A DNA stretch of 64,000 nucleotides. It comes from an uncultured Croceitalea sp. (GTDB lineage Bacteria; Bacteroidota; Bacteroidia; Flavobacteriales; Flavobacteriaceae). The stretch covers positions 310,001 to 374,000 of the forward strand of contig CANNDD010000003.1 in NCBI GenBank assembly GCA_947503285.1, written 5' to 3'. Within the stretch, counting starts at the first letter, position 1. Each line of letters starts with the position of its first letter. The translations under genes and the position numbers were made by a program. Positions 1 through 64,000 of this stretch are shown here, in pieces. The notes under the pieces were generated by a model that saw only the letters and a list, made by a program, of their open reading frames with translations, was not told the origin of the DNA and made no database searches.

Positions 1-486
1 GCAATCTGCTTGTGGCGGAATACTAAAACCTAAGTGTTGCAGGGCATATAACAACCCCATGGCGCAGTGTTTGATTCCATCCTCATTACCCGTAATGATA
101 CATCCCCCCACTTTGCCGTAGTATACATATTGCCCTTTGGCGTTGGTTTCTGCACTCATGCCGTATAACCTTTCAATCAACCTACTGGCAATTGAAGAAC
201 GTTCCCCCAACCAGATAGGGGTACCGATTACCAATATATCGGCTCCCTTGATTTTTTTGTAGAGCTTTGGCCAGTCGTCTTCGTCATAACCTTCTTTTGT
301 CATATCGGGCACAAGGCCAGGTGGCACCTGGTAATCGACCAGTCGCAGGTAGTCGACGATTACGTTCTCTTTTTTCATGATATCCATTGACAGCTCCATC
401 AATCCTTCGGTATGGCTATCCTTAGAACTTTTTTTGAGCGTACAATTGATAAAGAGTGCTTTTAATCCTGAAAATTCAACTTTCAC
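1..486 (-). CDS. FMN-reductase/flavodoxin-fold NAD(P)H oxidoreductase, 3' part missing
   Basis: An open frame on the minus strand runs off the left edge; 162 codons are present. The fold is that of the NADPH-dependent FMN reductase family (flavodoxin-like): an N-terminal strand with LKALFINCTLK, the flavin-loop region, then ADILVIGTPIWLGERSS and GGCIITGNEDG, which are the usual FMN-contacting segments of this group. The expected reaction is NAD(P)H-dependent reduction of FMN or quinones in the cytoplasm. I chose the GTG at 486-484 because homologues begin just before the first strand. The frame stays open further upstream without an ATG, so the start is uncertain. It is divergent from the lipoprotein gene at 658. 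Confidence 0.75.
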   Translation of the reverse strand, partial: MKVEFSGLKALFINCTLKKSSKDSHTEGLMELSMDIMKKENVIVDYLRLVDYQVPPGLVPDMTKEGYDEDDWPKLYKKIKGADILVIGTPIWLGERSSIASRLIERLYGMSAETNAKGQYVYYGKVGGCIITGNEDGIKHCAMGLLYALQHLGFSIPPQADC

Positions 487-627
487 GTTCTTTTTGTTTA
501 ATAGTCTAAAATACTTTAAATCGCCGCTACATATTGACTTTAAAACAGTAATAGCTAACGCATCTACGAATTCCTTTTTGAGGCAATGATTGAATGAATC
601 AAGCACCGATAGGGCCCAGATTGCCCA

Positions 628-635
628 TAGTTTTG
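628..635 (+). promoter_or_regulatory. Possible Bacteroidota -7 box
   Basis: TAGTTTTG matches the Bacteroidota -7 consensus TAnnTTTG and lies about 22 bases before the ATG of the lipoprotein gene at 658. A convincing TTG -33 element at the usual 19-20 base distance is not visible, so this is only a partial match. Confidence 0.35.
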
Positions 636-657
636 TAACAACTTAAAATATAAACAT

Positions 658-1236
658 ATGAGAAAAGTACTTAGTATAATTTGTGTAGTCGGATTATTGA
701 TGTCATGTAATATTGAAAAGAAAAAGGATGGTGAACTACCTACCGTTGATGTGGATATTGATGCGGAGGCCGGTGAATTACCTGATTATGAAGTCGCTTG
801 GGCCGATGTCAATGTGGGCACCACGACCAAGACGGTCGAAATTCCGAAATTGGTTATCGTGATGGAAGAAGAAGAGGTCGAAGTGCCCTTTATCGATGTA
901 AATATGCCTGATGACAAATGGGGTGAAAAAGAGGAACAGACCATTATGGTCGAAGCCGAAGTAGCCGATTTCGAGCACGATATCAATATTGAAGAGATTT
1001 GGGCAAAAGAGAACAACCTTTATGTGGTAGCCTCTTTAGAAAAATTGGAGACCTCCCTCGAGGATAAAAAAATGAGGATATCGGATCAGGTCACCCTGAA
1101 CGCCCCAGAGCTCAATGTAAAATATTATATCGTAGGGGAACGGCCTGAACGTGTTTTCAATACCAAATACAAGTATATGAACAGTATGGAAGAACTTAAG
1201 GATAAAGTTGATGACTATACTGTAATCTATCAGTAG
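658..1236 (+). CDS. Acidic lipoprotein of unknown function
   Basis: The 192-aa product starts with a lipoprotein signal: positive MRK, a hydrophobic core and the lipobox LLMSC, with Cys at about residue 17. It is therefore expected to be lipid-anchored in the envelope. The mature part is strongly acidic, rich in alternating Val/Asp/Glu stretches (for example TVDVDIDAEAGELP and EEEEVEVPFIDVNMP), which suggests beta structure or cation binding. The C-terminal half carries a more ordinary mixed sequence. I recognise no family with a known function. The ATG is preceded by an A/T-rich leader, normal for this phylum, and the gene is followed by a good terminator, so it is monocistronic. Confidence 0.8.
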   Translation: MRKVLSIICVVGLLMSCNIEKKKDGELPTVDVDIDAEAGELPDYEVAWADVNVGTTTKTVEIPKLVIVMEEEEVEVPFIDVNMPDDKWGEKEEQTIMVEAEVADFEHDINIEEIWAKENNLYVVASLEKLETSLEDKKMRISDQVTLNAPELNVKYYIVGERPERVFNTKYKYMNSMEELKDKVDDYTVIYQ

Positions 1237-1269
1237 TCATTGATTATTTTGGTTGGTTGATTGGTAAAT

Positions 1270-1298
1270 GGCCCCTACTACTTAGGGGTCATTTTTTT
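1270..1298 (+). terminator. Rho-independent terminator
   Basis: A 7-bp stem (GGCCCCT / AGGGGTC, one G-U pair) with a 7-base loop is followed by a run of seven T. It lies about 35 bases after the lipoprotein stop and separates it from mscS. Confidence 0.75.
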
Positions 1299-1332
1299 GA
1301 TGGGGGTGATAACGCTATAAATTTTAATTCAC

Positions 1333-2211
1333 ATGGAAAATAAATTTGAAAAAGCCTTAAATGGCATGTGGGATAAGCTGGATGGGTGGTTCAATACCTT
1401 TGTGGCCAATTTACCCAACATTATCTTGGCAATAGTAGTTTTCATTATTGCTGTTTTTGTATCACGTTATATTAAAAAGTTGACTTACAAGTTGGCAAGC
1501 CGAAGTAGCCTACAAGACAGTATGAAGCAACTGTTGGCACAAATAGTTGCAACGGCAACCATACTATTGGGCCTTTTTTTGGTCTTGGGTATATTGAACC
1601 TCGGTAAAGCCCTGAACACCATTTTGGCCGGTGCCGGTGTTGCCGGTCTGGCAGTAGGTCTTGCACTGCAAGGGGCGTTGGCAAACACCTATTCGGGCAT
1701 CATACTCTCATATGTAAAACAACTGAAATTCGGCGATTGGGTCGAAACCAACAATTTCGAGGGCGAGGTCATCGATATCGATTTGAGGGTCGTGACCATA
1801 AAACAGATTGACAATAACCTGGTCTACATTCCCAATAAAATGGTCGTTGAAAACCCTATAAAAAACTATTCAAAGACCGCTCAGTCTAGGGTAATCTTAG
1901 AATGTGGGGTAGCTTATGATTCTGATTTGGAAATGGTACGCAACCTCGTTAAAAAGACGATTGTCGAGAATTTTAAAGCTGTTGAGAAAAAGGACGATAT
2001 TCTTTTTCTGTACCGCGAGTTTGGCGATAGTTCCATTAATTTTGAGACTCGATTTTGGATCAATTCCACTTCGGCATTGGAAGTAGCCAAGGCAAAAACC
2101 GAGGCGATGATTCAAATTAAGGCTAAATTTGATGAGCATGGTATTGAGATTCCCTTTCCAATTCGTACGTTGCACATTCCTAAGCCCCTGTCGATAGCAA
2201 AAGAGGTGTAG
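1333..2211 (+). CDS. Small-conductance mechanosensitive channel (MscS family)
   Basis: At 292 aa this is the size of the minimal E. coli MscS type. An N-terminal amphipathic part is followed by membrane helices at about residues 29-47 and 67-88. The pore helix at about 93-125 has the Gly/Ala-rich pattern (AGVAGLAVGLALQGALA) that lines the channel in this family. The following segment, KQLKFGDWVE, begins the cytoplasmic beta domain, and the C-terminus contains the alpha/beta cage ending in IPFPIRTLHI, typical of MscS. The role is to open under membrane tension and release solutes on hypo-osmotic shock. The K+ transporter gene follows after 24 bases, so the two probably share a transcript and an osmotic theme. 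Confidence 0.93.
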   Translation: MENKFEKALNGMWDKLDGWFNTFVANLPNIILAIVVFIIAVFVSRYIKKLTYKLASRSSLQDSMKQLLAQIVATATILLGLFLVLGILNLGKALNTILAGAGVAGLAVGLALQGALANTYSGIILSYVKQLKFGDWVETNNFEGEVIDIDLRVVTIKQIDNNLVYIPNKMVVENPIKNYSKTAQSRVILECGVAYDSDLEMVRNLVKKTIVENFKAVEKKDDILFLYREFGDSSINFETRFWINSTSALEVAKAKTEAMIQIKAKFDEHGIEIPFPIRTLHIPKPLSIAKEV

Positions 2212-2235
2212 TTTTCGGTAAAAATAAAATGAACA

Positions 2236-3606
2236 ATGGCCATACGGGTAGTACAATACTTTAAAAGTTTAAGTCGAAGGTATTTAAAATTAAAATTGGG
2301 CCTAAGCCCGCAACAGAATCTTTTCTATGGTTTTTTAACCTATATCGTAGCTGGATTTTTATTGCTTTTACTGCCATGGGCACAAGCCCGACCTATATCG
2401 GTTATCGACAATCTTTTTATTGCCACATCGGCCGTTTCGACAACTGGCCTCGTCACCGTGGGTATTTCTGAATCATTCACCGGTTTCGGGCAGTTCGTCA
2501 TCATGTGCCTTTTTCAACTGGGCGGTATCGGTTATCTCACCTTTACGACCTTTATGCTCTTATCGACGACCCGAAGGTTGACCCACTGGCATAAAAAAAT
2601 ATTGACCTCAGAGTTCACTTTGCCGGTAACCATAAAAATTTCAGATTTTTTAAGATCTGTCATCATCTTCACGGTCATTATGGAGGTCATCGGAACCCTA
2701 CTTTTTTATATTGCATTTAGCAAAGAGGGGTACAACACAGGTGACGCCCTTTGGAATGCGCTGTTTCACAGTATCAGCGCTTTTTGTACGGCTGGTTTTA
2801 GTCTTCTCCCCAATGGTTTTGAACCGTTTTCAGATAATACCTTGGTGAACAGTATCATCTCTATCTTGGCTATTGCCGGTTCCCTTGGGTTCATTGTGGT
2901 CACTGATCTTGCGTTCAAGATCAAATCGAAGAGCCACCGGCTAAGCTTTACGACAAAAATCGTCGGTATCGGTTTTATCCTATTACTCGGTATTGGCTCT
3001 GTTTTTTTGTTCCTCACAGAACCCTCCATTCAGTCTTTAAACGATAAGGAACGGTTTCTAGCCTCTTTTTTCCAGACCATGAGTGCGATGACCACGGTAG
3101 GGTTCAACACTATGGATTATGGTACGTTTGTATTACCGGTGCTACTTATGGTTATTTTCTTGATGTACATAGGTGCGTCTCCCTCGGGTACTGCCGGGGG
3201 TATGAAAATCACCACTTTAACGGCTATGTTGGCCATAGTGGGCAGCAGATTAAGGGGAAAGAAAAGAATCGCCTTTTTGGGCAAGCGTATTCCGTTTGAA
3301 CGCCTGTATATTGCCACTTCATCTTTTATTTTTTACACCTCTATCATAGGGCTTGGTACTTTTTTGATGACGCTAAGTGAGCATTTTGAATTTGAGCGTA
3401 TTCTATTCGAAGTGGCCTCAGCTTTGGGTACGGTTGGCTTAAGTACGGGAATTACAGGGGAATTGTCACTATTCGGAAAAGTGGTGATTACCGTTTTAAT
3501 GTTCATTGGTCGTCTTGGGGTTCTCACTTTTGGTTTGGCCATTCTAGCACGAAAACCAAAGAATACCGACCAAGATTTCATCGTTGAAGAAGATTTGGCC
3601 GTTTAA
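2236..3606 (+). CDS. TrkH/KtrB-type potassium uptake membrane subunit
   Basis: This 456-aa protein belongs to the superfamily of K+ transporters with four membrane-pore-membrane repeats. All four selectivity-filter loops are visible: STTGLVTVG near residue 71, CTAGFS near 184, TTVGFNT near 285 and GTVGLSTG near 397, each with the essential glycine. Length and the short N-terminus fit KtrB rather than the longer TrkH. It imports K+ (probably with Na+ or H+). The usual cytosolic NAD/ATP-binding partner (KtrA/TrkA) is not next to it. It lies 24 bases downstream of mscS in the same direction. Confidence 0.92.
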   Translation: MAIRVVQYFKSLSRRYLKLKLGLSPQQNLFYGFLTYIVAGFLLLLLPWAQARPISVIDNLFIATSAVSTTGLVTVGISESFTGFGQFVIMCLFQLGGIGYLTFTTFMLLSTTRRLTHWHKKILTSEFTLPVTIKISDFLRSVIIFTVIMEVIGTLLFYIAFSKEGYNTGDALWNALFHSISAFCTAGFSLLPNGFEPFSDNTLVNSIISILAIAGSLGFIVVTDLAFKIKSKSHRLSFTTKIVGIGFILLLGIGSVFLFLTEPSIQSLNDKERFLASFFQTMSAMTTVGFNTMDYGTFVLPVLLMVIFLMYIGASPSGTAGGMKITTLTAMLAIVGSRLRGKKRIAFLGKRIPFERLYIATSSFIFYTSIIGLGTFLMTLSEHFEFERILFEVASALGTVGLSTGITGELSLFGKVVITVLMFIGRLGVLTFGLAILARKPKNTDQDFIVEEDLAV

Positions 3607-3619
3607 TAGAGGAAATGGC

Positions 3620-3835
3620 TTATTGATCTTGATGTTCTACTTCACTTTCGAGTTTTAAAACCTCAGAACCATCTTCTTGAACAATGAACAGTGCTTTATT
3701 ATCGCTACTGCCATTTCTTACTACCTCGTTGCCCTCGATTTGTTTGGTCACCTTGGTCGTGTACGTTTCATCCACTTTACCAACGGCATGTCCATTACCC
3801 CATTTCCATTTGACTTTTGTTCCTTTTCTTATCAT
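3620..3835 (-). CDS. Small DUF2945 / HVA1-type Tudor-like protein
   Basis: The product is 71 aa and matches from memory the DUF2945 (hypervirulence-associated Tudor-like) family: an N-terminal GTKVKWKWGNG strand pair, then GKVDETYTTKVTKQIEGNEV, and a C-terminal VLKLESEVE. These small SH3/Tudor-like barrels occur widely in stress-related bacterial loci. No enzymatic function is established. It is convergent with the K+ transporter gene, 13 bases from its stop. An unusual hairpin with a T-run sits directly before its start (3850-3885). Confidence 0.8.
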   Translation of the reverse strand: MIRKGTKVKWKWGNGHAVGKVDETYTTKVTKQIEGNEVVRNGSSDNKALFIVQEDGSEVLKLESEVEHQDQ

Positions 3836-3845
3836 GATTTGTTGT

Positions 3846-3885
3846 TAAAAACCCCCTTAGCAACTAGCAGAACCGTAAGGGGGTT
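3846..3885 (-). promoter_or_regulatory. Hairpin plus T-run immediately before a start codon
   Basis: A perfect 10-bp stem (AACCCCCTTA / TAAGGGGGTT) with a 16-base loop is followed on the minus strand by TTTTTA, ending about ten bases before the ATG of the DUF2945 gene at 3835. The shape is that of a terminator or attenuator, but it lies in a leader rather than after a gene. The nearest upstream minus-strand gene ends at 4335. A leader attenuator is one reading; a terminator for read-through from the AraC gene is another. Confidence 0.5.
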
Positions 3886-4056
3886 GAAATTTGAGGAAAC
3901 TATTAACCAACTATATTGTTCGCAATATGCAATGAATTTCCCTTTTCAATGTGCTCCATCGAGAAAACTATGTTCTTTATTCCCTATTTAAGATTTCTTG
4001 ATTACGTTAATTTTTTTCTGAAATGAAACAACGAAGGTTGGCATACGGATTTAGAT

Positions 4057-4323
4057 TTGTCAGAAAACAATATGGGGTTATCAGTTTTTATTTTAGGAAT
4101 TTCAATTGGTTTTGCAAGTGCCATTCTCTATGTAATTTTGACCAAACCCAAGTTCATCGAATTAGACGTTGACGAAAAAGACCTTCTAGAGCGGTCAGAT
4201 AATTCATTTTCCAATGAATTCATTGATATTCCGGCAACCAAAGTCGTTGCCATAAGAAAATCAAATAATAGCAGAAAAGTGCGAAGAACACCTAAACCTT
4301 CAAAGACCAAGATCTTCCAATAA
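4057..4323 (+). CDS. Small single-span membrane protein, unknown function
   Basis: The 88-aa frame starts with TTG at 4057; an in-frame ATG at 4072 is an equally good start and would give 83 aa. There is one clear N-terminal membrane helix (SVFILGISIGFASAILYVIL), an acidic middle (LDVDEKDLLERSDNSF) and a basic tail rich in Arg/Lys/Ser/Pro (SNNSRKVRRTPKPSK). The tail would face the cytoplasm by the positive-inside rule, giving N-out topology. I do not recognise the family. It converges with the AraC gene ending at 4335. Confidence 0.55.
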   Translation: MSENNMGLSVFILGISIGFASAILYVILTKPKFIELDVDEKDLLERSDNSFSNEFIDIPATKVVAIRKSNNSRKVRRTPKPSKTKIFQ

Positions 4324-4334
4324 CGTAAAAGGTG

Positions 4335-5357
4335 TCAGACAATCGAAGTTTGATTGGTTTTCGACTTGAATGATTTGGGATTGCAACCGTATTTCTCCTT
4401 AAAGATCTTACAAAAATAACTTCGACTGGTAAGGCCTATGGAGTATACGATCTCAGATATGTTCATGTCGGTTTCCCTCATTAAGACCTGCGCTTTTTCC
4501 AACCGAACGTTACGAATAAAGTCTGAGACGGTTCTTTGGTATAAAAACTTAAAACCTTCTTGCAGCTTTGCCGCTGACAGCCCTGATTGTAAAGTTAAGG
4601 CTTGAACCGTGATTTGCTTTTCCAAGTTTTCTTGAATGTATTCGGCCGTGTCCATGATTACTTTCAACTCCCGCTTTATAAGCTTTGTCGGATTGATCTT
4701 TCCGCTGATTTCACGCTTGTATTGTTCAATATGACTAGCCAATATCAAAATACAGATTCCCTCGAAATATAAGAGTTCTGATAAGGTATCGACATTTTTG
4801 ACCTTTTCCAGTTTTTTGATGTAATCCGCAATATCAAAATTCAATTTCCCTAGATGTACTAAATTATGGGTATGGTTCAATTCATCTAAAAAGGTTTTAA
4901 GGCGTTCGGCGATATACGTCGGATTTTTGGCATGTTTTTCAAAATAGGTCTCAATGTCGACCCGAAGCACATTAAGGGTGATATCGGATTGGCCTTTTAA
5001 AACAATACCTCCGGCAAAATTGTCTGATATTTTCACGATTGCTGTTTGCAGTTCGTTCAACCTCACAAAATGATTGTTCCGTTGTGCCGCATAATAACAA
5101 TCGCCTTTCATGCAGTATAGAAAATACACCGAATTGTCGTTTTTCGTGACCAACGGAATATACGTATCCTCAGTGACGTTCAACTCAAACTCCAACATAA
5201 AGAGACCATCATCAAAGTTGACACATTTTACTTCACCATGTCCACTTGTAGACCCAATATGTAAAGAAAAGGTCTCGTTTGCTTTTACGATTTCCCCTTT
5301 TAAGTTAAATGAAAGTCGCTCCAACTCCTCATATGCCCTTCTTCTTCTTGTTTCCAT
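4335..5357 (-). CDS. AraC-family transcriptional regulator (paralogue 1)
   Basis: The 340-aa protein has a C-terminal AraC double helix-turn-helix. The first HTH is around LQSGLSAAKLQEGFKFLYQ; the second contains the family signature in GLTSRSYFCKIFKEKYG. The N-terminal ~230 residues form a sensor-like region with GHGEVKCVNFDDGLFMLEF, the pattern seen in PchR-like regulators and in three other genes of this window. It is probably an activator responding to a small ligand or surface signal that cannot be named. It is divergent from the SRAP-like gene at 5588 across a 230-base gap, which makes that gene a plausible target. Confidence 0.88.
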   Translation of the reverse strand: METRRRRAYEELERLSFNLKGEIVKANETFSLHIGSTSGHGEVKCVNFDDGLFMLEFELNVTEDTYIPLVTKNDNSVYFLYCMKGDCYYAAQRNNHFVRLNELQTAIVKISDNFAGGIVLKGQSDITLNVLRVDIETYFEKHAKNPTYIAERLKTFLDELNHTHNLVHLGKLNFDIADYIKKLEKVKNVDTLSELLYFEGICILILASHIEQYKREISGKINPTKLIKRELKVIMDTAEYIQENLEKQITVQALTLQSGLSAAKLQEGFKFLYQRTVSDFIRNVRLEKAQVLMRETDMNISEIVYSIGLTSRSYFCKIFKEKYGCNPKSFKSKTNQTSIV

Positions 5358-5587
5358 AATTTATTCCTTTAAGTCAACCATTTAGCGGATAACCTTCTTT
5401 GATTCAAAATTAGCCGATTCAAGAAGCTTCGTTTAACAGTATTGGGTAAATGTTTAACGAATTTTTGCGAATATGTTTGAAAGGGGGCAAAAGACTAAAC
5501 AAATGATTTTTAATGTGTTACTAAAAATATTTTTTGAGTCAACAGGCAGCTCCAAAAAATGGTTACTTGCATTGAGAATTTAAGCGT

Positions 5588-6304
5588 ATGTTTTTTAGAC
5601 TTTCAAATGCAGCGGATTTAGAACAGGTAGAAGCAATGTCTGGACTACCCTTTAAACACCCAAATCTTTATCGCCCAAGGATGCTTATCGATGGACTTTT
5701 GGAAAGTAGTATTTCCATTATTACCATGAATGACCCTGGAGTGATAGATTTTGCGATATGGGGATTAATGCCTGAAGGATACAAAGAAGATTGGTTGACA
5801 TTTCAAAATTCGTTCAACAGTTTGAATTTCTCTTTAGATAAGATAAAGGACAGCATTTGGATACATGACCCCTTGAAAAAACAAAGGTCCTTGATCATTG
5901 TATCTGGGTTTTTTACCTATTTAATGAAAAAGGGAAAACTATATCCATATTACATATCGCTTCAAAACGAACAACCCTTTTATTTAGGAAGTATTTATAG
6001 CACGCTTGAAGACGGCTTTTTAAGTACGGGCCTGCTCACCACGAATACCGATAATTTTATTAAAACCTATAATAATTTAAGCAAATCAAAACCTTTGATC
6101 TTACCCGAGAGTGTGGCCCAGACATGGCTTGACCCCGCTACCGGAATCGAGACCATAAAAAATATAATCCAGAATCCACCGAAATTAAAACTACGTGCAA
6201 ACCCCATCGCAAGCGAATTCTTCAAAAAGAATATCCTATACGATTCCCTGTTGAATCCGGTTCACTATGAAGGCCTTCCTGAAGGAACCAATTTTACAGA
6301 CTAG
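5588..6304 (+). CDS. SRAP/YedK-like protein lacking the catalytic residues
   Basis: The 238-aa protein follows the SRAP (SOS response-associated peptidase, YedK/HMCES) layout: FAIWGLMPEGY corresponds to the conserved WGxxPxW, LIIVSGFFTYL to the GxYEW strand, YPYYISLQNEQPFYLGSIY to the PFFIY/PIFMAAI core, TGLLTTNT to the TAAAD segment and KPLILPESVAQTWL to RxPxxLxxxxxxxWL. The residues that make the abasic-site crosslink are missing: position 2 is Phe, not Cys; the Glu of the YEW motif is Thr; and the conserved His before the RMP-like motif is absent. It may bind DNA ends without crosslinking, or do something else. Its start is 230 bases from the divergent AraC gene, and its stop overlaps the next AraC gene by 11 bases. 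Confidence 0.75.
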   Translation: MFFRLSNAADLEQVEAMSGLPFKHPNLYRPRMLIDGLLESSISIITMNDPGVIDFAIWGLMPEGYKEDWLTFQNSFNSLNFSLDKIKDSIWIHDPLKKQRSLIIVSGFFTYLMKKGKLYPYYISLQNEQPFYLGSIYSTLEDGFLSTGLLTTNTDNFIKTYNNLSKSKPLILPESVAQTWLDPATGIETIKNIIQNPPKLKLRANPIASEFFKKNILYDSLLNPVHYEGLPEGTNFTD

Positions 6305-7322
6305 GTTTTCTTTTCAATTTTGAGCGATACTCGGTGGGTAATATTCCATAATGGTCTGAAAATATTTTTGAAAAATAGCTTCTACTACGAATACCTACCT
6401 TATAAACGATCTCAGATACCGTTAATTCAGAATTTTTAAGTAAATCCCTTGATATTTCAAGCCTGAGCTTTTTAATGTATTCGTTAACGGTTTTGTTGTA
6501 AAGCATTTTAAACCCGACCTGTAGTTTTTTTCCGCTAAGTCCAGACTCCTTTGAAAGTATTGGTATCGTCAAGGCCTCTGAAATATTATCCACAATAAAA
6601 TCCGCGAGTTTGTGAATCTTTTTGATATCAGCTATCGTTAACGAATCCGGTAACGTGGTATCATTCTGAAACTTATGGTGTTCCAGTATTTGCATTGCCA
6701 ATATGATGTTCAATTTTCCCTCGATACCCAAAGTCCGTACCATTCCATTTTCCTCAGAGGCATGCATCTCTTTTACCTTATCGGCTATGGCCAAATTATA
6801 GTTGCCAAAATGCCTATAGGGCACATCGTATTCATCTTCTTTGAAGACCGAAAACAAAACCTCGTTAAGGTATTTTAGGTTGTTGTGCTTCTTCTTTGCA
6901 TATTGCCCTTTGACGATTTGGATGAAATTGACTTTGACATTCACCTTTTTAGGAAAAATAAATGTCTTTTTCGACTGTTGTTTCGGCGCAATGATAATAT
7001 TTCGGTAACGTTCTAAAAAAACCTCCTCTGAGTTCACGTCTTGTTGGTACCGCAGCGTTCCGTTTGAAATAAAAATAAACTCCACGGGTATCTCATCACC
7101 GGTATGATGGATCAACTTTACATCTTCCTTAAAATTGACATCGTAATCGAACAACGAAACACCCCAATCAAATGAAATGCTTCTAATGGTACCTTCCCCT
7201 AAGTGGTTTGAGAATGTAAGTGTCTGTTCACCCCATTTCTCTGTCAAAGTACCTTTTAAATATACATTTAGCTGACTCAGTAAGTCTTCCGCGTTTTGAT
7301 TTTCTATTCGTATCTCTTGCAT
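6294..7322 (-). CDS. AraC-family transcriptional regulator (paralogue 2)
   Basis: The frame is open from 7367, but the ATG at 7322 gives a product (342 aa) aligned with its paralogues and avoids an odd basic leader, so I prefer it. The C-terminal AraC domain includes SKESGLSGKKLQVGFKMLY and GIRSRSYFSKIFSDHYG. The N-terminal sensor has the shared GEGTIRSISFDWGVSLFDY element. The closest relative in the window is paralogue 1 by overall pattern (both lack the FRDxNG element of paralogues 3 and 4). The 3' end overlaps the convergent SRAP-like gene by 11 bases, so transcription of the two should interfere. Confidence 0.87.
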   Translation of the reverse strand: MQEIRIENQNAEDLLSQLNVYLKGTLTEKWGEQTLTFSNHLGEGTIRSISFDWGVSLFDYDVNFKEDVKLIHHTGDEIPVEFIFISNGTLRYQQDVNSEEVFLERYRNIIIAPKQQSKKTFIFPKKVNVKVNFIQIVKGQYAKKKHNNLKYLNEVLFSVFKEDEYDVPYRHFGNYNLAIADKVKEMHASEENGMVRTLGIEGKLNIILAMQILEHHKFQNDTTLPDSLTIADIKKIHKLADFIVDNISEALTIPILSKESGLSGKKLQVGFKMLYNKTVNEYIKKLRLEISRDLLKNSELTVSEIVYKVGIRSRSYFSKIFSDHYGILPTEYRSKLKRKPSL

Positions 7323-7466
7323 ATTTCTTATACACTTATTACGGTGCAAAGAAATCGGAAAAGTCATTTTTTGTTTAACAGATTTGAAATTGAAACTAAC
7401 AAAATCGGGTCATTACCCTGGTTATTTTGTTAATTGAATGCTAAAAGTTTGGTTATGAAAAATGCA

Positions 7467-8510
7467 CTATGCCGATATATTGGAATTTCGGTGTTTTTGG
7501 AGGTAGTGCTTTGGTGAAATACCAAATTGTTCTTTGAACAATTTCGAGAAATAGCTTCTTGAGTTGATACCGACCTGATAGGTAATCTCGGTAATATTCA
7601 AATTCGAAGACTCCAATAATTCCTTCGCCCGTTCCATACGAACCTCTTTTATGTATTGGTTCACCGATTTTTTATAAAGTTGCTTAAACCCTTCCTGTAA
7701 GGTGTTTTGATTAAGGCCGACCCTTTTTGCCAACGAAATGATACTGCCAAGTTGGTCCATCTCATCCTTTATGATCGTACTCGCCTCTTCAATGCTTTCT
7801 ACGGTCTGCTGTCTTAATATCTTACGTGCCTTGGGGTCTTTGGCATCATCGACATACTGTATCAAGAAATGGGTGAGTATCTCATAGATCTTGCCCTCCA
7901 GAAAGACAAAACGCATAAATTCCGTCAATGATGTGGTAGTGAATTCTTCCATGAATTTAGCGATATCCAAGCTGTAATACCCTTGGGCGTAAAACTGGTT
8001 GATACCATTGACATCCCTGAATATCTGCTCTAGGGTGGGATGCATGTTGCTCAAAAAATCAGTGATCTTTTCTTCGAATAACTTTCTATTGATGATAATT
8101 GCAAAAAAACAGGTGGATTGGTTGGGTAGCAAAGCAATCTTCTGCCTATTTTTTGCACCCTCAGAACTCATGACACTTTCTAAATGGGCTACTTTGTTCT
8201 TACCGATTTCATGGCCCGATATGATAATTTCCTCTTCTCGATTAAACAAGATCAACAAAGGTTGTACCACAACTTTTTCAAACTCAAAATTGATTTGATT
8301 TTTTAAGGTACAATCAATTTCATAAACAGCGATACCATGGTCAAAATCATAGGCCTTGAAATAACCGTGGCCAATTTCGTCGGTTAGGTTAACCGAGTAC
8401 TCCCTATTGTCTTCGGTCAAGCTCAGGTTCAAACTTTCTGCCACCACGGTCAAAAACCCAAGGGCATCATAATCGGTGATGTTGACTTTTTGTATCACTT
8501 CAGATTGCAT
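7467..8510 (-). CDS. AraC-family transcriptional regulator (paralogue 3)
   Basis: This 347-aa regulator has the same architecture as its neighbours: a sensor-like N-terminus with GHGYFKAYDFDHGIAVYEI, then a helical middle with FRDVNGINQFYAQGYYSLDI, then the AraC DNA-binding domain (VGLNQNTLQEGFKQLY and GINSRSYFSKLFKEQFG). The FRDVNG block and the RQQTVESI linker are shared with the distant paralogue at 35110, so those two are sister genes by this pattern. It lies 144 bases upstream of paralogue 2 in the same direction. Its leader contains TATCTTTA, a near match to a Bacteroidota -7 box. Confidence 0.88.
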   Translation of the reverse strand: MQSEVIQKVNITDYDALGFLTVVAESLNLSLTEDNREYSVNLTDEIGHGYFKAYDFDHGIAVYEIDCTLKNQINFEFEKVVVQPLLILFNREEEIIISGHEIGKNKVAHLESVMSSEGAKNRQKIALLPNQSTCFFAIIINRKLFEEKITDFLSNMHPTLEQIFRDVNGINQFYAQGYYSLDIAKFMEEFTTTSLTEFMRFVFLEGKIYEILTHFLIQYVDDAKDPKARKILRQQTVESIEEASTIIKDEMDQLGSIISLAKRVGLNQNTLQEGFKQLYKKSVNQYIKEVRMERAKELLESSNLNITEITYQVGINSRSYFSKLFKEQFGISPKHYLQKHRNSNISA

Positions 8511-8669
8511 ATTTGGATTAAAGATAGTGTCATTTCTTAAGTTAAGAGCGATTTTATATGAAAAGCGTTAAGATAACATTCTTTTACGGCAAGAAAGCGG
8601 CCATTAAAACATGACATTTGTAATGTACTGATTAAGAGATAATCAGACGTGAACCTAAAAATATATATT

Positions 8670-8831
8670 ATGTTACGTTGGACAGTTACTTTCGTTATAT
8701 TAGCGTTGATAGCCGCAGTATTCGGATTTGGTGGAATAGCAGCAGGTGCTGCCGGAATCGCTAAAATCTTATTTTTCATATTTATCGTATTGTTCGTAAT
8801 CTCATTGATTACCGGAAGAAGAAAAGTATAA
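8670..8831 (+). CDS. DUF1328 family small membrane protein (YtjA-like)
   Basis: Starting at the ATG at 8670 the product is 53 aa and reads [20 protein letters not shown], the typical start of DUF1328 proteins. It is followed by [18 protein letters not shown] and a second hydrophobic helix ending in a short basic tail. The longer frame from a GTG at 8649 would add seven unrelated residues, so it is rejected. Two membrane spans joined by a Gly/Ala turn suggest an inner-membrane hairpin. Function is not established, though members often sit in stress loci. It is followed after 23 bases by an acidic lipoprotein gene and a terminator, forming a two-gene unit. Confidence 0.88.
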
Positions 8832-8854
8832 CACAGAAAACCAAAAAACACAAA

Positions 8855-9052
8855 ATGAAAAAGTCAATAGTATTATTTACCATTATGATGTTCTCCCTCT
8901 TGACCTTGGTCAATTGTCGGGAGACCAAAGAAGAAAAAGCAGAGGATGCCATCGAGGAAGTTGAGGATGGCTTAGAAGAGGCAGGTGATGAAGTAGAAGA
9001 TGCCGCAGATGATGTGAAGGATGAGGTTGAAGACGCGACAGACGATAACTAA
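8855..9052 (+). CDS. Small, extremely acidic lipoprotein
   Basis: The 65-aa precursor has a lipoprotein signal with the lipobox LTLVNC (Cys at about residue 21). The rest is almost entirely Glu/Asp/Ala/Val in a heptad-like pattern (EDAIEEVEDGLEEAGDEVED), predicted as a charged amphipathic helix or coiled coil. It is probably an envelope-anchored helical spacer or cation-binding peptide; no specific function can be given. It is co-transcribed with the DUF1328 gene and directly followed by a strong terminator. Confidence 0.78.
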   Translation: MKKSIVLFTIMMFSLLTLVNCRETKEEKAEDAIEEVEDGLEEAGDEVEDAADDVKDEVEDATDDN

Positions 9053-9071
9053 ACCTCAAAAAACCATAAAA

Positions 9072-9103
9072 AACTCTGGCTAACTAAAGCCAGAGTTTTT
9101 TTT
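9072..9103 (+). terminator. Strong Rho-independent terminator
   Basis: A 9-bp perfect stem (AACTCTGGC / GCCAGAGTT) with an 8-base loop runs into eight T. It closes the DUF1328 - acidic lipoprotein unit. Confidence 0.88.
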
Positions 9104-9204
9104 ATGAAATCGTGCCACTTTTCGGATTGAAGCGGACCTGCTTCACCGGCAGACAGCGATTAGCTATCAGTTACATATTCAAAGCCTTTTTTGAGTTGCG
9201 CGCG

Positions 9205-9221
9205 CCTGCCGGAAGGGCAGG
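9205..9221. repeat. Short intergenic GC-rich inverted repeat
   Basis: CCTGCC-GGAAG-GGCAGG stands out as GC-rich inside an A/T-rich spacer, next to GACCTGCTTC at 9138-9147. Similar CCTGCC-type palindromes are common between genes in Flavobacteriia; another degenerate one (ACCTGCCTGAACAGGT) lies near 35041. It is probably a remnant of a dispersed intergenic repeat family; no T-run follows, so it is not a terminator. Confidence 0.35.
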
Positions 9222-9298
9222 TAGCAGCACTACGAAATGGAAAAAAGACGAGAGGTGCGTGAAAAAGGGCAATTTTTTAGCCAATTGAAAAAGTTTAA

Positions 9299-9436
9299 AT
9301 GAGTTTTATCATAAAAGAAGAAAGAAACATAAAAGTGAAACTTAAAAAAGGGGTTCGGTTCGGTCAATTCTTATTCTTCCTTTTGTTAACGATGTTCATT
9401 ATCGTTCTCATAGGTCTTTATCGCTCTTACTTTTAG
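9299..9436 (+). CDS. Putative 45-aa single-span membrane protein
   Basis: A short frame from ATG encodes a basic, hydrophilic N-terminus (about 20 residues, Lys-rich, KVKLKKGVRFG) followed by one strong membrane helix (FLFFLLLTMFIIVLIGL) and a short tail YRSYF. The stop at 9434-9436 directly abuts the stop of the convergent DUF748 gene at 9437. The positive-inside layout is sensible, but length and lack of a known homologue leave it uncertain. Confidence 0.4.
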   Translation: MSFIIKEERNIKVKLKKGVRFGQFLFFLLLTMFIIVLIGLYRSYF

Positions 9437-10522
9437 CTATTGATTTTCTTTACTATCAATGGCATCCTCAAAATCAATATTTTCATCCACTTTACTATCA
9501 AAGGCCTTTACCCATCCATTTTTAATGGTATTGAAAATCGTAGGCCAAACCTTTCCTTGAACATTGTTCAAATTTCCTTCTAAGGGTACGTTCGTCGCCA
9601 ATGTATTATTACCCTTATTTTTAAGGATAAATTTGAAAAAGCCCACAAAACCTTCCCACAATACACTTAAAAAACCATCACCTTCACCTATTAATTTGGC
9701 ATCTTTTAAAAGCGGTTTCACATAGCCGGTAAGATACCCATCGGCAATGGCGACCTCACTATAGAGATTAAAGTTTCCACTATCGAAATCTACCTTCGCA
9801 TAATGTTTGGTAAAATCATTCAAGGCGACTGCCGACGCGTCTTCTAGGGAAAAACTAATATCCATATCGGGAATCTTCTTTACAAGGTCCATTTTTCCGT
9901 TCAATTTGACTCTGCCTTGTCCTATAGATGTTGCCGTAGCGTCGATATCTGATGGTAGTTTGAGTTCTTTCTGTACTACATTGCGAAGGTTGGTCGCATT
10001 CAGGTGTAAATCATTAAAATGTAAATCTATATTGGGATCTGCATTCAGTTGTACAAAAGCTGCTTTACCATCTGTGATTACGAGTTTATTGATAGCAATG
10101 GGAACGATATCGGTCAAGGCCTTGGTCCAATCGTCGAATTCTGGATCGGTGCCGGCTTTTTGTTGGTCTTCAAAAACATAAATGAACTCTGGCGAGGTCA
10201 AGAATAGTTCACTCACTATCTTTCCTTTAAAAAGGGATTTCCATTCGATGGATATATCCGCTTTCGGAATGGATAAAAACGGTACTTCACTCAGGGCCTC
10301 TACCCTATTCAATGTCAACGATTCTATAACATAAGCCCCTCGAATGAGGGCAATATCAATATCTTTAATACTCCCATGATATCCGGGTATATCGGCCAAT
10401 ACCCCATTAATATAGTTTTTCGCCAATAAGGGCAAAAACAATCTAAACACTATCAATAGTGCTATCAGTGTAAAGGGTATGATATATCTTTTCCGTCTAT
10501 AAATTTTCTTTTTCAACCTCAT
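9437..10522 (-). CDS. DUF748 / AsmA-like membrane-anchored protein
   Basis: The 361-aa protein has a very basic start (MRLKKKIYRRKR), one N-terminal membrane helix (YIIPFTLIALLIVFRLFLPL) and then a beta-rich periplasmic part. The segments IPKADISIEWKSLFKGKIV, SPEFIYVF and NKLVITDGKAAFVQL are typical of DUF748/AsmA-like domains that recur in envelope proteins related to bridge-like lipid transport proteins. It most likely spans the periplasm side and affects outer-membrane lipid homeostasis, by analogy with AsmA. It lies 4 bases after the 522-aa gene, which is related in layout, so the two are co-translated. Confidence 0.75.
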   Translation of the reverse strand: MRLKKKIYRRKRYIIPFTLIALLIVFRLFLPLLAKNYINGVLADIPGYHGSIKDIDIALIRGAYVIESLTLNRVEALSEVPFLSIPKADISIEWKSLFKGKIVSELFLTSPEFIYVFEDQQKAGTDPEFDDWTKALTDIVPIAINKLVITDGKAAFVQLNADPNIDLHFNDLHLNATNLRNVVQKELKLPSDIDATATSIGQGRVKLNGKMDLVKKIPDMDISFSLEDASAVALNDFTKHYAKVDFDSGNFNLYSEVAIADGYLTGYVKPLLKDAKLIGEGDGFLSVLWEGFVGFFKFILKNKGNNTLATNVPLEGNLNNVQGKVWPTIFNTIKNGWVKAFDSKVDENIDFEDAIDSKENQ

Positions 10523-10526
10523 AGCA

Positions 10527-12095
10527 TTATTCTTTTTTTCCGTTACCGGTTACCGTATCGAGCATTCCATCCATCAAGCAAGACCAGAGATAATTTATGA
10601 AGGATTTTGTGCCGTCAGGTTCAACCTCAATAGTACCATAGCGGTACCCGTCAGTGTTTTTAGAGCCATCATTGAGAATAAGGTTGCCTAAAAAGGAAAG
10701 CACCTTATTGATCTTCAAAAAATCTTTTTTTAATATTTGAATCTTAAAATTTTTGTATTTCATCTTTACGTCACCACGCGCACGGGTAGAATTTCCATCA
10801 ACGGTAAAATACATTCCGTCTACATAACCTTGTGCCATGGTGCCCGTGCTTGTCCTTAAAAACGGATTGACCGATGCCGCATTCAAGTTAGTCACACTTC
10901 CTTCCAACAAAAATGTTTCGCGAACATTCAAGGGGTGAAGTTGAAAAGTGATATCAAGGGCGGCTTCTCCCATTATTTGTGTTGAAAGTTCCACATCGGT
11001 TTGGCTATCCTTAAAATTATGCAGGTTATTGAATTTGCCCGATATATTTTGAAACACTAGGTTTTCAGGTTTTATGCCCATTTTGACCTTTTCCGCATAA
11101 TTCAGGCTTCCGTTTCTTACTACTACCGAGGTGACATCAAGCCTGAAGGGCAGGTCGCGTAATGATGCGCCATAATACCGTTTTCTTCGGGTATCGTCAG
11201 GCAATAGCTTGTCCCTGTAAATGGCCAAATCAAAATCGGAAAGTAATACGCGACGCGACGATAGGGATGTCAATCCGTCGGCAATTTGAAAGTCGATATG
11301 TTCCATTTCAAGAACATCCAGTTTGAAATCAGTATGGTCTCTTTCGGTTTTGAGAACCTTTGACAATTGCTCCTTATCAAATTCCGTGGCCAAACTCAGG
11401 GCCAGGGCCGATATGCCGTTGTTCTTAAATGACAAGCGGCGTATTCGCAACACATCGAATTCATTGACTTTAGCACGAAGATGTGTGAATTCTGCCCTAT
11501 TGATCAAACTACTATGAAAATGAAAGGGTGTAGTTCGGTCTGTGGTAATCGCGTTTAACCGAACTTGGGAAATCGCACTGCCAAAAAGGGTATCTTTTTT
11601 TTGCTTGTCGAAAAGAGTTATTGCCCCTCCTTCTAACTCAATATGACCTATCTCAATGGTAGTTTTCTGCAGTTTGTTCCGTACTCTAACCGTATCCGTT
11701 TTTGTGATCTTTATATTTGGTTTCACACACTTTATGGAACCGACAGCAATGGAATTTTGGTATACAATACGGTACCAATCAACATCATGGAGTATCGCTT
11801 TTTCCATTTCAATGGTCACCTCGCTTGAACCGGAATTGGAAACCAAATCGATTTCCCTTAAAATCCAGTCACTTCCAAAGAATGAGATGTCGACATCACC
11901 GATTTTTCCCTCAATATGGTTTAGTTCAGCGATTTCGGTGTTGAGATATCTTTTTATTCGATGGGGCACGTAAAATTGAAAGAAAAGAAAAACGGTCACG
12001 AGCAGGCTTGCCCCGATACCCATAAATATATATTTCTTCTGCAAACTATTCCCTGTTGGTATTTGAGCTATCTGCGGCATCGGCCAAGTATTCAA
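10527..12095 (-). CDS. AsmA/DUF748-like envelope protein
   Basis: The frame is open from 12095 (522 aa), but this overlaps the upstream gene by 50 bases. A TTG at 12044 or the ATG at 12023 (MGIGASLLVTVFLFF) would give a cleaner start just after that gene's stop. One N-terminal membrane anchor is followed by repeated beta segments of the AsmA type, such as LNHIEGKIGDVDISFFG, IGHIELEGGAITLFDKQ and VVVRNGSLNYAEKVK, where an N-G/GG-x-[LI] turn recurs. It probably works with the following DUF748 gene in envelope lipid traffic; this is inference from the family. Confidence 0.7.
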   Translation of the reverse strand: MNTWPMPQIAQIPTGNSLQKKYIFMGIGASLLVTVFLFFQFYVPHRIKRYLNTEIAELNHIEGKIGDVDISFFGSDWILREIDLVSNSGSSEVTIEMEKAILHDVDWYRIVYQNSIAVGSIKCVKPNIKITKTDTVRVRNKLQKTTIEIGHIELEGGAITLFDKQKKDTLFGSAISQVRLNAITTDRTTPFHFHSSLINRAEFTHLRAKVNEFDVLRIRRLSFKNNGISALALSLATEFDKEQLSKVLKTERDHTDFKLDVLEMEHIDFQIADGLTSLSSRRVLLSDFDLAIYRDKLLPDDTRRKRYYGASLRDLPFRLDVTSVVVRNGSLNYAEKVKMGIKPENLVFQNISGKFNNLHNFKDSQTDVELSTQIMGEAALDITFQLHPLNVRETFLLEGSVTNLNAASVNPFLRTSTGTMAQGYVDGMYFTVDGNSTRARGDVKMKYKNFKIQILKKDFLKINKVLSFLGNLILNDGSKNTDGYRYGTIEVEPDGTKSFINYLWSCLMDGMLDTVTGNGKKE

Positions 12096-12453
12096 TCACC
12101 GACTTAGGACTTTCGAACAGTTGGTATTCGTCACCCTTAGAAAGAATAACGCCCCTAATTATTTCTGGGTTATGCTTCAAGATCTTAAGCCAATCGTTGG
12201 CCGAAAAATCCGCATCGGCTGGCTTGGCATCCAACTTATTCAATTCATTATCATCAATCAGCTGTTCAGGCTTTTTGCCCAAACCATCTAAAATGGTCTC
12301 CCATTGAAGTTCGCTCAAGCGCTCAACTGCCGTGTCGATGGCCAACATATCAGCGTTGGAAGATGTTAAATAGGTCAATGCTTCCCTATCGTTCAATGAT
12401 TTGGAGTTATAGTAAAATTTTATCAAATTTTTATCCGTCGCTATTACGCCCAT
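12046..12453 (-). CDS. ArsC/Spx-like thioredoxin-fold protein without active-site cysteine
   Basis: The 135-aa protein has the layout of flavobacterial arsenate-reductase-family proteins: an initial strand with KFYYNSKSLNDREALTYL, then MLAIDTAVERLSELQWETIL, GLGKKPEQLI, a DWLKILKHNPEIIRGVIL helix-strand and ESPKSVIEYL at the end. No Cys occurs in the usual CxxC/CxxS position, or anywhere in the protein, so reductase chemistry is not expected. It is the first gene of an operon with two AsmA-like genes, which suggests a structural or regulatory role. The assignment rests on pattern memory, not a search. Confidence 0.6.
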   Translation of the reverse strand: MGVIATDKNLIKFYYNSKSLNDREALTYLTSSNADMLAIDTAVERLSELQWETILDGLGKKPEQLIDDNELNKLDAKPADADFSANDWLKILKHNPEIIRGVILSKGDEYQLFESPKSVIEYLADAADSSNTNRE

Positions 12454-12594
12454 ACTATTTTTTCCATAAAATTAATCGTGAAGTGTTATTCACCTTGACT
12501 CATAAGCGATTAATGGTATCGGTAATGCTGTAACTCCATATTTTTAGCCGTTTCACTTGATTAAGTTGCCTATTTTTGAATTATAACTGTTATT

Positions 12595-14013
12595 TTGAAT
12601 ACCACTTTATACATTTTATATATCGTATTGACCTTTTGGGCCATAATAGTCATTGTCTATTATGGACGTAGACCTACGAAGTCGATAAGTTGGGTATTTG
12701 CCGTAATCACCTTGCCTTTCGCGGGTCCATTATTATATTACTTATTTGGGGTCAATCGAAGAAAGTTCAAGTTTTTTTCGTCAAAACAATTGGCCAAGCG
12801 AAAAAAGTTCAAAGAACTATTCTCAAAGGGAAATAGTGCGTACATCACGGCTTTTGACCACACCGGTAAAGAAGGTAAAATCGCAAAGCTCATTCAGAAC
12901 AATTCGGGTTTTAGTCCGTATTCAGAAAATGACATTGCACCCCTTCATGATGGCAAACAAACATTTGACACCCTGTTTCATGAGCTAGGGAAAGCTGAAA
13001 AATTCATTCACGTTCAATATTATTTATTTGAACAAGGGGAGATCTTGCAACGCATGCTACAGCTGTTTGAGCAGAAAATCAAGCAGGGTGTTAAGGTTAG
13101 GATCATTTATGATTCTTTCGGTAGCTATGCCATTAGAGGAGGAATAAAGAAAAAATTCCAAAAGATAGGTGCATCGATATATCCGATAATGCCCATACGA
13201 TTCGGCAACCTTCTCTTTTCATTGAATTTCAGAAACCATCGAAAAATAGTGGTCATCGACGGTAAGGTAGCCTTTACCGGAGGTTTGAATATCACCGATA
13301 AATATGTGAAGGACACCGGGGCATTGGGCCAATGGAAAGATGTTCACCTGAAGCTTCAGGGACCCATAGTTCAGAGCCTGCACCGTGTATTCTTAAAAGA
13401 CTATTCATTTGCAAGTCAGGATGAATTGGACATTTCTGAATTTGAAATCGAATCAACACCTAAAGGTTCAGTCAGTGCCCAAGTGGTGTCTGGGGGGCCA
13501 GATTCTGAGCAGCCCATCATCATGCAACAATATATTGCCATGATGAACAATGCGCAAAAAAGCGTTTGTATCACGAATCCGTACTTTTTACCAGGTGAGG
13601 CATTTTTGCAATCCCTCAAAATAGTAGCGTTACAGGGTATAGCAGTCACCCTTCTTCTACCCGAGGAGTCCGACTCCAAAGCAGCCATGTATGCCATGTT
13701 CTCTCAATTTGAAGAACTGTTGGATGTTGGCGTACATATCTTCTTGAGACCTGATTTTTCGCATGGTAAGGTTTTACTTATCGATGAGGACATCGTCTCC
13801 ATCGGTTCCGGTAATTTCGATAACCGAAGTTTTGAACATAATTATGAGACCAACGTCATAATTTATGATAAGTCGATTGCCAAAGGTATTGGCGACGAAT
13901 TTTACCGTATTTGCAGAAACTCCCGCAAATTGGATTTAACGCATTTTAAAAAAAGACCGCGATGGAAAAAATTTATGGAAAGGGTCTTTAAATTCTTCAA
14001 GCCCCTGTTATAA
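12595..14013 (+). CDS. cls: Cardiolipin synthase (phospholipase D superfamily)
   Basis: The 472-aa protein has two N-terminal membrane helices (residues about 4-22 and 33-52, ending in LLYYLFGVNRR, typical for bacterial Cls) and two HKD motifs: NHRKIVVIDGKVAFTGGLN near residue 213 and SHGKVLLIDEDIVSIGSGN near 388. It condenses two phosphatidylglycerol molecules to cardiolipin and glycerol at the inner membrane. The start is TTG, with no better ATG upstream. It is monocistronic and divergent from the ArsC-like/AsmA operon, which also points to envelope lipids. Confidence 0.93.
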   Translation: MNTTLYILYIVLTFWAIIVIVYYGRRPTKSISWVFAVITLPFAGPLLYYLFGVNRRKFKFFSSKQLAKRKKFKELFSKGNSAYITAFDHTGKEGKIAKLIQNNSGFSPYSENDIAPLHDGKQTFDTLFHELGKAEKFIHVQYYLFEQGEILQRMLQLFEQKIKQGVKVRIIYDSFGSYAIRGGIKKKFQKIGASIYPIMPIRFGNLLFSLNFRNHRKIVVIDGKVAFTGGLNITDKYVKDTGALGQWKDVHLKLQGPIVQSLHRVFLKDYSFASQDELDISEFEIESTPKGSVSAQVVSGGPDSEQPIIMQQYIAMMNNAQKSVCITNPYFLPGEAFLQSLKIVALQGIAVTLLLPEESDSKAAMYAMFSQFEELLDVGVHIFLRPDFSHGKVLLIDEDIVSIGSGNFDNRSFEHNYETNVIIYDKSIAKGIGDEFYRICRNSRKLDLTHFKKRPRWKKFMERVFKFFKPLL

Positions 14014-14105
14014 TCCACATCAAAATAGTGTTTGTGGTAAATACTGAATGGAATGGGCTAAGGCAGTATTTCGGGATAGTTAGCTTTGCCTAAAATTTAA
14101 ATATC

Positions 14106-14570
14106 ATGAAAAATACGGTTTTTTATTTCTTGTTGTTTATTACCGCATCGTTAAGTGCGCAAAGTATTTCAAAAAATGCCTTGGGTATTAGAATCGGTGA
14201 TAATGATGGTTTCGGTGGTGAAATATCTTATCAGCGGTATTTGAAGGAAAACAATAGATTGGAGTTTGATCTGGGATTTAGGGATTCAGACAATGTTGAG
14301 GCTTTCAAATTAGTCGGTCTTTATCAATGGGTAATGCCCATAGACGGCGGATTCCATTGGTATGTAGGTGCCGGTGGAGGTTTGGGCTCGTTCGATGCCG
14401 GTGAAAATGATGGGACATTCGCCCTAGTCGCAGGAGACATCGGTATCGAATATAATTTCGACATTCCGTTACTTATATCCTTGGATATTCGTCCTGAACT
14501 TGGGTTTAACGATGATTTTTCAGATGACCTAGATTTAGACATAGCCCTTGGGTTGCGATATCAATTCTAA
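14106..14570 (+). CDS. Small outer-membrane beta-barrel-like protein
   Basis: The 154-aa precursor has a signal peptide with predicted cleavage after SLSAQ (about residue 19). The remaining ~135 residues show alternating polar/apolar strands with aromatic ends (GGEISYQRYL, LEFDLGFRDS, FHWYVGAGGGLGSF, GIEYNFDI, ISLDIRPELGFN) and a C-terminal Phe (LGLRYQF), the hallmark of an outer-membrane barrel end. Eight strands would fit the size (OmpX/OmpA-like). No function can be given. A terminator follows directly. Confidence 0.78.
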   Translation: MKNTVFYFLLFITASLSAQSISKNALGIRIGDNDGFGGEISYQRYLKENNRLEFDLGFRDSDNVEAFKLVGLYQWVMPIDGGFHWYVGAGGGLGSFDAGENDGTFALVAGDIGIEYNFDIPLLISLDIRPELGFNDDFSDDLDLDIALGLRYQF

Positions 14571-14580
14571 GACCAATACA

Positions 14581-14611
14581 AAAAGGGCAAAACGTATTTT
14601 GCCCTTTTTTT
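14581..14611 (+). terminator. Rho-independent terminator
   Basis: A 12-bp perfect stem (AAAAGGGCAAAA / TTTTGCCCTTTT) with a 4-base loop CGTA, followed by further T. It lies 10 bases after the outer-membrane protein stop and 18 bases before the next gene. Confidence 0.85.
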
Positions 14612-14628
14612 AATGTAAGTTAAGTAAT

Positions 14629-15252
14629 TTGAAAAAGAAGCTGTTTATGATTATTACCACGATTTTGCTTATTGGTTTGGCGTATTTCATTTTCAACAAA
14701 CCCAAGACCGTGGTGCCAAAAATCATAGAAAAGCAAGTGGAAACGGCTTTGGCTTTCTACCCCGAACTTCATTCAACCCCAATAGAATTCAAATTCAAAA
14801 AAGACATCAATAAATCGGTAATGTTGGCACAACCCACATTGAGTAGTATTTTTAGGAAAAAAGAAAAACGGGGCTATAAGATATTGATCAGCGAAAAATT
14901 CAAGATTACGGGAAAAGAATTTAAAACCACCGAAGTACCCGACGATATTATGATAGGTTGGCTTGGCCATGAACTGGGGCACGTGATGGACTACCAAGAA
15001 CGGAGCGGATTAAATCTGATTAATTTTGGCATCCGTTATGTACTGTTGAAAGAACACGTTAAAAATGCAGAACGGGCTGCAGATTCTTTCGCGGTGAGAA
15101 TGGGTATGGCAGAGTACATCATTAAAACAAAGCGCTTTATATTGGACCATGCCGATATCGATGAAGCCTATAAAAACAGGATCAGGGAATTTTATCTTTC
15201 CCCTGAGGAAATTATGGAAATGGTCAAAAAAAGGGATTCTATGAACGATTAA
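14629..15252 (+). CDS. Membrane-anchored putative zinc metalloprotease
   Basis: The 207-aa product has an N-terminal signal anchor (LFMIITTILLIGLAYFIF) and the zincin motif HELGH at residues 114-118 within GWLGHELGHVMDYQ. A later acidic segment, NAERAADSFAVRMGM, carries the Glu/Asp expected for the third zinc ligand of gluzincin-like enzymes (NAExxAD). The protein would face the periplasm. Substrate is unknown. The start is TTG (14629); an ATG at 14647 would cut into the anchor. Its stop overlaps the stop of the convergent GH3 gene by 4 bases. Confidence 0.72.
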   Translation: MKKKLFMIITTILLIGLAYFIFNKPKTVVPKIIEKQVETALAFYPELHSTPIEFKFKKDINKSVMLAQPTLSSIFRKKEKRGYKILISEKFKITGKEFKTTEVPDDIMIGWLGHELGHVMDYQERSGLNLINFGIRYVLLKEHVKNAERAADSFAVRMGMAEYIIKTKRFILDHADIDEAYKNRIREFYLSPEEIMEMVKKRDSMND

Positions 15253-16778
15253 TCCGTGTTTTGCCCCGCAACGAAGGCTTCCCATTCCTCGAATTTTTCC
15301 TCACCCATAACCCGCTCCATTTTAACCTGTCCTCCTTTTTTCTTCTTGGCCCCGTTCCATTCTGAAAATACATTAGGGTGTACAAAGTGCACCTTTACAC
15401 CTTCCAAAGCCTTGCTACGGGCAACTTTATAATTCTTATTGGCATCCTTCAAATGGGCATCCAACGCTTCTGCCGCCTTTTCAGGATTGGCATCACCCTC
15501 AGCACCTAAATACCAGGTATGGTAAAAACCATCGTCGTACCGCTTGGCACATAAGGTGTATTCCGGTATTTTGAGTCCCAATGATTCCTCTAAGTTCTTT
15601 ACTGCATCATTCATCTTGTTTACCGATAGTTGTGAACCTACCGTGTTCAAAAAGAATTTGGTACGCCCGGTTATTTTTATCTCGGCCTTTGACACATCGG
15701 TGAACTCAATGGTATCACCGATCAAATAACGCCATGCGCCTGAGACGGTAGAAATTATAAGCACGTAATCCACGTCGGTCTCCACCTCGCCCAAGGTCAG
15801 TGAAGGCGCATCTTGACTTAACGATCCGTCCGGTTTGATATATTCTGGCTCAAAAGGCACAAATTCAAAATAAATACCATTATCGGTCACTAATTTCATT
15901 GCGGTGGTCCCTGGCCTACTCTGAAAGGCAATAAAGCCTTCAGAAGCGAGATAGGTATCTATGATTTGCACCGGTTTGCCCAAAAGTGCCTTAAAGCTTT
16001 TCTCGTAGGGATCGAAGGCAACCCCGCCAGAAGTATAAACACGTAGGTTTGGCCATATTTCGTGAATATGATCGACACCATGGTAATCAATAACTTCTTT
16101 AAGCATCAGTTCCATCCAAGACGGAATACCGCTTAAAGCACCGATATCCCAGTTTTTGGCATTTTTGGCAATATGTCGTACACGTTCATCCCAATCATCG
16201 ATCTTGGCGATTTCCTCACCAGGTTTATAATAGCCTTTGAACCAGAATGGAATATTACTGGCACTGATACCACTGATTTCGCCTTCTTGATGACCGTCCC
16301 TAACATCTAGATCTGTTGAACTACCCAACATCATAATCTCCTTCTCAAAAAAATCGGGTGGAAGGTCAAAATTACTCAAAGCCATAACCTGTTGTATGCC
16401 TGCGTTTCGTATGGAGGAAATCATGGCATCGGTCACTGGAATCCGTTTGCTTTTTTTGCCCGTAGTCCCCGAACTCAATGCAAAATAATCTGGATTTCCT
16501 GGCCAGGTAATATCGCGCTCCCCATCGACTACCTTGTGCCACCATTCATTGGCAATGGTATTGTAATCGTAGTAAGGCACGGCATCAGAAAATGCCTGCT
16601 GAACATTTTCTTCTTTCAATATCGTTTCGAATCCAAATTTTTTACCTAATGCAGTGGATGATGCATGGGCGAGCAAATCTTTTAAAACTTCTTTCTGCTC
16701 TTCTACCGGGTTGCTATCGGTGGATAATTTGTCCGTGATATCGATGAACCCTTTAATAATATTACCGATCATTGCCAT
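15249..16778 (-). CDS. GH3-family acyl-adenylate-forming enzyme
   Basis: The 509-aa protein matches the GH3 (auxin-responsive promoter) family found across Bacteroidota. It has the ATP-binding motif SSGTTGKKSKRIPV near residue 104, the central YTSGGVAFDPYEKSF and TYLASEGFIAFQ, and the hinge region with YLIGDTIEFTD and EIKITGRTKFFLN. Family members activate carboxylic acids with ATP and conjugate them to amines or amino acids. The bacterial substrate is unknown. It is the downstream partner of nothing obvious: a terminator separates it from the DJ-1 gene upstream. Confidence 0.9.
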   Translation of the reverse strand: MAMIGNIIKGFIDITDKLSTDSNPVEEQKEVLKDLLAHASSTALGKKFGFETILKEENVQQAFSDAVPYYDYNTIANEWWHKVVDGERDITWPGNPDYFALSSGTTGKKSKRIPVTDAMISSIRNAGIQQVMALSNFDLPPDFFEKEIMMLGSSTDLDVRDGHQEGEISGISASNIPFWFKGYYKPGEEIAKIDDWDERVRHIAKNAKNWDIGALSGIPSWMELMLKEVIDYHGVDHIHEIWPNLRVYTSGGVAFDPYEKSFKALLGKPVQIIDTYLASEGFIAFQSRPGTTAMKLVTDNGIYFEFVPFEPEYIKPDGSLSQDAPSLTLGEVETDVDYVLIISTVSGAWRYLIGDTIEFTDVSKAEIKITGRTKFFLNTVGSQLSVNKMNDAVKNLEESLGLKIPEYTLCAKRYDDGFYHTWYLGAEGDANPEKAAEALDAHLKDANKNYKVARSKALEGVKVHFVHPNVFSEWNGAKKKKGGQVKMERVMGEEKFEEWEAFVAGQNTD

Positions 16779-16792
16779 AGTTATACTTATTT

Positions 16793-16824
16793 AAAAAGAT
16801 GGGTGTTGCACACACCCATCTTTT
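16793..16824 (-). terminator. Rho-independent terminator after DJ-1/PfpI gene
   Basis: A 12-bp stem AAAAGATGGGTG / CACCCATCTTTT with a short loop lies between the DJ-1-like stop (16838) and the GH3 start (16778). On the minus strand it is followed by TTTTTAA, so transcription of the upstream gene should end here. Confidence 0.8.
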
Positions 16825-16837
16825 GTTCGCGATCCAT

Positions 16838-17407
16838 TTATGCATTTACGACTTGTGCGTCATGTTTTCCTTCACAGAGTTCTTCGATGACCTTATCGAT
16901 AAACTGCGGTAAATCTTCGGGTTTTCTGCTTGTCGTCAGACCGTTATCCACCACAACGGGCTTATCGAACCAATTGGCGCCTGCGTTGATGACGTCATCT
17001 TTAATGCTGTGGTACGACGTCACATCCCTGTTCGCTATGACCCCGGCACTGATCAGCAACCAAGGAGCGTGGCAAATTGCCGCTACGGGTTTACTTTGCT
17101 TGAAAAAATCCCTTATAAAGTCCAAGGCAGGTTCATGGCTTCGTAATAAATCAGGGTTGGCAACACCACCTGGTAGTATCAATGTATGGTAATCATCGGC
17201 TTTCACGTCTTCCAATGTTCGATCTACGGTAATTGATTTTCCCCAATTGTCACCATCCCAACTTTTTATTTCCCCTTCTTTACTAGAAATAATATGCACT
17301 GTGGCCCCTTCGGCTTTTAGTGCTTTTAAAGGTTCAAATAATTCTGATTTCTCAAATCCGTCGGTAGCCAGAATAGCTACATTTTTGTCTTGTAGTTTCA
17401 TAGTCAT
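16838..17407 (-). CDS. DJ-1/PfpI superfamily (type 1 glutamine amidotransferase-like) protein
   Basis: At 189 aa this is the PfpI/YhbO type. The nucleophile elbow is in PVAAICHAPWLLISAG, with Cys near residue 110 followed by His, and the Glu/Asp that activates it is in TDGFEKSELFEPL. Other family marks are LILPGGVANPDLLR and the final NGLTTSRKPEDLPQF. YhbO/PfpI relatives act as deglycase/hydratase or general stress proteins; the exact reaction is disputed in the literature. Start could be the first ATG (17407) or the ATG two codons later (17401). Confidence 0.9.
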   Translation of the reverse strand: MTMKLQDKNVAILATDGFEKSELFEPLKALKAEGATVHIISSKEGEIKSWDGDNWGKSITVDRTLEDVKADDYHTLILPGGVANPDLLRSHEPALDFIRDFFKQSKPVAAICHAPWLLISAGVIANRDVTSYHSIKDDVINAGANWFDKPVVVDNGLTTSRKPEDLPQFIDKVIEELCEGKHDAQVVNA

Positions 17408-17486
17408 ATTTTTAATTCAGCTGTAAAATTAACTGGGGAGGACAAACCCCCTTTACTCGAATCAACTGATCTTTGACTTAAATGAC

Positions 17487-17513
17487 AAAAGACCCCAAAG
17501 AGGGGCCTTTTTA
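17487..17513. terminator. Terminator-like hairpin
   Basis: AAAAGACCCC-AAAGA-GGGGCCTTTT forms a 10-position stem with one mismatch and a T-run on the plus strand and a shorter one on the minus strand. It lies 150 bases downstream of the FNT transporter stop on the minus strand and is probably its distal terminator. Confidence 0.5.
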
Positions 17514-17663
17514 CTTGTATGATAGTATTGGGGTAGACAAGCCTTTAGGGTATGCCGTCTTGCCAAACCGGAAACGTGGTCGGTCATTCCCAATGATGAA
17601 CGGAGTAAAATTAAAATTAGCCCCATTTTTACAATTGCTCAATTAGAAAAAATAAGTGCTCTA

Positions 17664-18485
17664 TCAGTTCTCATTCGCCTTGTACGTTCGATACTTGAGG
17701 AACGCCACGAAAAACACCCCTCCAAAAGTATTGCCCAATAACATTACAATCAACGTGATCAAATAGTCCGTAAAATTGATGGAACCGGTCAACATACCGG
17801 TAAAAATTTCAATATTTCCAACGATACTATGGTGAAATCCCCCAAGGCCTATAATCAAGGTGATGATATAGACCACCAATATTTGCCCGACTGCATGCTT
17901 GATCGAAGAGAGGGACCAAGACAATAGGCCCATCAACCATCCTGCAAGTATTGCACTGCCGAAAATAGTAAGTATAGGATAACCTGCCACATGGGTGGCA
18001 ATGGCCTCAATACCCCCTAAGGTAATGACATGTAAAGACTTCCCTATGGTCAACAGCATTATACCGATGATAAAACCACCCAGAATATTTCCGGTAATAA
18101 CGATGGCCCAAAGTTTCATCAACTCTTGAAAAGAACGCCGGCCCCCGATTACGGGCAAGGCCAACAATGAGGTCTGCTCGGTGAATAGAATCGATTTTCC
18201 GACAATGACCAGAATAAAACCTAAAGGATACACGAAAGCAGCGGTATAAGGAATCCAATCTTCATCAATAACCCCCTTGAATTGGCTGTAACAAATGGCC
18301 ACTAACAAAAAACTGAACCCAATCTCCATACCGGCACTAAGTGCACTTAGAAAAGTGGCCATGGACTGTTTCTGATAAACTTCCAACCCTTCGCACAGTT
18401 GGTCGATCAAAATTTCGTCATGACCGCCCATATCGCCTTCTAGATTCGATTTTTTATCCAATTCGTCCTTTTCTTTTTTATCCAT
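17664..18485 (-). CDS. Formate/nitrite transporter (FNT) family channel
   Basis: The 273-aa protein has a charged N-terminal tail (about 45 residues, Lys/Glu/Asp-rich), then six membrane helices of the FNT fold. The diagnostic features are FLSALSAGMEIGFSFLL in helix 1, the GKSILFTEQTSLLALPV loop, GNILGGFI, and IGLGGFHHSIVGNIEIF, containing the conserved pore His region. FNT pentamers pass formate, nitrite, hydrosulfide or lactate. The HHSxxGNxE form and acidic tail resemble the YfdC-like branch, whose substrate is unproven. It lies 36 bases downstream of the BrkB gene, same strand. Confidence 0.88.
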   Translation of the reverse strand: MDKKEKDELDKKSNLEGDMGGHDEILIDQLCEGLEVYQKQSMATFLSALSAGMEIGFSFLLVAICYSQFKGVIDEDWIPYTAAFVYPLGFILVIVGKSILFTEQTSLLALPVIGGRRSFQELMKLWAIVITGNILGGFIIGIMLLTIGKSLHVITLGGIEAIATHVAGYPILTIFGSAILAGWLMGLLSWSLSSIKHAVGQILVVYIITLIIGLGGFHHSIVGNIEIFTGMLTGSINFTDYLITLIVMLLGNTFGGVFFVAFLKYRTYKANEN

Positions 18486-18521
18486 TATATATTTTTTATA
18501 AATAAGATTTTCATTTAGGGC

Positions 18522-19403
18522 TTAGGCTGTTTGAGTGGTTTCATTAGACCCATATTTCTTGGCATACACATTGGTAAACTGTGCCCCAAAGAACAAAATA
18601 AGACAGGCGTAAGAGACCCAAAGTAAAATAAGTACGATAGTTCCCGCTGCACCATAGGTGGAACCAGGTTCTACTTTGCCAAAATAGAATCCGATCATCG
18701 TTTTACCGATCAAAAACAAGATTCCCGTGATAATGGCACCCAGACGAACGGTTTTCCATTGTACTTTGATATCGGGCATGTACTTGAACATTAGGGCGAA
18801 TAAAACGGTCACGATTCCAAAAGAAACGACGGTATCCATAAAAAGGGTGATGTAAACCACCAAATCAGGTAAGATCTGCCGTAAGTAGTCGCGCAATGCT
18901 GACACTGCCGCAGTGATAAAAAAACTTATCAATAAAAGAAACCCTATGGCGAGTATAAACGCAAAACTTTTGGCCCTATCTATGACCAGTTTAAGAATGT
19001 TGGACTTTTGATTTTGCTGAAGGTTCCATATTTCATTTATGGACAATTGTAAATGGTAAAATACCCCTGTAGCACCATATATGAGGGTAGCAACCCCTAA
19101 AACCGTCGCAATACCACTCTTATTGCTGTCCCTGGTCTCGGCAATGATGTTCTGGATCGATTGCGCCGTATCACTACCTAATGCATTCGCTATCTCTTCG
19201 GTCAACGCCCCTTGAACTATGTCAGCCCCCCATATCAGGCCTACAAGATTTACAATGATCACCAGAAGGCCCGGTAGGGACAAAACAGCGTAATAGGCCA
19301 CGACGGCACTTAATCGAAAAGGCTCTTTACTGATCCAAGATTGGTAGGTAGTCACTAATAGCCCCCATAAATGGCCCCATCTAAAGTGTTCTTGTGTTTG
19401 CAT
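18522..19403 (-). CDS. YihY/BrkB family inner-membrane protein
   Basis: The 293-aa protein shows the six-helix YihY/BrkB layout: an amphipathic start, AVVAYYAVLSLPGLLVIIV, the LIYGATGVFYHLQLSINEIW motif typical of the family, then KSFAFILAIGFLLLISF, and YGAAGTIVLILLWVSYACLI at the end, followed by FGAQFTNVYAKKYG, a strong family signature. The name ribonuclease BN for this family is historical and incorrect. It is an integral inner-membrane protein of unknown transport role. Probably co-transcribed with the FNT gene downstream. Confidence 0.92.
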   Translation of the reverse strand: MQTQEHFRWGHLWGLLVTTYQSWISKEPFRLSAVVAYYAVLSLPGLLVIIVNLVGLIWGADIVQGALTEEIANALGSDTAQSIQNIIAETRDSNKSGIATVLGVATLIYGATGVFYHLQLSINEIWNLQQNQKSNILKLVIDRAKSFAFILAIGFLLLISFFITAAVSALRDYLRQILPDLVVYITLFMDTVVSFGIVTVLFALMFKYMPDIKVQWKTVRLGAIITGILFLIGKTMIGFYFGKVEPGSTYGAAGTIVLILLWVSYACLILFFGAQFTNVYAKKYGSNETTQTA

Positions 19404-19579
19404 ACCATCAAAACTCGATAAAATCCCGAATTACTATTCGAAACCCTTAATTTAAGTACTAAATGTTAGCAAAGGGAACAAAAAGGCCTTAAAAAAGTGA
19501 ATACGTTAAGAATTAATTGTTGTGCGCACATTAACCGTTTACCGTAGTGCTAATTTCGATATCCAGATACCGATTAAAA

Positions 19580-19717
19580 ATGAAGAATTTAATAAGGGCG
19601 GTCTTAGCAGGTTGGGGTGCAAAAAAACTCGGTGGTGGTAAATGTGGATGTATTGGAACCCTATTCGTATTTCTATTGTTATACTGGCTACTCGGTTTTG
19701 TATTCAATGTCATCTAA
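19580..19717 (+). CDS. Conserved-looking 45-aa glycine-rich membrane protein
   Basis: The short frame from ATG reads as MKNLIRAVLAGWGAKKLGGG, then KCGCIGTLFVFLLLYWLLG and a short tail. Similar tiny proteins with the GWGAKKLGGG element occur in flavobacteria as far as I recall. A basic amphipathic N-terminus with a Gly patch is followed by one membrane helix, with a CxC pair between them. It lies 27 bases upstream of the App1-type phosphatase gene in the same direction and may be its leader gene. Function unknown. Confidence 0.6.
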   Translation: MKNLIRAVLAGWGAKKLGGGKCGCIGTLFVFLLLYWLLGFVFNVI

Positions 19718-19744
19718 ATCGATAGCCCCTGAAATAAAATAATA

Positions 19745-20755
19745 ATGATTACCTATTTATCAAAATTACTTGATAACGAAGACCCTGTAATTATAATGCC
19801 ATTTACAGGATATGCCAATGCTGAAAGACTTTATGGCCAAGCTAGGGTTCTTGAAGACGAGGGCATTGCGAACGTAGAGGCCGAAGGTGTCGTCGGTAAT
19901 CTGTACCGATCTTTCAAACGGTTTGAAACCGATGAGATTCACGGAGCAAAAGTACATGTATCCTGGCCAGGAGGGGAAACCACATTAATATCCGATAAGG
20001 AAGGATATGTATATTTGGACGTTGCCTACAATCCCTCTTTATGTGATGCATCAGCTTCGTCAATTCCCCTAACCTATTCCCTGATTGAAAGAGGTGAAAT
20101 ATCATTCACTATAACCTCATCTGTCATACGACCTTTGGCATCAGCCCAATTTGGGGTCATTAGTGATATGGATGAAACGGTATTGCACACCGGGCTAGAC
20201 TCTTTTCTTAGATGGAAGGTCATCGTAAGTACCATGTTCACCGATAGCACTGCTAGAATGCCATTGGAAGGGGTACGGGATTTTTACGCGAAGCTCGCCA
20301 AAGGCTTTTCAGAAAAAGGGCAAAACCCTTTTTTTTATTTATCAAACAGCCCATGGAACCTGTACGACTATCTACAGGCCTTTTTAGAAGGTAAAAACTT
20401 TCCCAAGGGACCATTGTTGTTACGTGATATTGGATTGGAGAACAAAAGAAAGGACTCATTTCTTGAAGGCAACAAATTCATTAAAATAAGCCACATCTTA
20501 CAAACCTACCCAAAGCTGCCATTTTTACTTATTGGTGATGGGGAAGATTTGGATCCCGAAATTTATTTGGAAATCGCCAAAAGATTCCCAAATCAAGTGG
20601 CTACCATCTACATTCGGTCGGTTTCAGATAAAAGAAAGACCAAACGTATAGTGAGGTTGAAAGCCAACTTTGAAAACGTCGATATCAAGTTGATCTCGCA
20701 TACCAATGAGGCGATTTTGCATGCCATCGAAAAGGGATATATCAAACCACAATGA
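19745..20755 (+). CDS. App1-type phosphatase-domain (DUF2183) protein
   Basis: The 336-aa protein has an N-terminal beta-sandwich-like part (residues ~1-130) and a C-terminal HAD-like phosphatidate phosphatase App1 domain. SDMDETVLHTG near residue 140 carries the DxDxT nucleophile motif, FFYLSNSPWNLYDYLQAFL is the second family motif, and LIGDGEDLDPEIYLEI near 263 is the third (GDxxxxDPEIY). By homology to yeast App1 it would remove phosphate from phosphatidate or a related lipid. Bacterial members are poorly studied. It is 48 bases upstream of an FAD/NAD(P)-binding protein gene. Confidence 0.87.
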   Translation: MITYLSKLLDNEDPVIIMPFTGYANAERLYGQARVLEDEGIANVEAEGVVGNLYRSFKRFETDEIHGAKVHVSWPGGETTLISDKEGYVYLDVAYNPSLCDASASSIPLTYSLIERGEISFTITSSVIRPLASAQFGVISDMDETVLHTGLDSFLRWKVIVSTMFTDSTARMPLEGVRDFYAKLAKGFSEKGQNPFFYLSNSPWNLYDYLQAFLEGKNFPKGPLLLRDIGLENKRKDSFLEGNKFIKISHILQTYPKLPFLLIGDGEDLDPEIYLEIAKRFPNQVATIYIRSVSDKRKTKRIVRLKANFENVDIKLISHTNEAILHAIEKGYIKPQ

Positions 20756-20803
20756 ATTGGTTGATGTGCAATGCCTTTTATAGAAATTCAGTTACGTTGA
20801 AAC

Positions 20804-22555
20804 ATGAAAAATGAAGTAGCCAAAACCATAGGTATCATAGGTGTCGGGCCCAGGGGGCTTTCTGCCATGGAGTCTTTGTGCCTAGAGGCGTCAAGGCAGA
20901 ACCAAACAGTTCAAATACTGGCTTTTGAACCTTTTAAATACCCTGGAGCGGGGCCGGTCTATGATTTAAGACAGCCGAAGACCAACTGGTTGAATGTTAC
21001 CACGAGGGAGCTGGACATACCGGCACGGGAAGCGATTTCTTTTCATAACTTTCATATCCCCTATTTTCCCACATTTCAAGAATGGAGTGGTTTTAATGCC
21101 ACAAACGTGGATGAGGATGCCATTGATGCGTTCCCATTGCGCTCTAAGTTGGGGGAATACCTATATGACCGTTACCTAAGTATTGTCGCGATATTAAAGC
21201 CTTTGGGTTTGTACAGGCTAATAGAAACGAAAGTGACCGCAGTAACCTTCACCAATGAAGCGGTCACAATAACAGATTCCAATAATGCCAGGCATACGGT
21301 CGGTGAAGCAGTGCTTTGCATAGGGCACCAACCCACATATCACGATCAACAAATGACATCTTGGATAGCGCAATCAAATGATCATGTCGCCCTGCATTTG
21401 TTCAAAAAGCCTTATCCCGTGAAAATGTTTCAGGCCAAATTAGGCAACCCCTACAGGCCATCAGTCGGTATTCGTGGTTTCGGTCTGGCAATGATCGATG
21501 TTTGTCGGGCCCTAAGCGAAGGGCTTGGGGGCACGTTCAGGGTCGTCGATCACAGCACACAAAAAATGGTATACGAACCCAATGGTAAAGAACCCGAATA
21601 CATCGTTCCCTTTTCCCTTGATGGATTGCCAATGGCACCTAAACCCCTGAACAAGGAAATTGATGCCCACTACGTCGTCACAGACGGGGAACTTGAAAAC
21701 TATGTGGCCTTTATCAAGGCAAGGTTCAATAGCCACAATACCATAGATTCACCAAAGTTTCTTATTGAAGCGATAAGCCCAATAATCGCAACTAAATTTA
21801 TGCAACTAAATAAGCGCACCTTACCACACAAGTTGTCAAGTCAAGCCCTTGAGACCATTATAGAGGCTTGGTTACTTGATGAAGGTTTTGAACATGACTT
21901 GATACTCTCAAAAAGATCGCCCGTTAAGACCTTACTTCAAAAATTTGTCGCCATGGCGACGCATACCACAAAGCTAAGTTTAGACTATGTCATAGGGCAC
22001 GTTTGGCGCCATTGCCAACCCACTATGTACAGCATGCTGTCATTCGCCCCATTGAAAGATAGGGTCGTTGCTGAAATCATTGCATTGGATGAACGTTTGA
22101 AAAGATATTCTTATGGCCCACCCGTGAGTAGCCTTCAGCAACTTCTGGCACTGGCCGACGCAAAGTTATTGATCCTTGATGTTGTAAACAATCCTGAAAT
22201 CATCGTAACGGGTACCGGTTGGGAGCTTTCAAAGGAGAATAAAACAATCAAGGTAGAAGCCATGATCAATTCGGTATTGGATACCCCAAAGCTTAATAGG
22301 GTAAAAAGTGAACTGGTGGAACAGCTGCGTCAAGAACCAAGTGTTCGCCCCTTATATACCGACTTGGCAATAGCAACCGAAAAAGACGGAACCTTGATTT
22401 CCCGATCACCGCATAGTGCACTACCGATCGCCGTACTTGGCAGACTGGCAAAGGGTACCTTAGTGGGTGTTGATGCCATTGCCGAGTGCTTTGGTGTACG
22501 GTCAAAATACTGGGCAAAAGGGGTTTTTAATCGATTGGATAATGTCACCATGTAA
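20804..22555 (+). CDS. FAD/NAD(P)-binding oxidoreductase-like protein
   Basis: The 583-aa protein starts with a Rossmann dinucleotide motif IGIIGVGPRGLSAMES, followed by EPFKYPGAGPVYDLRQP and NWLNVTTRELDIP, the features of the FAD-NAD(P)-binding (NAD_binding_9) group. A second nucleotide site is seen at VGIRGFGLAMIDVCRAL. These large flavoproteins, often called hydroxyacylglutathione-hydrolase-like or lycopene-cyclase-like by error, have no firm substrate. Transcribed with the App1-type gene upstream. Confidence 0.82.
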   Translation: MKNEVAKTIGIIGVGPRGLSAMESLCLEASRQNQTVQILAFEPFKYPGAGPVYDLRQPKTNWLNVTTRELDIPAREAISFHNFHIPYFPTFQEWSGFNATNVDEDAIDAFPLRSKLGEYLYDRYLSIVAILKPLGLYRLIETKVTAVTFTNEAVTITDSNNARHTVGEAVLCIGHQPTYHDQQMTSWIAQSNDHVALHLFKKPYPVKMFQAKLGNPYRPSVGIRGFGLAMIDVCRALSEGLGGTFRVVDHSTQKMVYEPNGKEPEYIVPFSLDGLPMAPKPLNKEIDAHYVVTDGELENYVAFIKARFNSHNTIDSPKFLIEAISPIIATKFMQLNKRTLPHKLSSQALETIIEAWLLDEGFEHDLILSKRSPVKTLLQKFVAMATHTTKLSLDYVIGHVWRHCQPTMYSMLSFAPLKDRVVAEIIALDERLKRYSYGPPVSSLQQLLALADAKLLILDVVNNPEIIVTGTGWELSKENKTIKVEAMINSVLDTPKLNRVKSELVEQLRQEPSVRPLYTDLAIATEKDGTLISRSPHSALPIAVLGRLAKGTLVGVDAIAECFGVRSKYWAKGVFNRLDNVTM

Positions 22556-22740
22556 CAATTTGTTTTGAAACGCATTTAAACGTCAACAATAGCCGTCAGT
22601 CGTATTTTCTACCTGATAAACGATATTCAACATTCCCTAAGGATAAAAGTTATGTTATAGCATCAACTTTTAAATCATTTCAGCAACTGGAAGAACCCAA
22701 TTTCAAGCATCTTGGGGTAAACTACAAAACTACGACGACT

Positions 22741-23355
22741 TTGGAGACAATTATAAAAAAAGAAGCTAAGACGGACTACAAATTAGTATCGCACATTGAA
22801 AACCGGTGGAGCCCTAGAACATTTTCAGACATCCCGATTTCCAGTAATGATATTAAAATCTTATTGGAGGCAGGTAGATGGGCGGCAAGCTCATTCAATC
22901 TGCAACCCTGGATGATTTTTTGGGGCACCAAGGGGAGCAAGGCTTATGATATGCTATTCGATTGTATGAACGATTTCAATCAATCATGGGCCAAAAGCGC
23001 ACCATTACTGGTGGCAACGGCCTACAATACCAAAAAGCCCGACGGCAAGGATAATTTTCATGCCCTTCATGATCTGGGGCTGTTCATGGGTAATATGGGT
23101 ATTCAAGCACAGAGTATGGGCATAGGTCTACACCATATGGCGGGATTTGATTTTGAAAAAGCAAAAAGGAATCTTCAACTGCCCGACGAATACCACGTTG
23201 CGACCATGGTAGCTTTAGGTTTTTACGGAGGAACCATGGACAACCTCAACGATGAGCTAAAAGAACAAGAATTGAATCTGAATAGGGAAAGAAAACCCAT
23301 AGCTGAATTCGCTTTCAATGGAGCTTATGTAGACAGGGCCCAACTCGATACCTAA
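22741..23355 (+). CDS. Nitroreductase family flavoprotein
   Basis: The 204-aa protein has the FMN-binding start NRWSPRTFSDIPIS, the AGRWAASSFNLQPWMIFW segment that contacts FMN, and the later MGNMGIQAQSMGIGLHHMAGF helix typical of nitroreductases. It would be a dimeric NAD(P)H-dependent FMN enzyme in the cytoplasm; the substrate is open. Start is TTG (22741); no ATG lies upstream near the expected N-terminus. The upstream 185-base gap holds no other gene that I can support. Confidence 0.88.
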   Translation: METIIKKEAKTDYKLVSHIENRWSPRTFSDIPISSNDIKILLEAGRWAASSFNLQPWMIFWGTKGSKAYDMLFDCMNDFNQSWAKSAPLLVATAYNTKKPDGKDNFHALHDLGLFMGNMGIQAQSMGIGLHHMAGFDFEKAKRNLQLPDEYHVATMVALGFYGGTMDNLNDELKEQELNLNRERKPIAEFAFNGAYVDRAQLDT

Positions 23356-23407
23356 TACTGTCAGAGTATGTTATAAAATCATTACTAATCCTTCTAAAAA
23401 ACGAAAT

Positions 23408-23560
23408 ATGTCAATTGTAACCATCATTTTAAATATTCTATTACCGCCATTGGGCGTGTTTTTAAAGCATGGCCTCGGAAGCACCTTTTTAATCAGTATC
23501 GTACTGACCCTAATAGGTTGGCTCCCCGGTGTTATACACGCTTTTTATGTGAATCAATAA
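23408..23560 (+). CDS. Pmp3/YqaE (UPF0057) family small membrane protein
   Basis: A 50-codon frame encodes MSIVTIILNILLPPLGVFLK, then HGLGSTFLISIVLTLIGWLP and GVIHAFYVNQ. This is the full, classic Pmp3/YqaE pattern: two hydrophobic helices, the PPLGVFL motif, and the GWLPGxIHAFY ending. Members are stress-induced plasma-membrane proteolipids linked to salt and cold tolerance and membrane potential. It follows the nitroreductase gene after 52 bases and is closed by a terminator. Confidence 0.92.
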   Translation: MSIVTIILNILLPPLGVFLKHGLGSTFLISIVLTLIGWLPGVIHAFYVNQ

Positions 23561-23580
23561 ATAAGGCCGATATCAGAAAT

Positions 23581-23615
23581 AAAAAGGGCGAGTGGTAGAA
23601 CCACCCGCCCTTTTT
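23581..23615. terminator. Bidirectional terminator between convergent genes
   Basis: AAAAAGGGCG and CGCCCTTTTT flank an inner GTGG/CCAC stem, giving a long hairpin with T-runs on both strands. It lies between the Pmp3 gene (plus) and the four-helix-bundle gene (minus, stop at 23646). Confidence 0.85.
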
Positions 23616-23645
23616 AATGGGTAAAACAACTTAGGTATTGTACCC

Positions 23646-24095
23646 CTAATCCGCTAAATCTTCTAAGACCTTGATGCGGTTCAAGCCCGATTCAATTCTG
23701 GTCAATTGTCTTTGAAGTACTTCTTTTGCCCCTAAGGGTAACGGTTCATCCAAAATTTCCTTGTATTCATCCATTGCCGCTTTTTCGCCCGTAATCGCAG
23801 CTTCCAACATGGCTTCGTCATTGTCGGATGAGAAGAAGGACTTGACATCCATCCAAGTTCTATGAGCCGTACCCGTAAGACTACCAGAATCTTCAATTTC
23901 CTCTCCGGTCCTTCCAACAATCGTCTCTAATTGGGTTACGAAATTTTGTCTTTCATCACTCTTGGTTGAAAAATAATTTTTCAATTCCGATGAAGAAGCA
24001 TTTTCCGATGCTTTGCTAAAACCCTTTTTGGCATCAATATTCTTTTCAATCAATCCGTTTAACCTTTCGGCTACATTTTCAGTAAAATTATTCAT
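23646..24095 (-). CDS. PA2169-type four-helix-bundle protein (DUF2383, ferritin-like)
   Basis: The 149-aa protein consists of four long helices with the DUF2383/PA2169 pattern: ERLNGLIEKNIDAKKGFSKA, a second helix with LKNYFSTKSDERQNFVTQLE, a loop with GSLTGTAHRTWMDVKSFF (strongly typical), then ITGEKAAMDEYKEILDEPLP and a last helix. The Glu/His pattern suits a ferritin-like di-metal site, although function is not proven. Such genes are often part of general stress regulons, matching the neighbours Pmp3 and hibernation factor. Confidence 0.88.
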   Translation of the reverse strand: MNNFTENVAERLNGLIEKNIDAKKGFSKASENASSSELKNYFSTKSDERQNFVTQLETIVGRTGEEIEDSGSLTGTAHRTWMDVKSFFSSDNDEAMLEAAITGEKAAMDEYKEILDEPLPLGAKEVLQRQLTRIESGLNRIKVLEDLAD

Positions 24096-24319
24096 CCTTT
24101 ATATGTTTTAATACATTATCAATACTTCAAATTTAGGCCGCCCTAAGTGATAAGATCGACGCTAAAAATTCAGATATTAATCGATTTGAAAACACCAAAA
24201 GAGTCCTTTAAAAGTGGGATAGAATCAAATAATACTGAGGAATGCCCTAACTTGTCGAGCGTCTAAAAATAAGTGCGGATTACGTTCAAAATCACAAAGG
24301 CCGCGACTAAAAAAGCTTG

Positions 24320-25360
24320 ATGGAGGATACTCAGGATATTATCGAACAATTCAACTTGGTATACGTGAATGACCTTCATTTGCCTATTACCCGTATGGGT
24401 AAAAAGGATAAATTTCGATACCTATTGCATGGTGTTGAACTAAATGAAAAAAGCCACCTGAAAAGAATCGAGGCACTGGTCATTCCGCCAGCGTGGAAAG
24501 AGGTTATGATCACAGATCTGCCCAATGGACACCTTCAGGCCACTGGTCGTGACGCGAGATCCAGAAAACAATACCGTTACCACGATAAATGGTCGAAAAT
24601 CAGGAATCAAACAAAATTCAATAAGATGATATCCTTTGGCCGACAGTTGCCCAGAGTCAGAAAACAGGTCGATGAGGATCTAAACGAGGATGGTTGGCCT
24701 AAAAAAAAGGTAGTTGCCTTAATTGTCAGGCTTATGGAAGAAACACATATAAGGATAGGAAACATACAATACGCAAAGCGGAATAAGACCTATGGCCTTT
24801 CTACCCTTCGTAAAAAGCATGTGAATGTATTCAAGGACAAATTGCGTTTTGAATTTACCGGAAAAAAGGGCAAGGCCCATAAAGTGACCCTGAACAATAA
24901 AAAATTGGTCAAATTGGTCAGTGAGTGTGAGGAAATTCCTGGGTGGGAACTTTTTAAGTACTACGGCCCGTTAGGAACAAAGAAAACCGTGGATAGTACT
25001 ATGGTAAATGACTATATCCACACTATTTTCGGTTCACGCTTCAGTGCGAAGGATTTCAGGACCTGGGCGGCATCATTGATTTTTTTCGATACGCTTTATG
25101 ATTTGGGTATTACCCAAGATGAACGGCGGCAACAACAAAATATATTGAAGGCTTACGATTGTGCCTCAAAAGAACTTGGCAATACCAGAAACGTATGTCG
25201 AAAATACTATGTACACCCCGCGATAGAAAAAGCCTATGCTGATGGCCAGATCATCAACTATTTCAAAATAGTCGATGAAGAAACTGATAATGAATATGGT
25301 CGTACGGCCTCTGAAAAAGGGTTATTGGCACTTCTTGAAAATTCATACCGACCCTATTGA
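24320..25360 (+). CDS. DNA topoisomerase IB (poxvirus-like bacterial type)
   Basis: From the ATG at 24320 (a TTG directly before it would add one residue) the product is 346 aa. It has the N-terminal bacterial TopIB domain (PAWKEVMITDLPNGHLQATG, then GRDARSRKQYRYH). The catalytic domain has ETHIRIGN (first Arg), FTGKKGKAHKV (Lys), SAKDFRTWAAS (second Arg) and GNTRNVCRKYYVHPAIEKAY, with the nucleophilic Tyr in KYYVHP. It relaxes supercoils by nicking one strand through a 3'-phosphotyrosine link. It stands alone, divergent from the DUF2383 gene. Confidence 0.93.
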   Translation: MEDTQDIIEQFNLVYVNDLHLPITRMGKKDKFRYLLHGVELNEKSHLKRIEALVIPPAWKEVMITDLPNGHLQATGRDARSRKQYRYHDKWSKIRNQTKFNKMISFGRQLPRVRKQVDEDLNEDGWPKKKVVALIVRLMEETHIRIGNIQYAKRNKTYGLSTLRKKHVNVFKDKLRFEFTGKKGKAHKVTLNNKKLVKLVSECEEIPGWELFKYYGPLGTKKTVDSTMVNDYIHTIFGSRFSAKDFRTWAASLIFFDTLYDLGITQDERRQQQNILKAYDCASKELGNTRNVCRKYYVHPAIEKAYADGQIINYFKIVDEETDNEYGRTASEKGLLALLENSYRPY

Positions 25361-25376
25361 ATCTTTCCATTCAACT

Positions 25377-25508
25377 TCATGTCTTCTTGTAAGTCTTTTT
25401 TTTGCGAAGTAATCTATACCCGGTATAAGCGGCATGTACACCCAATAATAGTAGTTTTGCCTTTCTGCCCCTTGTTACCAACAAGGCTACTTTTAAGACT
25501 TTTTTCAT
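25377..25508 (-). CDS. 43-aa basic peptide translationally coupled to the hibernation factor
   Basis: The start ATG (25508-25506) overlaps the TGA stop (25507-25505) of the upstream hibernation-factor gene in the ATGA arrangement, a strong sign of coupled translation. The product reads MKKVLKVALLVTRGRKAKLL, then LLGVHAAYTGYRLL and a Lys/Thr-rich tail: highly basic, with a moderately hydrophobic centre. It could be membrane-associated or RNA/ribosome-associated. No homologue is recognised. Confidence 0.6.
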   Translation of the reverse strand: MKKVLKVALLVTRGRKAKLLLLGVHAAYTGYRLLRKKKTYKKT

Positions 25509-25822
25509 GACGCTATTCCCGAGGTGAAGTCCCTTTTACGTTTCTGTAACTGATCGGTAAGGTCACTTATGGTTTTCTTAGTAGCAGATTTAAAATCACT
25601 GTCGTTCGATTCGGCATACAATCGTGGCCCGGGGGCACTTAATCTAATCTCACAAATACAATTTTCTCCATCAGTTCGGTTATCCCTTCTAAGAAAAACA
25701 TCGGCCCGATGTATAAAAGTATATTTATTACTTAGCTTTTTTAATTCATCGGTAATGTATTCGTCCATTGATACTGATTTGGCAATATCTACATAATTGA
25801 AAATTATTTGAAAATCTTTCAT
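25505..25822 (-). CDS. hpf: Ribosome hibernation promoting factor / RaiA family
   Basis: The 105-aa protein has the short HPF/RaiA beta-alpha-beta-beta-beta-alpha fold: FQIIFNYVDIAKSVSMDEYI, a helix DELKKLSNKYTFIHRADVFL, NCICEIRLSAPGPRLYAES and the final helix FKSATKKTISDLTDQLQKRK. It binds the 30S decoding/mRNA channel and inactivates ribosomes in stationary phase. It lacks the long C-terminal dimerisation domain, so it is a short-form type. The gene is followed, with a 4-base ATGA overlap, by a small basic ORF. Confidence 0.88.
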   Translation of the reverse strand: MKDFQIIFNYVDIAKSVSMDEYITDELKKLSNKYTFIHRADVFLRRDNRTDGENCICEIRLSAPGPRLYAESNDSDFKSATKKTISDLTDQLQKRKRDFTSGIAS

Positions 25823-25867
25823 AGGCAGCTATTTTTTATTTCTTGATTTTTTTACTGAGACAATACG

Positions 25868-26044
25868 TTAATCGTTGGCATTACTTTCATTAATTTCGAA
25901 GGAATCACCATTTTCATTTCGATCTGCATTCGGGCTTTCCCCTTCTTTCGCACTACTTTCATTGATTTCAAAAGTGTTTCCGTTTTTATTGCCCGATTCC
26001 TCATTACCTCGGTGTTGTTCGCTACTCTTATCTTCCGCTATCAT
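25868..26044 (-). CDS. Small acidic protein with an internal direct repeat
   Basis: From the ATG at 26044 the product is 58 aa, hydrophilic and rich in Glu, Asn, Ser and Gly. It contains two copies of a 12-residue unit: GNTFEINESSAK and GDSFEINESNAN, each preceded by a similar Asn-rich stretch (NKNGN / NENGD). The longer frame from 26104 adds a Cys/His-rich stretch that looks non-coding. No signal or membrane segment is present. The protein is probably disordered; function unknown. It lies 45 bases upstream of the hibernation-factor gene on the same strand. Confidence 0.5.
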   Translation of the reverse strand: MIAEDKSSEQHRGNEESGNKNGNTFEINESSAKEGESPNADRNENGDSFEINESNAND

Positions 26045-26211
26045 TTTACAAATTGTTTTGATGTTACCATTATTTCGATGTTTGCAAGTAACCATTAATA
26101 TCAAAAGAAGGTTGACTACTTTGCGATTATGATTGACCCTAATACGAAAAGGTGGTTTTTGGGATTATGCCAACCTGTTCCAGTATTGATTTGAATTCAA
26201 CGATAACCTAA

Positions 26212-26793
26212 ATGAGTCAAACAAGTGGTCCCCTAGTGTATACCTTTGACCGAATATTCATCTGTATAGAAATGAAACTAAGTGTTTATACGAAAAGGGC
26301 TTTGTTGGGCGGAGTACTGTCATTATTGATAATCACTTCAGGATCTTTGATTTTGGGTAGCCTTAGCGGATACGAGGCCAAGGTTTTGATTAAAAATTCA
26401 ATAGCTGGCCTCAACACCCTATGCAATACCATTGCACTGGCATCAGCAACGATTCTTGCCCTGTTATTGACGCTATTAAGTTTAAGTAGTGGCACGAACA
26501 GTAAACTAAAAAAAGACCATTACCAACATGTGCTTGTTATCGCAAAAGTGGACACTGCGGTTTTCATAGGCGCGGTTATGGGTTTTCTCTTATTCAATTT
26601 ACCGATAACCGAGTCTGAGAATGTGCCGAGCAATTGGTATAGTAGTATTTATTATATATCCCTCGGTTTATCAAGCATTCTGAGTGCATCGTTAATCGTC
26701 GTGGTTTTGATGTTATACAATACTGTAGTGAATATCATAAAAATCGTGGGATTGGGCCAAAAAGACCATCCTCTTACCATAGATGAAGAGTAG
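26212..26793 (+). CDS. Four-span integral membrane protein, unknown function
   Basis: The product is up to 193 aa. The ATG at 26272 (MKLSVYTKRALLGGVLSLLI) is a more natural start, since the first 20 residues look leader-like. Four membrane helices are visible: GGVLSLLIITSGSLILGSL, LCNTIALASATILALLLTLL, VFIGAVMGFLLFNLPI and the last with ILSASLIVVVLMLYNTVV. Loops have KKDHYQHV and a short acidic tail (DHPLTIDEE). Not a recognised transporter family. Confidence 0.65.
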   Translation: MSQTSGPLVYTFDRIFICIEMKLSVYTKRALLGGVLSLLIITSGSLILGSLSGYEAKVLIKNSIAGLNTLCNTIALASATILALLLTLLSLSSGTNSKLKKDHYQHVLVIAKVDTAVFIGAVMGFLLFNLPITESENVPSNWYSSIYYISLGLSSILSASLIVVVLMLYNTVVNIIKIVGLGQKDHPLTIDEE

Positions 26794-26808
26794 AATAAAA
26801 GCAATAAG

Positions 26809-26845
26809 TGCCCCTTATCATTTTGATAGCATAGGGGACATTTAG
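26809..26845 (+). terminator. Possible terminator of the four-span membrane gene
   Basis: TGCCCCTTATCA and TGATAGCATAGGGGACA form a long imperfect hairpin just after the stop at 26793. The T-run behind it is weak (TTTAG). The rest of the 293-base gap up to the CotH gene shows nothing further. Confidence 0.4.
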
Positions 26846-27086
26846 ATGGTTTGAATTCTGCCTTAGGGGTCAAGTCAAAAAGTTGATTGGTTATCCACTA
26901 AGCCTAAATGTTTTGTGATAGGGGGGCATCCTAGGGTACTCGCGAAAAACGATTCCCATACTGCTAATACCAAAATAAAATCCGCTGAAACAGCTGGGAA
27001 AGCACACAGTATACTGCTTAATATTCCAGTTCCCACTGGGTACCCAAACCACATAGCACCTAATTCATTAATTTAGCCGACAAATC

Positions 27087-28544
27087 ATGCTGAAAATGCA
27101 CCTAACATTCCGCTTACATCTTATTTTTAGTGTTATTTTTAGTTTTTTTCGGTTTGGCCTTGCTGCTCAAGAAATCACCGCAGATGCTGGTAGTTTTGGC
27201 ATCGATGACAAAAACAAGATTATTGTTTGGCACCACAATGCTTCGGACTCAAAGGCAACATTACCGAAACGCATCAAAAAAATCAGGTTCGGTACTTCGT
27301 ATAAGATACTCGATAAGATTAAATCGTTCTCCTATTCCCGGTCTTACACGATAAAAAGAAGGCGAGACACCTTTGCCTTGTACATCACCAGACTGCCCCT
27401 AATCATTATCGATGTGGATACTGCCTTGAACAAAGATTCAAAAGTATTGGGCACTATTGGCTACTACAGTTCGAACAAATCAGTACAAAGCGCTGTTGGT
27501 ATCGAGTTTCGGGGAAACCTCTCTTTGACCTATCCGAAGAAAACATTCGATTTGGAGTTTTGGACGGATAGTATCGCTAAAAACTCTAAGGACGTGCAGT
27601 TCATGACCATGAGGAATGACGACGATTGGATCTTAGACGGGCTATATAACGAACCGCTACGAATTCGCTCATATATTGCTTCCGAATTATGGAATGCCAT
27701 ACACAAACCCTATTATAGGGCGTTGGCCCCAGAAGCAAAAAGTGGTTTTACCCAAGAATATGTTGAGGTTTTTAAAAATAAACGCTACTTAGGGTTATTC
27801 ACCCTATCAGAGTCCGTGGACCGAAAGCAACTGGATTTGGTCAAAAATGAAGATAACCTCATAAAGGGAGAACTTTTTAAGGCGGAATCGTATGAGGGTG
27901 CTCCCGCATTTGAAAAAGCACCGGAATACAATAATCTATTTCCCCACTGGGGTGGTTTTAGAATGGAATTTCCCGTTATAGATTATAAATCGCATTGGGA
28001 AGATATTGCCGACCTTGTCAACATGGTGGTAAATGCTTCAGATGCAGAATTCACGGCAAATATTGGTAAACGGCTCAACATGACCAATGTCATTGACTAT
28101 TTCATCTTCGTTAATGTATTAAGGGCCACTGATAATCTAGGTAAGAACTATTATTTGGCACGTTACGATGTAGAGGAACCTTATTTTTTCGTACCGTGGG
28201 ATTTGGATGGCGTTATGGGAATCATTCAAGATGGAAAACGAATCGCAACCACGGACGATATTTTAAGTAATGGCCTATTTGATCGCTTGTTACGACTCAA
28301 CCCCAATGGATATCGCAACAATCTTAGATTAAGATGGCAAACTTTACGAAAAAAAGAGCTCGGTGATGCTACCCTTTTTGGCCAAATAGAACATTTGTTT
28401 TCAAAATTGAAGGAGGACAAAATTTATGAGCGTGAGCACGGGATTTGGCCAAACCAGAGAAAATTGGATGAAGACTATCAATATTTGGAATCTTGGGTAA
28501 CGAAGCGATTGCTATTTCTTGACGGCTACTTTAATGACCTCTGA
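27087..28544 (+). CDS. CotH kinase family protein, secreted
   Basis: The 485-aa precursor has an N-terminal signal (LIFSVIFSFFRFGLAAQ). The core is a CotH domain: VGIEFRGNLSLTYPKKTFDLE (FRGxSSxxxPKKxF-like), the NDDDWILDGLYNEPLRIR segment, YVEVFKNKRYLGLFTLSE and the late YFVPWDLDGVMG-type motif with the metal-binding Asp pair. CotH proteins are atypical kinases that phosphorylate Ser in spore-coat or surface proteins. The target here is unknown; it would act in the periplasm or at the surface. Convergent with the metallophosphoesterase gene, 2 bases away, giving a kinase/phosphatase pairing that may be coincidence. Confidence 0.85.
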   Translation: MLKMHLTFRLHLIFSVIFSFFRFGLAAQEITADAGSFGIDDKNKIIVWHHNASDSKATLPKRIKKIRFGTSYKILDKIKSFSYSRSYTIKRRRDTFALYITRLPLIIIDVDTALNKDSKVLGTIGYYSSNKSVQSAVGIEFRGNLSLTYPKKTFDLEFWTDSIAKNSKDVQFMTMRNDDDWILDGLYNEPLRIRSYIASELWNAIHKPYYRALAPEAKSGFTQEYVEVFKNKRYLGLFTLSESVDRKQLDLVKNEDNLIKGELFKAESYEGAPAFEKAPEYNNLFPHWGGFRMEFPVIDYKSHWEDIADLVNMVVNASDAEFTANIGKRLNMTNVIDYFIFVNVLRATDNLGKNYYLARYDVEEPYFFVPWDLDGVMGIIQDGKRIATTDDILSNGLFDRLLRLNPNGYRNNLRLRWQTLRKKELGDATLFGQIEHLFSKLKEDKIYEREHGIWPNQRKLDEDYQYLESWVTKRLLFLDGYFNDL

Positions 28545-28546
28545 TT

Positions 28547-29731
28547 TTATTCGAGAATCATTCTGTTACCCAAATCATCGATTACATATTCGATTTCTTT
28601 TGCTATGAGCAACCCTTTGGTTTTCCCAGAATATTTGAAGTTTCCGTGCGGAACGTCTGTCATGATCACTTTACCTCCGTATCCGGTTGATATCTTTTTT
28701 ACAAAGGTGTGACCTACTACAATTTTGGTCGCGTCGTAATAGGAAAGAACGTCTGAAAGCTCCAAAGCCCCTATTTTGTCATACCTCTTCGTGCTGCTGA
28801 CAAGACCCCTATACCATAAGGGACCTTTACTTCCAAATAGAAATTCATCGATTTTATCGTATTCATCGTGATTTTTATAATACCCTGCACGCATTATGGC
28901 ATTGATTTCCTCAAGTGATAGGCCATAATCCAAAATTTCAGGACTTAGCCCTCCATGAACAAAAAGGTAAGGTCCTATTTTTTCAATGACGTTTTTAGTG
29001 GAAAGCCATTTTCCCAATTCAACCTGGTTGGAATACAAGAACTTCACTGCCTCGATTTTGTCTTCCTTCCCACTTATCTCTTGAGCAACCTTTATATATT
29101 TTCCGTTATTGTAGGTATGGTTTCCATTAAAATTCAGAATCTCATGATTTCCTAAAATAAAATGTACATGCCCCTTTTCTAGATATGCTTGCCGTTCTAA
29201 CTTGTAAATAAGCCATAATACCTGCGTAACGTTCTTTCCTCGATCTACGAAATCCCCTAAAAGCACCAAATGACCGTTTCCAAAAATCCAGTTATGCCGT
29301 TCATCAATCACCTTATGCGCAATCAAAAAGCTAGCAAATCCATTATAATTACCTTCAATATCAGAGATGACCACCATTTTTTCAGGCTGTGGAAAAGAGC
29401 TTTCAAAAACCCGATGCCGTGACTTCAAACCGACATGGAATGTATCACACGCTTTATTGAACACATGTACTGATAATGAATCTTGATTGGTATAAGGCTC
29501 TTTTAGAAAACGATTTGCAGCGTTTACACGGTAAAGGGTATCGTTGAAGATATATGGACCATCTTGGCCATCATAACCGATTTCTTTTTTTTGTCGTACC
29601 GTGGAAATTTTGGAATCCCTTTTGGTAGGGCTATTTGATTTCTTCCCTTGCGAAGTACCCATGTCTTGAGAATATAGGTACTGACCTAAAATCAGAACGG
29701 TAATGAATATCGGTAGTTTGAACCTAAGCAT
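28547..29731 (-). CDS. Secreted calcineurin-like metallophosphoesterase
   Basis: I take the ATG at 29731, which begins with a proper signal (LPIFITVLILGQYLYSQ); the open frame extends to 29950 but that extra 73-aa piece looks like translated leader. The 394-aa product has the PPP-like phosphoesterase motifs in order: VVISDIEGN, LLGDFVDRGKN, FILGNHEILN, FVHGGLS and IVVGHTFV. The first motif has Glu where most family members have His (GDxHG). This occurs in Shelph-type relatives as far as I recall. Likely a periplasmic protein or small-molecule phosphatase. Confidence 0.82.
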   Translation of the reverse strand: MLRFKLPIFITVLILGQYLYSQDMGTSQGKKSNSPTKRDSKISTVRQKKEIGYDGQDGPYIFNDTLYRVNAANRFLKEPYTNQDSLSVHVFNKACDTFHVGLKSRHRVFESSFPQPEKMVVISDIEGNYNGFASFLIAHKVIDERHNWIFGNGHLVLLGDFVDRGKNVTQVLWLIYKLERQAYLEKGHVHFILGNHEILNFNGNHTYNNGKYIKVAQEISGKEDKIEAVKFLYSNQVELGKWLSTKNVIEKIGPYLFVHGGLSPEILDYGLSLEEINAIMRAGYYKNHDEYDKIDEFLFGSKGPLWYRGLVSSTKRYDKIGALELSDVLSYYDATKIVVGHTFVKKISTGYGGKVIMTDVPHGNFKYSGKTKGLLIAKEIEYVIDDLGNRMILE

Positions 29732-30078
29732 CGGTAATGTAGACGAGGGGTTATAGAACCCGTAATTTAAGCAATCTTCTTTTATTGGCACCGCCAAAGG
29801 GTATAGTACTCTGAGGCTTACCTCGAAATTAAACGTTTGTTTCCTATGAATGCCTCGCGGGCTTGCCCCGAGGTAGTTTACTTCCGTTTTCTTGCCAATG
29901 GTATTCTTGGGTATCCTTCTGGCTTGGCCCTTAACATATAAAATAACCATTCTACGCCCAATGAGCCCTACGATGTATTGTTTGACCTATGATCAATCTG
30001 GCAAGTTACTATCCATGCTTGAGTCAGGATATTGGTTTTGTTCAAATTAGTCGTTGCCATAATTTGTGTCTTTAATAC
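29732..30078. other. Intergenic stretch between two minus-strand genes
   Basis: This 347-base stretch is the leader of the phosphoesterase gene and the trailer of the M16 peptidase gene. The in-frame extension of the phosphoesterase to 29950 lacks protein-like character. I see no RNA gene, repeat or clear terminator. Confidence 0.4.
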
Positions 30079-31491
30079 TCATTCTATCGTTGGTGAAAAC
30101 AAGATTCGAAACGGCTTGGATACCATCCATTTACTTAAAACCTTCCGCACTTGTTTTGACGTCAAGCCTTGTTGTATTCGGAGCCTTTCAAAATAGGCAT
30201 TGGGATCATCGCCATATACCAAACTTGTTCCAAGAAGTTCTGTTCTACTCCACTGAAAACCTAAGTTTTCTTGCATCCCCCTTATATCCGTAATCGCACT
30301 TTTCTTAGCCAACCCCAACTCATTTGTCGTCAGATCCTTTTCTGTAAGCCCCTTAATACCCCTCAAAAAGAATTTCTCTACATGGGTACTATCACAGGCA
30401 TTGGGAAATTGGATTCTTACCTGAAACTGTCCGGCGGTTTTATACATATCGGCATATGCCCTACTATTGGCTACTGCAAAGGGAATGTACTTTTTAAGTT
30501 TATACCTATTGTTCAAATGTGACGCCACAAGTTTGAGAACCGCATCGTCTTTCAATTCATAATTCGGTATAGCCCAAGAAAAAACCATCGTATTTAAGGA
30601 ATCGTTTTGGTGTGGGGTCTTCATTGAGATACTTTCTTTTGATGGTACGATAGGTTTTGAAACCTCATTTACCGGTCTTTTTTTCGATGCAACCTTACTA
30701 AAGTATTGATGGACCAATTTTTTAACCCTAGACACATCAAAATTGCCAACGACAAAAAGAATGATATTTTCTGAAAAGATGATTTCTTCATAACGCCGTT
30801 TAAAATCGTTCACGGAAAATGTTCTATTATTTTCAAGTTTGCCATAACCGTTCGCTGCGTAAGGATGCCCTTTGCCGAAAGTACCTTCACTTATTGCCAA
30901 ACTCCCTTCGGCACTCCAATGGGGATTTTTCGCATTCCGCTGTATTTCAAATAGCACTTTTTTTCTTTCGAATTCGACACGATTTGCCGTAATGGCATTT
31001 GCGCCAGCAAGCAATCTTCCGGCGGCCCTTTTCAGTGCGGGTTTTATCCCTTCAGGTAATACTTTTAAATAGAATCTACTGAAGTCTTTCTTAACTTGGG
31101 CATTACTCCCTTTTAAATACGAATTAAGAAATACATGCTTATCGATGGAATCCATTTTACCGTAGGGCATTACATGCTCAAAAAAATGTTGCAAGCCATA
31201 TTCATACGGATTATCAATGGCCGTTCCGGCACGAATCCAAAATTCTACCGAGACGTGGTTGAAGGTACTATCTGGCTGTAAAATCACCTCCAATCCATTT
31301 TTCAATGCGTAATACTCATATTTTAGGTATAGCGAATCGATTTGAACATCGGCGTCGATAGTCTTTACGTGTGAAACCGTTTTACGATTAAATTCGGCAT
31401 TAATCGTTTTACTGGTTTTTATGGGTAGGTCTTGCGCGAAGCTACAACAAGGGGTCAATAGCACTAGCAATCTTAAGATATTCATTTTCAT
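30079..31491 (-). CDS. M16 family zinc metallopeptidase, secreted
   Basis: The 470-aa precursor has a signal peptide (LLVLLTPCCSFAQ). The inverted zinc motif HxxEH is present as HFFEH at residues 102-106 in YGLQHFFEHVMPYG, and the downstream Glu ligand lies in the RVEFERKKVLFEIQRN helix about 75 residues on. The C-terminal half is the second, non-catalytic M16 domain. Members of this single-chain ~450-aa type degrade peptides in the periplasm. It is the last gene of a probable minus-strand operon (LytTR - cupin - S41-like - M16). Confidence 0.88.
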   Translation of the reverse strand: MKMNILRLLVLLTPCCSFAQDLPIKTSKTINAEFNRKTVSHVKTIDADVQIDSLYLKYEYYALKNGLEVILQPDSTFNHVSVEFWIRAGTAIDNPYEYGLQHFFEHVMPYGKMDSIDKHVFLNSYLKGSNAQVKKDFSRFYLKVLPEGIKPALKRAAGRLLAGANAITANRVEFERKKVLFEIQRNAKNPHWSAEGSLAISEGTFGKGHPYAANGYGKLENNRTFSVNDFKRRYEEIIFSENIILFVVGNFDVSRVKKLVHQYFSKVASKKRPVNEVSKPIVPSKESISMKTPHQNDSLNTMVFSWAIPNYELKDDAVLKLVASHLNNRYKLKKYIPFAVANSRAYADMYKTAGQFQVRIQFPNACDSTHVEKFFLRGIKGLTEKDLTTNELGLAKKSAITDIRGMQENLGFQWSRTELLGTSLVYGDDPNAYFERLRIQQGLTSKQVRKVLSKWMVSKPFRILFSPTIE

Positions 31492-31629
31492 ATTATGATT
31501 TTGGTCTGAACAAGGTTACGTGGTCATCAAGACGGTATGACGGTAAGTACCACAAAATGGGATGCTCATACCCCATATCCACCATAGCCGATGGACCTTT
31601 CATCATACCACAAAGCCTTTTCGTTCCAT

Positions 31630-33015
31630 TTACTGTTGCATTTTTAATATGGTCTTCAAGGCACTATCCTCACCTTGCATATAATCCGAAAATCTTAGGG
31701 AAACCTTTTTATCGAGATTTAAATGTTCTACCGCTATACCGTCGAATATGGTTATCCAAAAACACTTGCTCCAATCGTTACATCCGTTTTGCCAATCGTG
31801 ATAAGCCGTCCAGATCCTTAAAGGAATCTTTGAATTCGGTAATACCATCGTGCTTCCGCCGTCGGCCCAAAACCGTAAGTTATCCCCAATAGGTTCCCCA
31901 ATTATAATCGCATTGCTTTTAGCCGTGTTTTTAGCAATGGCCGCCGTCATGATACCTGCTGAAAAGGTACCATTACCAGTGATAATGTAAAACGGATTAC
32001 CATTTAATCGCACATTGATTTTCTTTATGAACGAGCGGGCAATAGAATAGTCGCCCCCAGGGTTGAAGCGCAAATCTAAAATTGCAAATTTCAGTGGCTT
32101 ATTTTTCACCCCATGCAACACCTTTTCTAGGTACGCATCAATGTTGCAGGTTTCACGATGTACACTTTCATTGAGTTGAACGTACAGGCCGTTCCGTATC
32201 GGTTTATGCCAAACGTTTGAATTCGTATTTTGAAATGGTATCGGCAAGGAAATAGCAGGATTAAGATGATGCCAGTTCTTCTTTGACTTCATTAAATTTC
32301 CATTGAGCCAGTGGGGAGGCCAATACCCCACACTGTTTTGATGTTCAGTACTAGCTTCCACTACAATATGCTTTTCCATCCCCAAATGATCCTCATAAAC
32401 CAACGTAATGGCATTTTCAGTATAACCGCACCCTATGGCATCCAAAATTTCAGGTGACATAAAATATAGTGGGCTAAAAAAACGCAAACGGTTATGATTA
32501 CCTCCATACCACGGTTTTAATAATCGAAACAGATCTGAAGGTGTCCTTTCATTTATTTTTGTGATTCTTACACCAAGTAATCCTTGATACGGCGATTGGG
32601 CCAATACTACCCGTAAATCGCCATCGAACCAATAACATCGTATGGGTATGGCATTAAGGTGCTTGGCCAATTCGCGTGGGGCAATATTGGTGTGCGTGTT
32701 ATCGGCTTGGGCCATAATTTTAGCAACCGACATAACGAACTTGTGGTTGTCCAATGGTAAACGCGATTTCACAGTATCTATATGGGTAAAAAACAAGATC
32801 CTTTTTTCTTGGGTATCAAAGCTTCTATCCTTGTCTATGAACAGGGCCAAATATTCTAAATCTTGACGTTGTGCTTCTTTCAAACTCGTGGGTCGGGGAT
32901 ATTCCCTTTGAGGAGCTTCAATAACAAAGCGATGGTAAAAAATAGCGAAGACCAGCATTAACAGTAAAACCGCCCCAAAAACGGTCACTATAAATCTTTT
33001 TAGCCATTTGTTCAT
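31630..33015 (-). CDS. Membrane-anchored S41 (tail-specific protease)-like protein
   Basis: From the ATG at 33015 the product is 461 aa, with an N-terminal anchor (FIVTVFGAVLLLMLVFAIFY). A longer start at 33081 would overlap the cupin gene by 14 bases. The central part carries a PDZ-like region (LLGVRITKINERTPSDLF) and the C-terminal half has the S41 core: AILDLRFNPGGDYS, then YIITGNGTFSAGIMTAA with the candidate catalytic Ser, and IIIGEPIGDNLRFW. The usual Lys of CtpA types is not in the standard place, so activity is uncertain. Periplasmic location is expected. Confidence 0.68.
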   Translation of the reverse strand: MNKWLKRFIVTVFGAVLLLMLVFAIFYHRFVIEAPQREYPRPTSLKEAQRQDLEYLALFIDKDRSFDTQEKRILFFTHIDTVKSRLPLDNHKFVMSVAKIMAQADNTHTNIAPRELAKHLNAIPIRCYWFDGDLRVVLAQSPYQGLLGVRITKINERTPSDLFRLLKPWYGGNHNRLRFFSPLYFMSPEILDAIGCGYTENAITLVYEDHLGMEKHIVVEASTEHQNSVGYWPPHWLNGNLMKSKKNWHHLNPAISLPIPFQNTNSNVWHKPIRNGLYVQLNESVHRETCNIDAYLEKVLHGVKNKPLKFAILDLRFNPGGDYSIARSFIKKINVRLNGNPFYIITGNGTFSAGIMTAAIAKNTAKSNAIIIGEPIGDNLRFWADGGSTMVLPNSKIPLRIWTAYHDWQNGCNDWSKCFWITIFDGIAVEHLNLDKKVSLRFSDYMQGEDSALKTILKMQQ

Positions 33016-33067
33016 TGTAATAGGATAAAGATTTCTATTTGATATTGGGAAAACCTTAGGACAGATG

Positions 33068-33946
33068 CTAAGCTCCCTCACCGAACATTATAAGGATCGC
33101 TTCTGCAGGTTTATCTGACTCATTCCACCATTTGTGGGTCACGTGCGCTGGAATAAAGATGGTATTTCCGGCAGAGACCGTAACATGCTCACCATCCACT
33201 TCCCCTTGAATGGTTCCATTGATTATAACACACATCATAGGGAATGGATTTGCCTGTTCCCTGGGGTCATGGCGCACTTTATCACCCGAGGCAACGCTAT
33301 ACCAAGCCGTTCGCAAACCTTTTTCATAATAAAAAACCGTAGCGTTCGATCCATGCACTTTACGGGTAGCACCTTCATGAAACGGAATGATTTCTGGAAA
33401 ACCTTTTGTCCAAAAATGAAAGGAAAAAGCGTTTAAATGATGGTCATCATCAATGGAAGGTCTAAAAGCGTTGATCTCTCGAACGCTCATCGGTGTATAA
33501 TCGCTACCAAAGGCCTTACCTTGGGCAGTAAGTGCATTGATTTTACCATCGTAAATAGCCCGTAACGTTTCCAACTCAATGCGATATACGTAAGTTGGTA
33601 TTTTAGGTAGTCCTTCATTCAAATTGACTTCCCAATTTTTTGAATGTAATCGTTTTCCTGTTACGGTGACCGTCCAAGCTACATCCGCTTCTGGAACTTC
33701 TATTCCAATAATGCGCTTTTTGCTTGCATGCCTATCATTTTTATAATCATTGACATAAGAGGTAATGATCTCATGAACCTCTTCTTTAAGTTTTTCCTGC
33801 GAATTCTTTTTGACCTCAGGATTGAATTCCGTGGAACAGATTTCATTTGCTGAGCTGCTAGTTGTGAAGAAACCATAAAATAGGATTATACTAAAAGCTT
33901 TGATTATTTTCATCTGATGTATCATTTTGAATTTTTGATTGTACAA
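33068..33946 (-). CDS. Secreted cupin-domain protein
   Basis: The 292-aa frame begins with a signal sequence; the ATG at 33913 (MKIIKAFSIILFYGFF) is the most natural start. The C-terminal ~90 residues form a cupin beta-barrel: GTIQGEVDGEHVTVSAGNT and IFIPAHVTHKWWNESDKPAE, with the conserved G-x-GE...PxxxxH pattern of motif 2 and a possible metal His. The first ~190 residues are an unfamiliar domain with EVPEADVAWTVTVTGKRLHS. It may be a dioxygenase or a sensor of sugars. It sits between the LytTR regulator and an S41-like gene, all on one strand. Confidence 0.75.
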   Translation of the reverse strand: MYNQKFKMIHQMKIIKAFSIILFYGFFTTSSSANEICSTEFNPEVKKNSQEKLKEEVHEIITSYVNDYKNDRHASKKRIIGIEVPEADVAWTVTVTGKRLHSKNWEVNLNEGLPKIPTYVYRIELETLRAIYDGKINALTAQGKAFGSDYTPMSVREINAFRPSIDDDHHLNAFSFHFWTKGFPEIIPFHEGATRKVHGSNATVFYYEKGLRTAWYSVASGDKVRHDPREQANPFPMMCVIINGTIQGEVDGEHVTVSAGNTIFIPAHVTHKWWNESDKPAEAILIMFGEGA

Positions 33947-34008
33947 ATGAATCCAAAAGGACCTTACGACCTTGAGAAAAACGATGCTTTGTGGGGAAAA
34001 AGTAAATT

Positions 34009-34827
34009 TTAGGGGTGAACGTGCAGAATGGTATTGATATGCTCGGCATATTTTTTTGAAACAGGTATCTCATCATGATATTTCCGTAGTGAAATAATCA
34101 TACTGCGACTATTTATTTCCTTTACTTTGAAGTATTGGGTGTTTATCAAATATTTTCTATGACATCGATATATTGGTGAGATCGGATTTACGATTTGGGA
34201 TTCTATGTTCTTCAAACTCGATCTTAGCACTTTTTTCTCCCTAACCCCCTTGACCTCCAAATGTACATCGACATAATTGTCATCACTCACGATATACATC
34301 ACTTCACTGATATTCAGTCGAAAGGGTTTGAAGCTTGAGGTTTTGATTAAGTAGCTTTCTTGAGATGACAGCAAATTGAGTTTTTTACGATTGAAAAAGC
34401 TAACGGCACCTAGTATAAAAAATGTAACGGTAATACCGATTCCCAGAACCCTACCAAGAATCAAAAAGTACTCTTTAATCGTGAAACTTTGAAAATCGGC
34501 AAGAAAAACCTTGTAAAAAAAAATCGTAGCGGATACTACAACGAGTATCAGCGGGTACCATAAAAGTGCCTTACCCAGATTCCAGCTTTTAAATGCCTTT
34601 GGAAATATAGCCGGAATTACAAACTCCATAAAAAAAATGACACCGGAAAAAATAATCCCAAAACTAAATATGATGAGGTATATATACCATTCACCCGTTT
34701 GGTTTTCAATTTTGAAAGGTTTGAATATTAAGATGAATAGACTACAGGCCAAGCCAATCAACAATAGTAGTAGCACACTTTTACGATTTTTTTTTGGCCT
34801 TGGAAATGGGGTGCGTAAAAAATTCAT
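34009..34827 (-). CDS. Membrane-bound LytTR-family transcriptional regulator
   Basis: The 272-aa protein has four membrane helices in its first half (for example SVLLLLLIGLACSLFILIF and YIYLIIFSFGIIFSGVIFF). A C-terminal LytTR DNA-binding domain at about 165-265 carries EVMYIVSDDNYVDVHLE, VLRSSLKNIESQI and IYRCHRKYLIN, the family's beta-strand DNA-contact core. Such membrane-LytTR proteins are common in Bacteroidota and act as one-component regulators. It is the first gene of the unit with cupin, S41-like and M16 genes (gap 62 bases) and probably controls it. Confidence 0.87.
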   Translation of the reverse strand: MNFLRTPFPRPKKNRKSVLLLLLIGLACSLFILIFKPFKIENQTGEWYIYLIIFSFGIIFSGVIFFMEFVIPAIFPKAFKSWNLGKALLWYPLILVVVSATIFFYKVFLADFQSFTIKEYFLILGRVLGIGITVTFFILGAVSFFNRKKLNLLSSQESYLIKTSSFKPFRLNISEVMYIVSDDNYVDVHLEVKGVREKKVLRSSLKNIESQIVNPISPIYRCHRKYLINTQYFKVKEINSRSMIISLRKYHDEIPVSKKYAEHINTILHVHP

Positions 34828-35109
34828 AACATTTGAAGAAACACATGACCTTTAATGGTTAAATGGCTCCTTACGATCATAGGAACACCACCAGGTCAAT
34901 TTCCCTCAAAACTAAGAAATATAGCTGTTTGTTAAACTTTAAAGTATTGGAATTCCGTTTAGTCCATTTCCGTAATAATTTGATCACTTACTTCTAGTCG
35001 AAACAAAAATTCAAAACGTTCTTCAATTTATGAAATCCGTACCTGCCTGAACAGGTTATTCCAATCTGATCTTAACAATAAATTCGATGTAACGTTATTG
35101 AAAATAGTT

Positions 35110-36144
35110 TTAGTTGGTTCCCTCATTTCGTTTCATCCTACTTCGAAATTCGGTAGGAGTCATCGAATAACGTTCTAAGAAAATCTTGGATAAATAGCTT
35201 TTAGAGTTCAATCCGACCAGATAGGTTATCTCTGATATGGAATGCTCAGATTGCTCAAGAAGTTCCTTAATACGCAGAAGACGCTCGTTCTGTATGTATT
35301 CGTTGACAGACATGCCATAAATTGACCTAAAGCCACCTTGTAGAATATTGACACTTAAACCAAATTTTTGGGCAAGACCCTGTACTGATGGTAGGTTTTC
35401 CATGTTTTGTTTGATAAACACCGCGGCTTGCTTGATGAAGCGGGTTTGATTCTGTCTGAAGATGCTTCGTTTATCCGGTTTCTTAAAATCGTCTAAGTAT
35501 TGCTCTAGAAAACTTGAAAAAATCTCATAGGCCTTGGCTTCTAAATAGATATATCTATTCATTCCTTTTAAGCCACAGTTCTTAAACTCTTCGATCATCA
35601 CACCGATATCATAACTGAAAGAACCTTTGTAGGCAAAGGGTATTACTCCGTTTAAATCCCTAAATAGAGTCGCCATTTCGGCATCCATTTCCTCGGTGAA
35701 ATCAATAATGCGACTTTCGAAAAGTTTTCGGTTGACTTCAATGGAAAATAAATCGGAATCCGCCTGGGAAGGTATGATGAAATGATGGTTGTTGCTCGGC
35801 GTACTGGCAACGACCAAAACCTCCGAGAAATTTATCTCGGTATACTTTTCAAAATTTTCAAGTTTATGATGATATACATCCCCAACATTGAATATCAACT
35901 TCAACGGATGAACCATTCCTTTCGCCAACTCGAAATGGAAGTCTTTCGTTAATTTATAATTCGTATGGACCACACCAAAACCATCCTTAAAATCATAAGA
36001 CTTTACACTACCTTGCCCGAATTCTTTTGGAAGGTCGACGATGCACTCATATTTATGGTCTAAATAATCTATGCCAAGTGCAGAAGCCATGGATTTGACC
36101 ACGGCATGTGCATCTGTATCCTTGACAGAAAGCTTTTTTTTCAT
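35110..36144 (-). CDS. AraC-family transcriptional regulator (paralogue 4)
   Basis: The 344-aa protein repeats the layout of the three regulators at 4.3-8.5 kb. The sensor element is GQGSVKSYDFKDGFGVVHT, followed by FRDLNGVIPFAYKGSFSYDI and the RQNQTRFIKQ linker, both shared most closely with paralogue 3. The AraC domain has FGLSVNILQGGFRSIYG and GLNSKSYLSKIFLERYS. It lies alone, about 27 kb from its relatives, with an unusual nested inverted repeat in the 340 bases upstream of its start. Confidence 0.87.
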   Translation of the reverse strand: MKKKLSVKDTDAHAVVKSMASALGIDYLDHKYECIVDLPKEFGQGSVKSYDFKDGFGVVHTNYKLTKDFHFELAKGMVHPLKLIFNVGDVYHHKLENFEKYTEINFSEVLVVASTPSNNHHFIIPSQADSDLFSIEVNRKLFESRIIDFTEEMDAEMATLFRDLNGVIPFAYKGSFSYDIGVMIEEFKNCGLKGMNRYIYLEAKAYEIFSSFLEQYLDDFKKPDKRSIFRQNQTRFIKQAAVFIKQNMENLPSVQGLAQKFGLSVNILQGGFRSIYGMSVNEYIQNERLLRIKELLEQSEHSISEITYLVGLNSKSYLSKIFLERYSMTPTEFRSRMKRNEGTN

Positions 36145-36202
36145 ACCCCTTCCCTATAATCGTCGAACAACATAGTAACCTAAGATAAAATTAGTTCGAT
36201 AG

Positions 36203-36316
36203 CATGTACTCAGCATCACTAAAATACAAAAAAAACAATAGTATTACTTTTGAAGTATGAAGGCCCAATCATAAAATTGGGCCTTCTGCTGAGTACATGT
36301 TGAAGGTGAGCCTTCA
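36203..36316. repeat. Nested inverted repeats upstream of an AraC gene
   Basis: Outer arms CATGTACTCAGCA (36203-36215) and TGCTGAGTACATG (36287-36299) are a perfect 13-bp inverted repeat. Inside, next to the right arm, is a perfect 11-bp hairpin GAAGGCCCAAT / ATTGGGCCTTC (36259-36286, loop CATAAA). A third small one, TGAAGG / CCTTCA, follows at 36301-36316. No T-run follows on either strand, so a plain terminator is unlikely. It may be an operator, a structured leader or a mobile-repeat relic. Confidence 0.6.
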
Positions 36317-36487
36317 AACAGTACGGGGCAAAAGTATAGTTACCCTAAAATACTTTTTGCGCATTTGCATCAAATAGTAACCCAAAAGACCAATTAAATT
36401 GAAAGTTCCTTGATTTGTAAACCGTCTCAAATGATGTCGATGAAATCAAGATTGAGTAGGATGCCGTTTGGATAAAAGCATTAAGAA
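36317..36487. other. Remainder of the 36.1-36.5 kb intergenic region
   Basis: The gap between paralogue 4 and the small Rho_N/SAP-like gene is 343 bases. Apart from the nested inverted repeats I see only A/T-rich sequence without a gene or clear promoter. Confidence 0.4.
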
Positions 36488-36727
36488 TCAATTGTTTCTC
36501 AGGGCCTCAATAAGTTCTTCTTTGTTCATTTTTGAACGGCCATCGATACCTATTTTTTTCGCTTGCTCATACAATACCTCTTTTGTGCGTTTTTCATAAG
36601 CCTTGGAGCGACCTCCCCTCTTTCCTGAATTCTCGGAATTGGCGATACGGGCTGCCTTTTCTTGACTGTACCCCTTGTCTCGTAAAGCTTCATACTGGTC
36701 TTCGTTTTTTATACTCGGTCTTCCCAT
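36488..36727 (-). CDS. Small DNA/RNA-binding-like protein with Rho_N/SAP-like end
   Basis: The 79-aa protein has two parts. The first, KNEDQYEALRDKGYSQEKAA followed by RIANSENSGKRGGRSK, is a DUF7218-like element found in many stress-related small proteins. The C-terminus, VLYEQAKKIGIDGRSKMNK then EELIEALRN, is the helix-extended-loop-helix of the Rho termination factor N-terminal / SAP fold, which binds nucleic acid. It lies directly upstream of nothing and 2 bases after the SDR gene on the same strand, so it is co-transcribed with it. Confidence 0.78.
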   Translation of the reverse strand: MGRPSIKNEDQYEALRDKGYSQEKAARIANSENSGKRGGRSKAYEKRTKEVLYEQAKKIGIDGRSKMNKEELIEALRNN

Positions 36728-36729
36728 AA

Positions 36730-37473
36730 CTATTGTTTTTGTTCCGTTGGCATAATATATACATCATTGATATTGGCGCGTCTGGGTTGTGACATTGCAT
36801 ATAAAATCGATTCGGCTATATCTTCGGCTTCCAACGGCGTCATTTGACCCATCTCAGATAGCTGCTCTTTAATCTCGTCGTCGCTGATGGTATCCATCAA
36901 TTCGGTCGAAACAAATCCTGGCTCAATGGAAGTAACGTTAATGCCGTAGGTGGGGGAAAGTTCTTGACGTAAGCCCTCTGAAAACATTCTGACCGCTGCC
37001 TTCGTGGCACAATACACGGCACCTCCGGGATATATTTTTCTTCCAGCACTGGAGGCAATATTTATGATGTGCCCACTTTTATTTTCAAGCATAGTGGGTA
37101 AGACGGCAGCCACCCCGTTGAGAACACCTTTGATATTCACATCGATCATTTGATTCCACTCATCTGTGTGCAGGTTTTTGATGAACGAAAGTGGCATGAA
37201 CCCCGCATTATTAACGAGACCGTCGATGGTACCCCAGGCTTCTAAGGTCATTTTCGTGATCTTTTCAAAATCTTCTTTATTCGTGACATCACCAATAATG
37301 GACATTGCTTTTCCGCCCTTGGTAGTAATCTCTTTTTCCAATTCTTGCAACTTTTCCTCACGCCGTGCCGTAAGGACCACTTTGGCACCTTCATTGGAAA
37401 GTAGTTTAGCGGTTGCCCTTCCTATACCACTGGAAGCCCCAGTAATTACAATAACTTTATCTTTTAATTTCAT
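36730..37473 (-). CDS. Short-chain dehydrogenase/reductase (classical SDR)
   Basis: The 247-aa protein shows all classical SDR motifs: TGASSGIG (cofactor loop, residue 11 on), GDVTN, the structural NNAGFMP, the catalytic Ser in INIASSAGR, and YCATK (Tyr near residue 154). The TARREEKL end of strand 2 favours NADP(H). Its substrate is unknown. It is followed 2 bases later by the Rho_N/SAP-like gene, so this is an operon of two. Confidence 0.92.
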   Translation of the reverse strand: MKLKDKVIVITGASSGIGRATAKLLSNEGAKVVLTARREEKLQELEKEITTKGGKAMSIIGDVTNKEDFEKITKMTLEAWGTIDGLVNNAGFMPLSFIKNLHTDEWNQMIDVNIKGVLNGVAAVLPTMLENKSGHIINIASSAGRKIYPGGAVYCATKAAVRMFSEGLRQELSPTYGINVTSIEPGFVSTELMDTISDDEIKEQLSEMGQMTPLEAEDIAESILYAMSQPRRANINDVYIMPTEQKQ

Positions 37474-37886
37474 ATCTGTGTTTTTTTCAAAGTTCTTGCT
37501 TCCTGTAGCAATGGATTGACCGTATTCCTGAAAAACTTAACGTATTTCATTATTAGGGAACCTCGAAAAAAGAATTTAGGAATCACTTCGGTTTCATTCA
37601 CCAACTTTATAAACACAATTTTTGGGGATTGTAGGTAATAAATCGTTCAGGTAAAAGTAAAAATGGTACAGACCATTTCGGAATCATTTAAATTGCAGCT
37701 TAACGTGAGTTCGACTTATGATTTGTCCTGTACTAAGGATATATCATTTTGCATATCGAATCAAGCATCTTCCCGCTTAGGTCATTCGGGAATATATTTA
37801 GACCATAGTTTTCGTGTTGCCGGAACATTGGTTCTACTGTATTTGTTTTGTGCCAATCCCTTGTTTCGGGTACTATTCATTCCCTT
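37474..37886. other. Intergenic stretch without a supported gene
   Basis: About 410 bases separate the SDR start from the stop of the SprB-like gene. A 94-codon plus-strand frame (37663-37947) is Cys/Ser/Phe-rich, overlaps the adhesin gene's end and looks like a chance ORF. No terminator with a T-run was found after the adhesin stop. Confidence 0.4.
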
Positions 37887-40800
37887 TTATCTTATGATGA
37901 CTTTTTGCAATCTATTTCCAAAAGGCGTTTCCAATAACACCGCATAGACACCTGAGGGCATGGCAGAAATGTCAAAGGCTATGAGATATGAGCTCTCACC
38001 GCGTTCCTTTGCGGATGTAATCAATGTATTGTTGGCAAAACTAAATATCTTGACACTTATATTTGCCCGTTCTGAAAGCTCTATATCCGCCGTGAACCTA
38101 CCATTGGTCGGGTTGGGATATATAAGGAAATCCTCTAACTTCTCGGTGTTTTTATCTGTAGTAGTGCCCTTAACCGTACCGTCTCGCTCTACAATAAGTA
38201 CTTTCTTCGTTTGGGTTGCCACACACTGCCCTCTCGTGGTCAAAATTCCTATTTCATATTCCCCGGCCTCGGCAAACACCACTTCAAGCTCATCATTATC
38301 TTGCTTTAAGACGGTAGCCCCGTCAGGCAATATCCATTGCAAAGTATCGGGTATTGGAAAACTAATGTCAACGGCAATCACAGGTTCATCGACAAATGCT
38401 TGGCTAGACATAGCGAATTCCGCACTGATTTCATCTTCTATTACCTCAATGGCGATAGTTCCCGCAGTAGTACACCCATTCAGATTGCTTATAGTTAAAC
38501 TATAGGTACCGCTTTGGTTTAAATCAACTATTGGGGCGTTACTTGAAAAACCGGTATTGGAAGACCATTCATAGGTGATATCGGTACCTTCTACGGTAGC
38601 ATCCAAGGTTAAGACCTGGCCATCGCAAAGAACCCGGTCTTCACCCAAGTCGACTTCTAAGGGAACTGGGTCAACGAGGGTATAGGTACGCATCTCTGGA
38701 CCATTGTCAAATCCTGTGACGGTAACCGTATAATCGCCTGCTCCCAAGTTGGAAATCGTGCTTGTCGTCGCACCGTTGCTCCATGAATACGAGAAATTGC
38801 CATTTCCGAAATTTACTTCCAATGCAATACCACCATCCAAACTTCCGAAACAAGTAGGCTGTATGAAGGTAGCTTCGATTACATCAGGTTGCGTCACCGT
38901 AAAAGTATCCGCAAGGGTACATCCATTGTCATCCGTAACGTTCAATTGGTAGTCGCCCGCGATAAGGTCGGATAGGTTTGTTTGTCCACCTAAAGAACTA
39001 TTGTCCGCTAGTCGAACCCATTCTATGGTATACGGCCCGGTACCACCAAAAATATCCACATCGATAGCCCCATCGGCACCTTCATATTCTGAAACATTGG
39101 TAATGGTAACATTCTCGAATCGTAAGGCATTTGAAGGTTCTTGAACCGTAGTATTGGTCTCAACAAAACATCCATTGCTGTCGGCCACCTCGATGGTGTA
39201 GTCACCAGCAACCAAGTTCTGTAGGTTTTGGGTCGTTTCACCATTACTCCAAAAGTAACTGTAGGGTGGTGTTCCACCTTGGACCTCTACGGCTATTGCC
39301 CCTGTGGCCTCCCCAGTACAAAGCACATCGGTAGTATTTACAATTTGCACGGTGAGCAACGGAGGTTGTTCCAATAGCACTGGACTGGAATCAACGGTTA
39401 CACCATTGGCATCGGTTACCCTTACGAAGTATTCCCCAGCTTCTAAATCCCCCAGAATATCACTGGACTCATTTAAAGGGGTATTATTTCCACCACTGAT
39501 TTGAAACCATTCGTAAGTATAGGGTTGGATACCCCCTTGCACGTTTACGACAATTTCACCAAAATCGTCACCAAAACAATCTAAGAATACCGTGGCCTGT
39601 GCAGCGACAATGAGTTGGCCTGGTTGTGTGATGACAAAATCCTGGATTAAAGTACATCCATCGGAATCATTGGTATGATTGGCATCCCGTACGATTAAGG
39701 TATAATTCCCGGCCGGTAAATCGGTAACATCTTCATTGGTTGCACTAAAACCATTATCTGAAAACCATTCATAGGTATAGGGCGAAGTACCGCCAGCAAC
39801 AGTTACCGATATCGCCCCGTCATCTGATCCTTCCGCGGTAAGATTGGTCTGTTGATCGACAATCAATATCAATTCAGCCGGTTCATTTACGAAGATGTCA
39901 TTTGTGAACTGAAACTCACAGTCATTGGCATCCCGTACGGTAATACCGTAAAAACCTTCACCAAGGTCATTAAAGGTATTCGAGGATTGTACCGCCCCAT
40001 TATCCAAAGCATAACTATAAGGCGGCACACCACCTTGGGCGTCGATCTGTATAGACCCGTCGGCACCCCCAAAGCAAGACACCTGTGTGGAAATACCAGT
40101 AGCCGTGAGCGCCTCTAAAGGTTCCCCAACCGTGATATTTTGGGTAATGGGGGGTGTAGCGGTGGCATCGTCAATAGTGACGGTATAGATGCCTGCCACA
40201 ACATTTTGTAGGGAGTTCGTTGTTTCCCCGGGGATAACCGTACCATCAAACTCCCATTCAAAGTTTATAGGATCGGTGCCCGTTGCCGTGAGGGTGATTG
40301 CCCCCGTGGCCTCTCCTTTACAGGTAACATCAACAACATCAACGGCCAATATGGACAGTGGCCCTGGTTCGATAACGGTAAAGTTTTCCAAATAAAAACA
40401 GCCACTGGCATCCGTGGTGTGCCGAGCATCACGAATCTGTAAGGTATAGGTACCCGCTGCCAAACCTGAAATATCTTCGGTTGCTTGGGAAAAAGCCCCC
40501 GGGCCGGACCAACTGATATTATAAGGGGCCGTACCGCCTTGAATGGAAATGGCGATTGCACCGTCCGTACCGCCATTGACCGAAACATTGGTAAGACCGT
40601 CCAAAACAACGCTAATGGCATCGGGTTCGGTTACAGTAGCCATAGTATCGAACTCACAGGCATTGGCATCCCTTACGGTTATCGTATAATCCCTGGGTAA
40701 GAGGGATGAAAAGGAATTTAATGTTTGGAAGGCACCTCCATCCAAGGCATAGGAATAAGGAGGGGTTCCCCCATTGGCGGAAACAACGATAACGCCATCA

Positions 40801-43478
40801 CCACCACCATTACAAGACACTTCGGTGGGGGTAGCCGTAGCATCAAGCAAAGCCGTTGGTTCCATCAACGTAACGCTTGAAGTAACTTCGGGAGCCGTGC
40901 TGGCATCGGTTAACCTTAGGGCATAAGTACCGGCGGTCAATCCAGAAATAGTATTGGTATTGGGAGCGGTAAACCCGGGCTCCCCTTGTTTTTCCCAGAC
41001 AAAATTGAAAGGTGGTGTACCAGTGACGGTGGCCTGTATGCTTCCCGTGGCTTCCCCAAAACAAGAAATATCGGTCCCAGAAAGGTCCGTGATGGCCAAT
41101 GGACCGGGTTCTAAAATTTCTATGGGATTGGCCAAACTGCCCGTGCAACCGTTGGTATCGGTTAAAACTAGATTATAATTTCCTGCGGGCAAGTTGATCA
41201 AGCGGGTTTGGCTAGAACCTGCCGGAGGTACAAAGGCAGTTCCGTTTCTCGTCCATTCCGTAGTAGCGATTCCCGCGTTATTGATTACTGAAATTTCCAA
41301 AATACCGGCAAACCCACCATTTTGAGTATTGTCCACATGGGAAGCCAATACCTCAGTAACCTGAATGGGATCAGTGGGTTCTGAAATGGTCAATACGCTT
41401 CCAAATACCACTTGACAATCGTTGGCATCGCGGATAAAAAGGGGGTAGTCTCCCGTCATACCCACTGGAATATCAAATGTACTCCCCGTAGCCGAAGTAA
41501 AATTACCCGTATTGGATATACGATAGCGATAGGGTGCCGTACCCCCATTTACCGTTACTGAAATGGAACCATCATTACCGCCAAAACAACTGATATCATT
41601 GGCACTTGCATTGGCTATCACCAATTGCGCAGGTTCGGTTACCGTAACCGACTGGGATGTCCGGGCCGAAGGATTGGTAACCGGTGCTACGGATGAAGAC
41701 ACATTAATCGTGTACAAGCCTTCATCAAGTCCCCCACGTATGAATGTGCCGTTAGTCGAATTTGTCTCTAGAAGCACACCATCACGTAGCCATTGGTAGT
41801 TATATGGAGCGTTACCCCCAGATATGGTCACCGTGACTTCTGCATCAGAAGCACCAAAACAACTTATTGGTTGGGTTACTTGCATTGATGTTATGGTAGG
41901 TAGTGGTACATTGGTCAAGGTAACCATACTCGCAAAGGTAGCGGTACATCCATTGGCATCGGTTACCGATAACGAATACGTACCTGATGGAAGTCCAGTT
42001 AGCACGCCAGAGCTTGCCGTTGTTGATAAATTACGGGTTACCGGACCGGTTACCTGATAGTTGAAATCCGGTGCCCCTCCTGTGATATTTATGCGAATCT
42101 CACCGTCGGTGGCCCCAGGAAAACTAGGTTCGCTATTTATCGCACCGGAGGTAATGGTAACCCCATTGGTTATTTGGTTGATATTGACAGTGGCATTGCT
42201 TGGGCTGATACAGCTCACACCGCCACCTAGCACCAATCGGCTTCTAAAAACATTGCTGCTCCCTTGCGGAAGGTTATTGAACACCGGGGAATTTTGCCAA
42301 GTTCCACCATTATTGGAATATTGGTACGTTCCAGTTTGAAGATCCTGTCCCCCGCTTGCGCTCAAGGTAACACTACCAGTGTCCCCTGGGCAATTGGGCT
42401 GGTCGGTACTTGAAATTGCCACGGTAACCTCGCTTGGCCTATTGATGGTAAAGGTACCCGTTTCCCCTGTGCTTGTGGGTTGATCGTCGGCACTTCCAGG
42501 ACCGTTTAATATAAAGGTTTGATACGTTATGGTATAATCACCAGGAACCAGACCATCAGGCCATGTATAGGTATTTCCGGCACCAAAGGCACCCGCGATA
42601 ACATCAGCCTCGGGAATGGTAAAACCTTCTGGAGTTACCCCGCTCAAGGTGGCCCTAAACTCCTCACCTGCATCTAAGGCCCTATCAAAAGTGAGTTGTA
42701 CCCCACCGTCATCACTATCAAAACAAGAAGCGTTAACGGGTTGGGTGTTGCTAATGTTTGGAGGGCATGGAATGAAGGCATATGTTAAGACATCCGATAT
42801 TTCAGTTCCCGCACTATCATAAACTACGCGAATCCGCACGTTTTGGTAATTATTCAATCCGGAAAAAGAAGCACGTGTTATACCAAAACTACTCCCGCGT
42901 CTTGCATAAGGAAGTAGGGACTGCCAAGCCCCAGTTCCAATCTGATATTGTACCGCATACGAGGAAGAGCCACATACACCCCTCGCGATAGCAATGGAAT
43001 GGCTTTCACACTCGGGCAGCAGATTGTTGGCGATACTAAAGTTATTTACATCTGATAGTGGTTCAATACGGTAGATACTAAAAGAGAATAATTCTAATCG
43101 TCCTCCGGGTAATAGGTTACTAGGTCCGGTAAATGAGGTAGTCACATCGCAGGGATTCAAAAAAGTGTTGTTTGGAAAGCCACTTTGGGTAATTCTCCGA
43201 CTAAGGCCATTATATATCTGACTTGTAGTGACTACATCATCCCGTTCTTGCGAAGATGTTTCTATAGAGCAAGTTGAAACACTACCGGAGATAACATTCG
43301 GACCCGAAGTGTCCCCTGCAAAATTTCCTAATCGTACATTAAATCCGTAGGCAGCCCCACCATTACAGTGAATCAATTCTCCGAAATACTGAATCTTATA
43401 TTTGTACTGGGCATGGGCCTGCCATCCAAAAGCGCATAACAGTAATAATATCGTATAAATAAAATAGCACCTCTTCAT
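37887..43478 (-). CDS. Giant SprB-repeat surface adhesin with T9SS type A sorting domain
   Basis: The 1863-aa precursor has a signal peptide (IYTILLLLCAFGWQAHAQ), an N-terminal head of ~340 residues, then about 15 SprB-type repeats of 65-88 residues each. Typical repeats carry CFGGxDGxI, GGxxPYxYxW, L.AG.Y.L.V.DANGC and a final EP. From about residue 540 the repeats follow a three-type order (C-A-B) four times, a ~245-aa super-unit. Two or three extra beta domains follow (DLGEDRVLCDGQVLTLDA). The last ~80 residues are a T9SS type A CTD: IYPNPTNGRF, ISVKIFS, MPSGVYAVLLE, LQKVIIR. SprB-like adhesins move on the cell surface in gliding bacteria. Last gene of the 20.7-kb operon. Confidence 0.9.
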   Translation of the reverse strand: MKRCYFIYTILLLLCAFGWQAHAQYKYKIQYFGELIHCNGGAAYGFNVRLGNFAGDTSGPNVISGSVSTCSIETSSQERDDVVTTSQIYNGLSRRITQSGFPNNTFLNPCDVTTSFTGPSNLLPGGRLELFSFSIYRIEPLSDVNNFSIANNLLPECESHSIAIARGVCGSSSYAVQYQIGTGAWQSLLPYARRGSSFGITRASFSGLNNYQNVRIRVVYDSAGTEISDVLTYAFIPCPPNISNTQPVNASCFDSDDGGVQLTFDRALDAGEEFRATLSGVTPEGFTIPEADVIAGAFGAGNTYTWPDGLVPGDYTITYQTFILNGPGSADDQPTSTGETGTFTINRPSEVTVAISSTDQPNCPGDTGSVTLSASGGQDLQTGTYQYSNNGGTWQNSPVFNNLPQGSSNVFRSRLVLGGGVSCISPSNATVNINQITNGVTITSGAINSEPSFPGATDGEIRINITGGAPDFNYQVTGPVTRNLSTTASSGVLTGLPSGTYSLSVTDANGCTATFASMVTLTNVPLPTITSMQVTQPISCFGASDAEVTVTISGGNAPYNYQWLRDGVLLETNSTNGTFIRGGLDEGLYTINVSSSVAPVTNPSARTSQSVTVTEPAQLVIANASANDISCFGGNDGSISVTVNGGTAPYRYRISNTGNFTSATGSTFDIPVGMTGDYPLFIRDANDCQVVFGSVLTISEPTDPIQVTEVLASHVDNTQNGGFAGILEISVINNAGIATTEWTRNGTAFVPPAGSSQTRLINLPAGNYNLVLTDTNGCTGSLANPIEILEPGPLAITDLSGTDISCFGEATGSIQATVTGTPPFNFVWEKQGEPGFTAPNTNTISGLTAGTYALRLTDASTAPEVTSSVTLMEPTALLDATATPTEVSCNGGGDGVIVVSANGGTPPYSYALDGGAFQTLNSFSSLLPRDYTITVRDANACEFDTMATVTEPDAISVVLDGLTNVSVNGGTDGAIAISIQGGTAPYNISWSGPGAFSQATEDISGLAAGTYTLQIRDARHTTDASGCFYLENFTVIEPGPLSILAVDVVDVTCKGEATGAITLTATGTDPINFEWEFDGTVIPGETTNSLQNVVAGIYTVTIDDATATPPITQNITVGEPLEALTATGISTQVSCFGGADGSIQIDAQGGVPPYSYALDNGAVQSSNTFNDLGEGFYGITVRDANDCEFQFTNDIFVNEPAELILIVDQQTNLTAEGSDDGAISVTVAGGTSPYTYEWFSDNGFSATNEDVTDLPAGNYTLIVRDANHTNDSDGCTLIQDFVITQPGQLIVAAQATVFLDCFGDDFGEIVVNVQGGIQPYTYEWFQISGGNNTPLNESSDILGDLEAGEYFVRVTDANGVTVDSSPVLLEQPPLLTVQIVNTTDVLCTGEATGAIAVEVQGGTPPYSYFWSNGETTQNLQNLVAGDYTIEVADSNGCFVETNTTVQEPSNALRFENVTITNVSEYEGADGAIDVDIFGGTGPYTIEWVRLADNSSLGGQTNLSDLIAGDYQLNVTDDNGCTLADTFTVTQPDVIEATFIQPTCFGSLDGGIALEVNFGNGNFSYSWSNGATTSTISNLGAGDYTVTVTGFDNGPEMRTYTLVDPVPLEVDLGEDRVLCDGQVLTLDATVEGTDITYEWSSNTGFSSNAPIVDLNQSGTYSLTISNLNGCTTAGTIAIEVIEDEISAEFAMSSQAFVDEPVIAVDISFPIPDTLQWILPDGATVLKQDNDELEVVFAEAGEYEIGILTTRGQCVATQTKKVLIVERDGTVKGTTTDKNTEKLEDFLIYPNPTNGRFTADIELSERANISVKIFSFANNTLITSAKERGESSYLIAFDISAMPSGVYAVLLETPFGNRLQKVIIR

Positions 43479-43481
43479 GGC

Positions 43482-45620
43482 TCAATAGGTTAGTTTTATT
43501 TCTTTGAATTGCGATTGGGTACCGTCTTTTTTAACCAATTGCAGTGCGTACCTATACTTGGTACTGACCACGAGATCGGTATCTACAAAAGAACGTTTGT
43601 CACCCGCGATGGTTTTGTACAGGGCCAAGGAAGTTCCCTCTTCTGCACGGTACAATAAAAATTCGGAGATATTTTCTTCATCCGTTTTCCAAGACAGGCG
43701 AATCCGCCGTGTCTCACGATCGACCACCCCATTGAATTTTGAGATTAGTTCGGCATAGAGTTTTTTAGGCGTGTTCACCACAATTTGTGCCGTGGGTTTA
43801 CTCTCCAATCCCGTCGCATCCAAAGCCACGAGGGTATATGCATATGGTCTGCCTGGGGAAACGTCGGTATCCACATAGGTGGTTGGGTCTTCAATTTCGA
43901 TACGGACCAATTGCTCCCATCCTTCTTCTTCAAATGCCAAATTCTTCCTGTACAGCACATGGGCAACCACATCACCACTTGAGCTATTGACCCAATTCAC
44001 CACAGTTCCCTTTTCACTCGCCTCATAGTTTTTGATTACAGGTGGTGAAGGGGGGATAAGGTCTGGTTTTTCGAGTACCAGCGGTTTTGAAAAATCGGAG
44101 GTATTGTAGCGTTGATCTTCTGCGATGAGTTTGTAGTATACCTTTCTATTTAGGTTTGCCATGGGCACCGTATCCAAATACTCATTCGCTTTAACTACGG
44201 ATAACGTTATTTGGGAGAACTCTGCTGCGGGATTGTTGGACCGGAATATGCGATAACCCGCTAAGTCCAGCTCCTCGTTCTTTTTCCAAGAAAGCCGTAC
44301 CACCCCGGTAGTATCTATTTGCCCTGAAAGTTCTTTAGGAGGATTTGGGGGCAAGGAATCCAAGGGTTGCACTATGGTTGGGAAAGATGGTTTCTCCGTT
44401 CCGTTTTTACCCATTGCCACTACGGTAAAGTAATTGATCCGTCCAAGACCTGTATACCTCGTTTTACGTGCCAACGGGGCAATATTTTCCTTAACGGTCT
44501 TATAAGGGCCTTCGGGGCGGTTTGCCCTTCGAAGTTGAAAACCATTGATCTCGGTATTTCCCTCTTCCGGAAATTCCCATTCCACTTCCACGTTATCCCC
44601 ATCGGTAATCGTTTTTCTTAAAATATGGGGCGTATAATCCAGAGAGGCCAGCCCCATACCGGATTCTACTTGTGAGGGAGGGCCAACTTCCCCAAAAGGG
44701 GTCATTCCCTTGACGCGATAGTAAAACGTTTTGTTGTTGGGTATGCTATCGGAATAAAATAAGGAAACCTGTTCCCCATCTTTTGAATCCTGCGCATTGA
44801 AAATTGGTTGTCCGTTTACTTTTTGAAAAGTATTTCCATCGGTCGACTTCTCTAAGATATAGCTGGAATAGGTTTTTTGAAGCAAGTTGAAATTCCAATT
44901 CAACAGGGCATTGCCATCTGCAAAAATACTTACGAAACCAAGTGGTATGGGCAGTGCTTCATAAAAATCCAAACTGGCATAGATACTCCCCTCTTTTATG
45001 GGATAAGAAGTGTTTTCCAAAAGGTTGACCTTTATTTTATACAAATACTTCTCCCCTGGTTTCGCCGTATTGTCCTCAAAGGCCCATCCCGCTAATTTAG
45101 CTGCTTCATAGTTCTGTTCTGCAGCTATCAAGGCAAAGGTGAACCGTTGTTCCAATTCTTTGTTTACCGCAAAAATATTATCGACACTGCCCATGGTATC
45201 GACATCAAAATCATCACCATAAAGTGCTTGTGCAATTACAGCGGCATTATCATCTGAAGTAGCCAGGATTTCCCATTCTACCAAAGGTCGTGGTACTAAT
45301 GGGGTACTGGTAAGGGTAGTGCTTTCGACTGGAATGACGGCAGCACCATTTCTAGAAACGGTATAGCGCTCAACAATATAGCCAGACTCATTGCCTTTCT
45401 TCCATGCCAAGGGTCGGTCCGCAGCCCAACGCAACATGATTTTATCTTTGGTGGCATGGGCCAAGACCTGTATGGCAGCATCTTGCCCTTGGGCCCAAAT
45501 ACCTTGGTATGCCATGCTCACCAGTACCAAAAGTATAAGCTTCTTGAAGGACGTCTTTACAAAGTAACTATCCTTTGAGGCGAATCTTGTTCTATGGTAC
45601 GCTCTTTCCTTACTCATCAT
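43482..45620 (-). CDS. Secreted fibronectin type III-repeat protein
   Basis: The 712-aa precursor has a 40-residue signal region (LILLVLVSMAYQGIWAQ). The mature part contains several FN3-like modules seen by LPLGFVSIFADGNALLNWNF, PNPPKELSGQIDTTGVVRLS (with the W-x4-DLAGYRIFR pattern), PSPPVIKNYEASEKG and the last with RRIRLSWKTDEENISEFLLY. FN3 modules serve as extracellular binding or spacer domains. There is no T9SS C-terminal domain, so it is probably a periplasmic or outer-membrane-attached partner. Its start overlaps the 1640-aa gene by 11 bases, and its stop is 3 bases before the adhesin start. Confidence 0.8.
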   Translation of the reverse strand: MMSKERAYHRTRFASKDSYFVKTSFKKLILLVLVSMAYQGIWAQGQDAAIQVLAHATKDKIMLRWAADRPLAWKKGNESGYIVERYTVSRNGAAVIPVESTTLTSTPLVPRPLVEWEILATSDDNAAVIAQALYGDDFDVDTMGSVDNIFAVNKELEQRFTFALIAAEQNYEAAKLAGWAFEDNTAKPGEKYLYKIKVNLLENTSYPIKEGSIYASLDFYEALPIPLGFVSIFADGNALLNWNFNLLQKTYSSYILEKSTDGNTFQKVNGQPIFNAQDSKDGEQVSLFYSDSIPNNKTFYYRVKGMTPFGEVGPPSQVESGMGLASLDYTPHILRKTITDGDNVEVEWEFPEEGNTEINGFQLRRANRPEGPYKTVKENIAPLARKTRYTGLGRINYFTVVAMGKNGTEKPSFPTIVQPLDSLPPNPPKELSGQIDTTGVVRLSWKKNEELDLAGYRIFRSNNPAAEFSQITLSVVKANEYLDTVPMANLNRKVYYKLIAEDQRYNTSDFSKPLVLEKPDLIPPSPPVIKNYEASEKGTVVNWVNSSSGDVVAHVLYRKNLAFEEEGWEQLVRIEIEDPTTYVDTDVSPGRPYAYTLVALDATGLESKPTAQIVVNTPKKLYAELISKFNGVVDRETRRIRLSWKTDEENISEFLLYRAEEGTSLALYKTIAGDKRSFVDTDLVVSTKYRYALQLVKKDGTQSQFKEIKLTY

Positions 45621-48600
45621 TCCTGAATTTTATTTCGAACCGTGATGAATGTACGTTCCCCGGTGTGCGATAAATTAAATAGGTCTTGTACGTTCCCAAG
45701 GGCAGTGCCGGAAATACACCTTCTATTAAATATCCGTATTTCTCATATAAAGTAGCCTGTTGCGAACCAGCATTTACATATCTGTTTACCATGGTATATT
45801 GAAGATGTAAAAAATCCGCCTTGTAGTAGAACGGTAAATTGTACATGAGTGGATAGCGTTGGGTTACATAAGGTGATGTAGGGTTTTCCCTTAAATAAAA
45901 GCTGTACCAGTTGGGCACATCCAACCCTCTTACCGGTGGAACGCCCAAGATGTTTTCATCGCGGTTCACGGTAATGTTTCCGTCTAGCGGATAGTTTTTA
46001 TAATTTAATGGATATATCTGCCTTTTGTAGTAATTGTCACTGAGAATCGCTTCACCGTACACCATTGGTTTATCTGCCGTATAGGTGGTACCCAATACCT
46101 CTGGTACATCAAAGTTTTCATATTGGGCAACTTTGAGGTGGATACTGTGGATATCTGCCGCGATGATGTCCGTGATGTTATCCGTAATGGAGATCGAACG
46201 CATTTTACTTTTAAAGGTTTCATGTTTACTGGTCCCAAAAGCAAAATGCAACAGCGATTTAGGCTCGGCATTCGCCACGGTAACATTGGCAGCCTTTTTA
46301 TTGGCCACCACCACGTTTGCCGAAGATGATTCGGTAGTCGTATTGCCCGAAACGGGATCGTACCAACTGGTATCCCCTGGCTCTTCATCGAATGAGGTGG
46401 TCTCTTCGACCACTACTACCTCAGCAGGCCCATTTTCACTCGGTGGAAAAGCCATAATATCCACTTGGATTTCGTTGGATAGGCCCATATCCGGCAAATC
46501 ATAGGTCACTATTTTGTTGGTTGTATCGTATACCAGATCTGTACGGGTCGCCGTGCCATTTTCCAAGGTCTGGGCTTTTATCGTGTAACCGCCATTGAAC
46601 AAATACCCTTGCCCTCTTTCCAATTTTACGTAGCCCCGATCAAATTCTTTGGGATAAAGGTTTTCTTGGTCCACCACCGGATACATATAGGCAATGTTGT
46701 GCAATGGTATGTGATCTGGTGCAAGGTCTGTGGTAAATTGGGTATCCCTTTTCTCAATCGCAGGTTTACCACCATCATTGATCACACGCCAGGTGCCACC
46801 AACGTTTTCTTCAAAACTTACTTCCACAAGGGCTACCACTTCTTGTTTGGACGGCAGTACTTCATCAGGAATAAAGCTTACGGCATCATTGTCATCGTTC
46901 CATTCCAAATTCCCCGGAATCGTCTGGCCATTGGAAGTGAGCTCAAATGTCTTTAAGTTGATTTTAAAGGTCTGTAGGCCTTCATCAGTATCAATGCTGA
47001 AAGGTTGGCCTACCGCATAATTGAACACTGCCTGCGGTGCGGTAAATACGTCTACCTCATCTGAACCGTCTATTGGGGTAAGGTCTGATATGATGGGAAC
47101 CTCGGTAAAAGGATTGATATCCACGAGCTCACATTCATCCCCAAAGCTTACTTTTAGGCGTAACCGTCCTTTGATCAACCCACCAAGCACGCTAAAGTAC
47201 ATGCCTACATAGCCTTTAAAATAAGAGGGGTTTGGAAATTGGCCATGCAACAGGGCGGCGATACCCGCCTCAGCGATCTTTATCTTCTTCTTTAGGAATA
47301 AAAGCTTTACACGAACCCCGAATTCACCGTAGAGCCAAGCGTATACGTTGCCTGAGGAATACCAACCATTATTTCCAACGGGGCCCGATCTTCCTTTACA
47401 ACGGGCATCGGGATAATAACGGTGCATGACATCAAATCCTGCACCAATCTCTAAGGTAGCATAAAAAATGAGGTATTGGAATGATTGCCGGTAGGCAAAG
47501 CTAAGGCCGAAAGCAAATCCGCTACCCCTAGTCAATTCATTGGCCCGTCTGTTGTCATTTAAGATATCGTCACCTAATATCTGCAGTATTCTTGGGTGCG
47601 GTGCCAGTTGGGTGGGCAACATATTCCCCGTCATAAAATAGCCGCCGACCTCCAGTTCCACACTATCGCTCAATCCAAAAACGAGACCCAAGCGATCTGT
47701 TGGGGAACCTACGTGGAGGTACCATTCATCAGGGCTCGTATGTAGCGTAGCAAAGCCTGCTTTATTGTTAGGTCCAGCACCCCTAAGGCCTTGGGTGGAA
47801 AGGTAGAGTTCAAACGTTCCGTGGAAGGTACTCGTGGTAAAGTCCTTCTCAATACCTAAATACACCCCTATTTTTCCAGAGGAAGCAACTTCCCGCAACG
47901 GAATGTAATCCTTGGCGGTACCCAGAAAATCACCATTACGCAACGCTATTTGATACAGTAGCGGATTCTCTTTTGCCCAGGTATCTATGGCTTCCTGTAA
48001 TTTTTTAAGTTCTTCTTCACCATAGTCTTGTTGGTCTTGGGCGGTCATAAAGGCGCCTTCCCCTGAAAAACCGATTCGATTGAGCCCCCCATTATTGTTA
48101 TACACCATCTCCAACACCGCTTTTCCGCGAAAGGTGGTTTTACGTTGTACCCCAATACTTACCCCGGCACGTACCCCGAGTCCTATTTCATAATCAGGCA
48201 CGTACGTTGATCCGGTTGGGGTCCATATGCTATTTTTATCGGTACGGCGCATGTGGTTTGAAAGTCCGCCCATAAAAGCATCGATAAGAAACTTTCCATC
48301 CCCACCGTCGGTTTTATTCTGCCAAGCGTCTACGAACCAATACCGAAAAACCGCTTCTTCGCCCTCATTGATGGGCTTGGATCCAAAAAATCCTTTACCC
48401 CCTACCTCAAGGTTCAACTTCTTGATATTGGCACTAAGGTCACCGCCAAAACCATCCCCAAATTCGGGGTCGTTGTTCTTGATTTCCAATTCTCCTTTGA
48501 CATGGACGCCCCCGCGTTCAAAATCAACACCTATTTTATCAATAGCCACCTTATCAAATTCCCAACTGTGCAATTTTTTCCCATCCTCAAGTTTCCCGAG

Positions 48601-50514
48601 AATATTCAAGGAAGTTGTGGCGCCCTTGCCGAAATCATCCAAATGCAAGGCCATGTCGAACTTGAGGCCCACCTGGTTATTGCTTGGGGTTACCATTTGT
48701 ACCTCTGAGATGGTCACCGGGAAGAACAGCAATTGAAATTCCCCATCAAAACCAAAGTGTTTTGCTTTGATCAGGGGCTTATCCGGTTCGGTCTGTAGTT
48801 CCAGTTCTTGAAAAGTGATGCCCCTAAAATTGAACCCATCAGCACGAACGGGAATGCTATCGTTTGTTTTGGTATTGGCTGTATTTTGGCTTAATCCACC
48901 ACCTACACTTAAGCTACCAGAGAGGTTTGCCGAAGGATAAAATTCACCATCTATGGATTTTATAGCCACACTGGAGTTGGGCAAGAGTTCCATTTTACCC
49001 AAAAAAACGGGGGTATCATACTTTAGCGTATCCCCTAAAGCCACTTTGAGGCCGTATTCGTTTTCAGCGATGTAGCCTTCATACCCTAAGGGTTGTTTCA
49101 TAATAGGTACTCGAATATCCCCAGCAAGTGCACCGCCCTTGATGTTATTGGTTACCAATGTAATTCCGAGGGAATCTATGGTAAAGCCCCATTTACCAAC
49201 CGCACCTTCCCCCCGTTTTAAAAGATTGGTAGCTGAAAAAGCGCCTGAAAGGCCAAAACTATCTATAATCAAATTTTGCCCATTAAAGCGTACCCGCTCC
49301 GTACTTCCGGTAATCTTTTTAAAGGATTCTGGAAGAAGGATATCGATTTCCTTGGCATAGATGCCACGCCATAAGGTTCGATTATCGGCTGGCAATAATT
49401 GGTTATAGGCCGTAGGGAAAACCACATTTTCAGAATTACGGGTATCACTAAGGTCCAACACCGCATTCTGAACGTTAAAGGCCCAATTTTTAAGCCCCAC
49501 CATTTCAAAATTGGGTAGGGTAACATCGATAAGCACATCGTTCCAACCTGAAGTCTGCACCGTGAATTCGGTTTCTACATAACAGGTATTCTGGGCTATT
49601 TTTTTACCTTTTTCATCAGTCGCAAAGGGTTCTTTTGAGGGTCCGCACATGTAACTGCCATCTTCATTAAGGGGCAAGAGCACACTTCTAGATACTTTTA
49701 GATTACCATCAAGGCTAATCTCCTTAAGTCCGTTACAGTCTATGGAGAGGTAACTTTTACTGGTAAAGTTCCCGGTTTTTAAGTTGACACCCCCTTTTAG
49801 GGTCAACAACCAATTATCGCCATTGAAGGGAATGGGGAAATCCCCAAGCAATACCAGTTTGGCATCACCCACAAGGGCTCCCTGCCGGGAAAACTTTACC
49901 CCTTCCGCCCCGAAAAACAGGGACCGGTTGCTCTGCGGGATATCCATTTTGGCCCATAGCTTGAGCTCTGCATACTCTGAATGGAAGCGAACGCTACTAA
50001 CGGCAATAACGATTTCATTGCCCGAAGAGGGATCTCGTTTTCGTAAGCCCACTGGTAGTTGCAACAAGTCGTTTCCGGTAAGTACGTCCACAAAATTCCC
50101 AAATTCCTCTAGTTTTTGAATCAATTGGTCGGCTCGGGCAATCAGCGTATCGGCCTGTGCCTGTTGAAAGTTCTGTTCTATGTAGGCCTCATTGAATTCC
50201 GGTTCTTGATCTTGTGCATAGTTGAAATGAAAATCCTTGGTTTGGGCGAGTTCGGCATCGAGGGCCGGAAAGGACCTGAATTTCTTATTGGAAACGGTAG
50301 TATACTTTTTTAATCCCAAAGCGGTAGGCCCTGCGGAATTTGCCAGTCCTTGGATTCGCCGATGCAAGGTATTTTTCAACCCTTTCCCTTTGGCAACCAC
50401 ACTGTCTTTTTCAGTAATGGAATCTTCCACTCCCGAATAGGGTGCTGCCATAGCCAACCACTGCGTTAAAAAGAGCAGTAACGTGATAATCGTATGTTGT
50501 CTGGTGGGTTTCAT
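45610..50514 (-). CDS. Giant secreted protein of unknown function (about 1634 aa)
   Basis: I prefer the ATG at 50514, which follows the upstream stop in TAATATG (one base between); the frame is open from 50532. A signal peptide (TIITLLLFLTQWLAMAAP) precedes a very long beta-rich chain. Blocks like FNGQNLIIDSFGLSGAFSA, GALAGDIRVPIMKQPLGYEG and LSGSLSVGGGL resemble repeated strand ladders. A central part with FGLSDSVELEVGGYFMTGNM is barrel-like. From ~residue 1130 an Ig/cadherin-like stretch follows (FNYAVGQPFSIDTDEGLQTF). No CTD is present. No family with known function is recognised; such large proteins accompany TANFOR-type genes in related genomes, from memory. Confidence 0.72.
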   Translation of the reverse strand: MKPTRQHTIITLLLFLTQWLAMAAPYSGVEDSITEKDSVVAKGKGLKNTLHRRIQGLANSAGPTALGLKKYTTVSNKKFRSFPALDAELAQTKDFHFNYAQDQEPEFNEAYIEQNFQQAQADTLIARADQLIQKLEEFGNFVDVLTGNDLLQLPVGLRKRDPSSGNEIVIAVSSVRFHSEYAELKLWAKMDIPQSNRSLFFGAEGVKFSRQGALVGDAKLVLLGDFPIPFNGDNWLLTLKGGVNLKTGNFTSKSYLSIDCNGLKEISLDGNLKVSRSVLLPLNEDGSYMCGPSKEPFATDEKGKKIAQNTCYVETEFTVQTSGWNDVLIDVTLPNFEMVGLKNWAFNVQNAVLDLSDTRNSENVVFPTAYNQLLPADNRTLWRGIYAKEIDILLPESFKKITGSTERVRFNGQNLIIDSFGLSGAFSATNLLKRGEGAVGKWGFTIDSLGITLVTNNIKGGALAGDIRVPIMKQPLGYEGYIAENEYGLKVALGDTLKYDTPVFLGKMELLPNSSVAIKSIDGEFYPSANLSGSLSVGGGLSQNTANTKTNDSIPVRADGFNFRGITFQELELQTEPDKPLIKAKHFGFDGEFQLLFFPVTISEVQMVTPSNNQVGLKFDMALHLDDFGKGATTSLNILGKLEDGKKLHSWEFDKVAIDKIGVDFERGGVHVKGELEIKNNDPEFGDGFGGDLSANIKKLNLEVGGKGFFGSKPINEGEEAVFRYWFVDAWQNKTDGGDGKFLIDAFMGGLSNHMRRTDKNSIWTPTGSTYVPDYEIGLGVRAGVSIGVQRKTTFRGKAVLEMVYNNNGGLNRIGFSGEGAFMTAQDQQDYGEEELKKLQEAIDTWAKENPLLYQIALRNGDFLGTAKDYIPLREVASSGKIGVYLGIEKDFTTSTFHGTFELYLSTQGLRGAGPNNKAGFATLHTSPDEWYLHVGSPTDRLGLVFGLSDSVELEVGGYFMTGNMLPTQLAPHPRILQILGDDILNDNRRANELTRGSGFAFGLSFAYRQSFQYLIFYATLEIGAGFDVMHRYYPDARCKGRSGPVGNNGWYSSGNVYAWLYGEFGVRVKLLFLKKKIKIAEAGIAALLHGQFPNPSYFKGYVGMYFSVLGGLIKGRLRLKVSFGDECELVDINPFTEVPIISDLTPIDGSDEVDVFTAPQAVFNYAVGQPFSIDTDEGLQTFKINLKTFELTSNGQTIPGNLEWNDDNDAVSFIPDEVLPSKQEVVALVEVSFEENVGGTWRVINDGGKPAIEKRDTQFTTDLAPDHIPLHNIAYMYPVVDQENLYPKEFDRGYVKLERGQGYLFNGGYTIKAQTLENGTATRTDLVYDTTNKIVTYDLPDMGLSNEIQVDIMAFPPSENGPAEVVVVEETTSFDEEPGDTSWYDPVSGNTTTESSSANVVVANKKAANVTVANAEPKSLLHFAFGTSKHETFKSKMRSISITDNITDIIAADIHSIHLKVAQYENFDVPEVLGTTYTADKPMVYGEAILSDNYYKRQIYPLNYKNYPLDGNITVNRDENILGVPPVRGLDVPNWYSFYLRENPTSPYVTQRYPLMYNLPFYYKADFLHLQYTMVNRYVNAGSQQATLYEKYGYLIEGVFPALPLGTYKTYLIYRTPGNVHSSRFEIKFRNDE

Positions 50515-50515
50515 A

Positions 50516-53500
50516 TTAATTTTCAATTTCAAGCTTTCTTACCAAGTCAATCAATCCATCATCGACGGTTGTGCCGATTTTACTCATCTCCTTTATGGTT
50601 ATAATCGCATCATTACTTAAGGTTATATTATTGATTGTTCCACTTTCAACTTGAAAGATTGCTTTCCCGTTCATGTCCTTTGCAAGTTGGATAAGTTTTT
50701 TGATTTCTTGTTGAGCCGATGAAAAAGCCGTGTTTGTGCTTATTTTGGCATCATGATACAACACATCTTCCAAATCAATTTCGTTTGAGTTGTTTTTTCT
50801 TTTGAAGAAGAGGAAATCCGGCTCTGGACTCCCCTCATTGGGTACTTTTATCTTAACTTGTTTAGACATCACGGTATAACCGGCATCGTAGATGGACAAA
50901 TAATAACTTTTCAGCGTTGAAGGTAAATCTGAATTAACGATTCCTTGCCTGCTAGTCCAAGCTGTTTCTAGAATTACTTCAAATTCATTCTCCAGAATTC
51001 TACCAAGCTTACTTCCAAATTGGCTATCAGCCAGGATATTTTTCATTTTTGATCCATCGGAAAGGTCTAAATCTTCCAATACCTTTACAAAATTATCAGG
51101 TAAATCGATGGAGCCAACGTTGGAATTCGAAACCTTGTACGCACGTGCTAGACCCAGCTTATAGTACCATACTGTATGCATTTGGGAGAAGTGGTCAAGT
51201 AACCTTAGGTTGGCGACCAATTCATCAGATAGTCTGGGATACTTTCCAAGTGCATCGTCTAATTTTACCACCAAATCGTCTGACCAATTATCGAGTTTTG
51301 ACAATACTTCATCTGGTAATTTCCTAACGTTTCCATATCTAGACCATCTTCCTGTAGTACCATCTAGAATCCGTACATAGACCTGACCCTCATAATCAAC
51401 AATTTCAATATTTTGTTTCCCATCGATATTGACGATATCGACATTCCTCAGCTCAGCACCCTCTAAAATGGTGTAGTCAGTGGCATTTTCTGGCAACACC
51501 CTTTTAATAATCAATCCATCATTTGTTATCTCAATGAGTTCCGTACCATCACTTGCTGAAATTTTGTTTCCATCAATACGTATACCTCGAACATTATTCA
51601 ATTTTTTGGCCCCTATCTGCGTCAATGTTGATAATTGGTCCAACAAGCCCCGGGTTTGCACAAGCAGTTTTCCGGCCCCTTTACCAACTGAAGCAGCACC
51701 GCCAGTGGCTATGGCCAAAGCAATTTCAGAAACAATTACAAAGAGTATTTTTCCTTGATTATAACGACCGAAATTATCTGGAGACAAGGTTGTATCTAGA
51801 TATTCTTTAATGGCAATGTCAATGGCCTCAGCTAGTTTTTCGCGGAGCTCCGAATTGGCGGGTGCAGTCAACTCGTTTAGAAATTTAAGTACTTCTATAG
51901 TCTTTTCCCTGGTTTTTTGGGCATCTTCTTTCTCTTTATCCGAACATCCAATCTTAGTAATGGAGAGATTGGTGATACCAAAAAATCCTTTTATCCTATT
52001 AACACCATCAATGAAATTACCGTAAGCTACGCTACCTTGCTGTTTCAAGTCAAGGAGCAAATCATATACAGGTTCCAACTTTTCATTAAAGTAATCTCCG
52101 AATTCCCCACCTTTTTCTATGATATCGGCTAAGCGAATAATTTCCTTAAATCGCTGAATACTTTCCAACAGGCCATCTGGAATATCGATTGTGTTAATAC
52201 CATTTATAGCCATATTTGCTAGTATCTGGCTAAATTCTGATCCAAACTTTGAATACTCTTGTATGATAACCGAAGGATCTTCGCACCAAAAAAGCCGTGG
52301 ACCATAGGCGTCCGAGAATGAAATCAATCCTTCTGCCAATTTATAGACATCTATGACCGTATCTATACCGCCATCTACGACACCAGCTAGAAGAGCGGGG
52401 TCAGCTGCAGTATATATCAGACCTACTTCCACATCTTTCCATAGACATAGGGGCACATGATAATTGTTAGAGTCGAGCTGGCTATCACTTTGGTTCAGGC
52501 AGGCAAAAAGACTATCAAAATACGGGATGTATTTGGTGAATTCGGGTAGGACGTCCTCATCACCCACTTTCAATCTAATCTTTAAGGTTTGGTTTTTCAA
52601 ATCTCCTTGATATTGTTTCAATAGCGACCTTAGATATTGCACATCGCCATAGCTATTTACATCAAGAACATGGTCTATATCCGCTATTCGGGTATCTTCT
52701 TTTGAAAGTGCTACATATACATTTTCAAACTCGTTCAACCTGGTAAAAAACTCATCCAAGAAGCCAAGTTCCTTACCATTCAAAGTATATTCTATTCGTT
52801 TATAAAGCCCTTTTAAATCACCGTTTTTAAGACAGTTGAACACATCTGAGGGCACATCAATTCCTATAGTCGTCGAGATGTCTATTGCATTTACGCCCGG
52901 GCTATTTACAACAAGACCTTTTTTAATGTAAGACTCATTATTGGATGCGGTTACTCCTGTATTATCGGCATCAACATCGTCTCCAATGTATTTAGCCGTA
53001 AACAATTGGGGAGCAGCACAATTGCCCGCGTTGTTTGCAAAAGCGAAATACACCGTTGCTCCTTCATTTAAGTCCATAGACAAGGACTCCCTTCTATAGG
53101 GAGTATCTCTTTCTAAAGAATACCCTAAAAAATATTTTTGATCATCCTGCGAACCATCATTATCATTGACTTTTGCAATATATCTATCGTTATTGATAGT
53201 AAAACCAACTAGAAAGCCATTTAGAAAAGTAATATCCCTTGTGGAGCCTTCCAGCGAATATATCGTACCCGATAAGGAGACAAAACTCAAAACGTCACTA
53301 TCAGAGGTGTTTGGTATTTTTGGAAGAAGAACATCGTAATCAACACCCTCCCAAGGTTTTGCTTCCCCTTCCTCATCGTCATCAAACAAATTGATTCTCA
53401 GCCCGTCAAAGCCCATGGCTTCCCAATCCCGTATGGCCAGTTCATTGCCAGGCCCTTTGTCGTCCATCAGCCAGTTCGTTTGACCACCGGTACCTTCAGG

Positions 53501-56110
53501 ATGGCTTAATGCAAAAACGCCATGACCCACCTCATGAGCAATCAAATCGGCCACAGTGCGCTTACTCTCTAGCTTAGTAGTGTTCAGGTTTATCGGAAAA
53601 ACAAAACCAAACTGGGAGTTTCTAGGCATAAAGCCTGCTATAGTGCCAGGTTGTACGTCCTCATCAAATACGAAAACATAGTACGAATTGTCATTATACT
53701 GACCTGAATTCGCCTTAAAGTCTTGGTAGAAATCAATAAAACTTTGGGGATGTCTCGTCAGCAAACCACTCTCCGTATAGCGTAGTTCAGAGGTATTGCC
53801 CGTGTAAGTGCTACCATCGATAACGTTCAATTGGGCTCCCCCCTCGTTAAATTTTTGGGCCACTTGCGCCTTTATGCCCGAGATCGAAGCTCCATTTACC
53901 GGAACTAGGGTCACATTGGTCCGTTCTAAGGGTCGTAAATGGTGTATAAAGAAACTGGAGACCACCACTTGTTTGTCATCCGCAGTCTTATAGGTGATTA
54001 CCGCTTCTTGACTGCGGTAACCCTTATGGCCACTTACCGTAACCTTAATTTGGTTCTTACCTCTATCCTTCACTTCTGTTTCGATTGCTAAGCCCTGTAC
54101 CGTCTTGAAAATGAGGCTATCAATGGACAAGGAATCGTTTTTGAAGGTAGCCTCTACAATAAAGGTATCGCTGGCCCCATTTTTTACTGCTTTATGTATC
54201 GGATAAAAATCCCCTCCGCTGCTTAACTTAACTTTAGGATAGGTATTCTTTTCGTGAGGGCTATCAGCCACGTCATGACCATAGCTTTCTTCACTTTTCA
54301 TGGGAAAGGAATACGTGAACGAGACCAACGAATCCTCTATTTCCACTACCGCCGGACTGTCTAAGGTACCGTCACTTCCAGACCGTACGCCAGTAGTATT
54401 GCCGGCCACTGCAGCTCCACCTTCGGCAGTTGCACCTTCTATTTCGGCCTTACCGTTTTCATCGATACCCCATACTTGATTATTTCCGGTAATCGTGTAG
54501 GTGTCCCCTTCATCGTAAGGGAAGGTTTCTTCGACAGGGTTACCGTTCTCATCGGTCCCTATAACCACAATTTCCCCATCGCGAATTTCGACCTTATCAA
54601 TATCAAAGTCAACGGGTTCGATATAGGTATGATCCCCTCCATTGATGGCATCCCCTATATCGTCCACAATATCCCATGGATCTATAATACCCCCCAAGTT
54701 GGGATCGTAAACAGTAACTACATTGCCTTGGGCCAGTTCTTTATTTTGGTTGATGAAAATATTGGTAAACTCCACCGCGACCTTGATGCTCTTTAGATAT
54801 GGAATCGTTACATAGCCTTTACCATTAAAATAACCATTGCCCCCGTTTACCTCTAGTACGGTGACCGGGAAATCCCCAGCGGTAAATTTTTCATCCACTT
54901 CCAAGCTTTCCAAAGGTACTTGGTTACTAACATCGATATTTGGGGCTATACCGCATTCATAGGTACTGTCATCATCGTCAAAAAGGTTGGTTCTGAACGT
55001 TTGAATTGTTGAATATTCACTTTCTGAGAGCACACATTTTTTAGATAACTGGTATTCGTATTCCGTACCCGGTTTTAAATCCCATAACGTAATCATTTCG
55101 CCAGTGGTCTTGGAATAAAACCATTCCCCCCCGCTATCTTTTTGACGGTATCGTATACTATATTCCGCAGGGTCTTGCGAAAAGTCCGTCCATAAAATAT
55201 TGGCATTGGTAGCTCCCTTGACTTCATCGGTTACCGTGGAAGGTAATTCGCAGCGTGTAGTGCTACCGAACACATAAATCTCACTGAAGCCTTGGTTATT
55301 AAAGACCCCAATTTCTTCGGCACCCTGCATCGCCCTGGCCTGAATACGCCACGCATAATTCTTATCGGGTAACAATAATGGATCTGATGGCCCATATACA
55401 TAGGTAGTGGCCGTGGTAACCGTGGTAAAAAATGGTGGACTGCTTAGAAAAGCGGCCTGATGGTCCACCTGATTATCCCATATCTCGACAATACTCAATT
55501 CATATTCCACATTGGAAACGTTGATATGCCTTGGAGTCCATTGAAAGACAATGTTCTGGGGATTGACCTGATCAACAATCGTTCTATTCTGGGGATTGAC
55601 CAAAATGGGAGGGTCATTCTGAAAAACAACCGTATTTACGCAAGACCTGTTACTTAGACGGTTGCCCGTCAAAACATCAAAGACCTCAAAACAAAATTGA
55701 TAGGTACCCTCAGGTATAGGTTGTCCATAAACATTTGGGGAAATACCGGTAATGTTCTCAAATCGAAAATAAGGCGCAAGATCGATATTGTTCAAAACCA
55801 AGGGTAGCCCCCCCTCTAAGAATAGGGGTGCCGCACCATTGACAATTTCATTGCTTTGAAAAGAAATACCGTTTCCTTCGAAAGAGGCACGTAAACGAAT
55901 CCCCCTATTTTGTATGGTCAAATCATTTAAGGTGATTTGAACGCGAAGCGGACCATTGATAGCAGTCTCGTTCGCATAACTTGAAAAATATACGGGAGTT
56001 GGGGGAATGGCCTGTGGTACAATTTGAACAGGAAAAGACTGTCCGAAAACGGTAGCGATCTGTATAAAAGACAGCACAAGAATTATGAACAAGAGTGAGG
56101 GTCTTTTCAT
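50516..56110 (-). CDS. Giant multidomain protein: TANFOR-like N-terminus, HExxH, C-terminal PD-(D/E)xK-like
   Basis: The 1864-aa precursor has a signal peptide (LLFIILVLSFIQIATVFGQ). Residues ~24-270 follow the pattern PQAIPPTPVYFSSYANET... EGTYQFCFEVFDVLTGNRLS and match from memory the TANFOR domain; ~280-390 is a fibronectin-III module. Near residue 859 stands DLIAHEVGHGVFALSHPEG, a zincin-like HExxH followed by NWLMDD. A helical middle follows, then a Gly/Ala hydrophobic segment (EIALAIATGGAASVGKG). At the C-terminus, EPDFLFF (~1760) and VLYHDAKIS (~1787), then a Gln helix, resemble a PD-(D/E)xK nuclease core. This layout suggests a polymorphic toxin, but no small immunity gene follows. 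Second gene of the operon. Confidence 0.75.
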   Translation of the reverse strand: MKRPSLLFIILVLSFIQIATVFGQSFPVQIVPQAIPPTPVYFSSYANETAINGPLRVQITLNDLTIQNRGIRLRASFEGNGISFQSNEIVNGAAPLFLEGGLPLVLNNIDLAPYFRFENITGISPNVYGQPIPEGTYQFCFEVFDVLTGNRLSNRSCVNTVVFQNDPPILVNPQNRTIVDQVNPQNIVFQWTPRHINVSNVEYELSIVEIWDNQVDHQAAFLSSPPFFTTVTTATTYVYGPSDPLLLPDKNYAWRIQARAMQGAEEIGVFNNQGFSEIYVFGSTTRCELPSTVTDEVKGATNANILWTDFSQDPAEYSIRYRQKDSGGEWFYSKTTGEMITLWDLKPGTEYEYQLSKKCVLSESEYSTIQTFRTNLFDDDDSTYECGIAPNIDVSNQVPLESLEVDEKFTAGDFPVTVLEVNGGNGYFNGKGYVTIPYLKSIKVAVEFTNIFINQNKELAQGNVVTVYDPNLGGIIDPWDIVDDIGDAINGGDHTYIEPVDFDIDKVEIRDGEIVVIGTDENGNPVEETFPYDEGDTYTITGNNQVWGIDENGKAEIEGATAEGGAAVAGNTTGVRSGSDGTLDSPAVVEIEDSLVSFTYSFPMKSEESYGHDVADSPHEKNTYPKVKLSSGGDFYPIHKAVKNGASDTFIVEATFKNDSLSIDSLIFKTVQGLAIETEVKDRGKNQIKVTVSGHKGYRSQEAVITYKTADDKQVVVSSFFIHHLRPLERTNVTLVPVNGASISGIKAQVAQKFNEGGAQLNVIDGSTYTGNTSELRYTESGLLTRHPQSFIDFYQDFKANSGQYNDNSYYVFVFDEDVQPGTIAGFMPRNSQFGFVFPINLNTTKLESKRTVADLIAHEVGHGVFALSHPEGTGGQTNWLMDDKGPGNELAIRDWEAMGFDGLRINLFDDDEEGEAKPWEGVDYDVLLPKIPNTSDSDVLSFVSLSGTIYSLEGSTRDITFLNGFLVGFTINNDRYIAKVNDNDGSQDDQKYFLGYSLERDTPYRRESLSMDLNEGATVYFAFANNAGNCAAPQLFTAKYIGDDVDADNTGVTASNNESYIKKGLVVNSPGVNAIDISTTIGIDVPSDVFNCLKNGDLKGLYKRIEYTLNGKELGFLDEFFTRLNEFENVYVALSKEDTRIADIDHVLDVNSYGDVQYLRSLLKQYQGDLKNQTLKIRLKVGDEDVLPEFTKYIPYFDSLFACLNQSDSQLDSNNYHVPLCLWKDVEVGLIYTAADPALLAGVVDGGIDTVIDVYKLAEGLISFSDAYGPRLFWCEDPSVIIQEYSKFGSEFSQILANMAINGINTIDIPDGLLESIQRFKEIIRLADIIEKGGEFGDYFNEKLEPVYDLLLDLKQQGSVAYGNFIDGVNRIKGFFGITNLSITKIGCSDKEKEDAQKTREKTIEVLKFLNELTAPANSELREKLAEAIDIAIKEYLDTTLSPDNFGRYNQGKILFVIVSEIALAIATGGAASVGKGAGKLLVQTRGLLDQLSTLTQIGAKKLNNVRGIRIDGNKISASDGTELIEITNDGLIIKRVLPENATDYTILEGAELRNVDIVNIDGKQNIEIVDYEGQVYVRILDGTTGRWSRYGNVRKLPDEVLSKLDNWSDDLVVKLDDALGKYPRLSDELVANLRLLDHFSQMHTVWYYKLGLARAYKVSNSNVGSIDLPDNFVKVLEDLDLSDGSKMKNILADSQFGSKLGRILENEFEVILETAWTSRQGIVNSDLPSTLKSYYLSIYDAGYTVMSKQVKIKVPNEGSPEPDFLFFKRKNNSNEIDLEDVLYHDAKISTNTAFSSAQQEIKKLIQLAKDMNGKAIFQVESGTINNITLSNDAIITIKEMSKIGTTVDDGLIDLVRKLEIEN

Positions 56111-56119
56111 TGGGTTGAA

Positions 56120-58627
56120 TTAGTTCTTGTTTATGTACCTAAGCTCAAAGGTATCAGGATCCACTAAATCGGTGGACAATTTGTAATGATAATCGATGAA
56201 CTGTATTTCTAAAAGTAGTTTTAATTCATCGATATCCCTGTTTTTTTCATACGTCTGGTACAATTCCATCGATGTATTTCTTTTAAAATTGGATAAATAG
56301 CCCTTAGCATTCTGAATATCAGCTAATTCTACATAGTTTTCAAATTGTTTTTGCATCCACCGATGTCCGACTAATTTGCGTAGCCGTTGTTCTACGTCTT
56401 CTTTCAATTTCTCATAGCCGTCTTGTGTTTCTTCGTCCTGTTCGGTATATTCTTTCAACGGTTTATTATGCAATGGATGTTCGTCAAGCTCGGTTTTCTT
56501 ACTTACGAATAGCCTTTCTAAAACGATATCGATCCCGCTCATATCACCCCTGATTTTTTCCACGACCTCGTAAAGGGTCTCATCATAAAGCTTTAAGAAA
56601 TCACCATAGCTATAAAGATTGTCTAAAAATGTTAAGGCCCGCTCTTCGTAAACAGTCTTACGTTTTTGTTGTTTGACCGTGGTGAGGTCTATTTTTAGTT
56701 CATCTTTTTTGAATGAAGGTATATTTCTGAATTTTGGGCTGCCATATACATTGGTTAATTGTGTATTAATATCCCGTATGGTTCCCCTATATGTCACCCC
56801 CCTGTGTCTAAATGCTAAAATATTCTTGTTCTGCCCAAGGGTTTTTTCCCTTCCCTTAAGCCTGAGCTTGAAATTATCAAAACTATAGCTGTATCCAAAG
56901 GTCATGGTAAAATCCCTATTACTACCAGTCTGTGCATTTCTGAAAAGGGAGAGTACATTGAGGTTTAGGTTATGTTGTTCAAACAGGGTGTAACTCGCCC
57001 CCAATCTAAAATTATACACACTGCTTTGCTGCTCTGCATTATTGAATGAGGTATTGTACGAGCTTGAGAAGTTCGTTCGTAAAGTCTTATCAAAAAACTG
57101 TTTCCCAATGGATAATGTAGGTCCTAGAATAAGGTTCGAATCTTCCATTCCGGTTTCATTCAGAGAAGCATTCCCTGCCAGTGAGATATTCAATGCCTCT
57201 TTTGGATAGTTCCAGGTATAAGAGGCAATGCCATTATAAAAATTACTTAGACCACCTTCGATGGTCTCGCCTTGTTGCTGGTTATTGGAGTTCTGATAGA
57301 TGATATTAAGGTTGGCCGTCTGTTGTTTTGTTTCAGATCGTTTGGTGATGTAATTGACCCCCAGACTAGCATTTTGTGATATTTGCCGATAATTCAAGGT
57401 GTCTACATTATCAAATGCCCCAACCTGATTTATAAAATCGAATTGATCTTGGATGTTTGTAAAGGATTGGAAGTTCGAATAAGATCCATTGATACCCAAA
57501 CGTTCGGAAGCCGTGTAATTCAGATTTATCGAACTAACTACCCTTTGCAATTCGGATGATTTGGTATCATCAAGGTTATCTTGCTGTAAACCGGCATTTA
57601 CGGAAACATTTAATTTATTATCAAAAATGTTTTGACTTGCATTGACGGTAATATTCTCAAAATCATTATTGAAAAAATAAGCCCCTAAAGTTCTGTAATC
57701 GGGATCTATGCGCTCATAGGCCACGCCCAATACCCCATTACCAGCAGGATAGCTCAACGAGGCATTAAGAGCATTGAAATAATTGGTCGTTATATTTTCG
57801 TCCAATAAAAAATTGAGTAAGCCATTTTCTGATCTAGGGTCATTCAGCCCGGTATCTTCGGTTATGCCCGAAATGGCATACTCCACACGAAACCTTGCCT
57901 TATCGAATAGGGTAAATTCGGTTTCAAGAGATACCACGGCATTGTCATTAGGGGTAATATTGGCAGCAATTGGAATAGGGTTTTCAAGGGATTCCTCATC
58001 ATCCGTAGCTTTGAAAAGAATAAGCCCCAATCTAAATTTTTCGAACGCATATGACGTTTTCAACCCGTAACCTATCCGCCTATAAGCAGCCATAGCCTCA
58101 GGCATTTCGGTATTGAATTCCGTTGCCCTAAGCAATCGTCCGTACATGGCGCTTATCTGAAAAGGGCCTTCTGGGGTAAGGTCAACCCCTGCACCGGTAA
58201 ATTGATGCCCTGCAAGGGTATAAGGTGAAAAAGTCATATTGACATCACCGATATGGGCAGCAATCCATTTATAAGAAGGATTAAGGCTCAATCGATTGAA
58301 TTTAAAGGGATTGGCAAAATTAAAATCCTGATTGGAATATGTAAATGACAATGGGATGTTGTATAATCCTGCAATATTAAAATTGAGATTACCATTGAGA
58401 AAATAGGTAAAGGACTGTCTATTGGCCGTACCATCATAAAAAACACCATTCGCGGAAATACCGCCGTTATAGCGAAGCAATTTTTCCTTTCCTACATTTT
58501 CAAAATTGACACTTTGGCACAATGCAACACCACTCAATAACAAGAACGCAATGAGCACTATAGTAGAAAACCTGTTGCAGTCAGTATTCAGTTTCGCTAG
58601 TTTTGAGAAGCTATAGTAACCAATCAA
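56120..58627 (-). CDS. Outer-membrane beta-barrel protein with helical C-terminal domain
   Basis: The 835-aa precursor has a long signal region ending in LLLSGVALCQSVNFE. Residues ~50-600 are a dense series of amphipathic strands with aromatic girdles, alternating with Asn-rich turns (for example LSFTYSNQDFNFANPF, LNLNVLSLFRNAQTGS, FTMTFGYSYSFDNFKL), suggesting a large barrel of 20 or more strands without a TonB plug. The last ~220 residues are charged and helical (KLKEDVEQRLRKLVGHRWMQ), probably periplasmic coiled coil. It is the first gene of the five-gene operon, 9 bases before the 1864-aa gene, and may be the pore or anchor for the secreted partners. Confidence 0.78.
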   Translation of the reverse strand: MIGYYSFSKLAKLNTDCNRFSTIVLIAFLLLSGVALCQSVNFENVGKEKLLRYNGGISANGVFYDGTANRQSFTYFLNGNLNFNIAGLYNIPLSFTYSNQDFNFANPFKFNRLSLNPSYKWIAAHIGDVNMTFSPYTLAGHQFTGAGVDLTPEGPFQISAMYGRLLRATEFNTEMPEAMAAYRRIGYGLKTSYAFEKFRLGLILFKATDDEESLENPIPIAANITPNDNAVVSLETEFTLFDKARFRVEYAISGITEDTGLNDPRSENGLLNFLLDENITTNYFNALNASLSYPAGNGVLGVAYERIDPDYRTLGAYFFNNDFENITVNASQNIFDNKLNVSVNAGLQQDNLDDTKSSELQRVVSSINLNYTASERLGINGSYSNFQSFTNIQDQFDFINQVGAFDNVDTLNYRQISQNASLGVNYITKRSETKQQTANLNIIYQNSNNQQQGETIEGGLSNFYNGIASYTWNYPKEALNISLAGNASLNETGMEDSNLILGPTLSIGKQFFDKTLRTNFSSSYNTSFNNAEQQSSVYNFRLGASYTLFEQHNLNLNVLSLFRNAQTGSNRDFTMTFGYSYSFDNFKLRLKGREKTLGQNKNILAFRHRGVTYRGTIRDINTQLTNVYGSPKFRNIPSFKKDELKIDLTTVKQQKRKTVYEERALTFLDNLYSYGDFLKLYDETLYEVVEKIRGDMSGIDIVLERLFVSKKTELDEHPLHNKPLKEYTEQDEETQDGYEKLKEDVEQRLRKLVGHRWMQKQFENYVELADIQNAKGYLSNFKRNTSMELYQTYEKNRDIDELKLLLEIQFIDYHYKLSTDLVDPDTFELRYINKN

Positions 58628-58921
58628 AGATCCACGGCTTAATTTTTGTTGTGAAATTCGACAATTATGTTGTAATATATTTACTATTAAAAATAAAAAA
58701 TAAGGATAATCTTAAGCAGTCTATTTTTAGGGAATGACAGACTATCGCTTTAAAGGAATACGCACTTTGAAATCAAACCTTTGTCGAGGATGGTTATGCC
58801 CTAGTGGGCATCTTTGCGAACTATTTGCGAACTTTCGTGTATTAAGTTGGTCCAATTTGGTCTATTTTGGACCTTTAGGGCTATTTTTTTGGATGAGGAA
58901 AAGAGGATTTACAAACCCTTC

Positions 58922-58953
58922 AAAAAAAATAAACCCCTGAATAACAGAGGTTT
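58922..58953 (-). terminator. tRNA-type terminator left at the island junction
   Basis: On the minus strand, AAACCTCTG-TTATT-CAGGGGTTT forms a 9-bp stem with one mismatch followed by ATTTTTTTT. It starts six bases after the CCA-like end of the tRNA fragment at 58959-58974, exactly where the natural terminator of a tRNA gene would be. Confidence 0.7.
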
Positions 58954-58958
58954 ATTAT

Positions 58959-58974
58959 CTGGTCGGGATGACAG
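58959..58974 (-). other. tRNA 3'-end fragment, putative att site of a genomic island
   Basis: On the minus strand the 16 bases read CTGTCATCCCGACCAG. They match the 3' T-stem/acceptor strand plus discriminator and CCA of a tRNA whose 5' acceptor would be CGGGATG, a proline-tRNA-like form. Upstream on the minus strand no T-loop, anticodon arm or 5' acceptor follows, so this is only the last part of a tRNA. Followed by a terminator, this is the classic left-behind att copy made by integrases that target tRNA 3' ends. The intact tRNA should lie at the other end of the island, past the right edge. Confidence 0.65.
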
Positions 58975-59152
58975 AACTAACTATGCCCCCACAATGTGTT
59001 AACTATCAAACTTTTATGGTCTTCATTTTAAATGATTAACCGAACTCTAAACTCGGTTCAAAATGGTACAAATTGATGCAAATTTTATGCGTCTTTTGCA
59101 GTACTAATTTAGGGAATAAACTAACACAAATGAAGTCGTACAAAGTTTTAGG

Positions 59153-60124
59153 TTAGCCATTAATTTGACTGAGAATAGTTGGGTCGTCAATCTTATCATC
59201 AGCTGCTAATAAAAAGGCCTTACTTAAAACTAATGACAAACCTCTATCTCCTTCAAAAGGTAAAAACAAGTCCTGTGTATTTTTATCCTTACCTCGGGCA
59301 GGAACAATACATAGATATTGATCGTTAGGCTCCATCAAGATATTTGTACTACCTATATGAATCTTGTAAACTCTTTTTGTACCCTTAATCTTAAGAAACT
59401 TTCCATCAATCGTTGCTACCTTATTTATTTTTAATCTGGGCACTAATTTTTCTAGTATCGCTTTTCTTGTCTTTGCTACCTCATTTAGGTCTCCAAACGA
59501 ATAACTAGTCCAATAATCTCGATATTGAGGCAACCCTCCATTATCTCTCCACTCTGGATCATTACCAACACTTGCCACACCAACAAACAGGTCTACATCT
59601 CGCATTATTTCTGACAACACCATTTTTGGGATTTCAACCAAATCTTTTACCTCACCACTTTCATCAATAAAGCGCACTTGATCCGTTGATACATAGTCCC
59701 AGATACCCGCATCATTAAAAGCATCATCGGCATAAATTTCATTAATCCAAAATTGTGCTTCCAAACCATGTTCTTTTAAAGCAATTTTTGCGACTTCTCC
59801 GTCCCGACCATCATCATAAGCACCCAACAATGAGTAGCGCCATCCTCTTATAGCTGTAAGAGCATTGAATTGATGCTGTTTCAAAAGGTGGGCTGCCATT
59901 CTATTACTGTAGGACTTCGTATTTATCTCCGCATCAGTTAAAATATATACTTCCCGATACACTTGTTTTAATGCCTGTTTTATTTGTAATTCCTCTAACT
60001 TATTTCGCCAACTCAAAACTTCACTAACTTCCGAATTTATGGGGTGCCATAGCCTTACTTCAGTCATGTCTGTAATCCAAGATAACTCATTACTATTGAT
60101 GTCTTTCCACTTTTTTCTTGCCAA
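59153..60124 (-). CDS. DUF4132/MolR-like protein, C-terminal part in the shifted frame
   Basis: This 323-codon frame starts at a TTG but matches only the C-terminal part of DUF4132-type (MolR/YehI-like) proteins, the segment now called DUF7737: LSWITDMTEVRLWHPI, KQVYREVYILTDAE, SNRMAAHLLKQHQF, IRGWRYSLLGAYDDG, MRDVDLFVGVASVGNDP, IHIGSTNILMEPNDQYLCIV and LPFEGDRGLSLVLSKAFLLA. It overlaps the 3' end of the N-terminal fragment by 61 bases in the -1 frame and continues it after the A6 run at 60116-60111. It is therefore very likely not a separate protein. Function of the family is unproven; members occur with MoxR ATPases and vWA proteins in conflict-type loci. Confidence 0.8.
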   Translation of the reverse strand: MARKKWKDINSNELSWITDMTEVRLWHPINSEVSEVLSWRNKLEELQIKQALKQVYREVYILTDAEINTKSYSNRMAAHLLKQHQFNALTAIRGWRYSLLGAYDDGRDGEVAKIALKEHGLEAQFWINEIYADDAFNDAGIWDYVSTDQVRFIDESGEVKDLVEIPKMVLSEIMRDVDLFVGVASVGNDPEWRDNGGLPQYRDYWTSYSFGDLNEVAKTRKAILEKLVPRLKINKVATIDGKFLKIKGTKRVYKIHIGSTNILMEPNDQYLCIVPARGKDKNTQDLFLPFEGDRGLSLVLSKAFLLAADDKIDDPTILSQING

Positions 60125-61755
60125 AGAGCAGCAATAAAACTATCACCTTTTTTAAACTCCCAAACCAAATCTTTCGCAACAAAATTTACAAGACCATGAT
60201 TCAAATAAAATTTAGAAAAATTTTCAAAAGTCCAAATTCTGTCATACAAATAGGAGCGATCAATGCGATCTCTTTGGGCTGTTAAATACTTTTTAATCTG
60301 AGCCACATCCTCTTTAGCGCGTTTATGTGTCTGTTTATGCTTTGCCGAGTTTTTAATAAATGAAGGTGTAGTTTTTTGCATACCACCACCTGGTTTTATC
60401 CAACTCAATATCACTTTGCCTAAGCCTTCAATTTTGAGTTCCAGCGAATAGTCATCAAAAGAATAGCTTTTAAATCCATGAACAAGTCCAAAATCAGGAA
60501 TCGACAATTCTTCTATTTCCGATGTTGAAACTCCTAATTTTTCTGAGGATGACTCAATATACTTTTCAATAAGCTTTTTTGTATTGTTTTGCTTTATCTT
60601 CAACTTTAGTCGAGACAAATGACTTATACCCTCTAATCCTTTTGTGTTCCCTAGCACATATATACAAGCGTTTCCAACACCCGCAGCTGTGGGTCCAACT
60701 CCAGGAATTTTCTTAAATGATCTTTCTGTAAGTTTCGCTACAAGACTTAAAGTTTTTGAATCGTGGAATTTGGATAGGCTCCAAACTAGACCCTTTAAAA
60801 AAATTGTATTCTTTTCGTGTAAAAAATCATAGCTTGAATATTCGTAAGTAGTCCCATCTCCATAATCATGTACATGAGGGGTCTCTATTTCTTTTAAAGG
60901 GATTACAAATTCCAGCCACGCATGCACTAGTTTTTTGTATTTCGCCGATCCTATATCATCCATCAAAGCACTAGTGCTTTTCAAATATTTAGCACTTGGT
61001 TTGGAACCTGTTGCTTTTATAAACAAATGAAAAAGAGAATACCAATGATTTTGTTCTTCTAATTTCAGTTTTTCAATTTCCGGGTTTACGATTGCTGCCA
61101 GCCGGTCATCAGGTAAATTATAAGGCGCCACTGAACCGTCTGTGTTCTCGCTTTCAAAGACCAGTTTTTCAATCTTAACTTTGACCTTTTCAAGATCTGT
61201 ACCCCAATAATATTTGGTTTGCTTCAATTGAGGCCATTTTAACATACCTTGTAGAAAAACTTTTAATTCATCGGTTACACCTTCTTTTTTAATAATTCGC
61301 TCAAGCTGTTGTATGGCAAAACCGATTGGCCAATCAACAAATTTCTTCTTATGGCTCTCATCAGATACCTTAAACTTCTTTATCAATTCAATAACTTCAC
61401 TAAGGCTAAATCCCAAATTACTACGCATCAACAAGGCAAATAGTTCAGATCGAACATACTGCTGTTGAAAAGCATTATTCGGATGAGTGTAGTTCTGATT
61501 CTTGCGATGAAGGCGGTTATAATAATTGATCGGTTCAATCAAATAAAAAACTAGTTCCCTTTTGAACTCATTGTCTTTTGATTTAATATCAATGTAGCTC
61601 TCAAGTTTTCCCATTGATTTATCGCTCCAAAAACTATTGTTGTTATTTGGATAATATTCCTTTATCAACCTATTAATTACTTCCTCTAATTGACTATTAA
61701 TCTGATAACCTTTATTGCCTGAAAATATATTCGTTAACTTATCTTTTAATCCCAT
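60064..61755 (-). CDS. DUF4132/MolR-like protein, N-terminal part, frameshifted
   Basis: The ATG at 61755 follows the upstream stop as TAATATG; a TTG at 61767 would overlap it. The 563-codon product is helical in its first 350 residues and carries the DUF4132 core later: LGVSTSEIEELSIPDFGL, KHKQTHKRAKEDVAQIKKYL, and FYLNHGLVNFVAKDLVWEF. After GDSFIAALWQE the frame continues for only 18 unrelated residues (SGKTSIVMSY) to a stop, while the -1 frame continues the homology (KKWKDINSNELSW). One extra A in the A6 run would fuse both parts into a protein of about 870 aa. Either a mutation or -1 slippage explains this. Confidence 0.78.
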   Translation of the reverse strand: MGLKDKLTNIFSGNKGYQINSQLEEVINRLIKEYYPNNNNSFWSDKSMGKLESYIDIKSKDNEFKRELVFYLIEPINYYNRLHRKNQNYTHPNNAFQQQYVRSELFALLMRSNLGFSLSEVIELIKKFKVSDESHKKKFVDWPIGFAIQQLERIIKKEGVTDELKVFLQGMLKWPQLKQTKYYWGTDLEKVKVKIEKLVFESENTDGSVAPYNLPDDRLAAIVNPEIEKLKLEEQNHWYSLFHLFIKATGSKPSAKYLKSTSALMDDIGSAKYKKLVHAWLEFVIPLKEIETPHVHDYGDGTTYEYSSYDFLHEKNTIFLKGLVWSLSKFHDSKTLSLVAKLTERSFKKIPGVGPTAAGVGNACIYVLGNTKGLEGISHLSRLKLKIKQNNTKKLIEKYIESSSEKLGVSTSEIEELSIPDFGLVHGFKSYSFDDYSLELKIEGLGKVILSWIKPGGGMQKTTPSFIKNSAKHKQTHKRAKEDVAQIKKYLTAQRDRIDRSYLYDRIWTFENFSKFYLNHGLVNFVAKDLVWEFKKGDSFIAALWQEKSGKTSIVMSYLGLQT

Positions 61756-61756
61756 A

Positions 61757-62149
61757 TTAACCTCCAACTAATTGAGTTAGTTTGACAAAACTTATTTCCG
61801 TAGTAGCTCCAACAAGTACTTCCTGATCTAAATCCTCAGCTTGTTTATCGTCGATTAGAATAAAGTAGCCGTTCTTTTGAAAGGCATCTAAAGCAGTCCA
61901 GATTTGTTTTTCTACATCGATTTTCTTTTCCCTTCTCTTTAGTCGAAACCCGTTTAAAGTTTTTTCCGCTTCAGAAGGCTGAATAAGTCCTTTAAAATAT
62001 TCAGGTAGTTTTTCATTATAGGATTTCACTTCAGAAGTTACACGAGCGGCAATAAGATCTTTGACCGTCGTGCGTTCGTTTTGAACTGCAATCTCTATTT
62101 CATTTAGGATATCTCCAGAGAACGTGGCATCTTTTACTGTTATTACCAT
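61757..62149 (-). CDS. Small beta-grasp-like protein ending in Gly-Gly
   Basis: The 130-aa protein begins with strands and a helix like ubiquitin-fold proteins (MVITVKDATFSGDILNEIEI, then TTVKDLIAARVTSEV). A helical insert with LNGFRLKRREKKIDVEKQI follows, then FILIDDKQAEDLDQEVLV and a last strand ATTEISFVKLTQLVGG. The exact C-terminal LVGG is what MoaD, ThiS and ubiquitin-like modifiers need for activation. The resemblance is by pattern; no E1, E2 or JAB peptidase gene is in the visible part. It lies directly upstream of the DUF4132 gene (one base between stop and ATG) and 59 bases after the WYL gene. I recall similar small proteins beside DUF4132 genes in other bacteria. Confidence 0.65.
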   Translation of the reverse strand: MVITVKDATFSGDILNEIEIAVQNERTTVKDLIAARVTSEVKSYNEKLPEYFKGLIQPSEAEKTLNGFRLKRREKKIDVEKQIWTALDAFQKNGYFILIDDKQAEDLDQEVLVGATTEISFVKLTQLVGG

Positions 62150-62208
62150 ATCATATTTTTCTTGAATTTATTCATTTTTTGACTTTCTACGATAATTTCT
62201 CGATGAGA

Positions 62209-63225
62209 TTAATTTAAATCGTAGTAACTGAAAGCTTTTACCAATTTCTTAGCAATTCGCTTGCGAAGTCTTTCAGGTTGAACTACTTCAATAGCATCAC
62301 CAAAACCTAAAATCAAACGTTCCAATTCAAAGTTGATTTTCACCTTGATATTCACTTCTACACTACCATCTTCATTTTCTTTTTCAATAATCTGTGAATG
62401 ATGTAAAGGTTTGGTGATGACATAAGGAGCATTGTATTTGTCAATCCATAATTTGATATTGGAAGCCCTTTCACCTTGGTTCACGGTGACACCTACAACA
62501 TCTTTATAAAAGGTGTCCGCATCAAATTCATAATTGGAATATGGAGTTGTGAAATCATAGTCAATCGAAATGATTCGGTCAAGGGCAAGATTAACTATGC
62601 CTTTGTTCTTATTTCCCATTCCTATCAGGAACCATCGGTTATTAAACTCCTTCAGTAAACAGGGATGAAAAGTAATTACATTGGCCGTAACGGCTTTAAA
62701 AGATTTGTACTCCACCTTCAAGACTACTTTTTTCTGAATGGCTTGATAGAGTTCGTCAAGCCAATGTAATCCTTTTAGATTCTCGTTCTTATCTAAATGA
62801 ATTATGGATGATTGATGCGTCTTCTCGGTATATACTTTATCCTCTAAGCGTTGAATAATTCCCCCTAGTTCTGAAAACAAAGAAAAGTCTTTGAACTGCT
62901 TGAGCATTTCTACAGTTTCAGAAAGGACATTCATGTCGTTCTCCGTTATCGGGATATCCGTAATGGAATAATCCTCATCTTCGTATTTGTAATACTTTCT
63001 ATCATAAGCAACAATTGGAGCATTGTAACCTAGCTTATCACTCCGCATCAACTGAATATCGAGTTGCACGGTCCGTTTGCTTACATTCACTTCCCTACCC
63101 TCGTATTCATATAAGGCATCTGAACAAGCTTCTATCAAATCATTCAGAGTCCATTGCCTATAGTTATTTTGAAGGCATTTGTCAATAGCTTTATAGCGGA
63201 TAAGGGCGTTTTTGTTGAGGGCCAT
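62209..63225 (-). CDS. WYL-domain transcriptional regulator
   Basis: The 338-aa protein has an N-terminal winged HTH (LIRYKAIDKCLQNNYRQW to NVSKRTVQLDIQLMRS), a WYL domain in the middle (VVLKVEYKSFKAVTANVITF, CLLKEFNNRWFLIGM, with the fold of the Trp-Tyr-Leu ligand-binding Sm-like barrel) and a C-terminal WCX extension (RLILGFGDAIEVVQPERLRK). WYL regulators commonly control defence islands (BREX, CBASS, retrons) and sense nucleic-acid ligands. It is divergent from the RlaP-type gene, with a perfect palindrome in the 91-base gap, and leads the WYL - GG-tail - DUF4132 operon. Confidence 0.9.
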   Translation of the reverse strand: MALNKNALIRYKAIDKCLQNNYRQWTLNDLIEACSDALYEYEGREVNVSKRTVQLDIQLMRSDKLGYNAPIVAYDRKYYKYEDEDYSITDIPITENDMNVLSETVEMLKQFKDFSLFSELGGIIQRLEDKVYTEKTHQSSIIHLDKNENLKGLHWLDELYQAIQKKVVLKVEYKSFKAVTANVITFHPCLLKEFNNRWFLIGMGNKNKGIVNLALDRIISIDYDFTTPYSNYEFDADTFYKDVVGVTVNQGERASNIKLWIDKYNAPYVITKPLHHSQIIEKENEDGSVEVNIKVKINFELERLILGFGDAIEVVQPERLRKRIAKKLVKAFSYYDLN

Positions 63226-63261
63226 TTAGCAGTATTTTTAATGAAAGTAAAAATATAATTT

Positions 63262-63286
63262 TACTACGCAAAATAATTGCGTAGTA
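63262..63286. promoter_or_regulatory. Palindromic operator candidate in the divergent promoter
   Basis: TACTACGCAA-AATAA-TTGCGTAGTA is a perfect 10-bp inverted repeat with a 5-base spacer, midway between the WYL start (63225) and the RlaP-type start (63317). A 10-5-10 layout fits a dimeric winged-HTH regulator, and the WYL protein is the obvious candidate to bind here. Confidence 0.7.
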
Positions 63287-63316
63287 CTTCATCAAATTTG
63301 TATCATAATTTTAGAA

Positions 63317-64000
63317 ATGATGAAAAGTAAACTTAAAAATCTAGCAACTGACAAGAAAGTAGACATACTCTTTGCTTGTGAATCTGGAAGTAGGGCTTGG
63401 GGCTTTGCTTCCCCAGATAGTGATTTTGATGTTAGATTTGTATATACACATCCAATAGAGTGGTATTTGTCAATCTCGGAAAAACGAGATAGCATCGATA
63501 TAATCGATGGTGATTTTGATGCGGTCGGTTGGGAGCTCAGAAAGAAACTACGCTTGCTTAAAAAGTCGAACGTACCTGCATTGGAGCATTTGTTCTCACC
63601 TATAACATACATCGAAGAAAGCACATCCATAAAGGAACTGCGAGCGATAGCTAAAGATTGCTTTTCTCCTGTAGCTTGTATGTATCACTATTTAAGTATG
63701 AGCAAAAAATATGAAGAAAAGTTGACTGGTGAAACTGTAAAACTAAAGAGTTTGTTTTATGCATTGCGAACAGCTTTGGCGGGCAAGTGGATACTTGAAC
63801 ACAATACGATGCCACCTGTTGTTTTTAGCAAGATGTTATCTCTTGTAAAAAGGGGTGAGGAAGACGAAATAAGAAACTTGATGGTTATAAAATCGGAGAA
63901 TAACGAAAGTTATTTACATTCCAGAAATGAGAAAGTCGTAAATCTTATCACAAGTGTTTTAGTTAATAACGAAAAGTTTGCAAAATCTCTTTCAGGGGGA
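63317..64000 (+). CDS. RlaP-type predicted nucleotidyltransferase, cut by the window end
   Basis: The frame from the ATG at 63317 (a second ATG follows at once) is open to the window end, 228 codons. It matches the RlaP (RNA-ligase-associated nucleotidyltransferase) family: ACESGSRAWGFASPDSDFDV contains the GS-x-A-W-G and the D-x-D metal motif, followed by RFVYTHPIEWYLS, DAVGWELRKKLRLLKKSN and LEHLFSPITYI, and a helical C-terminal part (FYALRTALAGKWILE). The family is predicted to add nucleotides to RNA or protein and occurs beside RNA repair and toxin-like genes. Divergent from the WYL gene. Confidence 0.83.
   Translation, partial: MMKSKLKNLATDKKVDILFACESGSRAWGFASPDSDFDVRFVYTHPIEWYLSISEKRDSIDIIDGDFDAVGWELRKKLRLLKKSNVPALEHLFSPITYIEESTSIKELRAIAKDCFSPVACMYHYLSMSKKYEEKLTGETVKLKSLFYALRTALAGKWILEHNTMPPVVFSKMLSLVKRGEEDEIRNLMVIKSENNESYLHSRNEKVVNLITSVLVNNEKFAKSLSGG

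Follow-up and report, generated by a model that had tools for sequence, protein, structure and literature searches.

A small Gly-Gly-ended, beta-grasp-like protein paired with DUF4132–DUF7737 suggests an undescribed bacterial pathway of the ubiquitin-like or sulfur-carrier kind

Our results point to an undescribed bacterial pathway of the ubiquitin-like or sulfur-carrier kind, a copy of which lies in the window, i.e., the whole stretch of 64,000 nucleotides analysed here, from an uncultured Croceitalea sp. Its core is a small ubiquitin-like (UBL) protein with a C-terminal Gly-Gly, for which neither Pfam nor NCBIfam has a match at cut-off, and a DUF4132–DUF7737 protein encoded beside it. With a confidence slightly below even, we propose that UBL is a Gly-Gly carrier meant for activation, that DUF4132–DUF7737 is its regular partner, and that E1-charged transfer makes them a damage-response module. 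Such a pathway would give a testable function to DUF4132, DUF7737 and the small family, and would tie ubiquitin-like chemistry to the way bacteria respond to damage and, in part of the lineages, to RNA repair.

The cassette and its conserved pair

The window cassette is composed of a WYL gene, the small gene and a DUF4132 coding region, in this order on one strand (Table 1), with 59 bases between the WYL stop and the 130-aa ORF and a single base between the small-gene stop and the DUF4132 ATG. The gene order, the short gaps, the WYL-domain regulator and the exact LVGG end, all described in an earlier note on this DNA, are borne out by the ORF coordinates and profile matches. The same note had claimed a single large DUF4132 protein: the family is right, as DUF4132 (PF13569) and DUF7737 (PF24879) both match above cut-off, but the assembly splits the protein over two overlapping frames.

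Table 1. Features of the cassette and its border in the window
Feature	Position	Strand	Basis and remarks
WYL-domain regulator	62209..63225	-	PF13280 E=5.6e-9, WCX E=2.6e-16; lineage-specific neighbour of the cassette
130-aa beta-grasp-like ubiquitin-like (UBL) protein, end LTQLVGG	61757..62149	-	ORF and model
N-terminal part of DUF4132 gene, likely start ATG 61755	60064..61767	-	ORF, profile match (DUF4132 positions 4-81)
C-terminal part of DUF4132 gene, other frame: end of DUF4132 and DUF7737	59153..60124	-	ORF, profile match (DUF4132 positions 97-179; PF24879, E=3.3e-39)
Overlap of both DUF4132 frames; frame change at A-run	60064..60124	-	ORFs against single frame in relatives
Codon of DUF7737 cysteine, within NDQYLCIV and corresponding to C819 in the L024 protein	59309..59311	-	Sequence comparison
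RlaP nucleotidyltransferase, divergent, runs past window end; RNA-repair island starts here	63317..64000	+	Profile match

The small gene is regularly associated with DUF4132–DUF7737. Among 395 genomes, the small protein is found in 10 and DUF7737 in 12, and all 10 belong to the 12 (hypergeometric p 3e-18, a statistic that ignores kinship). In a second sample of 345 genomes, the small gene lies beside DUF7737 in 13/13 DUF7737-bearing genomes. Where the small gene is intact (48 loci), DUF4132 is located at most 300 bases away on the same strand at 44.

The modelled small protein has a beta-grasp-like topology. Its AlphaFold2 model (pLDDT 82.6, pTM 0.79, with low confidence at the last four residues only; two of the five models are below pLDDT 66) consists of two strands, a helix, an insert and three strands. 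Among the 50 listed of 353 Foldseek matches are MOCS2A/MoaD (probability 0.98, TM by target 0.64), SUMO2, ubiquitin and 1wgk, presumably Urm1, interspersed with non-beta-grasp structures; because the E-values are weak, the best being 0.036 and none under 1e-3, it is the topology that carries the assignment and not the score. Searching the PDB by sequence profile, with the alignment of the small protein as query, gave no meaningful match. The D. radiodurans homologue has been modelled independently, with likeness to 5MPO, SAMP1 3PO0 and 1WGK (PMC9650054). The C-terminal Gly-Gly is invariant in 13/13 close sequences, window included, and an exact Gly-Gly end recurs in Novosphingobium and in 4/4 Deinococcus. 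Taken together, fold, Gly-Gly and co-occurrence support the central proposal of the earlier note, that the small protein could be a ubiquitin-like or sulfur-carrier partner of DUF4132; none of the three outcomes which the note named as refuting it (an unrelated fold, a Gly-Gly lacking in homologues, a small gene not kept together with DUF4132) was observed.

A cysteine in the partner and an operonic E1

A DUF7737 cysteine is present in 35/35 partners of GG-tail small proteins vs 0/19 partners of Trp-tail ones; these counts are not independent, since GG and Cys are lost together on one branch of the tree, and some pairs of rows come from the same genome (L071/L072, L030/L166). The DUF4132 of Deinococcus clusters with the Trp-tail clade, yet GG and Cys are both kept there. 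The fresh test sample contained one Trp-tail locus only. Four loci whose small gene is broken or cut by a contig end (L022, L026, L035 and L119) were placed outside the tail classes, L022 and L119 being still among the 28 loci of one cysteine comparison. Also outside the counts are L103 (on the contig that holds L022), L169 (the L030 locus again), L167 (upstream cut by contig end) and L168 (a stretch without small gene), the cysteine being present in the last two.

The model of the L024 homologue indicates a mostly helical N-terminal half of DUF4132, and its C-terminal half is poor, so that an active site is not visible. Foldseek with this model returned weak matches only, many of them to helical-repeat proteins, and the DUF4132 alignment had no meaningful match in a sequence-profile search of the PDB.

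In 12 relatives, a ThiF/MoeB-type E1 gene directly follows DUF4132. An adjacent E1 is found at 11/35 evaluable GG-tail loci vs 0/19 Trp-tail loci (Fisher p=0.005), and no E1 match occurs anywhere in the Trp-tail stretches; L166 and L034 (downstream sequence missing) and L032 and L040 (no scorable partner in the stretch) are outside this count. It is this gene adjacency which suggests that E1 may activate the small protein. The E1-like gene that the earlier note hoped for past position 64000 is absent, the single ThiF-family match of the genome being on another contig.

The 12 operonic E1s are separated from 10 MoeB-like proteins by a 100/99 branch in a second tree, from which the very long branches L142, L143 and L146 were removed after long-branch joins in the first; with these three rows included, the operonic E1s needed three changes instead of one. 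Across all 12, 21 residues are invariant, including C121 and C180 of L176, and the nucleotide-binding GxGG, Arg-Gln, Lys and Asp are likewise invariant in 12/12, together with the conserved Cys. The three that were scanned are MoeB/ThiF-like, all under curated cut-offs, and the L029 protein matches PF00899 with E=2.7e-66.

We propose the following mechanism. The small protein would be a beta-grasp carrier whose Gly-Gly is destined for activation, and a dedicated ThiF/MoeB-type E1, encoded directly after DUF4132 in the fullest loci, would adenylate this end; the conserved E1 cysteine may then form a thioester or an acyl-persulfide with it. The acyl group would pass to the conserved DUF7737 cysteine, DUF4132 being either a one-protein E2/E3-like transferase or the acceptor, and the module would serve damage responses, in some lineages with RtcB/RlaP RNA repair. 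In a more specific version, which we regard as rather unlikely, DUF4132–DUF7737 would replace E2 and E3: E1 would charge the Gly-Gly, the DUF7737 cysteine would take over, and proteins of the responses to damaged RNA or DNA, including RtcB-based tRNA repair, would be modified by conjugation, the Trp-tail branch having lost this chemistry and kept the complex.

The Trp-tail class is still paired, with neither E1 nor cysteine (0/19), and an adjacent E1 is absent from 24/35 evaluable GG loci. Both observations are consistent with a non-covalent subunit pair, in which the tail would dock into DUF4132–DUF7737 as that of MoaD does into MoaE, GG/Cys and Trp/Ser would be two versions of one site, and E1 would have been added later in some lineages. 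We consider this alternative unlikely. The E1s, a group of their own in which the nucleotide-binding residues and the cysteines do not vary, occur beside the GG class only in the loci compared, and this speaks against it, as do the exact Gly-Gly ends that recur in Deinococcus, Novosphingobium and Bacteroidota.

Another possibility is that the small protein carries sulfur. E1 enzymes turn the Gly-Gly end of MoaD, ThiS, Urm1 and TtuB into a thiocarboxylate; the operonic E1 could do the same here, the DUF4132–DUF7737 cysteine then using the sulfur on RNA, e.g., a repaired tRNA, or on a cofactor. MoaD/MOCS2A and Urm1 are among the nearest folds, also for the Deinococcus homologue, which binds thioredoxin in a pull-down (PMC9650054); the scanned E1s are MoeB/ThiF-like, and tRNAs, RtcB and RlaP are near some loci. 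We nevertheless consider this unlikely. No rhodanese match was found in the three scanned E1s, and such a domain is excluded by size in all 12 (214-240 aa); neither desulfurase nor thiouridylase is among the neighbours scanned, and DUF4132 resembles no solved structure in a meaningful way.

The proposed E1-charged carrier can be compared with three groups of known systems. As in MoaD–MoeB–MoaE and ThiS–ThiF–ThiG, a beta-grasp carrier with C-terminal Gly-Gly stands beside a MoeB/ThiF-type E1 and a partner that receives the tail, but here the partner is DUF4132–DUF7737, the small protein apparently has an insert after the first helix in its model, and the stress and RNA-repair context and the Trp-capped tail class are particular to it. 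Urm1–Uba4 and SAMP–UbaA also combine a small beta-grasp protein with a single E1 without E2 and a link to tRNA and oxidative stress; they differ in that the operonic E1s here are too short for a rhodanese domain and that a large partner is encoded in the operon. Finally, CBASS type II (Cap2/Cap3) and the Bil-type UBL–E2–E1–JAB operons also place an E1 beside a Gly-Gly protein in bacteria, whereas neither E2 nor JAB was found (Pfam) among the 10 neighbours scanned at 9/12 of our E1-bearing loci, the other neighbours having been read by eye.

Damage response, RNA repair and defence

The D. radiodurans pair DR_A0165 (SEP068184)–DR_A0166 is homologous to that of the window: the tail is LTALAGG and the DUF4132 partner has the cysteine, the difference being that no E1 match was found in the stretch around the Deinococcus pair. 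The pair is reported to be damage-induced (PMC9650054 and PMC8533742), and DR_A0165 responds to DNA damage and oxidation (PMC9650054). The latter study describes DR_A0165 as restricted to Deinococcus, the word ubiquitin being absent from its main text, and finds by co-immunoprecipitation 157 proteins common to the N- and C-terminally tagged forms (PMC9650054); this is no argument for conjugation that depends on the tail. As a D. radiodurans deletion mutant has already been published and shows a phenotype in oxidative stress, the Gly-Gly and cysteine predictions are directly checkable.

The earlier note had placed the cassette on an island next to a tRNA. Inside the window there is none, by either ARAGORN or Rfam, but the adjacency holds just outside: the RlaP gene begun in the window is followed by a second RlaP, an RtcB-like gene, 15 tRNAs (ARAGORN) and an SPFH/Band-7 gene. 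With RtcB (PF01139, E=3.2e-36) and RlaP (PF10127, E=3.1e-70 and 8e-28), this neighbour has the predicted RNA ligase and nucleotidyltransferase of an RNA-repair island. It resembles the RtcB/RlaP/SPFH RNA-repair systems reportedly described by Burroughs and Aravind in 2016, to which the UBL–DUF4132–E1 module would be an addition. One distant genome carries SPFH, tRNAs, RtcB, the small gene, DUF4132 and E1 on a single strand, and RtcB, tRNAs and SPFH are near L171. Genome-wide, RlaP is present in 6/13 DUF7737 genomes vs 24/332 others (p=3e-4, ignoring kinship). It adjoins the cassette in only two of the 13 (G000 and G117) and lies elsewhere in G075, G993, G1022 and G1081, a pattern that suits a loose link better than a fixed one.

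The upstream WYL gene raises the question of an anti-phage defence cassette under WYL control, a reading we hold to be very unlikely. Only three of the compared loci have a relative of the window WYL protein: in the window and L022 the gene is immediately upstream, and in L026 two other genes intervene, though more distant regulators may have escaped the comparison. Also compatible with defence are a PDDEXK_4 protein that neighbours the small gene in L024, a ResIII helicase after E1 in L029, and the E1-like conjugation known in CBASS (PMC10097602). Against it, the other compared loci are without this WYL relative, so that the WYL protein as part of the system, suggested earlier, is not supported, and the conserved WYL together with known defence genes that would mark a WYL-regulated defence island was not found. 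In PADLOC, the WYL protein is the sole match of the window cassette; DUF4132, RtcB and RlaP have none, and one operonic E1 has partial E1–E2 matches only. Moreover, 32 pattern matches in viral contigs included no relative of the small protein, and the single homologue studied responds to DNA damage and oxidation.

In L029, an HTH_3 regulator is located upstream instead of WYL.

State of the window copy and unusual loci

As its DUF4132 is frame-broken in the assembly and no E1 lies alongside, the window copy may be inactive, judging from its sequence. Nine compared loci have an uninterrupted DUF4132 frame of 822-870 aa, and in L030, L031 and L036 the single frame is shorter (464-647 aa); as relatives are thus one-framed, the split reflects a mutation or else a mistake in the assembly. 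A programmed frameshift is unlikely, because of these single frames and because the A-run, its register judged by eye, is out of register with a canonical slippery site. We give even weight to the idea that the window cassette is a decaying, non-functional copy. Besides its own frame break, a stop within the UBL gene of the near relative L022, UBL-gene frame breaks in L035 and L119, and the same-genus genome G004, which keeps only a DUF4132 remnant beside a Trp-tail small gene, all fit with decay; on the other side, a difference in homopolymer length is possibly a sequencing error, and the UBL and WYL frames are unbroken.

Several other loci deserve mention. The Acetobacter DUF4132 (L125) was rejected as a pair, the 132-aa gene upstream being unrelated to the small protein and the cysteine absent. 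In G493 (L122), the small gene is a remnant only. Two further cases weigh against the proposed mechanism: in Nonomuraea (L124 and L152), the DUF7737 cysteine is present and an adjacent small gene was not found, and in genome G813 the small gene with a GG tail (L032) lies apart from the DUF4132 that has the cysteine (L168).

The small gene and its partner

Our results best support a module made of a ubiquitin-like protein (UBL), an activating enzyme (E1) and a proposed acceptor, DUF4132-DUF7737. In the window, the order of WYL gene, LVGG-tailed ORF and DUF4132 region described in the earlier note was found in place. The UBL and WYL frames are intact, but the "large DUF4132 protein" of that note is not one ORF, as its region is split over frame 1 (profile positions 4-81) and frame 2 (positions 97-179 and the DUF7737 domain). 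Because relatives have DUF4132 as one frame (822-870 aa in nine loci; shorter, 464-647 aa, in L030, L031 and L036), the window copy is taken to be either broken or wrongly assembled, at an A-run that falls between 60064 and 60124. Damaged copies are found in other genomes, with a stop inside the UBL gene of L022, frame breaks in the small gene of L035 and L119, and a DUF4132 remnant in G004, a genome of the window's genus. Two large ORFs with signal-peptide-like starts (by eye) lie beside the window cassette, one of 1864 aa with fn3 domains and one of 835 aa without Pfam match.

Coordinates of the cassette, the E1 genes of relatives and other features
Feature	Location	Strand	Content
WYL gene	window 62209-63225	minus	
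130-aa ORF	window 61757-62149	minus	end LVGG
DUF4132 region	window ~61755 down to 59153	minus	two overlapping frames
Large ORF, 835 aa	window 56120-58627		
Very large ORF, 1864 aa	window 50516-56110		
RNA-repair island	G000 (window genome):C3, L042:11318-19652, directly past window end		RlaP x2, RtcB-like 468 aa, tRNA array, SPFH/Band-7
Operonic E1 genes	L029, L070, L104, L105, L108, L109, L119, L171, L172, L175, L176, L178		
DUF6493 and SWIM proteins	L026:1881-5950		
Recurrent ~119-aa protein	L023:5490-5849, L035:5479-5838, L037:5156-5422		
RtcB-like fragment	L171:4727-4987		86 aa

The small protein matched nothing at cut-off among Pfam and NCBIfam models, and neither did divergent relatives (seven against Pfam: L149, L127, L037, L070, L073, L123 and L115; three against NCBIfam: L149, L123 and L037). 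Its AlphaFold2 model (pLDDT 82.6, pTM 0.79, with low confidence at the final four residues) begins with two strands and a helix, continues with a segment of two short strands plus another helix, and closes with three strands. The 50 Foldseek matches listed of 353 include MoaD/MOCS2A, SUMO2, ubiquitin, ISG15 and Urm1 (1wgk). Interspersed among these are chains of transcobalamin and haptocorrin as well as staphylococcal superantigen-like proteins, and all E-values stay above 1e-3. By topology and structural neighbours, not by a strong score, the predicted fold is the beta-grasp suspected in the earlier note. Small-protein loci in species-level genomes number fifteen, and the last two glycines are invariant in all 13 sequences with a complete end (window and 12 loci, without L022, L026 and L035, which are broken or cut).

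The small gene consistently accompanies DUF4132-DUF7737. In 395 genomes of the phylum, all 10 genomes with the small protein (profile A1) fall within the 12 with DUF7737 (hypergeometric, 3e-18); in G202, missed by A1, a broader profile finds the small gene beside DUF4132, and in G295, the other such genome, the DUF7737 match spans 40 positions only. In 345 genomes of the class, DUF7737 occurs in 13 (5 of them shared with the first sample), and the small gene is at the same locus in 13/13. Intact small-gene loci have a same-strand DUF4132 in the stretch compared in 46 of 48 cases and within 300 bases in 44, the gap reaching 1243 bases in L031 and 1175 in L074; for L032 and L040, no partner could be scored in the stretch, L040 having a remnant. 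The pair is partly split in G813, which holds L032 and has DUF7737 on two other contigs: L168 has the DUF7737 cysteine and no small gene in its stretch, and L170 has DUF7737 with a Trp-tailed small gene. Among plasmid-borne relatives, the pair is also found in Novosphingobium (Alphaproteobacteria), where the small protein has the tail LTPLKGG and its gene overlaps an 843-aa DUF4132, and in Deinococcus (4/4 records paired, tail LTALAGG, DUF4132 of 1626-1635 aa).

Other genes were noted at some of these loci. In L026, a 902-aa DUF6493/DUF7824/DUF7825 protein and a SWIM zinc-finger protein lie between the WYL and UBL genes. Small-protein loci of both tail classes have beside them a recurrent protein, some 119 aa long with a GNPLFLGEERCFRI-type end, whose L023 copy gave no Pfam family over cut-off.

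Tail classes, E1 gene and DUF7737 cysteine

The second tail class ends in Trp (GTYW, GSYW, GAYW, GRLW or GGW) and has a DUF4132 of 1652-1747 aa. In the first locus set, the small gene precedes DUF4132 in 28/28 scorable Gly-Gly (GG) loci, and in the Trp class in 9, with the opposite order in 9. In four Trp-tail loci (L039, L110, L112 and L114), the pair is flanked by recurrent related proteins of 790-840 aa.

A ThiF/MoeB-like gene (214-240 aa) lies directly 3' of DUF4132 in 12 loci. When the count is limited to loci whose small gene has an intact end and which offer 700 or more bases downstream, which leaves out L119 with its broken small gene, this adjacency is seen in 11/35 GG loci (27 from the first locus set, 8 from the later one) vs 0/19 Trp loci (Fisher p=0.005), and Trp-tail stretches contain no E1 match anywhere. 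Chance adjacency is negligible (2e-28, given our estimate of some 2 such genes per 4000). The operonic E1 is the sole ThiF-family match of G763 (99% complete); the window genome likewise has a single such match, which is MoeB-like and encoded on a different contig. The 12 operonic E1s share 21 invariant residues, including (L176 numbering) the GxGGLG glycines, D55, N63, R66, Q67, K79, a DC(T/S)DN motif with C121, and C180, at the position of the catalytic cysteine of MOCS3-type E1s. A 100/99 branch, in a tree built without three very long rows, separates them from 10 MoeB-like proteins (one from the window genome, nine from eight cassette-bearing relatives); with these rows and seven operonic E1s, the operonic set needs 3 changes. 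As the tree is unrooted, the operonic E1s may or may not share a single origin.

When the C-terminal 470 residues of DUF4132-DUF7737 from 49 loci were aligned, the column of C819 of L024 (motif NDQYLC) was Cys in 28/28 loci classed as GG (L022 and L119, with broken small genes, and 26 whose tail is intact) and in 0/18 loci of the Trp class, which have Ser (14), Asn (2), His (1) or Ala (1) instead. The window's own partner also has this cysteine. Newly fetched loci fitted a prediction set beforehand in 10/10 usable cases (9 GG/Cys, 1 Trp/Ser), although, with a single locus testing the Trp side, they alone give Fisher p=0.1. Leaving out L022 and L119 gives 35/35 GG vs 0/19 Trp overall, these 35 GG loci being a different set from those of the E1 count.

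Because the Trp class is one clade on a DUF4132 tree with the C819 column masked, the loss of Gly-Gly and Cys may have been one joint event. Deinococcus DUF4132, which a very long branch connects to this clade, retains Gly-Gly as well as Cys, and this adds weight to the association; this was a quick tree, in which the Deinococcus rows were flagged for odd letter make-up. In Nonomuraea (L124, L152), the cysteine is present and no adjacent small gene was found, which either speaks against a rigid rule or places the partner elsewhere. The Acetobacter DUF4132 (L125) is without the cysteine, and its upstream gene is unrelated.

We prefer a model in which the UBL would be conjugated via the DUF7737 cysteine, as this residue goes with the Gly-Gly tail and the E1s have retained cysteines of their own. 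The two proteins may alternatively dock non-covalently, which would account for the Trp class.

Homologue in Deinococcus radiodurans

In D. radiodurans (L149), the small gene lies directly before DUF4132 and after trxC, and by gene order and published description corresponds to DR_A0165-DR_A0166. According to PMC8533742, drA0165 forms a putative operon with drA0166, with a site at -83, and is strongly upregulated when DdrO is depleted; tagged DRA0166 rises with mitomycin C in the wild type, not in an irrE mutant. According to PMC9650054, DR_A0165 (SEP068184) goes up following irradiation and H2O2, its deletion gives greater H2O2 resistance and higher catalase, it binds Trx1, and 157 co-immunoprecipitated proteins are common to all four tag versions. 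Its reported structural neighbours are of the same kind as ours (5MPO, 3PO0, 1WGK and others); no RDRM was found, contradicting PMC8533742. The protein is described as 'only present in Deinococcus', its C-terminal region being conserved; by our results, the family also occurs outside this genus. The word ubiquitin is absent from the main text of that paper.

No description of the pair was found in literature on DUF4132, DUF7737 or SEP068184, nor among the papers listed for MolR with ubiquitin-like proteins (none of which mentions MolR), for beta-grasp/ThiF operons and for bacterial E1-E2/JAB conjugation; the available text of PMC1779556 contains neither MolR nor RtcB. As most subscription papers fell outside this search, an earlier description is possible.

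RNA-repair neighbourhood

The cassette had been called tRNA-adjacent: there is no tRNA inside the window, but an array lies just past its end in the same genome, behind the remainder of one RlaP gene, another RlaP and an RtcB-like gene, and followed by an SPFH/Band-7 gene, the cassette being divergent from this set. ARAGORN finds 15 tightly packed tRNAs, and Rfam 16 matches (four scoring low, 31-44 bits) of at least 54 in the genome (150/325 candidates scored); the array seems to be an accessory one.

The cassette also has RtcB-like genes nearby in L022, L026 and L040, and RlaP pairs occur in three Trp-tail loci of one genus (G117, G376 and G433, the last, in L077, with a PNKP-type kinase/phosphatase). 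In L171, from a different family within the class (G997), SPFH (55% identical to that of the window genome), tRNA-Asp, tRNA-Phe, RtcB (PF01139, E=6e-81, overlapped 23 bases by the small gene in the ORF call), small gene, DUF4132 and E1 follow on one strand. The RNA-repair link thus exists in distant lineages, but at most loci the stretch compared holds no relative of RtcB or RlaP.

Sulfur transfer would be a close rival to conjugation via the DUF7737 cysteine, our preferred model, since the small-protein folds and the E1s most resemble MoaD/MoeB and tRNA genes surround some loci.

Genome-wide, RlaP is found in 6/13 DUF7737 genomes vs 24/332 others (p=3e-4, a statistic that ignores relatedness), and away from the cassette in four of these six. 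Finally, L171 has after its E1 an RtcB-like fragment 69% identical to L022 RtcB, besides the intact RtcB upstream of its small gene.
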